Below are positions 1-64,000 of a stretch of DNA of 64,000 nt, piece after piece (position 1 is the first letter of the stretch; every line of letters begins with the position of its first letter). The position numbers and the translations under genes were made by a program. The notes under the pieces were generated by a model. It searched no databases and was not told the DNA's origin. It saw only the letters and a program-made list of their open reading frames with translations. Origin of the DNA: Lachnospiraceae bacterium (GTDB lineage: Bacteria; Bacillota; Clostridia; Lachnospirales; Lachnospiraceae); assembly GCA_015056905.1 (NCBI GenBank), contig SVFI01000003.1, positions 62,001 through 126,000 of the forward strand. Direction: 5' to 3'.

Positions 1-1372
1 TACCATCGTTTCCTTTCGCCGAAATACAAACTTTTCCCTTCTCATCTGCGACGACGATCTGTGCATCTTTCAATACTAAAATACAATGATGTGTGCGTGC
101 ATATTCTCTTGCCGCCGTAATACAATCGGCCTTAATCTCTTCCGGCGTTTTACCGCTGAGCCTTGCAAACTCAACCACATGCGGCGTCATAATCACATGT
201 GTCTGCACATTTCTAAGAAGCGCTTCTGTCTCCCCGTTTTTTGCAACCAGATTCAGCGCATCCGCATCCAATATCAATATCTTTTCCTGCTTGTCTGCAA
301 GCCCTTTTAAAAGACACTCAAGAAGCACTTTCGACTGCTCCGTAGTTCCAAGTCCCGAACCGACGCAAATGACATCGGCAAACGAAATCAAAGAAAGGAT
401 TTTCTCCATAGCCGTTTTTTCTGATAAAACACCACAGTCAGTGTCATACAAATCAAGTACAGCTTCCGGTGCCGCAGAAAGTACTGCCTCTTTGTTGCTT
501 TCGTGCGTGCAAAGCCGTACATAGCCTCCGCCACTCCGAAAAGCCGCCGTCACATTCAGTATCGCCGCTCCGGCTATCGTCTCGCTTCCGGCAAGAAATC
601 CGAGCTTCCCAAACGTCGATTTATTACCAAGCGGATTGCGTCTGATATATTCCTGTACATCCGATTTTGTAAGACGAAATGTCAGAGACTCGTTTCCTGA
701 CAACAACTCCTTATTCATGGACGGATAACACATACCACACGAATCCAGTTTTACCTTTCCCGCATGAACTTTTCCTTCTCCAAGCATAAGCCCCTGCTTC
801 TTAAGGCCGAATGTCAATGTCTTATCTGCACGAAAAGCTGTGCCGAGCATCCGTCCCGTATCCGAACAGATTCCGGTCGGAACATCCATGGCAATCTTGT
901 ATCCTGTCAAGGTATTCATCCAATCCACCGCATCCTTAAATACGCCGGATAATTCTCTCGAAACACCGATACCTAATATAGCATCCACAATAACAGCATA
1001 TTCGGTCTGTCTTTTCTTTGTGTCTGTCAGACCTTGAAATACCCTTAACTTTCCTTCTTCATCTAAAACAGCATCCAGGAGTTTTTCCTGCCTTTGCCGC
1101 AATGTCGTGTATTTTTCTTTATTACCGAGAAGAAGCACATCCGGGCGATACCCCTCCTCTGTCAAAATTCTTGCAAGCGCAAGACCATCCGCACCATTAT
1201 TTCCGGTGCCACAGACAATCAGCAGACGCTCTCTCTTATCTATCATATTTTGAATGGTACAAGCTGCAAAAAGTGCTGCTCGCTCCATCAATACCGACGC
1301 ATCCATTCCGACGTTTTCCATGATATAGCTCTCATGTGCTTTCATCTGCTCTGCGGTCACAATATATTCCAT
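1..1372 (-). CDS. nnrD/nnrE: Bifunctional NAD(P)H-hydrate epimerase / ADP-dependent NAD(P)H-hydrate dehydratase (3' end cut by window edge)
   Basis: Minus-strand frame from ATG at 1372 open to the window edge; reads MEYIVTAEQMKAHE..., CGTGNNGADGLALAR, ...DVICVGSGLGTTE..., typical of fused YjeF_N plus carbohydrate-kinase-like domains. Confidence 0.85.
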   Translation of the reverse strand, partial: MEYIVTAEQMKAHESYIMENVGMDASVLMERAALFAACTIQNMIDKRERLLIVCGTGNNGADGLALARILTEEGYRPDVLLLGNKEKYTTLRQRQEKLLDAVLDEEGKLRVFQGLTDTKKRQTEYAVIVDAILGIGVSRELSGVFKDAVDWMNTLTGYKIAMDVPTGICSDTGRMLGTAFRADKTLTFGLKKQGLMLGEGKVHAGKVKLDSCGMCYPSMNKELLSGNESLTFRLTKSDVQEYIRRNPLGNKSTFGKLGFLAGSETIAGAAILNVTAAFRSGGGYVRLCTHESNKEAVLSAAPEAVLDLYDTDCGVLSEKTAMEKILSLISFADVICVGSGLGTTEQSKVLLECLLKGLADKQEKILILDADALNLVAKNGETEALLRNVQTHVIMTPHVVEFARLSGKTPEEIKADCITAAREYARTHHCILVLKDAQIVVADEKGKVCISAKGNDG

Positions 1373-1405
1373 ACGTTTTCCTTTCCACCTCTGCATGAAA
1401 CGCCA

Positions 1406-1434
1406 AAAAAGGATACAAAGCGCATCCTTTTTTG
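1406..1434 (-). terminator. Rho-independent terminator downstream of the coiled-coil gene
   Basis: AAAAAAGGATGCGCTTTGTATCCTTTTTT on the minus strand: stem plus T-run. Confidence 0.6.
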
Positions 1435-1439
1435 TAACT

Positions 1440-2075
1440 TTATGACTTCTTATCTCCTGCCGTTTTCGGCGCTTTCTCTGCCGGATTGTATTTCATATCA
1501 AAAATCTCTATCACTTCCGGTCCGAAAATATCATGCATATAACTGTACAAATTCTGGTTATATACTTCTTTTTCCTGCTTGCGGACAACGTTCTTCTTGA
1601 GGTCAATACGCATCTGATTAATCCACTTATCAATCTGCTCAATCTCAGCCGTGTTGTCCCTGATTGCCTCATAACAAACTTCCATCGAAAGAAGCATCAA
1701 CTCATAATTTACCGTGCTGATTTCCTTTTCAATATCAAGCAGTTCATCCTGATCCGCCTCAAGGCGCTCATTACAGTCTTCAATCAGTTTCTTATTTTCT
1801 TCCTGCTTTTTCTGTGCGGCACTACTCTCATTTCCCCCGTCCATGAGACTTACAATCTCATCACGCAGTTTGGTCTTAATGCTACGGAGTTTCTTACATT
1901 CATTGTTCAGTTTCCCCTGTCGTTTAAGCAGGTCATTCAGTTCCTGTTCTTTTAACTTAATCTCAGGACTGATTTCCGTCTGGGTAAACAGCCTGTGCCA
2001 TTTGTTGTCCAATGTCAGAATCGGAATGTTTTTACCGACCAATGCCGGTTTGTAGATTTCTTCCTTACGTGACAT
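1440..2075 (-). CDS. Predicted coiled-coil protein of unknown function
   Basis: ORF 1440..2099, likely start MSRKEE; Lys/Glu/Leu-rich heptad-like sequence. Confidence 0.6.
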   Translation of the reverse strand: MSRKEEIYKPALVGKNIPILTLDNKWHRLFTQTEISPEIKLKEQELNDLLKRQGKLNNECKKLRSIKTKLRDEIVSLMDGGNESSAAQKKQEENKKLIEDCNERLEADQDELLDIEKEISTVNYELMLLSMEVCYEAIRDNTAEIEQIDKWINQMRIDLKKNVVRKQEKEVYNQNLYSYMHDIFGPEVIEIFDMKYNPAEKAPKTAGDKKS

Positions 2076-2079
2076 AACA

Positions 2080-2739
2080 TCACCTCTGTTCTTTTTCAAA
2101 CCTCGTAATATTATAAGAAAGTTTCATTAAGCTATCGGACAAGTGTACATTTTCTACCTGTACCCCTTCCGGAACTTCCAGGTCAACATGGGCGAAATTC
2201 CAAATCGCTTTAATACCGCAGTTGACCAGCCGTTTGGATACCGGAACTGCTCCCTCCTTCGGAATCGTCAGAACACCGATATCTATTTCATTCTCTAAAA
2301 TAAATTGTTCCAGTTCTTCCATCGGTCTTACCGGAATTCCTCTCACAAGCATCCCCGTAAGCGACGGTTCCTGGTCAAACAATCCCCGGATTAAAAATCC
2401 TCTTCTCTCAAAATTCATGTAGTTGGCAAGAGCCGGTCCCAGATGTCCCGCACCGACAATAATCAGCTTATGCGTCTTATTAAGCCCGAGAATTTTACCG
2501 ATTTCCGTATATAAATATTCTACATTATACCCGTATCCCTGCTGTCCGAAACCGCCAAAATTATTGAAATCCTGACGTATCTGGGATGCTGTCACATTCA
2601 TAATCTTCGACAGCTCCTGTGAAGAGATTCGTTCCACACCCTCATCCTTTAATTCGCCGAGATAGCGAAAATAACGGGGAAGACGACCGATAACGGCCTG
2701 TGATATTTCTTTTTCTTCCACTTTTCCTGCCTCCTGCAT
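2080..2739 (-). CDS. rex: Redox-sensing transcriptional repressor Rex
   Basis: IGRLPRYFRYLGEL, SSQELSKIMNVTASQIRQDFNNFGGFGQQGYGYNV, GAGHLGPALANY Rossmann motif. Confidence 0.95.
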   Translation of the reverse strand: MQEAGKVEEKEISQAVIGRLPRYFRYLGELKDEGVERISSQELSKIMNVTASQIRQDFNNFGGFGQQGYGYNVEYLYTEIGKILGLNKTHKLIIVGAGHLGPALANYMNFERRGFLIRGLFDQEPSLTGMLVRGIPVRPMEELEQFILENEIDIGVLTIPKEGAVPVSKRLVNCGIKAIWNFAHVDLEVPEGVQVENVHLSDSLMKLSYNITRFEKEQR

Positions 2740-2902
2740 ATGATAGTTTTATTATATCCCTTTGTTAAATATCTGTCAAAAATTTTCTTACTCTATGAAT
2801 TTATAGTAAAAAACATATCGGATATGGCATTTTTTCTTATTTTCTGCTATATTGTGTTCGTGCGCTGTTTCTACTACGCACGAAACACATGGAGGAAAAA
2901 AC

Positions 2903-4867
2903 ATGATTTTATCTTGTCAGAATTTATCCAAAACATTTGTTGACCATACCGTTATCCGTCAGGCGTCGTTTCAAATGGAAGACAACGACAAAGTTGCCAT
3001 TGTCGGAATCAACGGTGCAGGTAAGTCCACACTCCTTAAAATGATTGTCGGTCAGCTTTCTCCCGACACAGGAACCGTAGCATTTTCCAAAGATAAAACG
3101 TACGGATACCTTGCACAGCAGGACGGACAGGACAGTCCGAACACGATATACGAGGAGCTTCTTTCCGTGAAACAGGAACTGATTGACCTCGAAGAAGATC
3201 TCAGACAGCTCGAGTTTGATATGAAGCACGCTTCCGATGCGGAGCTGGAAGATTTAATGAAACTTTACACGTCCAAAACGCATGCATTTGAGTCAAAGGA
3301 CGGCTATAAATATCGCAGTGAACTTATCGGTGTATTAAAGGGACTCGGTTTTTCCGAGGAAGAGTTTTCCAAACCGATATCCACCTTATCCGGAGGCCAG
3401 AAAACACGCGTTTCCCTCGCGAAGCTTCTGCTCCTTTCTCCGGATTTGATTATTCTCGACGAACCGACGAACCACCTTGACATTTCGTCTATCAGCTGGC
3501 TCGAAAACTATCTTCGCACTTACAAGGGTGCGGTTATTATCGTTTCACACGACCGTTATTTTTTAGACCGTATCGTAAACAAAGTGCTTTCCGTTGACAA
3601 CGGCGAAACACGCATGTACCTCGGAAATTATTCTGCCTTTGCAGAAAAATCCGCCGAGATACGCAATGCGCAGATGAAAGCTTATCTAAAACAGCAGGAT
3701 GAAATCCGCCATCAGCAACAGGTGATTGATAAACTCAAATCGTTCAACCGCGAAAAATCCATCAAACGTGCGGAAAGTCGTGAAAAGATGCTTGATAAAA
3801 TGGAGGTGCTTGAAAAACCGACTGAGCTTCGTGACGACATGCGCTTTACTCTCACACCGCGCATCACCAGCGGAAACGATGTACTATCCGTCACCGCGCT
3901 TTCTAAAAGCTATGGTAATAACCATCTGTTTTCCGATGTTACTCTTGAAATCAAACGAGGCGAGCATGTTGCCATCATCGGCGATAACGGAACCGGAAAA
4001 ACAACACTGCTGAAAATTCTCAACGAACTTGAACCTGCAGACGATGGCGAATTTAAACTGGGAACAAAAGTCGAAATCGGATATTATGACCAGGAACACC
4101 ATGTCCTGCACAGCGAAAAAACATTGTTTGATGAAATATCCGATGATTACCCTACGCTTACCAATACGGAAATCCGCAATACTCTCGCGGCTTTCTTATT
4201 TACGGGCGATGATGTATTTAAACGCATCGGTGATTTGAGCGGTGGAGAACGCGGACGCGTTTCTCTGGCAAAACTGATGTTGTCTAACGCTAACTTTCTG
4301 ATTCTCGACGAGCCGACGAACCATTTGGATATCACGTCCAAAGAAATTCTTGAACAGGCAATCAACAATTATGAGGGAACCGTCCTGTACGTCTCCCATG
4401 ACCGTTACTTTGTCAATCAGACTGCCTCTCGCATTCTTGATTTAGCGAACAGGAAATTTTATTCTTTTCAGGGGAATTATGATTATTACCTGGAGAAAAA
4501 AGAAACCGTGGAAGGAGTTTCTTCCACTACTTTATCCGGAAAATCCGTGTATGCACCACTGGCAGCAGGTACTACCGTTTCAAGTGCATCTTCTGCCGGA
4601 ACAGGTTCCGATGATTTTACCGGTAAGCTGGATTGGCAACAACAAAAAGAATTACAGGCACAAAAACGCAAACTGGAAAACCGGTTAAAAAAATGTGAAG
4701 ACCGAATTGCTGTTTTAGAACAACGCATCAGTGAGATTGATGAAGAAATGGCAAAACCTGAGGTCGCAACAAACGTTGCCCGCCTCCAGGAACTTACGAA
4801 AGAACAAACCACTTTGAACGAAGAACTTGAGCTGAAATACGAGGAATGGGAACAGTTGCAGAGTTAA
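2903..4867 (+). CDS. ABC-F family ATP-binding protein
   Basis: Two ABC domains (GINGAGKST, LSGGQKTRVSLAKLL; GDNGTGKTT, LSGGERGRVSLAKLM), inter-domain linker, C-terminal coiled coil; ATG at 2903 after GGAGG. Confidence 0.93.
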   Translation: MILSCQNLSKTFVDHTVIRQASFQMEDNDKVAIVGINGAGKSTLLKMIVGQLSPDTGTVAFSKDKTYGYLAQQDGQDSPNTIYEELLSVKQELIDLEEDLRQLEFDMKHASDAELEDLMKLYTSKTHAFESKDGYKYRSELIGVLKGLGFSEEEFSKPISTLSGGQKTRVSLAKLLLLSPDLIILDEPTNHLDISSISWLENYLRTYKGAVIIVSHDRYFLDRIVNKVLSVDNGETRMYLGNYSAFAEKSAEIRNAQMKAYLKQQDEIRHQQQVIDKLKSFNREKSIKRAESREKMLDKMEVLEKPTELRDDMRFTLTPRITSGNDVLSVTALSKSYGNNHLFSDVTLEIKRGEHVAIIGDNGTGKTTLLKILNELEPADDGEFKLGTKVEIGYYDQEHHVLHSEKTLFDEISDDYPTLTNTEIRNTLAAFLFTGDDVFKRIGDLSGGERGRVSLAKLMLSNANFLILDEPTNHLDITSKEILEQAINNYEGTVLYVSHDRYFVNQTASRILDLANRKFYSFQGNYDYYLEKKETVEGVSSTTLSGKSVYAPLAAGTTVSSASSAGTGSDDFTGKLDWQQQKELQAQKRKLENRLKKCEDRIAVLEQRISEIDEEMAKPEVATNVARLQELTKEQTTLNEELELKYEEWEQLQS

Positions 4868-5238
4868 AGATATCTGTACAGAAAAATCGGGTATTACCGA
4901 CTCAATCCCCAATTTTTCCCGTTCGTCGGGTATTTTTCTAAGCCTTATCCAGACTAGTACAAACTTTTTCTGCTCAGGTCGGTAAAAAAAACTACACATT
5001 TCCGACTAAGTTTTGAAAAACAACAAAAAATCGGCTATTATTCAGAAAATAATCCCGACTCATGAGCAGAATGTTTAATTTAGTCGGAAATGAAACCCAG
5101 AATCACCCCGACTATTATACAAAAATTAGTATTTTATCGGGATAATCTTGCACAAAAAAGCTGTTGCTCCACGGATATGATATGCCACATCCATTTTGCA
5201 ACAGCCGCTCATTCATTTGACCGAATTCAGGAAACCTC

Positions 5239-6294
5239 TTACCCTTCCAATTTGTGGAATATCACACAGTTCGGTTTCTCAATCTTCATTTCTTTGCCAT
5301 TCATGACAAGAAGTCCCTTTTCCAAATCAACGCTAAAGAACGTCATTGTGTTGGACTCATGGTTTAAGCTGATTAAATGCCGGTTGTCCGGGAACAACGT
5401 CGCATCCTTCGGATAGTCGCCGCTCACCGGAAGACAAAACACCTTTTCAAGCATTCCTGTCTCGTGGTCGATGCGATAAACAATCACACTGTTATCGCCG
5501 GCATTGGAACTTACAAGATACTTTTCGTCAGCAGAGAAATTGAGTGCGCTGGCAGCAGAGCTGCTCGCATGATAATCATTCAATGTTGAGATATTCTGAA
5601 TCTTGGTAAAAAAAGGATTACTATCTTCCTCAACATATGAATAAACATCAATATAATTTTTAAGTTCATGTACAATGTAAACATACTTTCCGTTTTTCGT
5701 CATCTTAATATGACGTGGTGCTGATTCAAGTTCGCTTCGGATTACATCTACATGTTTCAGCTTTCCTAACATATGATTAACTTCATATACATCCACATGA
5801 TCCATTCCGATATCAGCAACCATCAGATAACGATTATCCCGCGTCATTTTTACACAGTTAACATGCGGACGAAAATTGCGCTCTGCGATGCTTCCCATAC
5901 CCTTGTGATACACTTCATCCGTTATTTCACCGACACCGCCATCCTCGCGGATACGAAGTACTGTAATTTTCCCATCATGGTAACCTGCAACAAAAAGGAG
6001 TTTCTCCGAATAATCCGTAGAGAGATAACATCCTCTCATACCGTTGATGGATGCATGGTTGATACATGTCAGACTTCCATCTTTTCCGATTTCATATGCC
6101 TCCACACCGAAATCCGTGATAGAATACAGATACTTTCCGTTATGGGAAAGCGTAATGTAGGATGAATTCGTAATCTCCACCTGATCCTTCGGGAGAAGTC
6201 TTCCGTTTTCCATGTCCACATCATATATTTTAATACCGTGGCAATCGCCCATCGTATAGGTCGATACATAAGCAACATATTTATTGTCTGCCAT
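5239..6294 (-). CDS. Lactonase-family beta-propeller protein (6-phosphogluconolactonase-like)
   Basis: YVSTYTMGDCHGIKIYDVD..., RFxPHVNC-type and SAPRHIKMTKNGKYVYIVHELKN repeats typical of the lactonase family. Confidence 0.8.
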   Translation of the reverse strand: MADNKYVAYVSTYTMGDCHGIKIYDVDMENGRLLPKDQVEITNSSYITLSHNGKYLYSITDFGVEAYEIGKDGSLTCINHASINGMRGCYLSTDYSEKLLFVAGYHDGKITVLRIREDGGVGEITDEVYHKGMGSIAERNFRPHVNCVKMTRDNRYLMVADIGMDHVDVYEVNHMLGKLKHVDVIRSELESAPRHIKMTKNGKYVYIVHELKNYIDVYSYVEEDSNPFFTKIQNISTLNDYHASSSAASALNFSADEKYLVSSNAGDNSVIVYRIDHETGMLEKVFCLPVSGDYPKDATLFPDNRHLISLNHESNTMTFFSVDLEKGLLVMNGKEMKIEKPNCVIFHKLEG

Positions 6295-6408
6295 TCGTTT
6301 TTCCTCCGCCAAAACTCATTTTGTACTATCTTAACACATTCCTATTTTTTTGTTAAGAATTCACTCGCAAATTTCCACTCTTTTTTTACAAAATACTGCG
6401 CAAATATA

Positions 6409-6436
6409 TTGACATTTATAATAAGAAATATATAAT
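6409..6436 (+). promoter_or_regulatory. Sigma-A-type promoter for the XRE-cupin/potABCD operon
   Basis: TTGACA (6409-6414), 16 bp spacer, TATAAT (6431-6436). Confidence 0.75.
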
Positions 6437-6502
6437 TAGAACAGATTGTTTAGTAAAACTAAACTCAAAGTTTATTTAACTGTTAGAACAGAAGGTGCAT
6501 TT

Positions 6503-7039
6503 ATGGATATCGGTCTTAAGTTAAAAGAACTCAGAATACAGAAAGCGTTGACTCAGGAAGAGCTTGCTGACCGCGCAGAGTTATCCAAGGGTTTTATCTC
6601 CCAGCTCGAGCGTAATCTGACCTCCCCTTCCATCTCAACGCTGACAGATATTCTGCAGTGTCTCGGAACGAATTTAAATGATTTTTTCAGTGAGGAAGAC
6701 GATTCTCAGATTGTTTTCAAGCAGGATGACTTTTTTGAAAAAGAGGATGACACTCTTCATAACAAAATAGAATGGATTATTCCAAATGCCCAGAAGAATG
6801 AAATGGAACCTATCCGTCTCACTCTCTCGCCCGGTGGCTCCACATATCCCGACCTTCCGCACGAAGGTGAGGAATTCGGTTATGTGCTAAACGGAAACAT
6901 CAAAATCCACCTCGGCTCCAAAGTACATTCAGCCAAGAAGGGCGAAGCTTTTTATTTCGTTCCTGAAAAAAAACATTATCTCGAAGCAGGCAAATCCGGT
7001 GCCACGGTCATCTGGGTTACCAGTCCGCCAAGCTTCTAG
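6503..7039 (+). CDS. XRE-family transcriptional regulator with C-terminal cupin domain
   Basis: N-terminal HTH ([32 protein letters not shown]) plus cupin ([23 protein letters not shown]); first gene before potABCD. Confidence 0.9.
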
Positions 7040-7050
7040 AGGAGGACACC

Positions 7051-8124
7051 ATGAGCAATAAATTGATTAATCTTTCAGGCATCAACAAATCTTTTGACGG
7101 TACAATGGTACTGGATGACCTGAACTTATATATTCGCGAAAATGAATTTCTGACCCTGCTTGGTCCAAGCGGTTGTGGTAAGACAACCACTCTCCGTATT
7201 ATCGGTGGTTTTGAGACACCGGACAGCGGAAAGGTGTTTTTTAACGGAGAAGATATTACCACTCTTCCTCCGAACAAACGACAACTCAATACCGTTTTCC
7301 AGAAATACGCACTTTTTACCCATATGACGATTGCAGAAAACATTGCTTTCGGACTTAAAATTAAAAACAAGAGCAAGTCTTACATAGACGACAAAATCAA
7401 ATATGCGTTAAAACTTGTAAACCTCGACGGCTACGAAAAACGTATGCCACACCAGCTCTCCGGCGGACAGCAACAGCGAATCGCCATCGCCCGGGCCATC
7501 GTGAATGAACCGAAGGTTCTTCTGCTCGATGAGCCGCTCGGTGCACTTGACTTAAAACTCCGTCAGGATATGCAGTATGAACTCATTCGTCTTAAAAACG
7601 AGCTTGGAATTACATTTGTGTACGTTACACATGATCAGGAAGAAGCTCTTACCATGTCCGATACCATTGTTGTTATGAATCAGGGTTATATCCAGCAGAT
7701 TGGTACGCCTGAAGTCATTTACAACGAACCGGAAAATGCATTTGTTGCAGATTTTATCGGAGACAGCAATATTATCGATGCCATCATGGTAAAAGACGAA
7801 CTCGTATCCTTCCTCGGATGCAAGTGGGCATGCGTTGACAAAGACTTCGGAAACAACAAACCGGTCGACGTTGTCATTCGGCCTGAAGATATCATTTTAA
7901 AAGAAGCCGGTACAGGAACACTCGATGGCGAGGTAACTCATGTAATCTTTAAAGGTGTTCACTACGAAATGGAAGTTATGGCAGGTGGCTATGAATGGCT
8001 TGTACACTCCACTTCCATGTTTACAGTCGGTCAGAAGGTCTCCATTAGTGTAGACCCGTTCAACATCCAGATTATGAACAAACCGGAATCTGAGGACGAG
8101 GAGGCTGCGCACATTGAAGAGTAA
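7051..8124 (+). CDS. potA: Spermidine/putrescine ABC transporter ATP-binding protein
   Basis: [41 protein letters not shown]-terminal TOBE-like domain; operon context. Confidence 0.93.
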
Positions 8125-8932
8125 ACGTTCTTTGTTGGCGGGACCATACCTTTTCTGGTCCATTGCCTTCATCATTATCCCACTTGTCATGGTGTTTTAC
8201 TATGGGTTTATCAACGAGAACGGAGCATTTACACTGGAAAATATTGCAGCGATTGCCACCCCGGAGCACAGCAAAGCACTATGGATTTCCATCCGGCTCT
8301 CACTTATCAGTACGGTGATATGTTTCCTGCTTGCCTACCCTCTTGCCATGATTTTGTCAAGCATGAGTGTCAATCAGAATCAGTTTATCGTTCTTGTCTT
8401 CATCCTTCCAATGTGGATGAACTTTTTACTTCGGACACTTGCCTGGCAGACGCTTTTAGAGAAAAACGGAGTCATTAATATGATTCTTAACTTCTTCTCT
8501 CTGCCGTCACTTAACATTATTAACACAGAAGCAGCAATTATACTCGGTATGGTATACAACTTCCTGCCGTTTATGGTTCTGCCGATTTATAACTCACTCG
8601 CAAGACTTGACCGCGATGTTATCAATGCCGCACATGATCTCGGTGCGAACTGGGTGCAGACCTTCTGTCGTATCATTTTCCCGCTCAGCATTCCGGGCGT
8701 GGTAAGCGGTGTTACCATGGTTTTTGTTCCTGCACTGACAACTTTCGTCATTTCTGCCATTCTCGGAGGAAGCAAAATTCTTCTGATTGGTAACGTGATT
8801 GAACAGGAATTTACGCAGGCTTCCAACTGGAACCTCGGCAGCGGACTTTCCATCGTGCTTATGATATTTATCATTCTCAGCATGATTATCTCCGCCATCC
8901 TTGACAAAGACGGGGAGGGAACGCTGTTATGA
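8114..8932 (+). CDS. potB: Spermidine/putrescine ABC transporter permease
   Basis: Membrane protein with binding-protein-dependent permease EAA-like motif ([27 protein letters not shown]); TTG start overlapping potA. Confidence 0.9.
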
Positions 8933-9714
8933 AAAAATTTATTTCAAGATTTTATATTACGATTATTTTTATCTTTTTGTACGCTCCGATTGCGACCCTC
9001 ATCGTTTTATCCTTTAATAAAAGTAAAACGAGAGCCAAATGGGGTGGATTTACCACCAAATGGTATGTCGAACTGTTTGAAAATGAGATTATTCTGGAGG
9101 CCTTGCAGAACACATTGCTTCTCGCTCTGCTCTCCGCTCTCATTGCAACCGTCATCGGAACTGCAGCATGCATCGCCATCAACCAGATGAACAAAGCATG
9201 GCGCACGTTCTTTATGGGTGTCACGAACATTCCGATGCTGAATGCAGATATCGTAACCGGTATTTCACTTATGCTACTGTACTTAAGCTTTGGTATGAGC
9301 TTTGGTTTTTCCACGATTCTTCTGGCACATATCACCTTCAATATACCTTACGTCATATTGAGTGTTATGCCCAAGATGAAACAGCTCAACAAACATACTT
9401 ACGAAGCTGCGCTTGACCTCGGTGCAGGTCCTGTCTATGCTTTCTTTAAAGTCGTGTTTCCGGATTTGCTCCCGGGTATTTTTACCGGATTTTTAATGGC
9501 ATTTACAATGTCTCTGGATGATTTTATTATCACACACTTTACCAAAGGTCCGGGGGTAGATACTCTTTCTACCAAAATTTATACGGAAGTGAAGAAAGGC
9601 ATCAAACCTGAAATGTATGCACTTTCCACTATTATATTTGTCGTTGTTTTGGCTCTGCTTCTGTTCATCAATAAGAGCCCTTCCAAAAAAGACAACGCGC
9701 AAAAGAGAATTTAA
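8929..9714 (+). CDS. potC: Spermidine/putrescine ABC transporter permease
   Basis: YEAALDLGAGPVYAFFKVVFPDLLPGI EAA motif; ATGA-type overlap with potB. Confidence 0.9.
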   Translation: MKKFISRFYITIIFIFLYAPIATLIVLSFNKSKTRAKWGGFTTKWYVELFENEIILEALQNTLLLALLSALIATVIGTAACIAINQMNKAWRTFFMGVTNIPMLNADIVTGISLMLLYLSFGMSFGFSTILLAHITFNIPYVILSVMPKMKQLNKHTYEAALDLGAGPVYAFFKVVFPDLLPGIFTGFLMAFTMSLDDFIITHFTKGPGVDTLSTKIYTEVKKGIKPEMYALSTIIFVVVLALLLFINKSPSKKDNAQKRI

Positions 9715-9732
9715 TGTATGAGGAGAATTAAA

Positions 9733-10800
9733 ATGAAAAAATCTAAGTTTATTGCAATGCTTGCTCTCGCTATCTTTTCCGCCTTTTTCGCAACAGGATG
9801 CGGTAGTGACAAAGGCGGTGAAAACGGTGAAGTTATCGTTTACAACTGGGGTGAATATATTGACCCGGACACCATTGATATGTTCGAGGAAGAGACAGGA
9901 ATCAAAGTCATCTACGATGAATATGAAACAAACGAAATCATGTATCCGAAGGTGGAATCCGGCACAAGCAATTATGATGTACTCTGCCCTTCCGATTATA
10001 TGATTGAAAAGCTGCTCGAAAATGATTTGCTTGCAGAAATCAACTTTGATAATATTCCGAATAAAGGCAACATCGGCGACCAGTACTATGAACAGGCCAA
10101 ATCCTTTGACCCCGAAAACAAGTACTCTGTTCCTTACTGCTTCGGTACCGTCGGACTTTTATACAACAAGGCGATGGTCGATGAACCGATTGATTCATGG
10201 GATGTTCTTTGGGATGAAAAGTATTCCGGAAATATTCTGATGCAGGATTCTGTAAGAGACGCTTTTATGGTATCTTTAAAACGTCTCGGTTACTCTATGA
10301 ACTCTCTTGACACTGCAGAGCTTGAACAGGCACGCGATGAGCTTATTCTCCAGAAACCTCTCACACAGGCATATGTGGTAGATCAGGTACGTGACAAAAT
10401 GATCGGTGAAGAAGCTGCCATCGGGGTTATCTATTCCGGAGAAGCGATTTATACACAGCGCGAAAACGAGAATCTGGAATACGTCGTGCCGAAGGAAGGC
10501 TCAAACGTATGGATTGACTGCTGGGTTATTCCGAAAGCTTCCAAAAACAAAGAGAATGCGGAAGCCTTCATTAACTTCATGTGCCGTGAAGATATTGCGC
10601 TGATGAACTTCGACTACATTACCTACTCTACTCCAAACGATGCCGCACGCGCCCTGATTGAGGACGAGGCAATCCGCAACAGCGAAATCGCATTCCCTGA
10701 TTTGTCGCAGTACGAGAATATGGAGACATTCAAATATCTCGGTTCCGAGGGCGATGAAATTTATAACGAATACTGGAAACAGGTAAAATCAGCAGACTAG
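9733..10800 (+). CDS. potD: Spermidine/putrescine ABC transporter substrate-binding lipoprotein
   Basis: Lipobox FFATGC, VYNWGEYIDPDTIDMFEEETGIKVIYDEYETNE, typical PotD. Confidence 0.93.
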   Translation: MKKSKFIAMLALAIFSAFFATGCGSDKGGENGEVIVYNWGEYIDPDTIDMFEEETGIKVIYDEYETNEIMYPKVESGTSNYDVLCPSDYMIEKLLENDLLAEINFDNIPNKGNIGDQYYEQAKSFDPENKYSVPYCFGTVGLLYNKAMVDEPIDSWDVLWDEKYSGNILMQDSVRDAFMVSLKRLGYSMNSLDTAELEQARDELILQKPLTQAYVVDQVRDKMIGEEAAIGVIYSGEAIYTQRENENLEYVVPKEGSNVWIDCWVIPKASKNKENAEAFINFMCREDIALMNFDYITYSTPNDAARALIEDEAIRNSEIAFPDLSQYENMETFKYLGSEGDEIYNEYWKQVKSAD

Positions 10801-10808
10801 AGGTTAAA

Positions 10809-11699
10809 ATGAAACGAACACTCTGCTATGACATTACGGAAGAAACTTCCGGACAGACCATTTTACAGTTTTTAAAAAACAAAGGCTACTCATCTTCGAA
10901 TGTGGTAGCCTTAAAAAAAATCGAAAAAAGCGTTCTTGTAAACGGAACTTGGGAACATGTCACTTATAAGCTTTACCCCGGCGATGTTCTTACCATACAT
11001 TATTCTGAGGACACAGCCAGCAAAAACATTGTTGCCACTCCTCTTCCTCTTGACATCGTATACGAGGACGAGGATATTATCGTTGTAAACAAACCAAGTA
11101 ACATGCCCGTGCATCCGTCCATGAACAACTACACAAACACGCTTGCAAATGCGCTGATGCATTATTATGGTCAAAAAGGGGAACCCTTTACCTTCCGCTG
11201 TATCAACCGGCTCGACCGAGACACGACCGGACTTGTACTTCTCGCCAAACACGGAATCAGCGCAGGTATACTTTCTTTGCAGATGCAAAATCGCGAAATT
11301 CATCGGACCTATTTGGCACTCGCAGAAGGGGCGTTTGAACATACGTCCGGAACAATAGATGCCCCGATTGCACGGAAAGATGAATCCATCATTGAGCGTG
11401 AAGTTAATTTTGAGACCGGTGAATCTGCCATTACGCACTATAAAGTCATCAAAACGTCCTCCCAATATCCTTATACTCTTTTGTCTCTTCATCTTGAGAC
11501 CGGAAGGACTCACCAGATTCGTGTGCATATGCAGTATATCGCACATCCGCTGATTGGTGACACACTCTATCCTTCGGATTGTACACATATCACAAGGCAG
11601 GCTCTTCATTCCAGCCGTCTGTCCTTCCGTCATCCGATTACGGGAATTGAAATGTGCTTTGAAGCTGAGTTACCAAAAGATATGAGCAGGCTGTTATAG
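10809..11699 (+). CDS. RluA-family pseudouridine synthase
   Basis: HRLDRDTTG-type motif (INRLDRDTTGLVLLAK), RTHQIRVHMQYIAHPLIGDTLY. Confidence 0.92.
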   Translation: MKRTLCYDITEETSGQTILQFLKNKGYSSSNVVALKKIEKSVLVNGTWEHVTYKLYPGDVLTIHYSEDTASKNIVATPLPLDIVYEDEDIIVVNKPSNMPVHPSMNNYTNTLANALMHYYGQKGEPFTFRCINRLDRDTTGLVLLAKHGISAGILSLQMQNREIHRTYLALAEGAFEHTSGTIDAPIARKDESIIEREVNFETGESAITHYKVIKTSSQYPYTLLSLHLETGRTHQIRVHMQYIAHPLIGDTLYPSDCTHITRQALHSSRLSFRHPITGIEMCFEAELPKDMSRLL

Positions 11700-11706
11700 C
11701 CTGCTC
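11684..11706 (+). terminator. Terminator-like hairpin after the RluA-type gene
   Basis: GAGCAGGCTgttatAGCCTGCTC dyad overlapping the stop codon. Confidence 0.5.
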
Positions 11707-11721
11707 TTCGTATTTTCTTCT

Positions 11722-11967
11722 CTATGATTCGTTTTTGCAATCATCTGCCGTTTCCGACATTTCCATCTCAGATGCTCTGCAACCGCAGTCATAATCACGG
11801 TCCCTGTCTCGGTCCCTTCTGTCGTCACAATCCGGTGCAAACGGTGAGCGTGGGTATCCTTTTCTTTCTCTTCTTGGTTGAATCATGTCGTTTCTGCATC
11901 CGCAGTCATCATCATTTCTGCCGTTATTACAACAATAGAGCAGTATTAAAATCCAAATCCAGTTCAT
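11722..11967 (-). CDS. Small Cys/Asp/Arg-rich hypothetical protein with short N-terminal hydrophobic segment
   Basis: MNWIWILILLYCCNNGRNDDDCGCRNDMIQ...DDRRDRDRDRDYDCGCRASE; AAGGAGG upstream. Confidence 0.6.
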   Translation of the reverse strand: MNWIWILILLYCCNNGRNDDDCGCRNDMIQPRRERKGYPRSPFAPDCDDRRDRDRDRDYDCGCRASEMEMSETADDCKNES

Positions 11968-12022
11968 AATAAAAACCTCCTTCTTTACTTTAAGATATGA
12001 AGGAGGTTTGTTTCATGTTCTT

Positions 12023-12568
12023 TTACAATATATATGTTTTCTTCAAAATACGCTTCCGAATGTAAGCAAACGTTTCTTCTTCGCCTCTTTTCGCAAGCAT
12101 ACGAAGTAATATTTCAAGTTGCTTTCTCGTGTTTGGATGTAATAAATCCTGACTTTTTCCACTCAAAAAATATGCCAGTGGGTCGCTGTCTTTATACTTT
12201 TCTTTGTTGTACACTTTACTCGCTGCCACTCGGTCCATAAACATCTCAATGACATAACGCACAGGCATCTGCGCCGGGCGCATTCCACCTTCAATTTCTT
12301 TCATACTGTAATCAATCCAGTATTCATAATGATGCTTATTTCTTCCCTTGTGGTGAAGCCATGCGGCCGAATATCCCTTCGCTTCACGCTCCGCGTTATT
12401 CGGACTTCTCGTACCCTGATAATACTTGGCTCCGACTAAAAATTCCGAAGGCATATATTTGGACAAATCATGTGTCAATCCCTGCCAGTACAATCCGACC
12501 TTAAAGCATCCCTGCATAACAAGGTATTTGTGATATGTGATCGTTTTAAAGTGTTGTATTGCTTTCAT
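12023..12568 (-). CDS. DUF5662-like protein
   Basis: GLTHDLSKYMPSEFLVGAKYYQGTRSPNNAER..., WLHHKGRNKHHYEYWID. Confidence 0.7.
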   Translation of the reverse strand: MKAIQHFKTITYHKYLVMQGCFKVGLYWQGLTHDLSKYMPSEFLVGAKYYQGTRSPNNAEREAKGYSAAWLHHKGRNKHHYEYWIDYSMKEIEGGMRPAQMPVRYVIEMFMDRVAASKVYNKEKYKDSDPLAYFLSGKSQDLLHPNTRKQLEILLRMLAKRGEEETFAYIRKRILKKTYIL

Positions 12569-14492
12569 TCTTTTTATTGTCTTCTTTCTCTTTCATTGTT
12601 TTGCGGCCGACAAGAACAAGAACACTACGCGGTGTTACCGTGACCTTTTTCTGTTCTTTCTCCTCATCAAAAAGCAACTCCCCTGCCTGCTTGTCCTCCC
12701 AAAAAAGCCTTGTACCGTAAGCCACTTCCCAATCATAACCTTTCGGAAGAATCGGAAGCGCAAACTCATGTCTTATCCAGTGCATATTATATGCGATATA
12801 GATAAAATCATCCGGAGTCTTATCTGCCTTCTGCTCATAAAGACCACAGTACATAATGCCGAGATGACGATTATAATTTTCAAACTGCGCATACCAAGCC
12901 TGCTCTCCATGATACGAAATATCCGGGTACCCTTTTGACTCATAATCAGACGCTCTCATCAGTTTTCTGCTGTGCAGAATCGGATGCTGTTTGCGGAACG
13001 CAATCAACTCTCTCGTAAATTCGAGAAGTTCCTCTCCCTGTTTGTCAAAGCTCCAGTTGAGCCAGTTTACCTTGTTATCCTGACAATATGCATTGTTATT
13101 ACCACCTGCCGAATGACCGAATTCATCCCCAGCCATAAGAAGAGGGGTAGCCTGGGACAACATTAAAAACGACAGCGCATTCTTCCGCTGGGACAAACGG
13201 AGTGACTGAATGTTTTTTTTGCGCGAAGGACCTTCCGCCCCACAATTCCAACTGTAATTATAATCACTTCCGTCACGGTTCTCTTCACCGTTATCCTCAT
13301 TATGCTTTCTGTCATACGACACGAGATCCATCAGCGTAAAACCACGGTAATCTGTAATATGATGAACCTGTGCCTCTCTTTCACTGTTGCTTTTGATATA
13401 AGCCCCCATGCGGCTTAGCATATCCTCATCGCCCTTTAAGAACTTGCGGCTGTCAAAACGGAAATCTTCACGATAGCATCCGAGATTTCTGAACTCCGGA
13501 CCTTTCGTTCCGTCTGCGTATATCTTGTCCGCCAACGTCGTCTCACAATATATCTTTGTTCGCTTCAAAATCGGGTCATTTCCTATCAGTTCCATCGGTA
13601 ATCCGACTCCGAGCAAATGAAAACCATCCATATGGTATTCCATCACCCAGAAACGCAACACTTCCTGAATAAAAGCAGGTGTCTGATCCTTTGAAAAATA
13701 AATCTGCATAATACACTCAATTCCCTGCTTATGAAGCATACGCACCATCTGCTTACAGGAATTCACCGGGTCTTTTCCGCCTCCGTAAGAATATTTCGGT
13801 GCAAAATAATAATTATCTTTATCTGAAAATCCCCAGTAATTGATGCGGTATTCCCATATATTTTTCTCCTCCATAAACGGAAGATTCTGAACCTTAAATG
13901 TCGTATAAGCCGGATTGTAAATTATCTCATTAAATTCATAAATCGGCATACATTCCACAGCTGTCACACCGAGCTGTTTTAAATAGCTGATTTTCTCTGT
14001 CAATCCTTCAAATGTTCCTCTGGATGCAACCTTGGAAGACGGATGCTTTGTAAACCCTCTCATATGCAGACTGTAAAAGACAGAATCCTCATACGAAATA
14101 CCGAGACATTTGTCATTCTCCCAATCAAACTCTGCTTTATTCACATCAAACTCTGCATAAACGGCCGATTTCTCTCCTAACGGTTTACCCCATTTTTCGC
14201 GTCCGACAATTTTGCGGGCATATGGGTCGCAAAATTCCACATCATCCACATAAAAACGATACGTAAATTTCGAGAGACGAATTCCTTCCAATCTTACACA
14301 ATACAAATCACCGATGCGATAGTCTTCACAAAAAGGAATCCGCATAGCCTCATGATTTGTGGTATGCAAAATGATACCACAGACCCGTTTCGGACTGTGC
14401 GGAAACTCAATTACAATATTAATTGCGCCATCGCGCAATGATAACCCCATCGGGTACGGATATCCAAGTTTTGTGCTATATTCAAGCTTCAT
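12546..14492 (-). CDS. Glycogen debranching enzyme-like GH13 protein (GlgX/isoamylase type)
   Basis: YSLHMRGFTKHPSSKV, GFTLMDLVSYDRKHNEDNGEENRDG, TPLLMAGDEFGHSAGGNNNAYCQDN. Confidence 0.88.
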   Translation of the reverse strand: MKLEYSTKLGYPYPMGLSLRDGAINIVIEFPHSPKRVCGIILHTTNHEAMRIPFCEDYRIGDLYCVRLEGIRLSKFTYRFYVDDVEFCDPYARKIVGREKWGKPLGEKSAVYAEFDVNKAEFDWENDKCLGISYEDSVFYSLHMRGFTKHPSSKVASRGTFEGLTEKISYLKQLGVTAVECMPIYEFNEIIYNPAYTTFKVQNLPFMEEKNIWEYRINYWGFSDKDNYYFAPKYSYGGGKDPVNSCKQMVRMLHKQGIECIMQIYFSKDQTPAFIQEVLRFWVMEYHMDGFHLLGVGLPMELIGNDPILKRTKIYCETTLADKIYADGTKGPEFRNLGCYREDFRFDSRKFLKGDEDMLSRMGAYIKSNSEREAQVHHITDYRGFTLMDLVSYDRKHNEDNGEENRDGSDYNYSWNCGAEGPSRKKNIQSLRLSQRKNALSFLMLSQATPLLMAGDEFGHSAGGNNNAYCQDNKVNWLNWSFDKQGEELLEFTRELIAFRKQHPILHSRKLMRASDYESKGYPDISYHGEQAWYAQFENYNRHLGIMYCGLYEQKADKTPDDFIYIAYNMHWIRHEFALPILPKGYDWEVAYGTRLFWEDKQAGELLFDEEKEQKKVTVTPRSVLVLVGRKTMKEKEDNKKNESNTTL

Positions 14493-14551
14493 GTAATTCT
14501 CCCTGTGTTGTTCCATCAAAAAAATCTAGCACCATTGTACCACAAAAAACC

Positions 14552-15337
14552 TTAAGGTACAATCTTTGGAAGAATATCTTTTACATACTCATGAATCACA
14601 ACATCCGCCGCTTTATCTGTAAAATGCTCATGTGCCGTAACTAAAATCAGCTTGTCTCCCTGATAGTGGTTGACTGCAAACTGAACCATGTCATCAAACA
14701 GATTCGTTCCAAGCACAAGAAGGACATCTGCCTCCGCACAGGCATTGGCAGCCTTGGTCAGCATGTTGTTACGCATACGTTCACCGTGCAGACGGATTCC
14801 CGGGCGAATCGCCGCTTTGCATGAATCACAGAGCGGAACGCCCTCGCTGTCACGAAGATACTCCATCGAAAAGGTCTTCCCGCACTTGCTGCACCAGTTG
14901 TTATGAATACTTCCATCCAGTTCATAAACATGGTCAATTCCCATCTGTACTGCAAGACCGTAAATATTGTATGTAATACACGCTTTTAGTTTTCCGATAT
15001 CCTGCAGTCTTCGCAATGCCTCATACGTGGCTGTCGGCGACAGTTTCAGGCTCAGAAGCTCTTTCTTATAAAAATCATAAAACTGCTTCATACGGACATT
15101 ATAAAAAACGGAAGACATAATTTCTTCCGGACATCTGTCATATTCTTCTTCGATACGATACGCAACGTCGTCTCTGTTAAAATTGAGTGCACCGCATTCC
15201 ATCACCACACCAACACCGGATAAGCAAACAACATTGTTTGATTGGGCTATGATCCTCTTCGTATATTCTATTTTGTCTTCCAGGCTCCATTTCTCTGCCG
15301 GACTGTTCTGTTTCATCATAGCATCAACTCCTTTCAA
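14552..15337 (-). CDS. Sir2-family (sirtuin-like) NAD-dependent deacetylase
   Basis: ITYNIYGLAVQMG, ELDGSIHNNWCSKCGKTFSMEY...CDSCKAAIRPGIRLHGE Zn-binding cysteines. Confidence 0.85.
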   Translation of the reverse strand: MKGVDAMMKQNSPAEKWSLEDKIEYTKRIIAQSNNVVCLSGVGVVMECGALNFNRDDVAYRIEEEYDRCPEEIMSSVFYNVRMKQFYDFYKKELLSLKLSPTATYEALRRLQDIGKLKACITYNIYGLAVQMGIDHVYELDGSIHNNWCSKCGKTFSMEYLRDSEGVPLCDSCKAAIRPGIRLHGERMRNNMLTKAANACAEADVLLVLGTNLFDDMVQFAVNHYQGDKLILVTAHEHFTDKAADVVIHEYVKDILPKIVP

Positions 15338-15505
15338 ATATTGTATATATTTTTGTAAAAAAAGTCAATATTTATCATAAATTTTGCACAAAATTGTGCT
15401 CAAAGCACAATAATTATCTGACAATTTTTCCATGTAATCCACTTGCACTTTTCATTTTATAAATTTCATGCTATGATAACGAAAAAAGAAAGGACCGATT
15501 CCTGT

Positions 15506-15829
15506 ATGAGCAAAAAAGAAATCATTCAAAATAATGAAAATGATGAAGAAATGACCGTGACGATGACTCTGGATAACGGCGAGGAAGTTACCTGTGCGGT
15601 AATTACAATCCTTACGGTAGAGGAAAAAGACTATATTGTCCTCCTTCCACTTGATGAAAACGGTGAAAACAATGATGGTGAGGTATGGATTTACGGGTAC
15701 AAAGAGGATGAAAGCGACCCGAATATCGAACCGGAGCTCTTCTTTATCAGCGACGAATCTGAATACGAAGCCGTTTCCGATGCATTTGACGAGTATCTGG
15801 ATAATGCGGAGTTTGATGAACTTCTCTAA
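15506..15829 (+). CDS. DUF1292-like acidic protein
   Basis: MTVTMTLDNGEEVTCAVITILTVEEKDYIVLLPLDENGE. Confidence 0.75.
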   Translation: MSKKEIIQNNENDEEMTVTMTLDNGEEVTCAVITILTVEEKDYIVLLPLDENGENNDGEVWIYGYKEDESDPNIEPELFFISDESEYEAVSDAFDEYLDNAEFDELL

Positions 15830-15835
15830 TAAATC

Positions 15836-15878
15836 AAAAAGAAATTGCGGATTATATTATTCCGCAATTTCTTTTTTT
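15836..15878. terminator. Bidirectional terminator between convergent genes
   Basis: AAAAAGAAATTGCGGA-ttatattatt-(T)CCGCAATTTCTTTTTTT. Confidence 0.85.
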
Positions 15879-16924
15879 CTTCTGAAAATACATTTGCCAA
15901 AGATACGCAAAACCTCTCCTATCAGAAGGGATGCGATGATAACTCCTGCAATGCGAAGGAAGAGATACAGATAACATCCCCATGCAGTAGAAAGGAGTGT
16001 TGTTGTCATAAACACCTTTAGTATCACATATTCCAGCGGGTCATGGAACAGATACACGGCGAACAGGTTTCGCACCACTACTCTGTACCCCCCCGTTGCC
16101 TCAAGTCTTCGGAATATTACAGCACATGTTTCCGCTGTAAAGTATGCAAACATACATCCACAGACAACATTCATGATATCCTCAAAAATTCCGACTTTAA
16201 TATTTAGCACATACAAAAATCCGGTTGTAAAACAGAGTAATATTTTATATTTTGCAGACCATTCTGACAGCTGTTCTTTCCTCAACTTTTCAAAAAAGTA
16301 ACCAAGTGCAAACCAGCCGATATACCCCATTCCCTGTCTCATCGCAAGCACATCAAACGGCAACAACTCTGCCATCATTTGAATCCCCACACAGATAAGC
16401 AAAAGTGCCGCCTCACTCTGTATATGCAGACGTTCCAAAAGCTTTTTGACTGCTGCAAACACAAGCATAACCCAGAAAAGCGCTGTCAAAAACCATAAAT
16501 GACCACTATCAGATCCATTGTAAAAATTCCGATATGCAAGATGCAGGCCTTCTTTGGTATAAAATGATGCCAAGTATTTCACCGGAAGCATAAAGAAAAA
16601 TCCGACTGCAAAATACGGAAGAATCAGACGCTTAATTTTATCCAGACAAAAAGCATCATATGATTTCAGCGGTTTCAAGCGGAGTACTGCTCCCGAGAGA
16701 AAGAAAAAAAGCTGCATATGAAAACTATAGATATAGCTGACCATCAGTCCGAAAAACGAGATAAAATACGAATAAAACGCCGGATGTGTAAACTGCGGCA
16801 TGACATAATATACACTTCCGTTCGTCGCTTCCATACCGATGTATCTGCTGTGACCGATTACGACAAGCATAGTGGCAATCAGTCTCAGCCAGTCATAAAC
16901 GCTTACTCTCTCTTTTTTCATCAC
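15857..16924 (-). CDS. Acyltransferase 3 family membrane protein
   Basis: YDWLRLIATMLVVIGHSRY, multiple TM segments, LWFLTALFW. Confidence 0.85.
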   Translation of the reverse strand: MMKKERVSVYDWLRLIATMLVVIGHSRYIGMEATNGSVYYVMPQFTHPAFYSYFISFFGLMVSYIYSFHMQLFFFLSGAVLRLKPLKSYDAFCLDKIKRLILPYFAVGFFFMLPVKYLASFYTKEGLHLAYRNFYNGSDSGHLWFLTALFWVMLVFAAVKKLLERLHIQSEAALLLICVGIQMMAELLPFDVLAMRQGMGYIGWFALGYFFEKLRKEQLSEWSAKYKILLCFTTGFLYVLNIKVGIFEDIMNVVCGCMFAYFTAETCAVIFRRLEATGGYRVVVRNLFAVYLFHDPLEYVILKVFMTTTLLSTAWGCYLYLFLRIAGVIIASLLIGEVLRIFGKCIFRRKKEIAE

Positions 16925-16977
16925 TAAATCCTCACTTTAATTTATCTATTTCATGGTACATTCTGCACCGTTTTTTT

Positions 16978-18816
16978 TCAAGTACCAATCGCATCTTCCG
17001 ACAGTTCTTTTACAAAAACCGAAGCATCTTTATCTGCATCTTTTCCGTGCCACGACAGATACAGACCTTTTTTTGCTCTTGTCATTGCAACATAGAACAT
17101 ACGACGCTCCTCCTCCATCTGCTCCGGCGTCAGCATGTGTCCGTGCGGAACCACTCCGCTGTTTAACATCGGTAAATACACGCTGTCAAACTCAAGTCCT
17201 TTTGACGCATGATAGGTCAGAATCTGTACTCCGTCACTTTTCTGTGTGATATTGCTTCCACGCGCCGGCTCAGGCGCGTTATCCACAGCAAACTGCCGGA
17301 TATATTGTTCCACATGCTTTACAAATTGTGAAACCGTCGAAAAACTCTGCGCTCTATCAAGCAGCTCGCTGAGAAGCTCCTTCATCTGTGCATGCAATTC
17401 TTCATTACCGTCTGTTACTGCATTTAAATACTCACGGTAACGCATTCCGCCAAGCACAAGCATTACAGCGCCGTATGCATCCATATTCTGCATGAGGTCG
17501 CACTGTTTTTCCATCCGCAGAATATCTTCTTTTATTTCTAACTGACCGCTTCTGTCTGTTTCTGTCTTTAATGACATAAAATCGACCGACTCTTTTTTTA
17601 ACATTTCCCTCGTAATTCCTCTGTATGGCTTGTTCATAAACATCAGAAAATCACTGCGTTTCTGTCCGCACACGCAAAAACGAAGTGCTGCCAGAATATC
17701 CCGAACCCATACATTCTCATAAAAGCAGCTTCTCCGCTCTCTTATACAGCAACAGATTTCCCTTCGCCAAAACAGCTCCGCCACATATTCCGCATGCCTA
17801 TTCGTACGCACAAGAATCGCTGTATCTTCATTTCCTTCTTCCTTTATCTTTGATGCAATATACTCGATTTCTTCCTGCTGCGATTCAAAAGATTGCACGC
17901 ATACCCGATTGTCAAAATTACCGGCTGCGTAAATTTGTTTTGAAAATCTCTCCCTGTTGTTTCCGATACTTTTACATGCAAGTGACACTATTTTCCCGCC
18001 GCATCTGAAATTTTCTTCCAGACATATGGTTCTGCTTTCCGGAAAATCAGCAAGAAATCTCTTCATGTACTGTGGATTGGAACCTCGGAACGAATAAATC
18101 GCCTGATCATCATCTCCGACAACAAACAGATTTCCTTTTTGTCCGGCGAGCATTTTGGTCATCTCATACTGCCTCCCATTGACATCCTGAAACTCATCCA
18201 CAAGGATATAGAAAAAACGCTTCTGCCACCTTTCTCTTTCATATGGGCACGATAAAAACAACTCGTGACACAGCACCAGCATATCATCAAAATCAATTTT
18301 CTCCTGTTCCCTGCAAATGGCACAATACCGATTCTTAATATTCAAAAATTCTTCATCCGCTTCCTGCTCAGCCGGCCAACTGTTTTTATATGTACTGATT
18401 TTGCGAAGCATAGTTTCACATGCATAAAGTTTCTGCTGCTCCGTCTTGTCAAACATAGGAAGAAGCTTCCTCATAATCTGTATTTTTTCTGATTCTTTGA
18501 TAAGGGTAACATTACGATATTTCTCTGAAGTGAGTAAAAAATGATAAAAAACCGAATGAAAAGTTCCGAAAACCGCTCCTTCCGCACGCGGACAAATCTT
18601 ATGACAACGCTGTTTCATCTCCTGTGCTGCGGCTTTGGTAAAAGTGATGGTTAAAATACGCTCCGGCGGAACCTTTTTCTCCTCGATAAGATAACGGATC
18701 CGCTCTGATATGACATGGGTTTTTCCACTTCCGGGACCTGCCAGTACAAGCATGGTCCCTTCCGTGAATGTGATGGCTTCCCGCTGACGAGGCGTCGCCT
18801 TTAGTTCTGTTCTAAT
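16978..18816 (-). CDS. UvrD/Rep-type superfamily 1 DNA helicase (start uncertain; ATG 18753 or non-canonical ATT at 18816)
   Basis: [79 protein letters not shown]. Confidence 0.85.
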
Positions 18817-20270
18817 AATTCAATACCTTTTTTGATACGGATTAAAGACTCCTCTTTGCCGAGGACTTCCATAATCTCTGTTGCTCCTGCCGGAGTCATC
18901 TGCTTACCGGACACAGCCGTACGAACCGGCCACATCGCAAAGCCGTTCTTGCATCCTTTTTTCTCCACATAACCAACCAGAGTCTGATATAACGAATCAT
19001 TGCTGTAATCTTCGAGCTCTTCAAATATCGGCAAAAGCTCTTTGAGTACTTCAAGCGCGGATTCTTTCGTCGTCTTCATCTTTTTGTGAACGTACATCTC
19101 AGAATCATATTCCGGTAACGTTTCAAAGAAATCAATCAAATTCTTAATATCCGGGAAAACTTCGATTCTGGTTTTTACCATTTCTGCAATTTTCTTTAAA
19201 TCGATATCTCTTGTGATCACTTCTTTGATGTATGGAAGCGCCATGTCATAGAACGCATCAAATTCCATGTTTTTGATATATTCACCATTCATCCATTTCA
19301 GTTTCGTATAGTCAAATACCGCCGGAGATTTGGACATATGAAGATAATCAAACTCCTGAATCAGTTCTTCCAGAGAGAATATCTCCTGATTGCCAGCCGG
19401 ACTCCAGCCAAGCAGTGCAACGAAGTTCACAATCGCCTCCGTTAAAAATCCCTGCTCTACCAGATCTTCATAAGATGAATGTCCGCATCTCTTAGATAAT
19501 TTCTGATGATTTTCATCTGTAATAAGCGGACAATGTACGTATTTTGGCACTTCCCATCCGAATGCATCATACAGACGATTATATTTCGGGGATGAGGATA
19601 AGTATTCATTTCCTCTCACCACGTGTGTAATTTCCATCAAATGGTCATCGACAACATTGGCAAAATTGTACGTCGGATATCCGTCTGATTTAATCAGAAT
19701 CATATCGTCAAGTTCTGCATTATCCACAGAAATATCTCCGTAAAGTTCATCATGGAACGTCGTTGTTCCTTCTCTCGGTACATTCTGACGGATAACATAT
19801 GGGGTACCCGCTGCAAGCTTTGTCTCCACTTCTTCCTTGGAAAGTGACAAACAATGCTTGTCATAGACATTAATCTCTTTGGTCTCTCCGTTTGCTGTTG
19901 TAATTACCTGATGAAGAGAGTCAAGTCTTTCTTTGTCACAGAAACAATAATATGCTTCTCCTTTTTCTACTAACAGCTTCGCATATTCCAAGTAAATTCC
20001 CTTTTCCTGCCTTTCACTCTGTACATACGGGCCGAATCCTTTGTCCTTATCCGGACCTTCATCATGCACAAGGCCGGTTTTTGCAAGTGTACGATAAATA
20101 ATATCTACAGCACCTTCCACCAGTCTTTCCTGGTCTGTATCCTCAATTCGAAGAATAAAATCTCCGCCTTCATGCTTCGTAATCAGGTACGCATAAAGCG
20201 CAGTACGAAGATTTCCCACATGCATACGCCCGGTCGGACTCGGTGCAAATCTTGTTCTTGTCTTACTCAT
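18801..20270 (-). CDS. gltX: Glutamyl-tRNA synthetase
   Basis: [36 protein letters not shown]. Confidence 0.95.
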
Positions 20271-21762
20271 TGTGTCCCTCCATCTTCGGTAACTGTACTT
20301 CCGAATTTTCTTTAAAATTATTGACCTCTCTCGTCGCCTGTGCAACAGCAATATTCGTTCCCGCTCCTGCAACACAGCCTCCAGGGCAAGCCATACCCTC
20401 TATCAGACAACCGTTTTTCTTGCCCATCTTAGCAAGCATGAGCATCTTTTTACATTCTGCCAGACTTTCCGCATGCTCAATATTTACCTCAACATCCGGA
20501 TAGTTCTCTCTGATAACATCCTCTATCGCAGATGCAACACCGCCGGCCACACCATAACCACGCCCTGCTCCGGTTGCATCTTCCATCTTATCCATTGCCT
20601 CAATTTCTTCCAGAAGAATACCTTTGGCTTCAAACATACCTGCAAGTTCTTCAAATGTGATAACAAAATCTACATCGGAGCGCACGGTCCTTCTTGACGC
20701 TTCCAGTTTCTTGGACGCACATGGTCCGATAAATACCACACTCGCATCCGGATGTTCTTCCTTGATGACACGCGCTGTCGCTACCATCGGAGTAAGTGCA
20801 TTGGAAATCTTATCAATGGTTTCCGGGAAGAACTTCTTTGCAAGTACAGACCATGACGGGCAGCAGCTTGTCAGAAGGAAAGGTACCTCTCCTGTTGCCA
20901 CTTCTTTCACATAATGCTCTGCCTCTGCAAGCGCACCGAGGTCCGCTCCTATGGCAGTCTCATAAACTTCCGCAAAACCGAGTTCTTTCAATGCAGTTTT
21001 AAGTTTGTCCGGTGTCACATCTTTTCCGAACTGACCTACAAATGCAGGTGCTACCTGTGCAATAATTTTCTTTCCGGACTGCATCGCACGAATCAACTGG
21101 AAAATCTGTGATTTATCTGCAATGGCACCGAACGGGCAACTTACCATACACTGTCCGCACGATACACATAAGTCATTATCTATCTTCGCTCTGCCCCGTT
21201 CATCGCTCTTAATCGCTCCGACACCGCAGGCAGCTGCACACGGACGAACCTGATGAGAAATGGCATCATACGGACAAACCGATTTGCATTTACCGCATTT
21301 GATACATTTTTCCTGGTCAATAAACGAACGACCGTTTTTCATCGTGATGGCACCACGCGGGCAAACCTCATTACACGGATGTGCCAGACATCCCATACAC
21401 TTATTCGTTACTTCATATTTGTTTTCCGGGCAGGAATTACATGCTGACGGAATCACCTGCATAAGCGGCGGCTCATAATATTTCTCCGCAATATTACTCT
21501 CCTCCACGCCCTGCGATACATGTACCGGTGCATCTTCCGGTCTTAAAGACATACCCATCGCCAAACGGATACGTTCTCTGACTACCGCTCTTTCTCTATA
21601 AAAACTTTCCCAATACTCCGTATCTTCGTTATCAACAATCTTATACGGAAGTGCTTCCATATCGTCAACCAGATTCTCAGAATTATACGCCAGATTGGCA
21701 ACTTCTTTAAATACCCGCTTACGAACTTTGCGGACTTCGGTGTCAATACCTCGCATTTTCAT
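20263..21762 (-). CDS. [FeFe] hydrogenase, monomeric type (group B-like by motif)
   Basis: Several 4Fe-4S motifs ([28 protein letters not shown]), H-cluster motifs [31 protein letters not shown]. Confidence 0.88.
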
Positions 21763-21903
21763 CCTCCCAAATAAACGTTAGTAAAACCACATATCATTTT
21801 ATACAAAATATGGGGCAAAATCAAGCCAAAACATGAAAAGAGCTGTCTGAACGAATCAAACAGCCCTTGTATATAATAAATTTCACCTTTTCAATATTTC
21901 CCA

Positions 21904-22626
21904 TTAGAAAATACTTACTAATTTCTTCTTCTCTGCCTCGTACTCTTCTTCACTTAAGATACCGTTATCGCGTAAAACTTTGAGTTTCTTAATCTTTGTC
22001 TCGAATTCAGAGATATCGGATGCAATACCTGCAAGTGCAACTGTGTCGGAACTTGCCGGTGCTGCCGCTGCCGGTTTCGGAGCCGCTGCCGGTGCTGCCG
22101 GTGTTGCTGCTGCCGCTGCTGCAGTTGCTGCTGCGCTTAAATGGAAATCAGAACTTGCAACTGTCTGTGTTACCTCAACCGGGTTACTTGCAAGACCGCT
22201 GCTCTGACGAATACGTTCTGTCAAGGATGCTGCCTTTGTCTTAGCATCAAAGATAGCATTTACAAACTGGTCACCTTCATCAAATCCAGGAAGGAAGCAA
22301 TATCTTGTATAAGCACCTTCACCTTTATTTTCAATTGTAACCATTAATGTCTTCTTTCCGCCGTATGTAACCTGAGAACATTCTCTTACGTTCATTAAGT
22401 AATGAGAGAAATTATCAAGACGTGCGTTCGTTCCCTTCGGGTTATCAGCGATAGATACTCGACCACTGATACGAAGATTTGAAATCGCTACACGAAAATC
22501 TTCACTTTTCTTGATGAGTCCACCTTCTTTTGAAACCCACTCTTTCTGATAAATAATCTTTTCAAGTCGAATACACTTGTTACAAACTTCACTTGAAGAG
22601 TCACTTCCACAAATTAAACATTTCAT
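21904..22626 (-). CDS. SHOCT-domain protein with N-terminal Zn-ribbon-like motif and Ala/Pro-rich linker
   Basis: MKCLICGSDSSSEVCNKC; C-terminal IKKLKVLRDNGILSEEEYEAEKKKLVSIF (SHOCT signature). Confidence 0.8.
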   Translation of the reverse strand: MKCLICGSDSSSEVCNKCIRLEKIIYQKEWVSKEGGLIKKSEDFRVAISNLRISGRVSIADNPKGTNARLDNFSHYLMNVRECSQVTYGGKKTLMVTIENKGEGAYTRYCFLPGFDEGDQFVNAIFDAKTKAASLTERIRQSSGLASNPVEVTQTVASSDFHLSAAATAAAAAATPAAPAAAPKPAAAAPASSDTVALAGIASDISEFETKIKKLKVLRDNGILSEEEYEAEKKKLVSIF

Positions 22627-22834
22627 ACGTTCACACTCCCTATACCCATATTTCCCAAAAAACAGGATTGTTCTTGTTTATATACATAGTTTAGCATGAA
22701 AATTTTTTAATAGCAACATACCGAAGCGACCAATTCTGTCGCAAAATGAACCAATTCTGCAAAATTGGCGCATCCCGGGATGGGTATACGCCAATTTGCA
22801 ATCTATGTCAAGTGTCAGGCCTTTGACACGGATT

Positions 22835-23461
22835 TTAACAATTTTCCTTCCTTTCTTTCACGTTGCATGTATCAAATGCCGGGTTAAACGCGTAGAAATT
22901 CTTTTCATTAAGTTTATCCTGCACTCTGCGGAGTGCCTCACCGAATCTCTGGAAATGAACAACTTCTCTTGCGCGCAGGAACTTGATAACATCACATACA
23001 TCCGGATCTTTCACCATACGGAGAATATTATCATACGTTGTTCTTGCCTTTTGCTCTGCTGCCATGTCTTCCATTAAATCCGTAATCGGGTCTCCCTTAG
23101 ACTGAAACTCACATGCATTAAACGGAATTCCTCCCGCTGCCTGTGGCCAAAGTGCCAGTGTGTGATCGACATAGTACGTAGCAAATCCCGACTTTTCAAT
23201 TTCTTCCATGGAGAGATCTCTTGTCAGCTGGTGTACAATGGCACCAATAAGCTCAAAGTGCGCCAGTTCTTCGGTACCGATATCCGTCAAAAGTCCTGCT
23301 ACTTCATTATATGGAATAGAATATCTCTGAGAAAGGTAACGCATGGACGCTGCAAGTTCACCATCCGGACCGCCGTACTGGCTGATAATAATCTGTGCCG
23401 TCTTTGCGTTTGTCTCTTTGATGTTTACCGGATACTGTAATCTTCTCTCATAACTCCACAT
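22835..23461 (-). CDS. cotJC: Spore coat protein CotJC (manganese-catalase-like); start within ORF 22835..23509
   Basis: MWSYERRLQYPVNIKETNAKTAQIIISQYGGPDGELAASMRYLSQRYSIP...GTEELAHFELIGAIVHQL. Confidence 0.93.
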   Translation of the reverse strand: MWSYERRLQYPVNIKETNAKTAQIIISQYGGPDGELAASMRYLSQRYSIPYNEVAGLLTDIGTEELAHFELIGAIVHQLTRDLSMEEIEKSGFATYYVDHTLALWPQAAGGIPFNACEFQSKGDPITDLMEDMAAEQKARTTYDNILRMVKDPDVCDVIKFLRAREVVHFQRFGEALRRVQDKLNEKNFYAFNPAFDTCNVKERKENC

Positions 23462-23736
23462 TATTTGCATCCTCCTTCCCAAGGCATCGGCGCAAGAGCC
23501 CACAACCATTTGTTGTCATCACTCTCGTTTGCCAATGATACCGACATCGGCTCATACTTATAGCTGTACTCTTTTTCAAGCTGATTTTTAAGTTTCACAT
23601 AATGATTCAAATATGCAATTGCCTCACGCTCATGCGGATGTGTGTCGAGATATAACGTCATTTCGACCACAGCAAAGTCCACCTTACTGATTTCATGAAG
23701 TAATGCAAGTCTGGACATATCACTCGTTTTCATCAT
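23461..23736 (-). CDS. cotJB: Spore coat protein CotJB
   Basis: LALLHEISKVDFAVVEMTLYLDTHPHEREAIAYLNHY; between cotJA and cotJC. Confidence 0.92.
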   Translation of the reverse strand: MMKTSDMSRLALLHEISKVDFAVVEMTLYLDTHPHEREAIAYLNHYVKLKNQLEKEYSYKYEPMSVSLANESDDNKWLWALAPMPWEGGCK

Positions 23737-23903
23737 TTTACACATCTCCTTCCGCAAAATGGTTTATTGAGTTCCGGGAAAATAGTCCCCTCGTGAAACG
23801 CATCATCAAGATCTTCATATATTTTGTCAAGTTTCTGCCATGGTACATATGCCATCGCAACAGGGAACTCTTCCATCTGCATCTGTTCATAATAATTTTT
23901 CAT
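23733..23903 (-). CDS. cotJA: Spore coat-associated protein CotJA (not in supplied ORF track)
   Basis: Manual translation MKNYYEQMQMEEFPVAMAYVPWQKLDKIYEDLDDAFHEGTIFPELNKPFCGRRCVK*; 4 nt overlap with cotJB. Confidence 0.85.
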   Translation of the reverse strand: MKNYYEQMQMEEFPVAMAYVPWQKLDKIYEDLDDAFHEGTIFPELNKPFCGRRCVK

Positions 23904-24029
23904 TACTTTTCTCCTGCCTTTTTATTATCATAGTATGTAGCTTTCTGTCGGATTGACACAAGGCGGGCAAAAAAAACCGGAATTACAGCCTGTCTTAAGA
24001 CATATTTCTGCAATCCCGGGAATATCATG

Positions 24030-25454
24030 TTATACATTTCTGATGTGACGGCGCAACAGACGTTTTTTCAGCTCTTTAAAATCAAACGGAATGAGTGGAT
24101 ACAAGTAACCTCTTCCCGATATCATTTTATTGTTGATTAGCGATAATATAAAAATTCCGATTCCGGCAATAAAGCCATAAATCCCGAATAAACTAGTTAG
24201 CACCAGATTTAATATACGCATAAATTTGATAGCGTAAGCCAACTCATAGTTCGTCTGCGTGTAGTTAGCCAATGCTACAAACGCCATATAAAGCATAACT
24301 TCCGCATTAAACCACCCGCTGCTGACCGAAAAATCACCCAGAATAAGCGCCGCCATAATGCTTAGAGGTGTACTGAGCATATTCGGTGTATTGACCGCCG
24401 CAAGCCGCAGACCGTCCAACGCAACCTCCAATATAATAAACTGCCAAAAAATAGGAATATTGGACGGGTCTTTCATCTGAATAAATGCAAAACTTTCCGG
24501 AATCCAATGAGGGTTTGCCGAGAGCAACAGATATAATGGCGTTATAAAATAGGAAAATACCAAAATTATAAATTTTGCAAACCTGAGATACGTTCCTGTA
24601 ATCGGCGGAAAATAGTAATCATCCGCTTCCTCTGCAATATCAAACAAAGACGTCGGAAGTATCATCGCCTGTGGTGCATTATCCACTAAAATCACGATAT
24701 TACCTTCCAAAATCTGCGCTGCGGATGTGTCCGGTCGTTCTGTAAAACGGAACTTCGGGAACGGATTGAGCCATCTTTTATCATACAGACACTCTGCCAG
24801 CGATTCCTGATTTAATGTCAGTGCATCTACTTTCATTCCCTTGATCCGGCTTTTTATTTCCATCAGGAAGTTTTCATTTACTCTTTTCCCCATATATAAA
24901 AGTGCAATATCTGTTTTTGATGTTGCACCTGCCTGCAACATCTCCACACATAAGTCCGCGTCTCTGATTCGTCTTCTTATCAGAGCCGTATTAAAAATAA
25001 TCGTCTCCACAAAACCGTCCTTTGACCCGCGCAACGCCTTATCCTTATCCGGTTCCGATACGCTTCTTGCCGGGTAAGTTCTAGAATCAATGAGAATACA
25101 CTTATCATAGCCATCAATGAACATAATAAGCTGACCGGACAATACTGCTGTCACAATTTTATCTTTCCGGTCTTCCATATCCACCTCGACATAAGGCATA
25201 TTTTTTCTCAGCATCTCAGCTGCATTTAACGGCAAATCCTCTCTTGTCAGCCCAATGAAATATTGCAGCATTTTCATCATCAGCTCATCTTTACAAAAAC
25301 CGTCAATAAAATATATGACTGCATCTTTTCCCCCGATAACAAGATCACGATAGAGCACATCAAAATTTACATCGACATTCAGTTTTTCGTGAAAATACTT
25401 CCTGTTTTCCTTCACACTCTTGCTGATTCTGCTTTCCAAAATAATCGGTTCCAT
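24030..25454 (-). CDS. GerA-family spore germination protein
   Basis: KTDIALLYMGKRVNENFLMEIKSRIKGMKVDALTLNQESLAECL, PFPKFRFTERPDTSAAQILEGNIVILVDNAPQAMILP, multiple C-terminal TM segments. Confidence 0.93.
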   Translation of the reverse strand: MEPIILESRISKSVKENRKYFHEKLNVDVNFDVLYRDLVIGGKDAVIYFIDGFCKDELMMKMLQYFIGLTREDLPLNAAEMLRKNMPYVEVDMEDRKDKIVTAVLSGQLIMFIDGYDKCILIDSRTYPARSVSEPDKDKALRGSKDGFVETIIFNTALIRRRIRDADLCVEMLQAGATSKTDIALLYMGKRVNENFLMEIKSRIKGMKVDALTLNQESLAECLYDKRWLNPFPKFRFTERPDTSAAQILEGNIVILVDNAPQAMILPTSLFDIAEEADDYYFPPITGTYLRFAKFIILVFSYFITPLYLLLSANPHWIPESFAFIQMKDPSNIPIFWQFIILEVALDGLRLAAVNTPNMLSTPLSIMAALILGDFSVSSGWFNAEVMLYMAFVALANYTQTNYELAYAIKFMRILNLVLTSLFGIYGFIAGIGIFILSLINNKMISGRGYLYPLIPFDFKELKKRLLRRHIRNV

Positions 25455-25616
25455 ATACTCCTGCCTTTCTGCCTCTGTGTATTTTTTCTTTTTTATGGTT
25501 TAGTTTGTCAAATGTGGGATTTTTTATTCATACAGAAAGATTATGCTAGTGTGATAATTCTTCTTGTGATATACTTGTGGTGGTTGTAATAAATTGAAAT
25601 CACAAGGAGAATTACC

Positions 25617-26051
25617 ATGGAACAGATTCGTATTCAGTATTTAGATGAAACTATCGAAAAGTTAACTTACATAGACGGAAAATCCGACTGGATTGACCTT
25701 CGAAGTGCTATGGACGTAGAACTTAAAGCCGGAGAATTTAAGCTGATTCACCTCGGCGTAGCAATGCAGTTACCGGAGGGTTACGAGGCTCACGTTGTAC
25801 CGCGCAGCTCTACTTACAAAAATTTCGGAATTATTCAGACGAACCACTGCGGAATCATTGACTGCTCTTACTGTGGTCCCGACGATTGGTGGTATATGCC
25901 TGTGTACGCGCTGCGCGATACCGTCATTCACAAAAATGACCGCATCTGCCAGTTCCGTATTATGGAAAACCAGCCGAAGCTTATGTTTGAGCAGGTTGAA
26001 AAGTTAGAAGGAAGCAACCGCGGGGGCATCGGAAGTACCGGGAAGAATTAA
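25617..26051 (+). CDS. dUTPase-family (dUTP diphosphatase-like) protein
   Basis: [27 protein letters not shown], ...RICQFRIM, C-terminal [12 protein letters not shown] (dUTPase motif 5). Confidence 0.88.
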
Positions 26052-26062
26052 CATAACATAAG

Positions 26063-26090
26063 AAAAGCGGACAACACACTGTCCGCTTTT
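26063..26090. terminator. Bidirectional terminator between convergent dUTPase and Fic genes
   Basis: AAAAGCGGACA-acacac-TGTCCGCTTTT (loop/stem boundaries approximate). Confidence 0.85.
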
Positions 26091-26092
26091 GT

Positions 26093-26695
26093 TTACAATT
26101 CTTCCGTCTTAAAGGTTGTATACCCTTCATAGTAATAGCTATTATCAATGCCTTTCATAAAAACCTCACGATCATCAATTTTATCACTCAAGGCCACATT
26201 TAAAATATGTTTAATTTCTATATCTCTGATTGGACTCCGTTCCATTGCAAGAAGATAATCTTCTTTTTCTACTTTGCTCCAGTCAATCACTTTACCGATT
26301 TGTTTCTTTAAAATGCAATCAAGCCATATGCGAGTACTTCTACCATTTCCCTCACGGAATGGATGCGCGATATTCATTTCCACATATTTTTCGATAATCT
26401 CATCAAAAGTAGATTGAGGCATTCTATCAATATTTTCAAGCGCTGCTTCCAGATACATTAATGACGCAAAGCGAAAACTTCCCTTTGAAATATTAACGTC
26501 ACGCATTTCCCCTGCAAAATTGTAGATATCCTCAAATAAATATTTATGAATTGCTCTTAACGAAGAGAACGTCCCCACTTCAAGGTTGTCAAGCATACCA
26601 TTTTCAAACAACTCTCTTGCTTTCTTTTTGCTGATTTTTTCCTCAGCATCAGCAAGTTCCGGTGCCGAGCTGATTCCTAACTTGTTGTCAAGCAT
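26093..26695 (-). CDS. Fic-domain protein
   Basis: HPFREGNGRSTRIW catalytic motif; start MLDNKLG at 26695. Confidence 0.9.
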   Translation of the reverse strand: MLDNKLGISSAPELADAEEKISKKKARELFENGMLDNLEVGTFSSLRAIHKYLFEDIYNFAGEMRDVNISKGSFRFASLMYLEAALENIDRMPQSTFDEIIEKYVEMNIAHPFREGNGRSTRIWLDCILKKQIGKVIDWSKVEKEDYLLAMERSPIRDIEIKHILNVALSDKIDDREVFMKGIDNSYYYEGYTTFKTEEL

Positions 26696-26715
26696 ATACA
26701 CACCTCTGAAATCAA

Positions 26716-26741
26716 TGTAATATATTACACGTATTACATAC
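26716..26741. promoter_or_regulatory. Palindromic operator-like site upstream of fic
   Basis: TGTAATATATTACA perfect 14 bp palindrome (26716-26729) followed by GTATTACATAC. Confidence 0.5.
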
Positions 26742-26778
26742 ATATTATACCATAGAATGTAATATTTCAAAAGTGCAA

Positions 26779-27669
26779 TCAATCACTTTTACATCCTTTC
26801 AAATACAAACAAAAACTTATAATTCCCGTCAACATATATAACGGTATAAACGTTGTAAATATATGAATTGACGAAAGTGTTTCCATCTTTTTCAGCATAT
26901 CTCCCGTCGAAAACAGAGTCATCAGTACGATTACCGAGCAATTGTTATTCACCATATGTGCAAAAGATGCCGGATAAATAGATTTTGTCCGCTCTGTCAG
27001 CAAGGTCAAAAATGCATTCATGGCTGTACACATCAGACACATCGCTCCGATTCCGAGCCACGGATACAGCGGATAATCCACACCGAAGTTATGACCTGCG
27101 ATTGTAAGAGGCGCATGCCAAAGTCCCCAGAGAATACCTCCGACAAGAATTGCCGCCGGCTTACTCATTATCATCTCAAGTTTCGGACTAAGATACCCTC
27201 TCCATCCCCATTCTTCACCGAACGCCGGAAAGAAAATAATAATCGTAAATGCAAGTTGCAGTACAAAGCCTGCCAGTTTGGTACTCATATCTTCCCCCGG
27301 AAACATTTCCGTCAAAGGTACATCACCGAAAAACACTTTCCAAACAAGAAACATTCCAAACACTGCCTCGAGTAATTTTACTCCGACCGATGCCAGATAG
27401 TATTTCCCGTTTCCGTGCAGGTTTAATGCTAAATACGAGTTTTCCATGCCCTCCTTTGTAATCCACCTGGTCAAAAGATTTGCAAGCGCAGGTGCAAACA
27501 TTCCGAAAGCGCCAAGCGCATATACTACCGCTGCAACATTTTCTTTCTTTGAAACATACACCATCTCATCGTAATATAAACATAAAACAGGCGTCACAAC
27601 CGCAAGCGGCAAAAATGCAAGAAGATAAAAAATCACAATACGCTTTATCGTAAGTTTTTTACTGTCCAT
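26779..27669 (-). CDS. CPBP-family intramembrane protease (CAAX protease/bacteriocin-processing type)
   Basis: FGEEWGWRGYLSPKL (EExxxR) and GILWGLWHAPLT motifs, multiple TM. Confidence 0.9.
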   Translation of the reverse strand: MDSKKLTIKRIVIFYLLAFLPLAVVTPVLCLYYDEMVYVSKKENVAAVVYALGAFGMFAPALANLLTRWITKEGMENSYLALNLHGNGKYYLASVGVKLLEAVFGMFLVWKVFFGDVPLTEMFPGEDMSTKLAGFVLQLAFTIIIFFPAFGEEWGWRGYLSPKLEMIMSKPAAILVGGILWGLWHAPLTIAGHNFGVDYPLYPWLGIGAMCLMCTAMNAFLTLLTERTKSIYPASFAHMVNNNCSVIVLMTLFSTGDMLKKMETLSSIHIFTTFIPLYMLTGIISFCLYLKGCKSD

Positions 27670-28102
27670 AACTTTCTGCCCCCTTCCGGTACATTTTCAA
27701 AGACACGCGATAAGAAATATAATATGCAACACCTGACACATAAGGCAAAAGTGCCAAAATCCATATCACATTTCCGCTCATGAGGAAATCCCATATTGCC
27801 TCTTTTACATTCTCTTGTAAGAAAAATGAAATATCACCAAACAGGGCGTAAATTCCGGCCAACATGAATAATATGCCTACGACACTCCCCTCTACATTGA
27901 TACCGGTTGTCGCCCCGTAACGGACCATGCAAGGAATTTCAAATGCCATCACGAGCATACGGAAAGCAAAAATCACAACTGCCACCGTTACTGCACTTAT
28001 CGCTGCACTCCCGTAAACAGCTATGGAAATGGTATCTGCTATGAAACACACAAAAAGCAATGCCAAGTGCCATATCAAAACCGCATAATATTTTGCTGTC
28101 AC
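27659..28102 (-). CDS. Small integral membrane protein, unknown function
   Basis: 147 aa, four predicted hydrophobic segments; 11 bp overlap with downstream CPBP gene. Confidence 0.65.
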   Translation of the reverse strand: MTAKYYAVLIWHLALLFVCFIADTISIAVYGSAAISAVTVAVVIFAFRMLVMAFEIPCMVRYGATTGINVEGSVVGILFMLAGIYALFGDISFFLQENVKEAIWDFLMSGNVIWILALLPYVSGVAYYISYRVSLKMYRKGAESYGQ

Positions 28103-28205
28103 CTGTCCTTTCTCAGTCTGCGGAAGCGCAAATGCGTCCAGCTACCCTGATACGGTCACCAGCTTTTAATGTGCTCACAAAATAGGCGTTTCTGCTCCAT
28201 AAAAT

Positions 28206-28961
28206 GCTCAGCTCAAAAAAGTACTGAGTGATACTAAGTTATGGGGGCATTATAGAGGTAATGACTTCTATTGTACTGGTTATGTAGATAAAGCTACTTT
28301 TGATAAAATACAGGCTATTTTAAAGAATAACAGTAGAAAAAGAGTAAATAGCAGAGTCTATCTGTTTAGTGGTTTAATTATATGCCCTAGTTGTGGTAGA
28401 AAAATGTCAGGTATCACATCAAAAAATAGGAAAACAGTAAAACCTAGTGGCAAGGTGTATATATATGAACATGAGATATATCAATACCGTTGCAATAAAG
28501 CTAAAATGTCTAAGCTCTGCGTCCACACTAAATATTCAAATGAGGGAAAATTAGAAAAAGCCCTGTTAAGCAACCTTAACCGCTTTATTAACAATCATGT
28601 GACACACGTTAAAATAACAGCTAATACTAATAGCCACACTGACGGTGTAAAAAACTCTATAGCAAACTTACAAGCTGAGTTAAGCCGACTTAATACAATG
28701 TTTAGAAAAGGCAGAGTTAAAGAGGAGGAATATGACAGAGAGTATGAGGCACTAGAAAAACAGCTAACAGAGCTACAGGAAACCTTAACACCTGTGGAGG
28801 AAAGAGATTTAAGCATATATGAGGAGTTATTAGCTAAAGATGACTGGAAAGAGCTTTATAACGCTCTGAACAGGGAAAGTAAGAGAGCTTTCTGGCGTAA
28901 GTATATTAAGGCTATAAAGCTAGACGCTGAGGGTAAAATAAATGAGATTATATTTTTTTAA
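28206..28961 (+). pseudogene. Truncated large serine recombinase (C-terminal part only; remnant of integrated element 1)
   Basis: In-frame AQLKKVLSDTKLWGHYRGNDFYCTGYVDKATFDKIQAIL...LFSGLIICPSCGRKMSG...EGKINEIIFF*, closely resembles the C-terminal part of the 48947..50377 recombinase; catalytic N-terminus absent. Confidence 0.9.
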
Positions 28962-28966
28962 TTGTC

Positions 28967-28994
28967 GTGCTACTAACTGTGCCGTACCGTTTTG
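28967..28994. other. Element 1 attachment-site junction (attR-like)
   Basis: GTGCTACT-N12-CCGTTTTG; host ABC ATPase frame reads GFIGQNG then diverges exactly at the Walker A Ala/Gly. Confidence 0.75.
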
Positions 28995-29137
28995 ACCGAT
29001 AAACCCCATGATACTGCCTTTCGGTACCGAAAAGCTGATATCATCCAGCGTAAATCCGTCATATTTTTTTGTAAGATTCCTTATCTCTATTGCGTTTTCG
29101 TATGTAGCTGTGGCACTTACATTCTCACTCATCCTGA
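28987..29137 (-). pseudogene. 5' remnant of ABC transporter ATP-binding gene interrupted at the P-loop
   Basis: MSENVSATATYENAIEIRNLTKKYDGFTLDDISFSVPKGSIMGFIGQNG| then element-derived sequence; no downstream half found nearby. Confidence 0.85.
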
Positions 29138-29508
29138 TCTCCTCCATACACAAGTTCAAGTATCTCCTTCATCTCTTCCAGACTGAGACCGCACATTCGT
29201 GCTCTCTCGCATGCTTTTGCAAGGATTTCTTCCGTCTGGCGGATAGTTTCTTCCCGAAGAAACTCGGTATTCTGCGGCTTTACATAGCAGCCTTTTCCGG
29301 CGATAGTTTCAATAAAACCTTCTTTTTCCAGTTCCTCGTAAGCACGTTTTGTTGTAATGACACTGATTCTCAGCTGTTGTGCAAGCATTCGCATGGAAGG
29401 AAGCGCCTCCCCCGCTGCAAGTTCGCCACTCATGATCTGCGCCTTGATCTGAGTTACAATCTGCTGATAAATCGGTTCATCCGATGAATTGCTTAAAATA
29501 ATTATCAT
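29125..29508 (-). CDS. GntR-family (YtrA-type) transcriptional regulator
   Basis: PIYQQIVTQIKAQIMSGELAAGEALPSMRMLAQQLRISVITTKRAYEELEKEGFIETIAGKGCYV; overlaps start of ABC gene. Confidence 0.92.
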   Translation of the reverse strand: MIIILSNSSDEPIYQQIVTQIKAQIMSGELAAGEALPSMRMLAQQLRISVITTKRAYEELEKEGFIETIAGKGCYVKPQNTEFLREETIRQTEEILAKACERARMCGLSLEEMKEILELVYGGDQDE

Positions 29509-29593
29509 AGTGCACCTCTGTTATCATTGTATATATACGATATATACAGTATGGCATCTATATATATCGTTGTCAATATATATTTAAAAAATA

Positions 29594-29631
29594 AAAACCA
29601 TTGCTCTTTTTTTACTGTGAGCAATGGTTTT
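29594..29631. terminator. Terminator at 3' end of the long accessory operon
   Basis: AAAACCATTGCTC...GAGCAATGGTTTT. Confidence 0.8.
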
Positions 29632-29637
29632 CATTCA

Positions 29638-30471
29638 CTATAATGTCTCTATCCAAGTATATAATTTATCCAGTGCCTGATTGGTTTCTCTTGTTTCCAA
29701 AAACATTCCCGCGCTGTAGGCTGAATGTGTGTTTATTTTATCAACAACCTCATATAATTCACAATACAGACCTGCCTCTTCCGCTTTCTCATACAACGCT
29801 TCCGACTGAGCATAATCAATCAGACCGTCATGTTTACTATGTATCAAAAGCATCGGAATGTGGTTAGCCGAAAACAACGAAACCGGCTCGCCCTCTGTCC
29901 GGTCATATCCTTTCAAAAACAGCTGTCCCAAAAGAATTTTGACCGTATTAGATATATTCTTTCCAAATGCATACGGACCTGCAACGCCGATAAAACCGAC
30001 AATCTTACTAATATCTACATTACACTTTTCCTGATATTTCTTTCCGTAACACAAAATGGATGATAGGTGTGCACCGGCAGAAGGTCCGGTCACAATAACC
30101 TTTGAGCAATCAATTCCCTGCCCGGCTAAGTACTCCATTGCTTTACTGTACGCCATACACACATCTTCTATTTGCACCGGATACTTATTCTTCGGTGACA
30201 GACGGTATCCTAACGATACACAGTGATATCCTTCCGTTGCAAAGCTCTGCCCGACATATCTGAAATCATCCGGACTTCCTGCATTCCAGCCTCCGCCGTG
30301 AATCCATACAATCACTTTTTCTTTCACGGCTTCCCGTGGTTTAAAATACAGGAAAAACTGATGTTTGTCACTTCCGTAATCAATCCGTTCCGGCTCTATT
30401 ATTTTCTTTACTTTGGCAAGTTTATAATATAAGCTCGGATAACTAAACATTTCACGCCAATAGTCTTTCAT
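29638..30471 (-). CDS. Alpha/beta hydrolase (HSL/carboxylesterase-like)
   Basis: VWIHGGGWNAGSPDD, VTGPSAGAHLSSI. Confidence 0.85.
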   Translation of the reverse strand: MKDYWREMFSYPSLYYKLAKVKKIIEPERIDYGSDKHQFFLYFKPREAVKEKVIVWIHGGGWNAGSPDDFRYVGQSFATEGYHCVSLGYRLSPKNKYPVQIEDVCMAYSKAMEYLAGQGIDCSKVIVTGPSAGAHLSSILCYGKKYQEKCNVDISKIVGFIGVAGPYAFGKNISNTVKILLGQLFLKGYDRTEGEPVSLFSANHIPMLLIHSKHDGLIDYAQSEALYEKAEEAGLYCELYEVVDKINTHSAYSAGMFLETRETNQALDKLYTWIETL

Positions 30472-30473
30472 AC

Positions 30474-31703
30474 CTACCTCTTTCCATAAATCTCCATCAC
30501 TTCCCAGTCATCTCTTCCCGCATTGTATTCCTGATTACAATAAGGACAATTACGATGTTTCGTTGCATCAAAGCTACCGCCGCAGCCATGGCATGCAACC
30601 TTTACAATCGAGAAATCCGGCTGAACATTCCAGGTCATATTATGACGCATCCGCACGTACATCGTATCATTTTTCTTTCTGCATTTCCCGCGTCTGAAAT
30701 AGGTATTCTTCATATAAATCTTGAGCGTCAGCTCAATGTAGTCTCCTATTTCTTCAATTTTTACCACATTCAATCCGCCGCGATAATCCATATCTACAAT
30801 ATCTGCATAAGCCTCAGCCAACTTATCCCCTCTGTATTGCACAGACTGCGTCGCATCCTTTGCAAAAATTATCATCCGCAAAAGTGATAACGCTTTTCCC
30901 TCGAAATAGTCATAGCTGAAAGCTTCATCATATTTTCGAAGTCCGGAAGTAATCCGTGATTTTGCCCCCATAACTCCGAATGTAACCGGTATGGATTCTG
31001 CAATATTAAAAATAACCGGATAAAACCACAGCATAACTAATAACCAGATAATATATGCGGCCGGAAATGTTCCTCCAAATGTATAAATTCTATCTGTGCC
31101 CGTGCCGTTTATCATCAAATTAACAGTGGAGATAAGCGCCATTACAAGCGCACCCAGCGCTAACTTCCAAAACTTATCAAAAGTTAACTTCTTATCCGGC
31201 ATAGTCTCAAGCATATAAAAATTAGTTACCTTAGGGTACATTTCGGAAACCGTAAAATGCGTTCCGCAATAAGAACATCCCTGTTCTTCCAACAGCTCAA
31301 TCGTTTCTATATTTCCGCAGTTATCACAGACATACGTATCTTTTTTCCAGTCACCTTTATCCTCAACCGGCCATTTTACAAGCTGATAAAGCGGAAGTTC
31401 CATCTTTTCTTTGTAAATAATTTTCCCGTTCTTTTCATAGGTTATTTTTTTCGTTCCGAGCGAGTAATTGAGCCTTTTATTATATGCGTTCAAAAGCTGA
31501 CCGATAGCAAAGTCGCCCACTTTATAAACTTTTCCGTCAATCTTATACTCGAAAGTTCTTTTCAGTTCTTTTTCTTTTAATCTCTGCTCCTGCAGATCAA
31601 GATACGCCCGGATATTCCAATCACCGAGTTTCGGTTCCTCACCTGTTTTTGACCAGCGTGATAACTGACTCGCAAACTTTTCAAAAAGTGTTCTTTCGTC
31701 CAT
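30474..31703 (-). CDS. Membrane protein with Zn-ribbons and a TIM44-like domain
   Basis: CDNCGNIETIELLEEQGCSYCG, CHGCGGSFDATKHRNCPYCN, two TM segments, C-terminal Tim44-like region. Confidence 0.65.
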   Translation of the reverse strand: MDERTLFEKFASQLSRWSKTGEEPKLGDWNIRAYLDLQEQRLKEKELKRTFEYKIDGKVYKVGDFAIGQLLNAYNKRLNYSLGTKKITYEKNGKIIYKEKMELPLYQLVKWPVEDKGDWKKDTYVCDNCGNIETIELLEEQGCSYCGTHFTVSEMYPKVTNFYMLETMPDKKLTFDKFWKLALGALVMALISTVNLMINGTGTDRIYTFGGTFPAAYIIWLLVMLWFYPVIFNIAESIPVTFGVMGAKSRITSGLRKYDEAFSYDYFEGKALSLLRMIIFAKDATQSVQYRGDKLAEAYADIVDMDYRGGLNVVKIEEIGDYIELTLKIYMKNTYFRRGKCRKKNDTMYVRMRHNMTWNVQPDFSIVKVACHGCGGSFDATKHRNCPYCNQEYNAGRDDWEVMEIYGKR

Positions 31704-31742
31704 TATGCAACTCCTATTATGCTTTATGTATATATATCCTTG

Positions 31743-32270
31743 TCATTTCAGGTTCATCATTTTCATCGCTTCTTCCATCGAAACACACTCCGCATATCGT
31801 CTGTTCCAGATGAACTCATTATAATACTTATATGTCTGCTCTGCATTCATAAAATCGTTATCTACCGTACTGTTCGTATATTCCGGAACAATCATATGAA
31901 AACCATGTTCAAATCCGCACTTGATGGTTGCATCGATACAATAATCCGTCTGCAGACCGACTACCATGATATTTTGTTCCATTTTTTCCTGTAAATACTC
32001 CAACAAACCGGTCTCTATAAAAGGACTGTTTACGGTCTTATCATAGATTTTTTCACCATCTTCCGGCGCAAAACCATCATATATTTCAAATCCGTCTACA
32101 CCTTTTGTCAATGCTTCTGCCGGACCGTCGTCGTGTCTGATGTAAATCACTTCAACATTGTTTTGTCTGGCCAGTTTAATCAAACATTTTATACGCTTTT
32201 CAAATTCCTTGAAATTATAAACCGCATCTGTTGTGATTAACTTTTGTGTGTCAACAACTAAAAGTACCAT
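31743..32270 (-). CDS. Cysteine hydrolase / isochorismatase-like protein
   Basis: VLLVVDTQKLI, IRHDDGP, VVGLQTDYCIDAT motif. Confidence 0.9.
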   Translation of the reverse strand: MVLLVVDTQKLITTDAVYNFKEFEKRIKCLIKLARQNNVEVIYIRHDDGPAEALTKGVDGFEIYDGFAPEDGEKIYDKTVNSPFIETGLLEYLQEKMEQNIMVVGLQTDYCIDATIKCGFEHGFHMIVPEYTNSTVDNDFMNAEQTYKYYNEFIWNRRYAECVSMEEAMKMMNLK

Positions 32271-32281
32271 AACGCTCCTCT

Positions 32282-32803
32282 TTATATATTCTCTTTTTCA
32301 ATCCGCACATAATATTTGCTTTCATCCTCATGATGAATGTATCCGCCATTCTTTTGCATAACATGAAGTGATGCCGGATTATCTTTATTCACGCGAAGGT
32401 AAATTTCATCCTCCGGAATGATATCCTTGGCTAACTGCAGCGTCAGACGAAGCCCTTCTGTCGCATATCCGTTTCCACGGTACTTCTCTGCAATAAAATA
32501 TCCGATATGCCCGCTTCCTTCCACTAAACTTTCACATAAATAGTGGCGGACATTAAACTGACCGATAATTTCCTCTTCATCCCACAGAAAAAATATTGTT
32601 TGCGGAACATAGCCTTTTGGTAAATTCTCACCTTTTTCCTGTGCAAGCATAACTTTCAGCGCTTTTTCCTCAAAATCTTCCTCTGAAATACCTAACCATT
32701 CATTGATAAACCCGTTTTCATCTTCCGGAACTTCGGACACAAAGGCATATTCTTTTTCTTTATCTTCTAAATTTACTTTTTTTATATGTAACATTTTTAT
32801 CAC
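32282..32803 (-). CDS. GNAT-family N-acetyltransferase
   Basis: [45 protein letters not shown]. Confidence 0.88.
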
Positions 32804-33183
32804 TCCGTAATCTCAATGATATTTCCTTCCACTGCGACAATACAACTTTCATAATATCCGTCACCGGTTATTCTCGGACCGCTGACTACCTCATAGCCAT
32901 CCGCCTTTAAACGCTGTGTCAATTCATTCACTGCTTCTTTACTTCCTAAACTGAACGCCACATGTGCATATCCGGTTCTTTCCGCGGCTTTCGGTTCATC
33001 CGTCATGTCAGGTTTACTCATAAGCTCTAACCTCGATCCCTGTTCAAACGTCAGAAAATAAGAACGAAAATCCGTGGTCTGATTGTGATATCCTATATTA
33101 CACGTTGCAGCAAAATATTTTATAAAAAAGTTCTTGGCCTTTTCCAAATCATTCACATACATTGCGATGTGTTCTATGTACAT
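32800..33183 (-). CDS. VOC-family (glyoxalase-like) protein
   Basis: [24 protein letters not shown]..., [55 protein letters not shown]. Confidence 0.9.
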
Positions 33184-33193
33184 AGGTACCTCC

Positions 33194-33826
33194 CTAACAC
33201 CTTTTAATCGGATGACGGATTACCGTTTTCCACTTCTCCGGCTCCGCCTTACGCGGATCAGACAGATAAATCTCATGATGAAGTCTTTGCTCATTTATAT
33301 CGTTCTCATACCCGTTTTCCTGTAAATATGCATCCATAAGTGCCACCGTCCCCGGTTCTGTATCATAGGAACCAAGGTGCATCATCTGTACACAAAGTCC
33401 TTCTTCTATCGTCAAAAATTCTGCCGAAGAACAATCCAACTTTTTCTTTTTTGTCGCAGTCTCAACTGCCCAGTCAAAGTCTTCTTTTGTCACAAATTCC
33501 GGCAAACGGATAACAGAAATCCAATGAAATGTTGACTTGTTCGAATAATCAACACCGGTTATCCCCTCCTGCCACCAGAAACCTTCAAGCGGCGGAACCA
33601 CATATTCATAAAATCCCTTGATTTTATAATCTGTCTTATAACTCATTTTCAGCGTATATGCAACTGCATATAGTACTCCGATTGCCTGCTTGTATGCACC
33701 GCCTTCCTCATTCGGATCGCCCGTTCCGCGGACAGCAATATAGTTAGCCTTCGGTACTTCGACGATAGCAGGTTTATTTTTCGGCATATAGAATTCTTTG
33801 TATTCTTTCTTAAAATCAAACGGCAT
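33194..33826 (-). CDS. GyrI-like small-molecule-binding domain protein
   Basis: [58 protein letters not shown]. Confidence 0.85.
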
Positions 33827-34751
33827 ATTCTAAAATTTTCCTCTCAATTTCTTTAATAATTTTTATAAATTCATCATCTGATTTTCCGGTCGGGTCTTCT
33901 AATCCCCAATCATCATCAAATCCTCTGCCTATCAAAGGGCAACTGACATTGCATCCCATGGAAATCGCAATATCCGGCTCCGGAATATCTGAAATCAGCT
34001 TCGAATATTGGCTTTTCTCCATATCAATACCGTACATATCCTTCATAATTCTGACTGCGTCTTGATTTATCTGCGGTTTTGTTTCACTTCCCGCAGAAAA
34101 AGACTCAAACTTATCTGACAGATATTTTTTCCCGAGAGCCTCTGCAATCTGGCTTCGACAGGAATTATGAACACAGATAAACGCAATTTTCTTTTTATAA
34201 AACGGACATCTTTGACGGATACACTGCTCATTTTGCATGCTGTATGTACATTTTACTTCACTTTTCTCAAGACATACATCGTAATTAGCATTGATATATT
34301 CCACCGCTTCGTCAAGTACCAAAAACGCATCTCGCTTGCAGCATCTCGGACCGCCTACATCTGCAAGTTTGCCGAGGGCCGCTGATGTAAAATGCATGTG
34401 ATTTCCCCAGGAAGCATCCGCTGATAAAGGTCCGGTTCCGTCAATGACAGAAAGTGATGCTCCGATTGAAGTAACTGCTCCGCAAACACCCCATTGTCCG
34501 CAAGTTGCACCCGGCATCTGCATTCCACGACGCACAAGTTCTTCCAAACTCTTTGAAAGGTTGATATTCCCGCCTGCATTATAAAAAGCCGTAAGAAGCG
34601 CAGCTCCGTCCAAAACATGATGCTCCGGTCCATGCATACGGACAAAGTCCTTTTGAGCAATCTTATAAAAAATATCGAACGGATTTTTACTGTTTATTTG
34701 TAAGCACTCGCTTACGATTGCGTCACATCTTTGTTGTAATGTGTATTCCAT
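33816..34751 (-). CDS. Fusion protein: N-terminal DUF5714-like domain plus C-terminal low-MW phosphatase/ArsC-type arsenate reductase domain
   Basis: N-term ATCGQWGVCGAVTSIGASLS; C-term IAFICVHNSCRSQIAEALGKKYL (CX5R), ISMGCNVSCPLI, DWGLEDPTGKSDDEF. Confidence 0.85.
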   Translation of the reverse strand: MEYTLQQRCDAIVSECLQINSKNPFDIFYKIAQKDFVRMHGPEHHVLDGAALLTAFYNAGGNINLSKSLEELVRRGMQMPGATCGQWGVCGAVTSIGASLSVIDGTGPLSADASWGNHMHFTSAALGKLADVGGPRCCKRDAFLVLDEAVEYINANYDVCLEKSEVKCTYSMQNEQCIRQRCPFYKKKIAFICVHNSCRSQIAEALGKKYLSDKFESFSAGSETKPQINQDAVRIMKDMYGIDMEKSQYSKLISDIPEPDIAISMGCNVSCPLIGRGFDDDWGLEDPTGKSDDEFIKIIKEIERKILEYAV

Positions 34752-34757
34752 TTATCT

Positions 34758-35633
34758 TTATTCTCCTACTTCATATAGTTCGATAAATTCATCTATAAGC
34801 TTAAACATCCAATCACGGACATTCGAAAACTCATAGCCGAGCATCTTCGCCTTATCTGTATTAATGCTGTAATCCACGGTTCCGTTATATGGCGACGGTT
34901 CTCCGTCCGCATTGACAATTGCCGCTTTTCCGGTCTTTTTTTCCACATAATCAAGTATTTCCCGAATTGAAATCGTGCCATCCGAACAACCGTTAACTGC
35001 ACCGGTCATTTTATTTTCTGTTAAAAAAGCGAGAAACTGTCCGGCTTCATCAGAGCGGATAAAACTCATCTGTGCATCAAGATTGTCAATATACATCGGA
35101 GTACCTTTTATGACATGTTCCACATAAAACAGAAGACGTTTCGTATAATCATCTGTTCCGACTACAAACGGGTATCTGACCGCCAACCACTTTTTATCAC
35201 CATACTCCTGCCATAGCGCATACTCTGCCTGACGTTTTACCTCTGCATAAGAATCGTCCGCACGGTTGCACCACTTAAGCATTCCTGCATTACCGTCAAA
35301 CTCATTCTCTTTAACACCCATATGGTCTAAATTGTACACTGCAGTGCTTGACATATAAATCAGCCGGTCACAGGAAACGGAATCCATCAAATACTTGATA
35401 TCATTCGAACAATAAGCTATCTTATCAATCGCAACATCAAAATGTCTGCCCTCTAATGCACTTTTCATACTTTTCGGCTTTGAGTGTTCAAGTAAGATAC
35501 GGCCGACTTTATCACCGAACGGATCTTTTGCCTGCCCCCTTGTTGCAATGGTCACATCATGTCCTTTTTCAAGCAATGCGTGAATCATATGAATTCCGAA
35601 AAACTTCGTTCCGCCGATTACCAAGATTTTCAT
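34758..35633 (-). CDS. NAD-dependent epimerase/dehydratase family protein
   Basis: ILVIGGTKFFGIHMIHALLEKGHDVTIATRG. Confidence 0.88.
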   Translation of the reverse strand: MKILVIGGTKFFGIHMIHALLEKGHDVTIATRGQAKDPFGDKVGRILLEHSKPKSMKSALEGRHFDVAIDKIAYCSNDIKYLMDSVSCDRLIYMSSTAVYNLDHMGVKENEFDGNAGMLKWCNRADDSYAEVKRQAEYALWQEYGDKKWLAVRYPFVVGTDDYTKRLLFYVEHVIKGTPMYIDNLDAQMSFIRSDEAGQFLAFLTENKMTGAVNGCSDGTISIREILDYVEKKTGKAAIVNADGEPSPYNGTVDYSINTDKAKMLGYEFSNVRDWMFKLIDEFIELYEVGE

Positions 35634-35642
35634 TTCGTCCTC

Positions 35643-36176
35643 CTAGACTGACAATGTCTTGTATTGCTTTTGCATCTTTTCTTTTAAAAAGCCGGTAAAT
35701 GCAGCGAGCTCCTCCTGCTGAATGTCTTTCTTCCGGATTAAAGACGCCTGATTGGAAGAAGTATATACTGCAAAAAACTCTTTTGTCTCCATAATTTCAT
35801 AAATCTGATCATAGCGCAACTGTCCGGATGACTTTGTTACCGGCATTTCCATCAAAATATGGTCCTCATAAAAATACAGATGACTTTCTGCACCGAACCC
35901 TACTGCCTTATCCGTTTTCGCACGCTGTTTATTCAGCTTATTGATTTTATAACACTGAATACCGACAATCATAAGGAAATAGCACACTGCAATTAAAGCC
36001 ACCATTCCTACCGTCACACACTCCAAAATCCAGCTGACCGCAAGCCCTGCCAGGACGCTCATTACAGCAGTTACAATTAAACCTGTTTTTCTCTTAACAA
36101 ACGTCGTAATATATATAAATTTCTTATGGTCTTCCTGCTCCATTTTCGTCACAATATAAAACTTTTCCTGCTCCAT
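35643..36176 (-). CDS. YcxB-like membrane protein
   Basis: Two TM segments then ESHLYFYEDHILMEMPVTKSSGQLRYDQIYEIMETKEFFAVYTSSNQASLIRK. Confidence 0.7.
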   Translation of the reverse strand: MEQEKFYIVTKMEQEDHKKFIYITTFVKRKTGLIVTAVMSVLAGLAVSWILECVTVGMVALIAVCYFLMIVGIQCYKINKLNKQRAKTDKAVGFGAESHLYFYEDHILMEMPVTKSSGQLRYDQIYEIMETKEFFAVYTSSNQASLIRKKDIQQEELAAFTGFLKEKMQKQYKTLSV

Positions 36177-36179
36177 AGC

Positions 36180-36662
36180 CTATGACTCCTTTACCCTTTT
36201 TCCGCACATATGCTCCGGTTTCAGTTTCAAAAGAAGAGTCTCCTTCGCATAAAGCTCAATCTCTTTTTGAATATACATCTCATCCTGCGTAAACTTGTGA
36301 CTAAGCTTTGCTGAAATATCAGTGATTGTCTCCAAATCATCGATTACCTCAAGCTTACCAAATACAATTACACTGTTTACATGAAGCGCCCAATCTCCGT
36401 CCGTCGCAATCCCCTTATCATACACACAAAACGAGACTTTATCATGCTTTTGAATCGCATCCAATCTATGTCCATTTTTTCCGCAGTGAAAATAAATACA
36501 CCCATCCTCTTCATTGTAAAAATGATTCATAGGCATTCCGTAAGGATAATCATCATCACCGAGCACGGACAACACACCTCTCGTTTCCTCTTTCAAAAGT
36601 TTCACGCATTCCGCCTCAGAAATTTCCTTGTTTTTTCTTGCAAGTTCTCTGAACATGATCAT
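36180..36662 (-). CDS. Pyridoxamine 5'-phosphate oxidase-family (FMN-binding split barrel) protein
   Basis: RGVLSVLGDDDYPYGMPMNHFYNEEDGCIYFHCGKNGHRLDAIQKHDKVSF. Confidence 0.9.
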   Translation of the reverse strand: MIMFRELARKNKEISEAECVKLLKEETRGVLSVLGDDDYPYGMPMNHFYNEEDGCIYFHCGKNGHRLDAIQKHDKVSFCVYDKGIATDGDWALHVNSVIVFGKLEVIDDLETITDISAKLSHKFTQDEMYIQKEIELYAKETLLLKLKPEHMCGKRVKES

Positions 36663-37327
36663 TTACCCCTTTTCGCCATATCATAGCTTTCATCTATACG
36701 TCGAAACAACTCTTCATCTGATATTGAATCGTCCAAAATAATCGTATACCAGTACTTTTTATTCATATGCCATCCCGGATAGTAACCATCTTTTTGCAAA
36801 AGTTCCTCCACCCGCTCCGTTTTCGCATGTAAATCAACAACTTCAACTATCTCATCTGACATTAGTCCCAGCTTACTTTTCGAAATAGTTAATACTGCGC
36901 CATACCACTTCATGGTATCTTTCCGACGCCAAACTGCATTGCTCGGTGAAGTTTCCCATAAAAACTCCAGTTCATCTCTATATTTACTGCGCACATAATC
37001 TATCAGTCTTTTTGTCTGATTGTACTTAAAAATGTCAACATCATAACAACAATTTGCAACTTCCTTAAGCACTGTTTCACAAGATTCTCTTATCTCTCCA
37101 ACAAACGTTCCGGTTGCACCTGTCTTATACAGCACATACTCATCACCCGTATTTTTATCAAAAACTCCCGTATCTACCGTTCCTTCACACGATATGCAAA
37201 TTTGCAGTTCAAACTGTCCGTCCAATATATCGGTTATATAGAAGTAACTATTGTTTTTCTGCGAAAATCCATAGGATTTCAGTTTCTCATTATTTACTTT
37301 CTTCCTCTGAAATAATGCCTCAAACAT
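36659..37327 (-). CDS. MmcQ/YjbR-like protein
   Basis: C-terminal SNAVWRRKDTMKWYGAVLTI...VDLHAKTERVEELLQKDGYYPGWHMNKKYWYTIILDDSISDEELFRRIDESYDM. Confidence 0.8.
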   Translation of the reverse strand: MFEALFQRKKVNNEKLKSYGFSQKNNSYFYITDILDGQFELQICISCEGTVDTGVFDKNTGDEYVLYKTGATGTFVGEIRESCETVLKEVANCCYDVDIFKYNQTKRLIDYVRSKYRDELEFLWETSPSNAVWRRKDTMKWYGAVLTISKSKLGLMSDEIVEVVDLHAKTERVEELLQKDGYYPGWHMNKKYWYTIILDDSISDEELFRRIDESYDMAKRGK

Positions 37328-37343
37328 GTGGAATTCCTCTCAA

Positions 37344-37859
37344 TTACAAACGCACCAAATACATATCCGCCCATTTTTCTTCCGCAATAAAACTGCGGTA
37401 AGCTACACCTCCTGCGTTTACAATCGTCTTTACGGACGGCTCATTATCACGATGCACTGCCATATGCAGTTCTTTCATTCCTGCCTGACGTGCAATTTCC
37501 CTGACCTGACAGAACATCTCTGTCGCATATCCCTTTCTGCGCTCCGAAGGCTTCACGCTATATCCGACATTACCGAAGTCCTGTAAAAAGTCATTCAGCG
37601 AGTGGCGCAGATCAATAATTCCCACAATTTTGTCATTTTCATCTACCGCAAAATAAGTATCCGTCACCACCCACGCAGGATTAACGGTTTCCGGCGAAGT
37701 ATTGGCAGTGATACTTTGCACCCACTGTGCATAGTCTTCTGTCTGGTCCAAAAGTTCGCTTCCGCTGATTTCATGCTCACCTGCGTCAAAATGTGACTGG
37801 CGGTAAGCCAATGCTTCCTCTTTCATTTCTAATGTCGGTCTGACTAACTTAATCTTCAT
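37344..37859 (-). CDS. GNAT-family N-acetyltransferase
   Basis: VGIIDLRHSLNDFLQDFGNVGYSVKPSERRKGYATEM. Confidence 0.9.
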   Translation of the reverse strand: MKIKLVRPTLEMKEEALAYRQSHFDAGEHEISGSELLDQTEDYAQWVQSITANTSPETVNPAWVVTDTYFAVDENDKIVGIIDLRHSLNDFLQDFGNVGYSVKPSERRKGYATEMFCQVREIARQAGMKELHMAVHRDNEPSVKTIVNAGGVAYRSFIAEEKWADMYLVRL

Positions 37860-38467
37860 TCTTCCTCATCCGCCTTTTGTCCGTCATGTGTTTTCCACAT
37901 GCATTCTGTTATTTTAAACTCCGAAAAGGTATCTTTAAAAGAGGAATCCTCCGGACTGCATGCATAAATACCGAACCGGATTTTCCCCTTTCCGTTCCAC
38001 ATGTGACAAATACGCATCTGGCTGTAATTTACCCCGTCCGAAGAACATTCAATACAATAGTCATCTTCCCTGCGGCTAAAGCGGTACCACATCGATTTTA
38101 CCGACGCATCGATAGCCGTCGTCGCCCAATCGGAATAACCGTTGTTCGTCACAACACTTCCCAAGTGCTGAAATTCCTCATTTTCATATTCTATCGACCC
38201 TTTTAACCAGTTATCACTGTCCAAATACATAACTACTCCGCACTGGTCAAATCGATGCTTACTATCAAATTCTGTTTTTACAACAAAAGAGAAATAAGCT
38301 TCTTCTGTCTCCATTTGCAGCACCGGCGCATTATCATTCCGAAAATGGTAATAAGTTCTTTGCCATAAATCCGTATAAGGTTTTGTTATAATTTCAATCT
38401 TATCTTCCGAAATACTGTAAGTTTCCGGTTCTCTTGTCCATTCTAATTTGCTGACATCAAATTTCAT
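37856..38467 (-). CDS. DUF1349-like (concanavalin-like fold) protein
   Basis: QCGVVMYLDSDNWLKGSIEYENEEFQHLGSVVTNNGYSDWATT. Confidence 0.8.
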   Translation of the reverse strand: MKFDVSKLEWTREPETYSISEDKIEIITKPYTDLWQRTYYHFRNDNAPVLQMETEEAYFSFVVKTEFDSKHRFDQCGVVMYLDSDNWLKGSIEYENEEFQHLGSVVTNNGYSDWATTAIDASVKSMWYRFSRREDDYCIECSSDGVNYSQMRICHMWNGKGKIRFGIYACSPEDSSFKDTFSEFKITECMWKTHDGQKADEEE

Positions 38468-39261
38468 TCTGCTTCCTCGCTGCTTTCTTTATAAAAGTTT
38501 CCATCCACGCAGTTGCATGTAAACTCCGTCTTATCTTTATTTAAATAAAAAGAATATAGCATACTATAACCTCGCGCTTCTTCGATCTCTATACATAGCG
38601 GTTCCGCCTCTTCGTCTAAGCTTATCGAGTACCCGTTAATCGTTTGAGACAAATCCCAGCCGTCTTCGCTGTATTTGTAAATTTCCATCGAGAGTTTATC
38701 ACTGTCTGCAAAAACAATCCGGGTCAGCCCGTCCTCACTGTCCCATTCACCTTCCAGCATCGCATAAGCCCTCGCCTGCTCTGCCTTGCGCTCCTCTTGT
38801 AACTGCTTTTGTTTCTCTTTTTCCGCCTCGGTATAAAATGCCTCTTTATCCCCGGACACAAAATAACCGTAATCATCCGCCCAGTCTCCCTGCAGCATCG
38901 CATAAGCATCCGAATCCAGATAGCGGATCTGGTAATACAAATAATGATTTACTGTAATCTTCATTCCGCTGATGTTATCCGGCTGTGAAGAATAAACTGT
39001 AAGCACGTCCTCTTTTGCCTCAAATGCTACATCATCTGCAATATACTCAAACTCCGCATTATAACAGGATACCTCTTCCACTTCGGAAAATGCCCCCTTG
39101 GAAAAACACACAACTATTTTGTCATCATATACTTTTGTTTTCTCAATCGAAACCGCAAGTTCATCCTGCGTTTCGTATGTATAAGTTTCCTTGGGCAAAC
39201 CACTGCATGCAGTCAACAAACAAGATACCAGCAGTAACCCAAAGCTAATTATTTTCTTCAT
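38464..39261 (-). CDS. Putative lipoprotein
   Basis: MKKIISFGLLLVSCLLTACSG lipobox. Confidence 0.75.
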   Translation of the reverse strand: MKKIISFGLLLVSCLLTACSGLPKETYTYETQDELAVSIEKTKVYDDKIVVCFSKGAFSEVEEVSCYNAEFEYIADDVAFEAKEDVLTVYSSQPDNISGMKITVNHYLYYQIRYLDSDAYAMLQGDWADDYGYFVSGDKEAFYTEAEKEKQKQLQEERKAEQARAYAMLEGEWDSEDGLTRIVFADSDKLSMEIYKYSEDGWDLSQTINGYSISLDEEAEPLCIEIEEARGYSMLYSFYLNKDKTEFTCNCVDGNFYKESSEEAE

Positions 39262-39742
39262 TGACTCTCCTCTCCATCGGCCAAACAGAAAAAATCCATA
39301 TGAAAAATGCCAATATTCCTGTCATTATCAAAAGATATAGTAAATTTGTAAAACGCATGATAAGAAATCCGCCAAGCAGCGAACATACACAAAATACGAT
39401 CCACATGTATTTTGCTGTTTTATATTCTTCCACGGCTATCGCAGAAGTTTTCCGTATCGCAATACATCTCCACGGCACCAGAAGAATCAATGCAATCAAG
39501 AGCATTGCCCCAACAGAAAGTATCATGGTCAAAAATGAAACCAAACCATTCGTTCCCGCCACAAATAAATTTGCAATCCCGGCAAATTCCGAACCATCCA
39601 CCTGCATACTGTCCACATAGTCAATCTGCGGTGTCTGCATACGTATTTCCCATGCATAGGCAAGTGTCCCGTACAAAAGATATAAGACAATAACTGTCAA
39701 AGTAATTACTCTGGCTTTTTGTTTTCCTGTCAACTTCTTCAT
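39245..39742 (-). CDS. Integral membrane protein, unknown
   Basis: Start MKKLTGKQKARVITLTVIVLY, multiple TM; ATGA-type overlap with upstream gene. Confidence 0.6.
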   Translation of the reverse strand: MKKLTGKQKARVITLTVIVLYLLYGTLAYAWEIRMQTPQIDYVDSMQVDGSEFAGIANLFVAGTNGLVSFLTMILSVGAMLLIALILLVPWRCIAIRKTSAIAVEEYKTAKYMWIVFCVCSLLGGFLIMRFTNLLYLLIMTGILAFFIWIFSVWPMERRVNEENN

Positions 39743-40032
39743 TTTATCTTCCCTAATTTTTTCCATCTGATAAATAACAATATAATACCTAAAACAAACA
39801 GCGGAAAATATATCATCCGATAATCCGTCACATACAATGTACATACATAGGATTCGCCCATCGGATAATAGTAAATCTCTATTTCATCTCCGACAGACGC
39901 ATTTTTAAGTTCCGGCCAGTTGTTCTGATATCGTTTCTCCCCTACATAAAATTCAAGCACCGGCCACTGCTCTGCGCCACCGCCATTTCTCACTTCTTCA
40001 TATCGAACATCACAAAATTCTGATAAGTACAT
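39739..40032 (-). CDS. Small DUF3592-like membrane protein
   Basis: EFYVGEKRYQNNWPELKNASVGDEIEIYYYP...YFPLFVLGIILLFIRW. Confidence 0.55.
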   Translation of the reverse strand: MYLSEFCDVRYEEVRNGGGAEQWPVLEFYVGEKRYQNNWPELKNASVGDEIEIYYYPMGESYVCTLYVTDYRMIYFPLFVLGIILLFIRWKKLGKIK

Positions 40033-40036
40033 ATTT

Positions 40037-40870
40037 CTAGCTTCCTATCAGACAGTACAGCATCACTGCCTGTTGCACTTCCAAAAGATGTTTTTTGAAC
40101 TCATATCCGATAAAATACTCCGAGTCTATCACATCGTCTGACACTTCCTCCCCACGGTAAAACGGAGGGCATGGATTTAAAAGCGCACCGTCATTCGCCA
40201 ATTCCATCATTTCTTTTGTTACCTGGCAATCTTTAAAATCCGAAAGTACATTTTCCGGTAACGAATCCGTACAGACAATATCTTTTCCCACTATCGCATC
40301 TTTGATATTGCGATGCGTCACCAGTCCGTCAATCTCATAACCGATTCCGCAACACTGTTCCAAGGAAAATCCCATGATTTCCGATGCTGCTTTCCAAGAC
40401 AGTCCGATATTTCCGTCCTTCCCGACATACAAATAATTGTCCTTTGTAAAATCTTCTCTGATTTTAGAAAGTGCATACATATCCGCCAATATTTCACACG
40501 GGTGATTACCATCCGTCATGGCATTAATTACAGGAACCGTCAAATACATCGCGAGCTGCTCTACTACGTGTATATCTTTATGTCTGACTATGACCATATC
40601 TGCCCAGTTATTTAAATATCCGCAAACATCTTTCAGCTCTTCTTTCTTATCCAGTGTTTCTGCCGGGAACAAAATCGGTTGACCGCCAAGCAGATAAATT
40701 CCTTTTTCAAAGGTTACTCTTGTCCGGATACCGGAAGCCGGAAAAAACATTACTACACTTTTTCCTTTTAAAGCATCCGCATGTTTACCTCGACAGACTT
40801 CATCTGTCCATTCAAAAAGTTCATAAATATCAATTGCTTTATGATCAGATAACTTAATAAAATGCTTCAT
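40037..40870 (-). CDS. Divergent aspartate/ornithine carbamoyltransferase-superfamily protein
   Basis: SGIRTRVTFEKGIYLLGG in the STRTR position, NAMTDGNHPCEILADMYAL (HPCQ-like), LNPCPPFYRGEEV (HCLP-like). Confidence 0.8.
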   Translation of the reverse strand: MKHFIKLSDHKAIDIYELFEWTDEVCRGKHADALKGKSVVMFFPASGIRTRVTFEKGIYLLGGQPILFPAETLDKKEELKDVCGYLNNWADMVIVRHKDIHVVEQLAMYLTVPVINAMTDGNHPCEILADMYALSKIREDFTKDNYLYVGKDGNIGLSWKAASEIMGFSLEQCCGIGYEIDGLVTHRNIKDAIVGKDIVCTDSLPENVLSDFKDCQVTKEMMELANDGALLNPCPPFYRGEEVSDDVIDSEYFIGYEFKKHLLEVQQAVMLYCLIGS

Positions 40871-40950
40871 TTCTTTTTCTCCCAAATGCAATGCTGCAAA
40901 TACAGCTTAATTATACACCATCTTTCTGTTAGATACCATGTAAAACAAGA

Positions 40951-40993
40951 AAAAAGCCGTCGCTCCGCATTTACGGAGCAACAGCCCTTTTCT
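40951..40993 (-). terminator. Terminator downstream of GNAT gene
   Basis: GGGCTGTTGCTCCGTAAATGCGGAGCGACGGCTTTTTTC on minus strand. Confidence 0.75.
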
Positions 40994-40999
40994 TTTCAA

Positions 41000-41647
41000 T
41001 TACCTTATGGTCGAATGACTCTGAATATAAAAGATTTCCTGATTTGGTGTCCATGCTTTTTCTTTCGGTGGAAACTGCGCCTCAAACTGCGCAAGTCCTT
41101 CCTCCGTCATAGCTTCAAAAGCCGGACTTTCATGATAATACCAGGTTCTTCCGTCAAGTGCATTCTCTTTCAATTGTTTGACGAGCAAAGCCGCCGGATA
41201 TACGTCACCTTCCAGACAGACATGATATCTGTGACTGCTGCGAAAACCACGCGCCACATAATTTGCCGGATCGCCGAAAATGGCAATCGCATCAAATCCA
41301 AGATCTTTTGCAATCTCAAAAGAATGTTCCAGCAAAATACGACTGTAGCCAAGTCTCTGATAATTCGGATGAACACAAACCGGGCCAAAACTTAAAATCT
41401 GCTTTTCATTTCCCTGTGCATCCTTCAGCATCGATTTCATGTACATGACATTTCCGATAATCTCACCGTCAACTTCCAACACAAGTGCAAGCTCCGGAAT
41501 AAAATCTTCATGTCCGCGCATCACATGCACCAGATAATGCTCATCGCATCCTTCTTTGTACACATTCCAAAACGCTTCTCTTGTTAGGTTTTCTACTGCC
41601 TTATAGTCTTTCTCTGTTTCCTGACGTATAATATAGTTTTTATTCAT
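41000..41647 (-). CDS. GNAT-family N-acetyltransferase
   Basis: IRQETEKDYKAVENLTREAFW, FGPVCVHPNYQRLGYSRILLEHSFEIAKDLGFDAIAIFGDPANY. Confidence 0.92.
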   Translation of the reverse strand: MNKNYIIRQETEKDYKAVENLTREAFWNVYKEGCDEHYLVHVMRGHEDFIPELALVLEVDGEIIGNVMYMKSMLKDAQGNEKQILSFGPVCVHPNYQRLGYSRILLEHSFEIAKDLGFDAIAIFGDPANYVARGFRSSHRYHVCLEGDVYPAALLVKQLKENALDGRTWYYHESPAFEAMTEEGLAQFEAQFPPKEKAWTPNQEIFYIQSHSTIR

Positions 41648-41812
41648 TGTTTTTTTCCTCCTGAATGTTGTTATCTTTCAACTGCTTTCCGCGGGAGGTT
41701 TGTTAGCGACAGCAAACCTCCCGGTTATGCTACCGTCTCCTTCTTATTGTACTTAATCAAACAAGCACTCTCCTTATAAATAAATTTTATATAATCAGGT
41801 CTTACGACCGAA

Positions 41813-42487
41813 TTACCACACAAACGGTATCATGCGGTACCTTACCTTTTCTTTGTATTCTTTATATCCTGCCAGTCCCTCTTCCAGAACCATCTCTTCA
41901 TTCTTAATCCGTTTTACAAGCAAGAACGGATAGATACAAAAAATTGCAAATCCAATCCACGAACCAAGCACCACAGGAATAGATAAAAACAGAAGCACCG
42001 TCGAAAAATACATCGGATGTCTCACCACCCCGTAAAGTCCGGTATCTATGACTTTCTGTTCTTTCTGTATTTCTACTGTACGGGACAGATATACATTCTC
42101 ACGCATCACTTCCGCATACAATCCGTAAGATACAAGCAAAATCACCGACGCAGCAATCACAACCGGCATCGGAACATTGGTCCATCCAAACCGAAAATCA
42201 AGTGCCGAAAATATAAATCCTGCCAAAAACATAACAAGCGATGCACCAACAACCTTTTTCTGGTCACTCTCGCTTTCCTTGTTGCGAAGTCTCTTTTCCA
42301 GTAATTCCGGGCTCTTAACGAGGAGCACTACCCCTAACAGAAACATCGGAATAAACAAAAGGCCGACAAACAACCAACCATTAAAATAATTCCATGTCCC
42401 CGCCGGAAGAAATAACATCAGACCGACCATCAGAAATCCTGCTATGTATTTTGATAATGCACTGATAATCAGTTGCGTTCTGCGCAT
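41813..42487 (-). CDS. Isoprenylcysteine methyltransferase-like (ICMT/PEMT) membrane protein
   Basis: VIDTGLYGVVRHPMYFSTVLLFLSIPVVLGS, EEMVLEEGLAGYKEYKEKVRYRMIPFVW. Confidence 0.88.
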   Translation of the reverse strand: MRRTQLIISALSKYIAGFLMVGLMLFLPAGTWNYFNGWLFVGLLFIPMFLLGVVLLVKSPELLEKRLRNKESESDQKKVVGASLVMFLAGFIFSALDFRFGWTNVPMPVVIAASVILLVSYGLYAEVMRENVYLSRTVEIQKEQKVIDTGLYGVVRHPMYFSTVLLFLSIPVVLGSWIGFAIFCIYPFLLVKRIKNEEMVLEEGLAGYKEYKEKVRYRMIPFVW

Positions 42488-42676
42488 GTGGAACCTCCGT
42501 TTTAATAACTAAATTTACAAATCCACTGATTCGTTGTATGATTATCTACACACCTATTTCTTTTATAATCATATCACACTCCAAAGTTAAAACACAAACA
42601 AATATTCTTTCCTATTTCACTTTTAATTCAATCGCTATTTCCCACAACTCAGAACATTTCTCGGAGGCACTTCATT

Positions 42677-43051
42677 TTGGAACAAGTCGGCAAATTATCT
42701 ACAGATATAATCAATCTGCTAAACTTAAATATTGCACCAAACACACCCATTTTAATCGGAGATTCCAACATAGACCATATCAAGGCAAGACATCCTTATG
42801 AATACGATATGTATTACGACAGAATCCCAGAAATATTGGAAACTCCTGATTTTGTAGGTATAAACCCAAATAATAATTCAATACAATTTGTCAAATTTTT
42901 TTATGTTGTCAACGAATATATCCGCGTTGCTGTAAAAATATCAACTAACAAAATGTGCTTTGTTAAAAGCATGCATTTACTCAGTACTTTTAACGCTGAA
43001 CGCTATATCCAAAAAGGAACCCTGAAAAAACTTGACAACACTTCTTTATAG
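42677..43051 (+). CDS. Stand-alone BECR-fold nuclease-like ORF (PBECR3-like)
   Basis: TTG start 9 nt after GGAGG; IDHIKARHPYEYDMYYDRIPEILETPDFVGINPNNNSIQFVKFFYVVNEYIRVAVKIS resembles the C-terminal nuclease domains of phage MuF-type toxins. Confidence 0.55.
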   Translation: MEQVGKLSTDIINLLNLNIAPNTPILIGDSNIDHIKARHPYEYDMYYDRIPEILETPDFVGINPNNNSIQFVKFFYVVNEYIRVAVKISTNKMCFVKSMHLLSTFNAERYIQKGTLKKLDNTSL

Positions 43052-43165
43052 AGTATAATAAATTTACAAATAACATATGTTAATTAAATGGAATCTGAGG
43101 GCGGAACAGGCGGCCGCCACCCATAGTTAGGAGATGTGGATTGTCACCCACCTATTCCATTTTTT

Positions 43166-43201
43166 AAAAAAATCAGACAACTTGTATTGTCTGATTTTTT
43201 T
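43166..43201. terminator. Bidirectional terminator
   Basis: AAAAAAATCAGACAA-cttgta-TTGTCTGATTTTTTT, 11+ bp perfect stem. Confidence 0.9.
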
Positions 43202-43205
43202 ATCG

Positions 43206-44846
43206 CTATTTCCCAAACTCCTCCGTCGCTTTCTTAAGCAAATAGTCTTCTCCCGCATCAAACAGCGATGAAACCGCCTGCAAATCAAATGGAATTTTTT
43301 TGTCCAAAGGTACCACCGCTTTGCGAGAATGATCCGTGTCCACAAACACACTACCGTCTTCATTTAACAAAAGTGCTCCGGAATAGGTCAAAATCCCATA
43401 ATCAAAGCTTACGGAATTTACACCTTGGCAGCTTCCATTGCTGTGGGTAAATCCCATCACAGTCACATTCGGATAAGCAGAAGCCGCCATCGTGAAATGG
43501 TCTCCTGCACTGACGGTATTGGCGTTGACGAGTATTACAATCTTCCCATGTCCCCAAAGGTTTTCACCCTGATAGATCTCACATTGCCCGACTTGATAGG
43601 TCACACTTCCGTCATCTGCAACACTATCTATCTTATACTTTTGTGTTTCCTTATCAAACACACCATCATAAGCATATACATGTTCTCCGGGAGGCGCAAT
43701 CAATTTCAAAACATGCTTCACATGATTTCCGGACCCTCCGAAATTAGAGCGAAGATCGAAAATCAAATTTGTTACCCCTTCCTCTTTTAAAGCAAGCATC
43801 TCCTCCCGCAGCCCTGTCTCCATCTCAGAAAAATTCTCTTCGGAATCATAATTCATAAATCGCATACGAAGAAGAACCGTATTCTCATCCACGTGCATCC
43901 AGTCCAGGTTCGAAATTTCAGCCCCTTTGTCAATGACATCTTCGATACAATCCATCATTCTATCGTAATAATTTCCGATTTTTGAAAGCGCAACTGTCTT
44001 CTCCTCACCTGTTTCATCGATGAAACAAACGAAAGCCGTCTCATCTCCCATCCCTGCAATGGGAAGGGCTTCATAAAATTCTTCATTTTCTTCCACTGCA
44101 AAAGAGGAAAACTTTTCTTTTCCTAACAAACTTTCAACCGGCTCTCTATTCCATGCCCGAATTTCACTGCCGTTACGAATACCTGCTTTATAAGCTTCGC
44201 TCTCTTCCTTCACCATAACAGCCACTATCTTTCCGTCTGACAGCTTCATGGTGCAAAACCCATAGTCATTTCCGTACATTTTTTCGTAGGTCATCTTTTC
44301 AATTTTTTCATCTTTTATTCCATATCCGACATGTCCATCCTGAAATTCCATGGCAAACTTTGTCCAGGCAATGGATGCCTCCACCCCATCATGAGCTTTG
44401 TCAGCCTCCTCAAATAACGGCAGATACTTTTCATACAACCCGTCCCAATCTATGTTTTTTTGCTCGGAAAGCACATAATGAAGTTTCATTTCTTCAAATC
44501 CGGTCTTGAAATCTGCCGCATAATCATAGCTTCGATACCCCGGAGAAAAAAGACAGACACCAAGGGATAAAAATGCTGACAATACACTGACAAAACATAA
44601 AACGCGGCGCACTTTTTTCTCTTGCTTTACCATCCCAAAAACAAGAAGAAACGCACCAAAATAAACGCCGAGCATACATGCTTCAAACTCATATATCGCA
44701 ACCAAAACGAGCGTCACAAGAAATGGTAACACATAAAGTAAGCGCCATTTTACGTTTTTCTTTTTTTCTGCAAATCCGGCCAGCCAAAACAAAAAAACTG
44801 CCAGAATCAAATTCAAAACCACACACACAATATCCCAAATAACCAT
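43206..44846 (-). CDS. S41-family peptidase with N-terminal TM segments
   Basis: LIFDLRSNFGGSGNHVKHVL, VILVNANTVSAGDHFTMAASAYPNVTVMGFTHSNGSCQGVN, PDZ-like middle. Confidence 0.85.
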   Translation of the reverse strand: MVIWDIVCVVLNLILAVFLFWLAGFAEKKKNVKWRLLYVLPFLVTLVLVAIYEFEACMLGVYFGAFLLVFGMVKQEKKVRRVLCFVSVLSAFLSLGVCLFSPGYRSYDYAADFKTGFEEMKLHYVLSEQKNIDWDGLYEKYLPLFEEADKAHDGVEASIAWTKFAMEFQDGHVGYGIKDEKIEKMTYEKMYGNDYGFCTMKLSDGKIVAVMVKEESEAYKAGIRNGSEIRAWNREPVESLLGKEKFSSFAVEENEEFYEALPIAGMGDETAFVCFIDETGEEKTVALSKIGNYYDRMMDCIEDVIDKGAEISNLDWMHVDENTVLLRMRFMNYDSEENFSEMETGLREEMLALKEEGVTNLIFDLRSNFGGSGNHVKHVLKLIAPPGEHVYAYDGVFDKETQKYKIDSVADDGSVTYQVGQCEIYQGENLWGHGKIVILVNANTVSAGDHFTMAASAYPNVTVMGFTHSNGSCQGVNSVSFDYGILTYSGALLLNEDGSVFVDTDHSRKAVVPLDKKIPFDLQAVSSLFDAGEDYLLKKATEEFGK

Positions 44847-44859
44847 AGATGCCTCCTAG

Positions 44860-45435
44860 TTTATATCATCCTTCAAAAAAACCATGTAACCAAGCCATAA
44901 GAAAAACAGCCCAAAGACCAGTGACGAACCTATCACACCTACAATTTGGGATACATTCATTGACGCATCATACCGATAGAATAAATATCAGCATCCAGGT
45001 AACTCCAACCTTTATCTCAAGATTTGATCCCCAGCCGTTACAAAAAGATAACACAAGAAGCGGTAATATCAGATAGAGGGCACTGATTCCCAAACACCAT
45101 AGAATCGTCAAAATGACTCGTGCGCCAAACACATGATTTCTGGAATTTCCCGCCAGAATTTCATAATTAATTGTTTTATCGGTCATATCCCAGCCCACAA
45201 TTCTGGCAACCAAAACACAACATAAAACCAAGCATCCCACAACCATAAACTCCGCATTTTTTGCCAGAAATAATCCTGCGCTTATTTCCGAAAATGCCAT
45301 CCCTTCTTCTACTAAAGCTGAGTAAAAGCCGATTCCTATCGCCAGAAAACCACTGAATAATATCGCATATATTGTAAAATTATCTCTTTTTATTTGATAA
45401 TTTAACCCCTTCATCAGATTCCACATTTTGTTCAC
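44860..45435 (-). pseudogene. Degraded ABC transporter permease (frame broken near 44,967)
   Basis: ORF 44968..45435 ends ...TWMLIFILSV* and a TM C-terminus (MNVSQIVGVIGSSLVFGLFFLWLGYMVFLKDDIN*) follows in another frame; far shorter than typical permeases. Confidence 0.6.
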
Positions 45436-46217
45436 CTACCATATCCATATAATATTTTTCAAGATTTGCCTCTACCATATGCAAAGTAACCGGTATTACC
45501 CCTCCATCATATAAAGCCTTTGAAATTTTTGTCACATTCTCAAGGCCCTCATAAAGTCTGATACTTCCATCCTCTTCCACCTCAACCTGACCGGCAAAGC
45601 CTTTCTCCTGTAAAATCACAAGTGCCTTAGCATCATTATCGGTATGAATATGATAATATTCCTTACAAATTCGGCGAAGATTTTCTGCGGAAACCGATTG
45701 TATCAGCTTCCCGTGATGAATGAAAATATAGTCCGTACATAGCAGCGATAATTCTGTCAAAATATGAGAGGAAATCAAAATGGTGATATGCTCTTCCTTA
45801 TTAAGCTTTAATAAAAGATTTCGAATCTCGACGATTCCTTCCGGATCTAAACCGTTAATCGGCTCGTCAAGCACCATGATTTCCGGCTTTGTCATAAGAG
45901 CAATAGCGATTCCCAGTCTTTGTCGCATACCGAGAGAAAAATTCTTTACCACTTTTTTTCCTGTGTCAGAAAGACCCACAATTTCCAGAACTTCCTCCAC
46001 TCTGTTCTTATTTGGAATCCCTTTCATAATCCGGAGTTTTTCCAAATTTTCCCTGGCAGTTAAATTCTCTTTTGCATAGGGTGTTTCTATCATAAAGCTC
46101 ATGCGGCTTCTCGCACCCGCCAGTCCTTCTTCCGACGTCTCCCCATAGATGGAGATTTCTCCATCGGTCGGGAGCACAAGACCGCCTAATATTTTCATAA
46201 TCGTGGTCTTCCCTGCC
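45380..46217 (-). pseudogene. 3' part of BcrA-type ABC transporter ATP-binding gene split by element 2
   Basis: NGAGKTTIMKILGGLVLPTDGEISIYGE...LSLGMRQ-like NFSLGMRQRLGIAIALMTKPEIMVLDEPINGLDPEG; 5' part found at 50403-50524. Confidence 0.92.
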
Positions 46218-46267
46218 CCGTTCGGCACACATATAAAAGTAGCACAACTAAAAAGGGGCTGGAACCG

Positions 46268-46405
46268 TTGAAAAATAAGGACATTGATAGACTAATAAGA
46301 TTATGTATAAAAGGCTGGATAACTTATGAGGAGCTTATAAAGCGTTTAGATGAGATAGAGAAAAAAGATAACCCTGAATTACCTGAGCCACCTAGAGTAT
46401 ACTAA
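46268..46405 (+). CDS. Small element-encoded protein (45 aa)
   Basis: TTG start after AAAGGGG; KNKDIDRLIRLCIKGWITYEELIKRLDEIEKKDNPELPEPPRVY*. Confidence 0.5.
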   Translation: MKNKDIDRLIRLCIKGWITYEELIKRLDEIEKKDNPELPEPPRVY

Positions 46406-46442
46406 AAAATTAGACGGTCAGTTATTGACCGTCTTTTTATTT

Positions 46443-46607
46443 TTATGCTAATGTGATCTGTCCTAACTCATTTACTATTTTTCTTGCCTCTGCCTTAGTT
46501 CTTGTCTCTGCTACTTTTTCGTATTTCTTAAATTCCTCATTTGTTAAAGGTGCTAAACAGTACATTTTTACTTTTCCGCTTATGATTGCATATACTCCAT
46601 ATTTCAT
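46443..46607 (-). CDS. Small element-encoded protein
   Basis: MKYGVYAIISGKVKMYCLAPLTNEEFKKYEKVAETRTKAEARKIVNELGQITLA*, AGGAGG upstream. Confidence 0.55.
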   Translation of the reverse strand: MKYGVYAIISGKVKMYCLAPLTNEEFKKYEKVAETRTKAEARKIVNELGQITLA

Positions 46608-46657
46608 ATCTTTTACCTCCTGTAGTGGCTCTGTGTTATTTGTTAATATCATTATAG

Positions 46658-46741
46658 TATATTGCTTGCAATATATCAATATACAGAATAACCAAAGTTT
46701 TACAATTATCTTTGTCCATTTTGTATATTGCTAACAATATA
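46658..46741. promoter_or_regulatory. Twin palindromic operators in a divergent promoter region
   Basis: TATATTGC-TT-GCAATATA (46658-46675) and GTATATTG-CTAA-CAATATAC (46723-46742). Confidence 0.7.
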
Positions 46742-46797
46742 CATTTATGCTATTATAATATTGTAACAAGGGAACAGCAAAGAAAGGAGTTAACAGA

Positions 46798-46953
46798 ATG
46801 GAAGATGACAAAATGGTTTTTAAAAGTTACTTAAGAGGATTATTAAGAGATTTAAAGCGTTTAAAGAAAGCGTTAAAAGAAAAGAATTATGAGGAAGTGG
46901 ATAAAATAATAGATAACCTCATAGATGATACTCAAAAGGGTATTGAAGATTAA
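46798..46953 (+). CDS. Small element-encoded protein (51 aa)
   Basis: AAAGGAG RBS, MEDDKMVFKSYLRGLLRDLKRLKKALKEKNYEEVDKIIDNLIDDTQKGIED*. Confidence 0.55.
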   Translation: MEDDKMVFKSYLRGLLRDLKRLKKALKEKNYEEVDKIIDNLIDDTQKGIED

Positions 46954-47076
46954 AACTAAATAGGACTAAACACTAGGGCGGTGAGTTTCGGTTAACTTCT
47001 TTCTTGCCACCGCCCCAGTAATTATAAAAATAATAGCAAGAAAGAAAATAAATGTCAATATTTAGGAGGTGTATAC

Positions 47077-47262
47077 ATGGGAGCTAAATACACAAAGGCT
47101 CAGAATAAAGCCACTCAGAAGTACATTAAAAACACCTATGATACTGTCACTACCAGAGTACCTAAAGGTATGAGAGACGTGTATAAAGCACACGCTGAAA
47201 GTAAAGGTACTAGCCTAAATAAACTGATCATAGACCTACTTAATAAGGATATGGAGGGCTAA
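47077..47262 (+). CDS. Small ribbon-helix-helix (Arc-like) protein
   Basis: RVPKGMRDVYKAHAESKGTSLNKLIIDLLNKDMEG; AGGAGG upstream. Confidence 0.65.
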   Translation: MGAKYTKAQNKATQKYIKNTYDTVTTRVPKGMRDVYKAHAESKGTSLNKLIIDLLNKDMEG

Positions 47263-47286
47263 AAATGACCGATAACGATAAAGACA

Positions 47287-47928
47287 CTACTCCACACTAT
47301 ACACTGTCAACCATGAAAAAGCTGAGGAGTATACACCACCTCCAGCATAACCTAATAAGTTTTTACTCTGTCTGTAAATATCCAGTCTGCTAAGTTGTTT
47401 AGGACTGTTAATAGTCTGATAGAAATTATTGACTACTCCACCGCCTACAGTTCCGCTACCACCTATAGTAGCTGTGGCTGTTCCTAAGCCAGCTCTGGCA
47501 CTTCCTACCGTGTCAATAGCTAAATCTTTTAAGGTATTAAATAACCCTTTAGTATTATCTTTAACACCTACAGCTATACCCTCTGGTAACCACTTACCGA
47601 CCTCATTAGCCATGAGCTTAGACGGTGAGCCGATTTCAAAGAATTTTTTAAGCCACTCTGTAACATCACCTACAAAACCTTTAATCTTATCTTTAAGCCA
47701 CTGTACTTTATTGTTAATACCGTTGTACAGACCCGTTACAATGTCAGAGCCGATAGACTTAATTTTACCTGTGATTTCTCCGACTTTTTCTACTACAGCG
47801 TCATAGAGTTTTTTTGCTGACTCTTTACCTTTTTTAGCTAAATTTGCGCCCCAGTCACCTACTTTATTGACCACTTTTTTAAGCCAGTCAGCCACTTTCT
47901 GAGGTAACTGTTTGACATATGCTCTCAC
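47287..47928 (-). pseudogene. C-terminal fragment of phage tail tape-measure protein
   Basis: IGSDIVTGLYNGINNKVQWLKDKIKGFVGDVTEWLKKFFEIGSPSKLMANEVGKWLPEGIAVGV. Confidence 0.85.
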
Positions 47929-47976
47929 CTGTCGGCTGTGTTCCTATCACTTCCATAATAGTTACCTCTTACAAAG

Positions 47977-48192
47977 TCAAGAAATCTGTACTTTTTGATT
48001 AAAAAAATATAAGTGTATTTCTGTCATGGGAATACCCAAAAGGTCGCACGCCTTAGCCATTTCTTCTGGTTTCCACTGTGTAATACCGCTTAAACGCTGT
48101 CCTACAGCACTCTCGCTCATCTCCATCGCCTCAGCAAAAGCCTTTTGTGTGTTATACACTTCCTTAATTTTGCCCTTTAACTTTGCATACAT
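47977..48192 (-). CDS. Cro-like HTH regulator
   Basis: MYAKLKGKIKEVYNTQKAFAEAMEMSESAVGQRLSGITQWKPEEMAKACDLLGIPMTEIHLYFF. Confidence 0.8.
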   Translation of the reverse strand: MYAKLKGKIKEVYNTQKAFAEAMEMSESAVGQRLSGITQWKPEEMAKACDLLGIPMTEIHLYFFNQKVQIS

Positions 48193-48207
48193 ATCATCAC
48201 CTCCTCT

Positions 48208-48225
48208 GGTACAGTTTTCTGTACC
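48208..48225. promoter_or_regulatory. Operator palindrome of the element's regulatory switch
   Basis: GGTACAG-TTTT-CTGTACC. Confidence 0.6.
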
Positions 48226-48370
48226 CCACAAGCCTTATTATACTGATATAATTTTAAATGTCAACACCAAAATACAGAAATTCTATATTTTTTTTATAAA
48301 TCGTACATTATTTGTTGTATTTTCTGTACTTTTACCATATAATGATAATACACAGACAGGAGGTGAAAAT

Positions 48371-48757
48371 ATGAGTGATTACAAAAGAAATAATAGAATA
48401 GCCGAAGCGTTAGCTATGAAAGGGTGGAAACAGGTAGACCTTGTAGAGCGTACAGGCATAAAAAAGAGTTCTATTAACGGCTGGGTAAAACAAAACTGGC
48501 AACCTAAACAAAAGGCTTTAATGGATATGGCTAGAGTTTTAGGGGTATCTGAAATGTGGCTGGCTGGTTATGACGTACCTATGGAGCGTCCACAAGCTCA
48601 AATAAAAAATGATGAGCTGGTTAAGCTCATCATGGAGTTAAAAGATAATGAAGAATTACGTAATTTATGTATGTCTATAAGTCATCTAACAGATGATCAA
48701 CGTAAAACTATAGGGAGCATGGTTACTGAGCTGAGCAAACTTAACACTCTGCACTAA
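48371..48757 (+). CDS. CI-like XRE-family repressor
   Basis: MSDYKRNNRIAEALAMKGWKQVDLVERTGIKKSSINGWVKQNWQPKQKALMDMARVLGVSEMWLAGYDVPM. Confidence 0.85.
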   Translation: MSDYKRNNRIAEALAMKGWKQVDLVERTGIKKSSINGWVKQNWQPKQKALMDMARVLGVSEMWLAGYDVPMERPQAQIKNDELVKLIMELKDNEELRNLCMSISHLTDDQRKTIGSMVTELSKLNTLH

Positions 48758-48946
48758 GTAAGCCTTGTATGAGGTATAGTAATTCTATATCTGTACAGTT
48801 AGTTAATAATTCTTTGATTGTTTCAATTACAAAATCTCTTTCCATAGCTACACCCCATCAATCGAACAAATGTTTGTTTTTTTACAAATTTTATATTACT
48901 ATAATTTTTCCAAAAATTCAATAGTAATTTTATGGAGGGCTCAGGT

Positions 48947-50377
48947 ATGTCACCAAAAAATAAAAAAATAGAAAGAATAGCTTGTTATGTGCGTGTATCT
49001 TCACAAGAGCAAAAGTTACACGGTCTATCTTTAGACGCTCAGCGTGACACACTCAGACGCTACGCTGAGGAGCACGGTTTAAATATAATAGAATGGTATG
49101 AGGATGAGGGAATAAGTGGACGAAAGTTAATCAGACGTAGACCAGCTTTACAGCGTATGCTTAATGACGCTAAAGCTGGCAAGTTTGACCGTATCATATT
49201 TATTAAGCTAGACCGTTATTTTAGGTCTGTAGCTGAGTATTATGAGTGTCAGAAAGTATTAGAGGCTAATAAAGTGACGTGGACGGCTACAGAGGAAAAA
49301 TATGACCTCACCACCGCTAACGGTCGCTACTGGGTGACGCAAAAATTAGCTATGGCTGAATATGAGGCAGATCAGACAGGGGAGCGTATTGACTTAGTGA
49401 ATGAGTATAAAGTCCGTACAGGTCAGCCACTTACAGGAGCGCAGAGTCAGGGCTTAGCCTTTACGGTAGGTAGAGACGAAAAAACGGGCTTAAAAAACGT
49501 CATCCCTGACCCAGAGACTAAAGAGCTTATAACTGATTTTATCAATTACTTTTTAGTACACCAGTCTGTAAAAGGTAGCGTGGTTTATGTCAATAATAAA
49601 TATGGTACTAAACATGAGTACGCCCAGCTTAGAAAAGTGTTAACTGATACTAAATTATGGGGGCACTACAGAGGAAATGACTTTTACTGTAAAGGTTATG
49701 TGGATAAAGCCACTTTTGATAAAATACAGGCTATTTTAGATAGTAACGTAAAACGCCCTAAAACCAATAGAGTGTATCTATTTACTGGTCTACTCTCCTG
49801 TCCTTGCTGTGGTAGAAAAATGACAGGTATAAGCTCTGCTAATCGTGTAAATAGAAAGCCTAATGGTAAAGTATACACTTATACCAATGTGATTTATCAA
49901 TACCGCTGTAATAAGGCTAAAATGTCTAAGCTTTGCACCTTTAGAAAATACCCTAATGAGGCACACTTAGAAAAAGCCATGTTAAACAACCTTAACCGTT
50001 TTATTAACAACCATATAACACACGTTAAAATAACAGCTAACACTAACACCCACACTGACGGTGTTAAAAACTCTATAGCTAACTTACACTCTGAAATGAA
50101 TAGATTAAACACTATGTTTAGAAAAGGTAGAGTTAAAGAGGAGGAGTATGATAGAGAGTATGAGGAGTTGGAAAGACAGCTGGCAGAGTTACAGGAGAGC
50201 TTAACACCTGTGGAGGAAAGAGATTTAAGCATATATGAGGAGCTACTGGCTAAAGATGACTGGAAAGAGTTATATAACGCTCTTAATAAAGAGAATAAAA
50301 GAGCGTTCTGGCGTAAGTATGTAAAGGCTATAAAGCTAGATACAGAGGGCAAACTGGATGAGATAATATTTTTTTGA
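48947..50377 (+). CDS. Large serine recombinase / integrase
   Basis: IACYVRVSSQEQKLHGLSLDAQRDTLRRYAEEHGL (resolvase catalytic domain), LSCPCCGRKMTG zinc ribbon, coiled-coil C-terminus; stop 25 bp from the junction core. Confidence 0.95.
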   Translation: MSPKNKKIERIACYVRVSSQEQKLHGLSLDAQRDTLRRYAEEHGLNIIEWYEDEGISGRKLIRRRPALQRMLNDAKAGKFDRIIFIKLDRYFRSVAEYYECQKVLEANKVTWTATEEKYDLTTANGRYWVTQKLAMAEYEADQTGERIDLVNEYKVRTGQPLTGAQSQGLAFTVGRDEKTGLKNVIPDPETKELITDFINYFLVHQSVKGSVVYVNNKYGTKHEYAQLRKVLTDTKLWGHYRGNDFYCKGYVDKATFDKIQAILDSNVKRPKTNRVYLFTGLLSCPCCGRKMTGISSANRVNRKPNGKVYTYTNVIYQYRCNKAKMSKLCTFRKYPNEAHLEKAMLNNLNRFINNHITHVKITANTNTHTDGVKNSIANLHSEMNRLNTMFRKGRVKEEEYDREYEELERQLAELQESLTPVEERDLSIYEELLAKDDWKELYNALNKENKRAFWRKYVKAIKLDTEGKLDEIIFF

Positions 50378-50402
50378 GCGGTGTGCTACTAACATAGTCG
50401 CA

Positions 50403-50524
50403 CCGTTCGGTCCAATCAAGCCCACAATTTGACCTTCTTTTATTTGAAAGTCCGCATCGTTTACCACCTTATGGTCCATATATTGCTTGGTAATCCCCTT
50501 TGCTTCGATAATTACATTGCTCAT
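50403..50524 (-). pseudogene. 5' part of ABC transporter ATP-binding gene split by element 2
   Basis: MSNVIIEAKGITKQYMDHKVVNDADFQIKEGQIVGLIGPNG| continuous with 46217 downward after excision. Confidence 0.92.
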
Positions 50525-50623
50525 AATCTCCTCCAAAGTATCTGTTTTCTTTCAGCTTCTATTTCAGAATAAAAAAGAAACTTAAAGAATTTCTTAATTT
50601 TCTTAAATTCTTTAAATTTCTTT

Positions 50624-51526
50624 TTAAAATCTTATTCCTATGCATAAGCTGCTTTCTTCTTTTCTTGCAAACACTTCCGCCTCCTGTTTCATGGCAAGTA
50701 GTTTTACAATATAAAGTCCCAAGCCGGTCCCCTGGTTACTGCGAGCCTCCTCCCCCCGATATGTTCTGTCAAAAAGCCTGGTTTCATCCACCACCTGTCC
50801 CGGCATAAGCCGATTTTTAAAGGATAATTCGCAAATTCTACCATCTTTTTCTATTTCTACCAATGAAATTTCAAAGCTATCCTTTGCATATCTAAACACA
50901 TTGGTCAAAAGATTTCCAAGCATACGAAGAAGCAGGTCTTCATTTCCATCTACCATAATACTTTTGTCCGGAATATGAATCACCGGTTGTAAATTAGAGT
51001 TTTTGATTACCGCCTCATGGTCCACGACAAACTGTATGAGAAGCGCTGTTAAATCAAGTTTGGAACAAACCGCCCTGCTTTTATCACTTTCCAGCATCGC
51101 TAACTCAAAAAATTCATCCATCATTTGTTTGAGACTTTCGGTTTTTTGAAGTCCGGTTTCCAAATAGCTTTGCTGTTTCTCGGTTAGATTTCCTTCCTGC
51201 TGCAGCATTTGGAGATTTCCTTTTACAACAGTTAACGGCGTTCGAAGATCATGCGCGATATCCGATACGGACTGCTTCCACTTTTCCTCTTCCTTCATTA
51301 TGCGAAGCTTCATTTCCTTTTGATAATCCAGATTTTCATTCATTTCCGATGCCAAATCCGTCAAATCTTTATCAAATAACGAAATGGTGAGCTGTCGATT
51401 GTAAGACATTTCCTTTGTTTTTTCCAGTTCTTCCCTGCAATTTCTGATTTCTCGTTTTAACGCATGAAGATACATAAAAAGAGCCATACAAAGAAGAAGT
51501 AAAACTACACTAATTGCCATCCACAT
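50624..51526 (-). CDS. Sensor histidine kinase
   Basis: VSDIAHDLRTPLTVVKGNLQML H-box, GNLLTNVFRYAKD N-box, GTGLGLYIVK G-box. Confidence 0.93.
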   Translation of the reverse strand: MWMAISVVLLLLCMALFMYLHALKREIRNCREELEKTKEMSYNRQLTISLFDKDLTDLASEMNENLDYQKEMKLRIMKEEEKWKQSVSDIAHDLRTPLTVVKGNLQMLQQEGNLTEKQQSYLETGLQKTESLKQMMDEFFELAMLESDKSRAVCSKLDLTALLIQFVVDHEAVIKNSNLQPVIHIPDKSIMVDGNEDLLLRMLGNLLTNVFRYAKDSFEISLVEIEKDGRICELSFKNRLMPGQVVDETRLFDRTYRGEEARSNQGTGLGLYIVKLLAMKQEAEVFARKEESSLCIGIRF

Positions 51527-52235
51527 AAGGCTCCTCCTGTTTCTTCAATCGGTATCCGATTCCCCAAACGGTTTCAATATAATCCTTCCCGGTTGCTTTT
51601 TTTAGCTTGCTGCGAAGATTGCTCATATGCACATTGATGGTGTTATCCTCATAATAATAGATATCGTTCCACACGGATTCGTAGAGATTGGCTTTGGTAA
51701 AGGTTTTGTCCGGCTGTTCCAAAAACAACTGAAGCAGTTTTAATTCCTTAGCTGTCAGCGCAAGTACTGTCCCTTCATATGTCGCCCGGTTCTTCTCCGG
51801 AAAAAGCATCAACTGCCCCTCTTGTATGCATTCGTTCTCTGCTGTTTTGCTTGCGTTTTCCGTAGGCACTTTCGCTCTGCGCATCACAACCTCAATCCGC
51901 ACAAGTACCTCATCAAGGTCAAACGGTTTTAAGATATAATCATCCGCTCCCATGCGAAGCACCTCAAGGCGGGTTTCTACCTGCGACTTTGCAGACAAAC
52001 AAATAACCGGGGTATTTGAATGCTCCCGTAACTCTTTGATCAGCACATCTCCGCTCTTGTATGGGAGCATCAAATCCATAAGCACAATTGCATATGTATT
52101 TTGTTTTAATAATTCCGATGCTTTCTTTCCGTCATATGCGCATTCCACTTCATAGTCATGTGTCATCAGAAAATCTGCAAGCATCTGACTGATTTCTTTA
52201 TAATCTTCTACAACTAAAATACGACCTTTGCTCAT
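51510..52235 (-). CDS. OmpR/PhoB-family response regulator
   Basis: ILVVEDYKEISQMLADFL, YAIVLMDLMLPYKSGDVL, winged-helix C-terminus. Confidence 0.94.
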   Translation of the reverse strand: MSKGRILVVEDYKEISQMLADFLMTHDYEVECAYDGKKASELLKQNTYAIVLMDLMLPYKSGDVLIKELREHSNTPVICLSAKSQVETRLEVLRMGADDYILKPFDLDEVLVRIEVVMRRAKVPTENASKTAENECIQEGQLMLFPEKNRATYEGTVLALTAKELKLLQLFLEQPDKTFTKANLYESVWNDIYYYEDNTINVHMSNLRSKLKKATGKDYIETVWGIGYRLKKQEEPYVDGN

Positions 52236-52327
52236 GATTTCTCTCACCCTCGCACTGCCATCCACTATCTCTTCATCACACTATCTGCCCCCTATACACT
52301 TTGGGTACAGATGATATATTCATATCG

Positions 52328-52361
52328 AAATACCCACAATTCACCGAAAATATGGGTATTT
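52328..52361. terminator. Terminator-like inverted repeat downstream of nrdG
   Basis: AAATACCCA...TGGGTATTT followed by T-run. Confidence 0.55.
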
Positions 52362-52590
52362 TTTTCATTTTATGTATATATACCCAAGCCGCATATTATG
52401 TAAACCATTTTAAGGATGTTTCCGGGTATAATAAATAATTTTTTTGGCATATACCCACCTCGATTTTCCGGGAGAATCTCCGGCTCGCCAAGAAACCTCA
52501 GGTTCAGTGAAAAGTACGATAATAAACAAGCTCATATCCAAGTTCTTATAACCCGAACATGAGCCCATCTAATTTTCGCAATAAATTTGC

Positions 52591-53100
52591 CTATGCATAA
52601 TCTCCGCAGTGCAATACAGGAACCGTAGGATCCGTCTGTCGTAATGTCTGCTGTACATCAATCACACGCTGGTTCGAACTGCCCTTCCAAAGAAGTTTTA
52701 CATCCCTGCATTCCTGCATATATTCACCATCTACAAGAACATCTACGTACTGCATTGCCGGATAATGAAGAATTTTTTCCCAAACATCACCCGTGTAAAG
52801 CCAAATGGTTTTATCCGGATATTTCTCCTTAATCTCTGCCATAAGCTTACGTACACCGACACGGTTTGCCGCATGAAGCGGGTCGCCGCCTGAAAATGTA
52901 ATACCGGAAATATAGCTTTTTTCAAGCTGCTCAAAGATTTCCTGCTTTGCTGCCTCATCAAATTCAAGGCCTCCGTCCGGATCCCACGTGAGCGGATTCT
53001 GACATCCTTTGCAACAATGTGTACAACCTGCCACCCAAAGAACCACTCTAAGTCCGTCTCCGTTTAACATATCATCATGTGTAATGTTGTGATATCTCAT
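52591..53100 (-). CDS. nrdG: Anaerobic ribonucleoside-triphosphate reductase activating protein
   Basis: GLRVVLWVAGCTHCCKGCQNPLTWD radical-SAM motif; next to nrdD. Confidence 0.95.
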   Translation of the reverse strand: MRYHNITHDDMLNGDGLRVVLWVAGCTHCCKGCQNPLTWDPDGGLEFDEAAKQEIFEQLEKSYISGITFSGGDPLHAANRVGVRKLMAEIKEKYPDKTIWLYTGDVWEKILHYPAMQYVDVLVDGEYMQECRDVKLLWKGSSNQRVIDVQQTLRQTDPTVPVLHCGDYA

Positions 53101-53114
53101 AAAAAATTCTTCCT

Positions 53115-55304
53115 TTACATACTCTTACGTTCTGCAATCTCTGCCATTTTTGCATCGGAAAGTCTGGTATCCCCATGCACTCTCGAATATGCCAGATATC
53201 CGTTCATACGGTCAATTTTCGTAAGATTTCTGCTTCCGCATTTCGGACAAACGTCCATCTCAAGCTCCTGATGACCGCAATCATCACAGTAAGCCAGAGA
53301 CATATTTACCCCCTCATAAAATCCCATATCCATCGCACGATGAATCAATGTCTTAATCGCTTCAAAATTATAATCGATCGGATATTTTACATACTGGATT
53401 TTACCACCGTTGGATAGTTCCCAAAAACGATACTCTAAATCCTGTTTTTCAATTGGCGTAATATCTTCTGATACATGGCAATGGAAACTGTTAGAAACAT
53501 ACTCCTTATCAGATACGCCCTCAATAATGCCGTATTTTGCACGGAACTGTTTTACCTGCAATCCACAAAGATTCTCTGCAGGTGTTCCGTAAATGGCATA
53601 AAGATTACCGTCCTCTTCTTTAAATTCATTTACTCTGTTATTAATGTGCTCCAATACTTCTAATGCAAACTGTCCGTCCTCTACCAAAGATTTTCCGTTG
53701 TAAAGTTCCTGCAGTTCATTAAATGCCGTAATTCCGAAAGAAGCTGTAGCGTATTTCAAAAGCGGTTTAATCTTATCATGCAAATCAAGATTTCCGTTTA
53801 AAAATCCACCTTCACAATATGCAAGCGGATTCGTAGATGCACGCATCTCACCGAGATATGCATACGTACGGATATGAAGCTGACGAATCAGATTCAGATA
53901 ATAATCCAGTACTTCATAGAAATCCTTGCTTTCCTGTCTCGACTTTGCCAGAATCATAGGTAAATGCAGGGAAACCGCACCGATATTAAAACGTCCCACG
54001 AAAACCGGAGCATCGTTTTCATCTGCCGGATGCATTCCGCCTCTCTCATACCAAGGAGATAAAAATGCACGACATCCCATCGGCGAAATTACTTTTCCGT
54101 ACTGTTTGTACATACTTGCCACATAACCTTTTCCGGTCAAGGAAAGCCAATCCGGATACATGGTCTTAGCTGAACACTTCACACCGGCCTCAAACACATC
54201 CTCGAGCTCTTTGCCCGGTCCGTGCAGACTTTCATCATATAAGAACACAATTTTCGGGAACAATACAGGTTTTTTGCACTCCTTCTTTCCCTGCCCGCGA
54301 CGACGCACATTCAAAAGTGAAATCGTTGCAAGCTTAGCAAAACGATGTGTTCCTATACCTGCTGTCACCGTAATAAACGGATAATCTCCTCGGCTGGAAG
54401 CAACTGTATTAAATTTGTATTCCCATCCCTGGAATCCCTGCTCAAACTCACGCACAACATCCGCATACGCTTCCGCTTCTGCGGTCTCGCGGTCGATACC
54501 GAGTTTGACATATTTTTTAATTGCTTTTTCGTAGGACTTTTCTGCATAAGGCACAAGAATCTTGTCCACTTCCGGTACCGTAAATCCACCATACTGCTGG
54601 CTGGCAGCGGAAAGCACAATATCACCGATTACGTCAAAGGCAACATCGAGACTCTTCGGTTCATTGTACCAAATGTTACCCATCTCAAATCCGCCCTTTA
54701 AGACATTTGCCACGTCAAAAAGACAGCAGTTCATCGTATCACGTCTTGCAGACATATCATGCACGTAAATATAACCGTCACGACACGCCTGTATCTCTTC
54801 CGTTGTCATAAAGAACTTCTGATAGAGTTCTTTATTAAACTGGTTAAAAATAAGACTTCTCTTCGTTGAAACAAGCGCAGAGTCCGTGTTGGCATTTTCC
54901 TTGTCACCGACATACATGATAGACTGACTCTTCTTATATACATCGTCCATCATCTTTACAAAATCCTGCTTGTAATTACGATAGTCTCTGTACGATTTCG
55001 CAACAATCGGTTTCACGTCCTCAAGTGCGCTCTCTACAATATTGTGCATAATCGGAATCGGAATCTCATCTGTCTCAAGCGAGTCAACCTTTTCCACTAC
55101 ATATTGACAAATATGTTTCTTCTCTTCTTCCGTAAACTTGGTAAGGGCACGATACGCAGATTTTCCTACTGCATCAATTACCTTCTGTACATTAAATTTC
55201 TCAAGACTTCCGTCTTTTTTAACGACTTTCACGTCCTTACGCGGCTGAAACATTTCCCCGTAATTCGCGCAATCTTTCCCTTTTTCCACTACATCCTGTC
55301 CCAT
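53115..55304 (-). CDS. nrdD: Anaerobic ribonucleoside-triphosphate reductase
   Basis: ATP-cone (VVKKDGSLEKFNVQKVIDAVGKSAYRA), SREVCGYL-class glycyl-radical C-terminus RMNGYLAYSRVHG, CDDCG...CPKCG; start at MGQDVVEKGKD preferred. Confidence 0.95.
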   Translation of the reverse strand: MGQDVVEKGKDCANYGEMFQPRKDVKVVKKDGSLEKFNVQKVIDAVGKSAYRALTKFTEEEKKHICQYVVEKVDSLETDEIPIPIMHNIVESALEDVKPIVAKSYRDYRNYKQDFVKMMDDVYKKSQSIMYVGDKENANTDSALVSTKRSLIFNQFNKELYQKFFMTTEEIQACRDGYIYVHDMSARRDTMNCCLFDVANVLKGGFEMGNIWYNEPKSLDVAFDVIGDIVLSAASQQYGGFTVPEVDKILVPYAEKSYEKAIKKYVKLGIDRETAEAEAYADVVREFEQGFQGWEYKFNTVASSRGDYPFITVTAGIGTHRFAKLATISLLNVRRRGQGKKECKKPVLFPKIVFLYDESLHGPGKELEDVFEAGVKCSAKTMYPDWLSLTGKGYVASMYKQYGKVISPMGCRAFLSPWYERGGMHPADENDAPVFVGRFNIGAVSLHLPMILAKSRQESKDFYEVLDYYLNLIRQLHIRTYAYLGEMRASTNPLAYCEGGFLNGNLDLHDKIKPLLKYATASFGITAFNELQELYNGKSLVEDGQFALEVLEHINNRVNEFKEEDGNLYAIYGTPAENLCGLQVKQFRAKYGIIEGVSDKEYVSNSFHCHVSEDITPIEKQDLEYRFWELSNGGKIQYVKYPIDYNFEAIKTLIHRAMDMGFYEGVNMSLAYCDDCGHQELEMDVCPKCGSRNLTKIDRMNGYLAYSRVHGDTRLSDAKMAEIAERKSM

Positions 55305-55334
55305 ATAACCAACAAATCCTTTCTCATATATAAG

Positions 55335-55381
55335 CACGCTATATCGTGATTTAACTTTTGTCCAAACACAATATCTTGTGG
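55335..55381 (-). promoter_or_regulatory. Tandem NrdR-box-like sites upstream of nrdD
   Basis: CACGCTATATCGTGAT (55335-55350) and ACACAATATCTTGTGG (55366-55381), 31 bp apart. Confidence 0.7.
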
Positions 55382-55516
55382 TGTACAAGTACTAAGTATA
55401 AAAGACAAATGTGCCTGTGTCAACTCAAATGAACTGGAAAAAATGCACAAAAAAAGGGGGCCGAATTTGTGTCAAATTACGATTCCCTTCTTCTTATTTT
55501 CGTTGACCGGAAAACA

Positions 55517-56683
55517 CTAAAACATATTACTTTTTTTGACCGATTCGATTGCTTCACGGATTGTCTCAAGCGGAAGCACAAGCGCAAATCGCACATGCCC
55601 TGCTCCGAGGCTTCCGAAACTGCTTCCCGGCGTGCAAAGCACGCCACTTTTTTCGAACAAATCCATGACAAATTTTACATCATCCTGTCCGTAAGCCGCC
55701 GGAATACGAGTCCATGCAAACATAGTTCCTTCGCTGCGCTCAAAATCCCATCCAATCTGTGTAAATCCGTCGCAGAGTGCATTTCTTCTCTCCTCATATT
55801 GTCTGCACTGTTCAAAAATATTATCGACCGGACCGGTCAGTGCTGCAATCGCGCCATACTGAACCGGCAAAAAGGTACCGTAATCTATCTGACTTCTTAT
55901 TTTCTTAAATGCCTGCACCACTTGCGCATTTCCGACAAGGAATCCCATTCTGGCTCCGGTATAGTTAAAAGATTTGGACAAGGAATAAAATTCCACTCCG
56001 ATTTCCTTTGCTCCCGGATAAGATAAGAACGAACGCCCTTCTCTTCCATCATATATAATATCTGAATACGCGTTGTCGTGAATGACCCAGATTTCATTTT
56101 CTTTTGCCCATGCAATCAATTCTTCATAAAAAGACGGCGGTGCACATTTACAAACCGGATTCAGCGGATAAGAAACAATGATGGCTTTTGCTGCTTTTAC
56201 TACCTCCGGTGCAATGGAAGATAAATTAGGAAGATACCCTTTCTCCTCAATCAAGTCATATGTCTCCACTTTCGCACCGGTAAGAGCCGGTCCTATTTCA
56301 AAAATCGGATATCCCGGATTCGGTACAAGTACAACATCTCCCGGATCAAACATGCAAAATCCGATATGCGCCATACCTTCCTGGGAGCCATAAACCGATG
56401 TGATTTCCTCCGGCATAAGCTGCACTCCGTAACGCTTGTCAAAGCGCTCCATCACCGCCTGTGTAAGCTCCGGCAAATCTGCCAGCGCATACTTAAAGTT
56501 TTCCGGCTTCTTACACGCTTCAACGACCGCATCCACAATATGCTGAGCCGGTTTGAAATCCGGTGTTCCTACCGAAAAGTTGTACACTTTTCCGCCCTGT
56601 TTTATTCTTTCATTTTTCTTTTCATTTAATACCTGAAAAATTCCTTCTTCTACCTGACTGACTTTGCTTGATAATGGTTTCAT
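55517..56683 (-). CDS. Class I/II pyridoxal-phosphate aminotransferase
   Basis: NPGYPIFEIGPALTGAKVETYDL, SYPLNPVCKCAP, FYSLSKSFNYTGARMGFLVGN (PLP Lys). Confidence 0.92.
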   Translation of the reverse strand: MKPLSSKVSQVEEGIFQVLNEKKNERIKQGGKVYNFSVGTPDFKPAQHIVDAVVEACKKPENFKYALADLPELTQAVMERFDKRYGVQLMPEEITSVYGSQEGMAHIGFCMFDPGDVVLVPNPGYPIFEIGPALTGAKVETYDLIEEKGYLPNLSSIAPEVVKAAKAIIVSYPLNPVCKCAPPSFYEELIAWAKENEIWVIHDNAYSDIIYDGREGRSFLSYPGAKEIGVEFYSLSKSFNYTGARMGFLVGNAQVVQAFKKIRSQIDYGTFLPVQYGAIAALTGPVDNIFEQCRQYEERRNALCDGFTQIGWDFERSEGTMFAWTRIPAAYGQDDVKFVMDLFEKSGVLCTPGSSFGSLGAGHVRFALVLPLETIREAIESVKKSNMF

Positions 56684-56701
56684 TTTGTCGCCTTCCTTAT
56701 T

Positions 56702-57691
56702 TTAGTTATACTCTTTTAAAATCGTTTCTAAATATTCCTTATAATCGGAAACAACCGTCTCGGGACTCATAATGCGAATCTGTCCGCCCAAACCGGTAAT
56801 CCACCCGTAAAATTGATGTGACACCGCCACTTTTACCCTGGCAGAGCAGACCCCCTCACCTCTGCTGCGGATATCAATTTCTTTTCCGAACCGGTCAATC
56901 ACAATGCCTATCTGTTTTTCCGGAAATTGCAATGTCACCACCTGCTCTTCCCCTGCAAACATACCGAAATTCTGCTGTGTATAAAACGCCGGGTTTATCT
57001 TTTTCGCTTCTTCCATACCCTCTCTGTCGCACTTCATAACCGATAAGGCACTCATCTTATCCACACGGAAATGCTTCACAATATTTTCTTTGGAATCAAA
57101 TGCTACCAGATAATAATTTTCATCCTTCCAGACAAGAAAATACGGACTCATCTCATAAAATGCGCCGTCCTTGCGGAAATGCATCTGCTTATCTGCGCCC
57201 CAGTCATAGTACTTAAACCGGATTTTCTTATTTTCCTGTATTGCTTTATGAATATCGTCAACGCTGTAATAAATACTCTCATTGCTGTTTTTGTTGCGGT
57301 CCGACACATAAACCTGTCTCTGCAGTTGTTTCGCATCGCTTTGACTGACAAGCTTTTCAAGTTTTAATATCAGCTCTTTTGATTTTTTTGCCGTAATAAA
57401 ACGTGAGGATTGCACCGCATCTACCAAAAGCTTAAGCTCTGCCAGCTCAAAATCTCTACTGGCGAGATAATACCCGCTATTCCCCCTCTTTTTTGACACA
57501 AGAATATCATAACCGAACTCCTGCAATGCCTGGACATCCGCATAAACTGTTTTTCGCTCTACACAGATGCCTTCTTTTTCAAGTGCCTCAATAATATCCG
57601 GTGTTGAAATTGCATGTGTTTCATCTGTTCGCTCAGAAAGAAGTTTTAATAAATATAGAAGTTTTAATTTTTGTCCCTCTGATTTTGCCAT
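56702..57691 (-). CDS. WYL-domain transcriptional regulator (YafY-type)
   Basis: N-term HTH (KLLYLLKLLSERTDETHAISTPDIIEAL), C-term WYL-like RFKYYDWGADKQMHFRKDGAFYEMSPYFLVWKDENYYLVAF. Confidence 0.9.
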   Translation of the reverse strand: MAKSEGQKLKLLYLLKLLSERTDETHAISTPDIIEALEKEGICVERKTVYADVQALQEFGYDILVSKKRGNSGYYLASRDFELAELKLLVDAVQSSRFITAKKSKELILKLEKLVSQSDAKQLQRQVYVSDRNKNSNESIYYSVDDIHKAIQENKKIRFKYYDWGADKQMHFRKDGAFYEMSPYFLVWKDENYYLVAFDSKENIVKHFRVDKMSALSVMKCDREGMEEAKKINPAFYTQQNFGMFAGEEQVVTLQFPEKQIGIVIDRFGKEIDIRSRGEGVCSARVKVAVSHQFYGWITGLGGQIRIMSPETVVSDYKEYLETILKEYN

Positions 57692-57777
57692 AAAATTTCC
57701 TCCACATCCCGCATATGAGAAATCATTCTGACGAAAAAAACAGGTGCTCAAATCACTTTGAACACCTGTGCCCTATA

Positions 57778-57948
57778 CTATTCCGTTTCTGTTGTTTCCG
57801 TTTCTTCCGACATCGCTGCGTCCTTGGCATTCTTCGATTTTCTCCAAATAGAACCTGCCCAGAAACCTAGTGCCGCAACAACAGCAATCACTACCATAAG
57901 TAAAAGATAAGACAAAAATGTATTTACAAATAAAATAAGATTATTCAT
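57778..57948 (-). CDS. Small single-TM protein (56 aa), not in ORF track
   Basis: MNNLILFVNTFLSYLLLMVVIAVVAALGFWAGSIWRKSKNAKDAAMSEETETTETE*. Confidence 0.6.
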   Translation of the reverse strand: MNNLILFVNTFLSYLLLMVVIAVVAALGFWAGSIWRKSKNAKDAAMSEETETTETE

Positions 57949-58038
57949 CTTCTAATACCTCCAATCACTTCCCATATCATACCACTTTCCACATGGAAAC
58001 GTCAAGGTCTCTCCTGCATCCTTAACCGGATGAAAATT

Positions 58039-59703
58039 TCATTTCCACTCCCCGCTCTGAAGGAACATCGCTGCCCTTTGTTCCGCCTTCGAAATAATCT
58101 TTTTCTCATAGCCGAGCACCGCGAGAAGCTTAATCGCATTGCGGCTCGTCGCCCTTCCATTTTCAAGCAGATAATTAAATTTTACATCATTATCCTCGAT
58201 GGCTTCCTCAAAATGATAATTTTCATAACGCTCTTCCAAAAGCATTGTCAGTTCAATATCGTGTGTCGCCGCAAAGCAAAACACGCCATCTTCTGATAAC
58301 TGCTGCAAAATCTGTGAGGCCGCTGCGATTCGCTCCACCGTGTTCGTTCCGCGAAGCACCTCATCGACAAAACAAAGCACCGGTGCCGCGTCTTCTTTAG
58401 CCGCATCAATAATACGCTTGAGCGCCTTAATTTCCACAATGAAATAGCTTTCGCTACCTGCAAGATCATCCCTCAGCGCCATGGAAGTATATACACGGTA
58501 GAAAGATGTCCGATACTCCTTCGCACACACAGTATGCACTGTCTGCGCCATAATCTGCGCCACAGCGACTGTTTTTAAAAACGTCGACTTACCCGACGCG
58601 TTTGAACCGGTCAGAAGCATTCCTCTTTCTATTTCAAACGAGTTAGCCACAGGCTCTGTCAGTAGCGGATGATAAATCTGCATTGCTGACATGGTTGCTT
58701 CCGGCTCACCGAAGTCAGGCTGACAATATTGCGCAAGACTTGCACGATACGCACCAACAGATATCATACTTTCGATATATCCCATCGTCTCTATGATAGC
58801 TATGATATCCTCTTTATACTTTTTACATTCCGCAAGCATCGTATTAAATTTTATAAGATTCAGATGAAGCCCCATACGAACATAGTCAAGAAAAATATCC
58901 AGAGGATTTCCGCTCATTGTATTCTGATACATAAGGAGCGAAGAAAAACGGCTGAATTTTCCAAACTTTTTCCTCCGGTTATCCATCTGCTCCACCAAAT
59001 CAGAAATCGCATCCACACCGCAGGCAGAAAACTTGCTTTCCATGCGAAGCACTCGGAGAACATAGGCAAACGTTGTAATATACGGGTCTATATCCCCTTT
59101 TTCCTTAAAATAAGTAACAAGGTTATAGCACAACAACATGGCAAGAATCAAAAGACCGGCACCGGCATTCCAAAAACAGACGACAAGCGACACTACCATA
59201 AGCGCCAACACAAGATAATGTCTTGTGTTCTTGCGTTCACCGAGGTTGCTTAAATAATCCATATATTCATAGATGGAATATTTCCCCGTTCTTCCGATTT
59301 GTGCAAACAAAAGCTGAAGTGCCACTCTCTCATCCGGATGATTCATAAAATACCCGATGAGTCTCTCCCTCTCCGAAAGCTGCGCTTCATCCTCACACGG
59401 GCAGCGTAAAATCCGGTAAAGCATTTCCTCTCCTGTCGCAGAATACGTGTAGTCCATCCTGCAGAACAATCGGTCCATGTCAAGGTCGTTCCACGTAATA
59501 TCATCAATACCCGTTCTGCCGCCAAAGCGTTCGGCAATCTTTAACAGCCGCCCTTCCGGATACTTCTTATCCGGCATTTTTCCGTATTCTTCATACAATT
59601 TTCGGCGAAAGATTTTTTTTCGTTTTCTTTCATCCAAAGCGCAACGAACCATATAAAACATCAAAAACAGGACAAGCGTCGCACCGAAAATGATATACTC
59701 CAT
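58039..59703 (-). CDS. MutS-family ATPase-domain protein with N-terminal membrane segments (MutS paralog)
   Basis: GMLLTGSNASGKSTFLKTVAVAQIMAQTVHTVCA, FVDEVLRGTNTVERIAAASQIL; hydrophobic N-terminus and mid segment. Confidence 0.88.
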   Translation of the reverse strand: MEYIIFGATLVLFLMFYMVRCALDERKRKKIFRRKLYEEYGKMPDKKYPEGRLLKIAERFGGRTGIDDITWNDLDMDRLFCRMDYTYSATGEEMLYRILRCPCEDEAQLSERERLIGYFMNHPDERVALQLLFAQIGRTGKYSIYEYMDYLSNLGERKNTRHYLVLALMVVSLVVCFWNAGAGLLILAMLLCYNLVTYFKEKGDIDPYITTFAYVLRVLRMESKFSACGVDAISDLVEQMDNRRKKFGKFSRFSSLLMYQNTMSGNPLDIFLDYVRMGLHLNLIKFNTMLAECKKYKEDIIAIIETMGYIESMISVGAYRASLAQYCQPDFGEPEATMSAMQIYHPLLTEPVANSFEIERGMLLTGSNASGKSTFLKTVAVAQIMAQTVHTVCAKEYRTSFYRVYTSMALRDDLAGSESYFIVEIKALKRIIDAAKEDAAPVLCFVDEVLRGTNTVERIAAASQILQQLSEDGVFCFAATHDIELTMLLEERYENYHFEEAIEDNDVKFNYLLENGRATSRNAIKLLAVLGYEKKIISKAEQRAAMFLQSGEWK

Positions 59704-59706
59704 GTT

Positions 59707-61005
59707 CTATTTAAACCTTTCCGCGATGGCATTGGCTTTTCTGTAAAGTTCTTCCGCATCTTCACCGATGTCGAACCTGCCATCCTCATATAAAATCTTT
59801 CCGTTAATCATTGTCATTTTCACATTCTGCTTGCTTCCGCTGTACACAATGTTCTTGGCAATGTTATTGATTGGTTGCATGTTAGGTTGATGCATATCAA
59901 TCATAATAAGGTCTGCATATTTACCCTCTGCAAGCACATCACAGTCCGTGAGTCCCATCGCCCTGGCTCCGTTTACGGTCGCCATGCGCAGTACCTCAAG
60001 TGCATCCACGCTCGCAGCATCCTTGTTTAAATATTTCGCAAGTCCTGTCACAAGGAACATTTCACGGAACATATCCAGACAGTTGTTGCTTCCTGCTCCG
60101 TCCGTTCCGATAGCTACCGGAATTCCCTCATCAAGGAAACGCTGCACCGGAGCAATGCCACTTGCCAGTTTTAAATTGGAAGCAGGATTGGTCACCGCAG
60201 TCAAACCACGTTTTTTAAAGATTTCAAAGTCTTTGTCATCCAAATAGATACAGTGGTATCCGCCGCCTCCGAAATCATATAACCCCAGCTTGTCAAAAAG
60301 TTGTGTCGGTGACATCCCGTAACGCTCAAAACATTCTTTTACCTCAAGTTCCGTCTCGGAATTATGTGCAAAGAACGGTGCTTTATATTTCTGCACCATC
60401 GCCGCAATCGTTTCAAGCAATTCCATGGAACAAGTGTATTCCGCATGAAGTCCAAGCATATAGGAGGACAGACTGTTTTTCTGATTTAATTTCAAAAAAC
60501 GTTCCTCCATCACATGTGGCTCCGGTCCGAAATTATTAATTCCGCTCACCTGTACATTTCTCATTCCGCATTCCGTATACGCATCAACGATTGTCTCCGG
60601 TGTCAGATACATATCAAACACCGCAGTCACACCGCTTGTCAGATATTCAAGCACCGACATCTTGGTCAGTTCATAAACATCCTGCCCCGTCATCTGTCCT
60701 TCGACCGGAAAAATTCTCTTTTCCAGCCATCCCTGAAGCGGTTCATCATCCGCAATCGAGCGGAACAATACCATTGCCGAATGCGCGTGTGCATCTTTAA
60801 ATCCCGGCATTAAAAGATTTCCCATACAGTCAATCTCTCTGTCCCATGTAAGTTTCCCGCCGCCGATTTTTTCATAAATCACTGCTTCCTCGCATAGCTC
60901 ACCGACATAAACGATTCTCTCACCGCTTACCCAAAGTTGTCCCCAGACAACTTCAATCGGTTCCTCCATCGTAAGTATTCTCGCGTTATAAAAACGAATA
61001 TTCAT
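59707..61005 (-). CDS. Amidohydrolase (MTA/SAH deaminase-like)
   Basis: LMPGFKDAHAHSAM, GLHAEYTCSMELL, AIGTDGAGSNNCLDMF, GARAMGL. Confidence 0.88.
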   Translation of the reverse strand: MNIRFYNARILTMEEPIEVVWGQLWVSGERIVYVGELCEEAVIYEKIGGGKLTWDREIDCMGNLLMPGFKDAHAHSAMVLFRSIADDEPLQGWLEKRIFPVEGQMTGQDVYELTKMSVLEYLTSGVTAVFDMYLTPETIVDAYTECGMRNVQVSGINNFGPEPHVMEERFLKLNQKNSLSSYMLGLHAEYTCSMELLETIAAMVQKYKAPFFAHNSETELEVKECFERYGMSPTQLFDKLGLYDFGGGGYHCIYLDDKDFEIFKKRGLTAVTNPASNLKLASGIAPVQRFLDEGIPVAIGTDGAGSNNCLDMFREMFLVTGLAKYLNKDAASVDALEVLRMATVNGARAMGLTDCDVLAEGKYADLIMIDMHQPNMQPINNIAKNIVYSGSKQNVKMTMINGKILYEDGRFDIGEDAEELYRKANAIAERFK

Positions 61006-61019
61006 GTAAATGTACCTCT

Positions 61020-61442
61020 CTATCCTTCAAGATTCTCTGCGCCGAAACCTTCCGGCAAAAGCTGTTCCAGTGTAAAAAGCTTGTATTCCGATACATTCTT
61101 TGCTACAATAATCTGCATTGTCTCCGGATTACAAAATTCCATCATTACCTGTCTGCATACTCCGCATGGTGCCGCATAATCTCCGCTGCCACCCCTCTTA
61201 CCGCCGACAATTGCAATGGCCGAAAAAACTTTTTTCCCTTCACTGACGGCCTTAAATATCGCTGTCCGCTCCGCACAGTTCGTCGGACTGTATGCTGCAT
61301 TTTCGACATTACATCCGGTATATATCTCTCCGTCTTTCGTCAGCAGAGCGGCTCCGACCATATAGTTTGAATATGGCGAATACGAAAACTCTCTCGCTCT
61401 CTGCGCTTCCTCAATCAATCGGATGATTTGATCTTTTTCCAT
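61020..61442 (-). CDS. cdd: Cytidine deaminase
   Basis: GCNVENAAYSPTNCAERTAIFKAVSEG, PCGVCRQVMMEF. Confidence 0.94.
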   Translation of the reverse strand: MEKDQIIRLIEEAQRAREFSYSPYSNYMVGAALLTKDGEIYTGCNVENAAYSPTNCAERTAIFKAVSEGKKVFSAIAIVGGKRGGSGDYAAPCGVCRQVMMEFCNPETMQIIVAKNVSEYKLFTLEQLLPEGFGAENLEG

Positions 61443-61459
61443 ACATTTTCCGCCTTTCG

Positions 61460-62284
61460 CTACACAAAACGTTTTACACTCTCTGTCACCAATTTTTTAA
61501 ACAAAGGTGCTGTCTTATCCGCCGCTTCCTGCACTTCCTTATGTGTCAGCGGTGTCGGAGAAAGTCCGGCTCCGAGATTACAGATGCAGGAAATACCGCA
61601 GATGCGCATTCCCATATGATTTGCAGCAATTGCTTCCACCGTCGTTGACATTCCGACCGCATCCGCACCAAGAATTCCGGCCATGCGAACTTCTGCCGGT
61701 GACTCATATGACGGTCCCGTAAACTGGATGTATACACCTTCCCTAAGGTCAATGCCATTCTCATATGCTGTATCACGAATGATTCTCGCAAGCTTTTTAT
61801 CATAAATCTCACTCATATCAGGGAATCTTGTTCCAAGCTCATCCATATTCGGTCCAATGAGCGGATTCGGTGCAAACACCGAAATCTGGTCACTAATCAG
61901 CATGAGATCGCCGGCTGCAAATGCAGGATTCACTCCTCCTGCTGCATTTGTCAAAAACAAAATTTCTGCTCCCATCAGTTTCATTAGTCTTGTCGGAAGC
62001 ACAACATCCGAAATCGGATATCCCTCATAATAGTGCACACGCCCTTTCATACAGACAACCGGAACTTCTCCGACATACCCGAAAATAAATTTTCCTGCAT
62101 GTCCCGGAACAGTAGAAACCGGAAATCCTTTGATATCCTCATACGAAATCTCGCACTCCACACGGATATCATCGGCATAATCACCGAGTCCCGAACCAAG
62201 CACAATCGCTACCTTCGGTACAAAATCTGTTTTCTCCCTTACACTCTTTAAACAATCCTGAAGCTTTGCATATACCTCGTTCAT
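61460..62284 (-). CDS. Purine-nucleoside phosphorylase
   Basis: VLGSGLGDYADDI, VPGHAGKFIFG, GRVHYYEGYP, LTNAAGGVNPAFAAGDLMLISDQI, AVGMSTTVEAIAANHMGMRICGISCICNLGAG. Confidence 0.95.
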   Translation of the reverse strand: MNEVYAKLQDCLKSVREKTDFVPKVAIVLGSGLGDYADDIRVECEISYEDIKGFPVSTVPGHAGKFIFGYVGEVPVVCMKGRVHYYEGYPISDVVLPTRLMKLMGAEILFLTNAAGGVNPAFAAGDLMLISDQISVFAPNPLIGPNMDELGTRFPDMSEIYDKKLARIIRDTAYENGIDLREGVYIQFTGPSYESPAEVRMAGILGADAVGMSTTVEAIAANHMGMRICGISCICNLGAGLSPTPLTHKEVQEAADKTAPLFKKLVTESVKRFV

Positions 62285-62300
62285 AAAAATACCTCCCTTA

Positions 62301-63713
62301 TCAATTGTCGTATGCTTTCACATACACAAAATTCTCATTATTCCTCGTCATTTCATACAATGGGTTTAATATTGCTTCCAACAGATGTCCGCCCTCCGCC
62401 TCAGACACCTTCACATCTGTTCCGAGCGATTCGCTAATCTGCGATATTGTCATATCATCCAAAAATACCTGCTCGCCGCTTCTAAGCATATTGGACGGAA
62501 GAAGCACAACATCACCGAGTCCGCCTTCCTCTTGTGAAACATCAAGAAGCTGCGCCAGAAGGTCTTGCCCCGTCACAAGCCCCGAAACCGTGATGGTCTC
62601 TCCGAAGAAATCATTTCGAATCGGTACCACACGAATATGGATGTTCGGAAACCGTGCTGCTATTGTATCCGCAAATTTCTGCAATGTCGGATAGGCCAGT
62701 TTTCCGGTTGCAATTGTCACTTTTCTTTGTATTTTTTGCAGTTGTCCGCATGCCCCCTCATCTTCCAGTAGTCTCTTCCACGCCTCATCAAATTCTGTCA
62801 TTAAAAGCCGCATCATACCGACACCGTTCTCCAGCTGAATATATCCGTCATACCGTTCTTCTTGTGGAAACGGGCGCTGTGCCAGGATATACCATTCATC
62901 ACTTGCATGAATGAAATGAAGCCCGTACTCCTCATAGCATATTTGCTGATATCCTTCAATCAAATCAATAATCTGCTCCGCCTCCTGCTTGGTAAAAAGT
63001 TCCAGCGGATACAAACCGTCTCTATACTTTGTAATTCCGGCCGGTACAACCGACACGCTCCGCATAAACGGAAGATACTTCATAAGATCCTCAATCGAGC
63101 GTTTCAATTCCGCGCCATCATTGACTCCTTTGCAGCAGACAATCTGTCCGTTCATCTCTACATGTCCTTCATACAGTTTGTCCAAATATTTAAGTTTCTC
63201 CCCTGCAAAACGGTTACTCAGCATCTTGCAACGCAACTCCGGATTCGTCGTCTGCACAGAAATGTTAATCGGCGCAAGCTGCATCCGTATAATACGGTCA
63301 AAATCCTCATCCGTCATATTCGTCATCGTAATATAATTTCCCTGCAGAAAAGAGAGTCTGGAATCATCGTCCTTAAAATACAACGTCTCTCTCATTCCCG
63401 GTGGCATCTGATCAATAAAGCAGAAAATACATTTGTTCGTACAACTCTTGTACTCACTCATCAGCCCGTTTTCAAACTCAATTCCCAAGTCGTCATCAAA
63501 CTCTTTGTCAATCTCCAACAGCCACTCTTCACCGTCCGGCTTACGAATCAGCACTTCAATATATTCATCTTTTATCAAAAATCTGTAATCAAAAACATCT
63601 TTTATCTTTTGGTCATTAATTGACAAAAGCACATCGCCCGGCTCGATTTCCATCTCCTCGGCAATCGAATCCGGAAGCACTTCTTTAACCACATGTTCAT
63701 AACATTTTTTCAT
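62301..63713 (-). CDS. DUF512-family protein (PDZ plus radical-SAM-like)
   Basis: EIEPGDVLLSINDQKIKDVFDYRFL, CTNKCIFCFIDQMPPGMRETLYFKDDDSRLSFLQGNYITMTN. Confidence 0.9.
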   Translation of the reverse strand: MKKCYEHVVKEVLPDSIAEEMEIEPGDVLLSINDQKIKDVFDYRFLIKDEYIEVLIRKPDGEEWLLEIDKEFDDDLGIEFENGLMSEYKSCTNKCIFCFIDQMPPGMRETLYFKDDDSRLSFLQGNYITMTNMTDEDFDRIIRMQLAPINISVQTTNPELRCKMLSNRFAGEKLKYLDKLYEGHVEMNGQIVCCKGVNDGAELKRSIEDLMKYLPFMRSVSVVPAGITKYRDGLYPLELFTKQEAEQIIDLIEGYQQICYEEYGLHFIHASDEWYILAQRPFPQEERYDGYIQLENGVGMMRLLMTEFDEAWKRLLEDEGACGQLQKIQRKVTIATGKLAYPTLQKFADTIAARFPNIHIRVVPIRNDFFGETITVSGLVTGQDLLAQLLDVSQEEGGLGDVVLLPSNMLRSGEQVFLDDMTISQISESLGTDVKVSEAEGGHLLEAILNPLYEMTRNNENFVYVKAYDN

Positions 63714-63897
63714 CTGATTTTCACCTGATTTTCCTGTCAACTTTTTACTGTCACTCTTGTCTATTATCATATCAAGAATTCTCATTCTCTTCAAGTCTTG
63801 TCGGACGTTCTGACGCTATCGTGTTGCCACCATTCCCCACACGACACAACGGGTTAAAGTTTAAATTACGGCATGGGCACATAAAACTTCTTTATAA

Positions 63898-63936
63898 AAA
63901 AATACCCGAGTTTTTTAATTCCTCGGGTATTTTTAC
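63898..63936. terminator. Terminator-like hairpin
   Basis: AAATACCCGAG-ttttttaattc-CTCGGGTATTTTT. Confidence 0.75.
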
Positions 63937-64000
63937 TTATAAGTTTCATATATACCCAAAACACCTAACAAAGTAGAAATAGATAACATAATTTTGGGTA

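Follow-up and report, generated by a model that had tools for sequence, protein, structure and literature searches.

Genes and features of the locus

The 64-kb window (the whole stretch of DNA analysed here) carries the remains of two related integrated elements, each interrupting a gene for an ABC-transporter ATPase (Table 1). Element 2 (46,218-50,410) is a decayed prophage. It is a remnant, with its integrase frame and both att halves intact, and could probably not move by itself. A comparison of the DNA of element 2 with a phage collection gave no match. Element 1 is represented by its right end, including the C-terminal part of an integrase closely similar to that of element 2.

Table 1. 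Features of the two elements and of the genes they interrupt, in window coordinates.
Feature	Position	Strand	Basis or location
Element 1 integrase remnant, C-terminal 253 aa, 79% identical	28200..28958	+	Sequence comparison
Element 1 right arm GTGCTACT; GTGCTACTAAC identical to element 2	28967..28974	+	Sequence comparison
Element 1 core CCGTT at QNG codons of another ABC ATPase	28987..28991		Sequence; uninterrupted congener genes
N-terminal part of ABC ATPase broken by element 1, up to GFIGQNG	28992..29137	-	Uninterrupted GFIGQNGAGKST gene in G001, G002, G003
C-terminal part of ABC ATPase broken by element 2, Walker A onward	45380..46228	-	ABC_tran PF00005 from profile position 19; G002 gene
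attL core CCGTTCGG, complement encodes Walker A P-N-G	46218..46225		Direct repeat; uninterrupted gene in congener G002
Left attP arm AGTAGCACA (other P half-site, positions 16-24)	46238..46246	+	Joined-end comparison
Element 2 interior, decayed prophage	46246..50382		ORFs, Pfam, phrog matches
Arc-like protein	47077-47262	+	Element 2 interior
Tape-measure fragment (C-terminal)	47287-47928	-	Element 2 interior
DUF739-type regulator	47977-48231	-	Element 2 interior
HTH regulator	48371-48757	+	Element 2 interior
Large serine recombinase (integrase), 481 aa	48932..50377	+	PF00239, PF13408, phrog_95, predicted fold
Right attP arm TGTGCTACT (zinc-domain motif, P half-site positions 24-16)	50382..50390	+	Inverted repeat of 46238-46246; block common to six other attPs
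attR core CCGTTCGG, central dinucleotide TT at 50406-50407	50403..50410		8-bp direct repeat of 46218-46225
N-terminal part of same ABC ATPase (element 2), up to ...VGLIG	50411..50536	-	Uninterrupted frame on joining flanks

Judged by its sequence and predicted fold, the 481-amino-acid product of the integrase gene of element 2 is a large serine recombinase (LSR). It matches Resolvase (PF00239, E 9.5e-30) and Zn_ribbon_recom (PF13408, E 2.6e-10) in Pfam, and over its length it matches integrase family phrog_95 (1.4e-93). The serine nucleophile motif RVSSQEQ is present within an N-terminal resolvase catalytic domain. The Recombinase domain PF07508 falls under the cut-off in this protein (E 0.11) and is over the cut-off in two of its relatives, L005 and L035. 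DUF4368 has no Pfam match in the protein; this domain is common in the multi-targeting LSR clade described in excerpts of Durrant et al. 2022 (PMC10083194).

The full-length structural model is of low confidence (pLDDT 63). Its best fold matches are LSR-DNA complexes, including those of Bxb1, phiC31 and the Listeria innocua prophage LI (PDB 4kis); the match to 4kis has ~17% sequence identity. Like the LI/A118 integrase, it appears to combine a catalytic domain, a recombinase region, a zinc ribbon and a coiled coil; the same low-confidence model places the coiled coil as an insertion in a zinc beta-ribbon, with long helices at residues 343-397 and 403-422. A second serine recombinase is encoded elsewhere in the same genome (L003, G000:C17:1158-2285), and it is a distant one, with 31% identity over the N-terminal part.

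A symmetric attachment site at the joined ends of element 2

A scripted join of the two ends of element 2 reads TGTGCTACT-N12-CCGTTCGG-N12-AGTAGCACA, or in full TGTGCTACT AACATAGTCGCA CCGTTCGG CACACATATAAA AGTAGCACA. At the right end, GTGCTACT (50,383-50,390) is followed after 12 bp by CCGTTCGG (50,403-50,410), while at the left end CCGTTCGG (46,218-46,225) is followed after 12 bp by AGTAGCAC (46,238-46,245). An earlier, sequence-only reading of the window had placed the arms, spacers and core at these same coordinates, and all of them were confirmed. It had also described the arms as exact inverted repeats of 8 bp, equally spaced from the core. The exactness and the equal spacing hold, but the length must be corrected to 9 bp, because the joined ends match exactly over TGTGCTACT/AGTAGCACA. 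Counted from the TT/AA dyad as zero, both arms occupy positions 16-24. The core between them is the 8-bp CCGTTCGG, its central TT is non-palindromic, and the corresponding empty site is found in a congener.

Within the window, GTGCTACT occurs at only two places, the right end of element 2 and element 1, and AGTAGCAC occurs at the left end of element 2 only. Among random flank pairs drawn from the window, an in-register exact match of at least 9 bp at positions 4-29 has a probability of 8.3e-5, and one of at least 8 bp a probability of 3.6e-4 with random flanks. A 9/9 match at positions 16-24 about a random centre has a probability of 2.7e-5.

The crystal structure of the LI (A118-type) integrase with its attP revealed a pseudo-palindromic site in which a 9-bp zinc-domain (ZD) motif occupies positions 16-24 of each half-site (PMC3783163). 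That the element 2 arms coincide with this motif carries more weight than their length. The joined site of element 2 resembles that of the LI/A118 prophage in being a pseudo-palindrome of ~50 bp with a central dinucleotide and a 9-bp ZD motif at positions 16-24 in both halves. The two sites differ in the inward-read arm, which is TGTGCTACT here and TTTAGTATC in LI, and in their target genes. Positions 4-15 of the element 2 site, corresponding to the recombinase-domain region, are symmetric at only 4/12. In an LSR attB the ZD motif is expected to be closer to the centre by ~5 bp; here, a shift of -5 ties with -8 as the best among 30 offsets.

The proposal that the joined ends have the architecture of a large-serine-integrase attP is therefore well supported by sequence comparison: the arms fall on the zinc-domain positions of LI, the element encodes a full-length LSR, six comparable attPs are available, and congeners carry the target genes without an insertion (see below). 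The protein contacts and the recombination itself are predicted from these similarities.

The site at the right end of element 1

Element 1 carries the same arm and spacing that the earlier reading had reported, with GTGCTACT at 28,967-28,974 followed after 12 bp by the core, which starts at 28,987. An 11-bp segment, GTGCTACTAAC, is the same in both elements, while the sequences outside the arm are different in element 1. Comparison of the two elements had been used to narrow the shared core to CCGTT, which stands as a fair inference and not as a measurement, since element 1 contributes its right end only. For the same reason, neither a full attP nor a core of its own can be rebuilt for element 1. 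A third copy of GTGCTACTAAC in the genome, on contig C6, was considered as an att site and rejected as a chance occurrence; it lies inside an unrelated coding gene.

Element 1 has lost its left end, and its target ABC ATPase has lost the C-terminal half (28103-28220). Because the junction joins sequence beside a membrane-protein gene, the deletion seems to have removed host DNA as well.

Comparison with attP sites of related integrases

In the strongest test of the proposal, the site was compared with the attPs of MT835521, Ruminococcus phage RG-TP1 (PQ571303), MT836489, Clostridioides phage phiCD27 (EU719189) and the loci L010 and L035, whose integrases are 33-47% identical to that of element 2. 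L010 is the closest relative (46-47%), and L035 is 45% identical. A search of genome contigs for relatives with the single protein gave no match, and a search with alignment A1 yielded L034-L036, of which L034 is apparently the same locus as L010. The integrase ends of L011, L013, L026 and L029 could not be interpreted.

In all six phages and prophages, the integrase gene is closely followed by a complete attP. When the sites are aligned on their dyads, symmetry at positions 16-24 is 9/9 in L010, L006, L008 and the window, 7/9 in L035 and L007, and 6/9 in L005. In all seven attPs the symmetric block lies at an equal distance from a core flanked by CC/GG, and the position-wise symmetry is 0.71-1.00 at positions 16-24 and mostly lower at positions 4-13. 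Alignment of the attP ends of homologous elements, which had been suggested as a check, thus recovers the same dyad, spacing and 16-24 block at six sites. The arms themselves differ in sequence when read outward (TTAGTACAA, TTACTACAT, TTAGTCCAA and AGTAGCACA), and therefore it is the architecture, not the sequence, that is conserved. The same half-site with the same spacing is also seen in the integrated relatives L014-L017 and L028.

Two phages illustrate this pattern. The integrase of phiCD27 is 33.5% identical to that of element 2, and its attP, located directly downstream, has 12/12 symmetric arms around a CCACTTGG core with the spacing of element 2, but with TTTGGACTAA as the arm. RG-TP1 has an integrase 35% identical and an attP that is 9/9 symmetric at positions 16-24.

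Insertion at Walker A codons of ABC-transporter ATPases

On the complementary strand, the core of element 2 reads CC-G-AA-C-GG within GTG GGC TTG ATT GGA CCG AAC GGG GCA GGG AAG ACC ACG. The translation of this region, V-G-L-I-G-P-N-G-A-G-K-T-T, contains the Walker A motif (GPNGAGKTT) of an ABC-transporter ATPase. Joining the flanks of element 2 restores an uninterrupted frame through GLIGPNGAGKTT, and the congener G002 has an uninterrupted gene of 97% identity that matches at 77/86 bases in the attB region. The target of element 1 is a second ABC ATPase gene, adjoining a gene for a GntR-like regulator, and in three congeners (G001, G002 and G003) it is uninterrupted and reads GQNGAGKST. In both targets, the central dinucleotide corresponds to bases 1-2 of the Asn codon.

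Similar codons are found in the attP dyads of L005 and L010 (CCGAACGGCGCAGG and GGCCCGAATGGCGC, respectively), which read P-N-G-A in opposite orientation. Relatives with 31-38% identity have other targets, in most cases conserved motifs of transport genes. These comprise three places in genes for NMT1/THI5-like ABC binding proteins (L014, L015 and L033 at the first, L016 and L018 at the second, and L019, L021-L025 and L027 at the third), FeoB at HTGN (L012, L031 and L032), an ABC ATPase at DEPTG (L028) and a collagen-like repeat gene (L020). FeoB_N, NMT1 and ABC_tran were confirmed by Pfam in the target examples tested; the L019 fragment had no Pfam match and was assigned by its likeness to the L014 protein.

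The CCATTTGG cores of RG-TP1 (L006) and MT836489 (L007) were also considered as Walker A sequences and rejected, as L014 and L015 have the same core at P-F-G codons of an ABC binding-protein gene. By this comparison, the RG-TP1 core probably corresponds to P-F-G of an ABC substrate-binding protein gene. A P-N-G-like core alone consequently does not prove a Walker A target.

The attP of element 2 is of a known kind, and the ABC-transporter codon target is the less ordinary part. Excerpts of Durrant et al. 2022 (PMC10083194) describe LSR attP/attB pairs located inside coding genes and some families that enter several genes; no ABC Walker A target was found in the LSR sets as they appear in those excerpts. 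Among the papers searched there was no direct report of Walker A motifs or ABC genes as LSR targets, an absence that is weak evidence.

Proposed mechanism and alternatives

We consider it very probable that the joined ends represent the attP of a temperate phage and that a large serine integrase recombines this site with a Walker A attB. The integrase gene lies upstream of the right arm, 4 bp away from it. A dimer of the enzyme would bind attP, the zinc domain of each subunit occupying one of the 9-bp arms (positions 16-24) and the recombinase domain lying closer to the core. The DNA would be cut at the central TT/AA, and strands would be exchanged with an attB whose sequence (CC-G-AA-C-GG, P-N-G) is that of Walker A codons in genes for ABC-transporter ATPases. 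In this reading, two related phages integrated by such attB sites into different ABC ATPase genes of the genome, and their later decay left a remnant of 4.2 kb and a stub of a right end.

Because short inverted repeats are common, the arms could in principle be a chance repeat, or they could be the two parts of a palindrome with another role beside the integrase gene, for example a terminator or a regulator site. The null probability is ~1e-4 for one site, but the same symmetric block lies at the same distance from the core beside six diverged integrases whose arm sequences differ. Moreover, the arms of element 2 sit at opposite ends of the integrated element and pair only on joining, and the arm is preserved exactly in element 1 between flanks that are different, so that we regard a fortuitous repeat or an unrelated palindrome as very unlikely. 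Still harder to credit is a tyrosine integrase site or transposon-type end at which the serine recombinase gene is incidental, a reading for which no specific support emerged. Among the ORFs of the element, the tested ones compared by Pfam and phrog, no tyrosine recombinase or DDE transposase was found, and the site lies 4 bp past the serine integrase gene, with relatives also carrying theirs just downstream. The usual core of a tyrosine integrase is long, and an 8-bp core within a coding motif is atypical of such enzymes.

A different alternative accepts the attP and competes only with the target part of the explanation. The same site might be used by an integrase of relaxed, multi-site specificity, like the multi-targeting LSRs in the excerpts of Durrant et al.; it would then be a coincidence that both insertions lie in ABC genes. 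Two insertions in two different genes of one genome are compatible with relaxed specificity, as are the other genes used by diverged relatives, and ABC genes are numerous targets, as the genome has 56 ABC_tran matches. However, both insertions in the window are at the same codon of the same motif, and two close relatives, one 47% and the other 38-40% identical, have attP cores that encode P-N-G-A codons. Coincidence of this kind thus seems improbable, if less so than the alternatives that dispute the attP itself.

Beyond recombination of this attP with a Walker A attB, we tentatively suggest, at somewhat less than even odds, that this integrase branch evolved to read the most conserved codons of ABC ATPases (P-N-G of Walker A, or DEPTG in a relative). 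Such a branch would find more than one place to integrate in each genome, and in different species, with an attP frame that stayed fixed and only the arm sequence varying. The sites assembled here form a natural att-site set for one serine-integrase family, which should be useful for understanding how the zinc domain chooses DNA. They also suggest that phages integrate at codons for highly conserved motifs of proteins. Integrases with this habit could be portable as tools, or could disrupt transporter genes widely.

Adjoining the ABC ATPase gene interrupted by element 2, at 50624-52265, are a gene whose congener counterpart resembles a sensor histidine kinase and then another gene. Because of these neighbors, the transporter broken by element 2 may be part of a regulated operon for peptide sensing or export.
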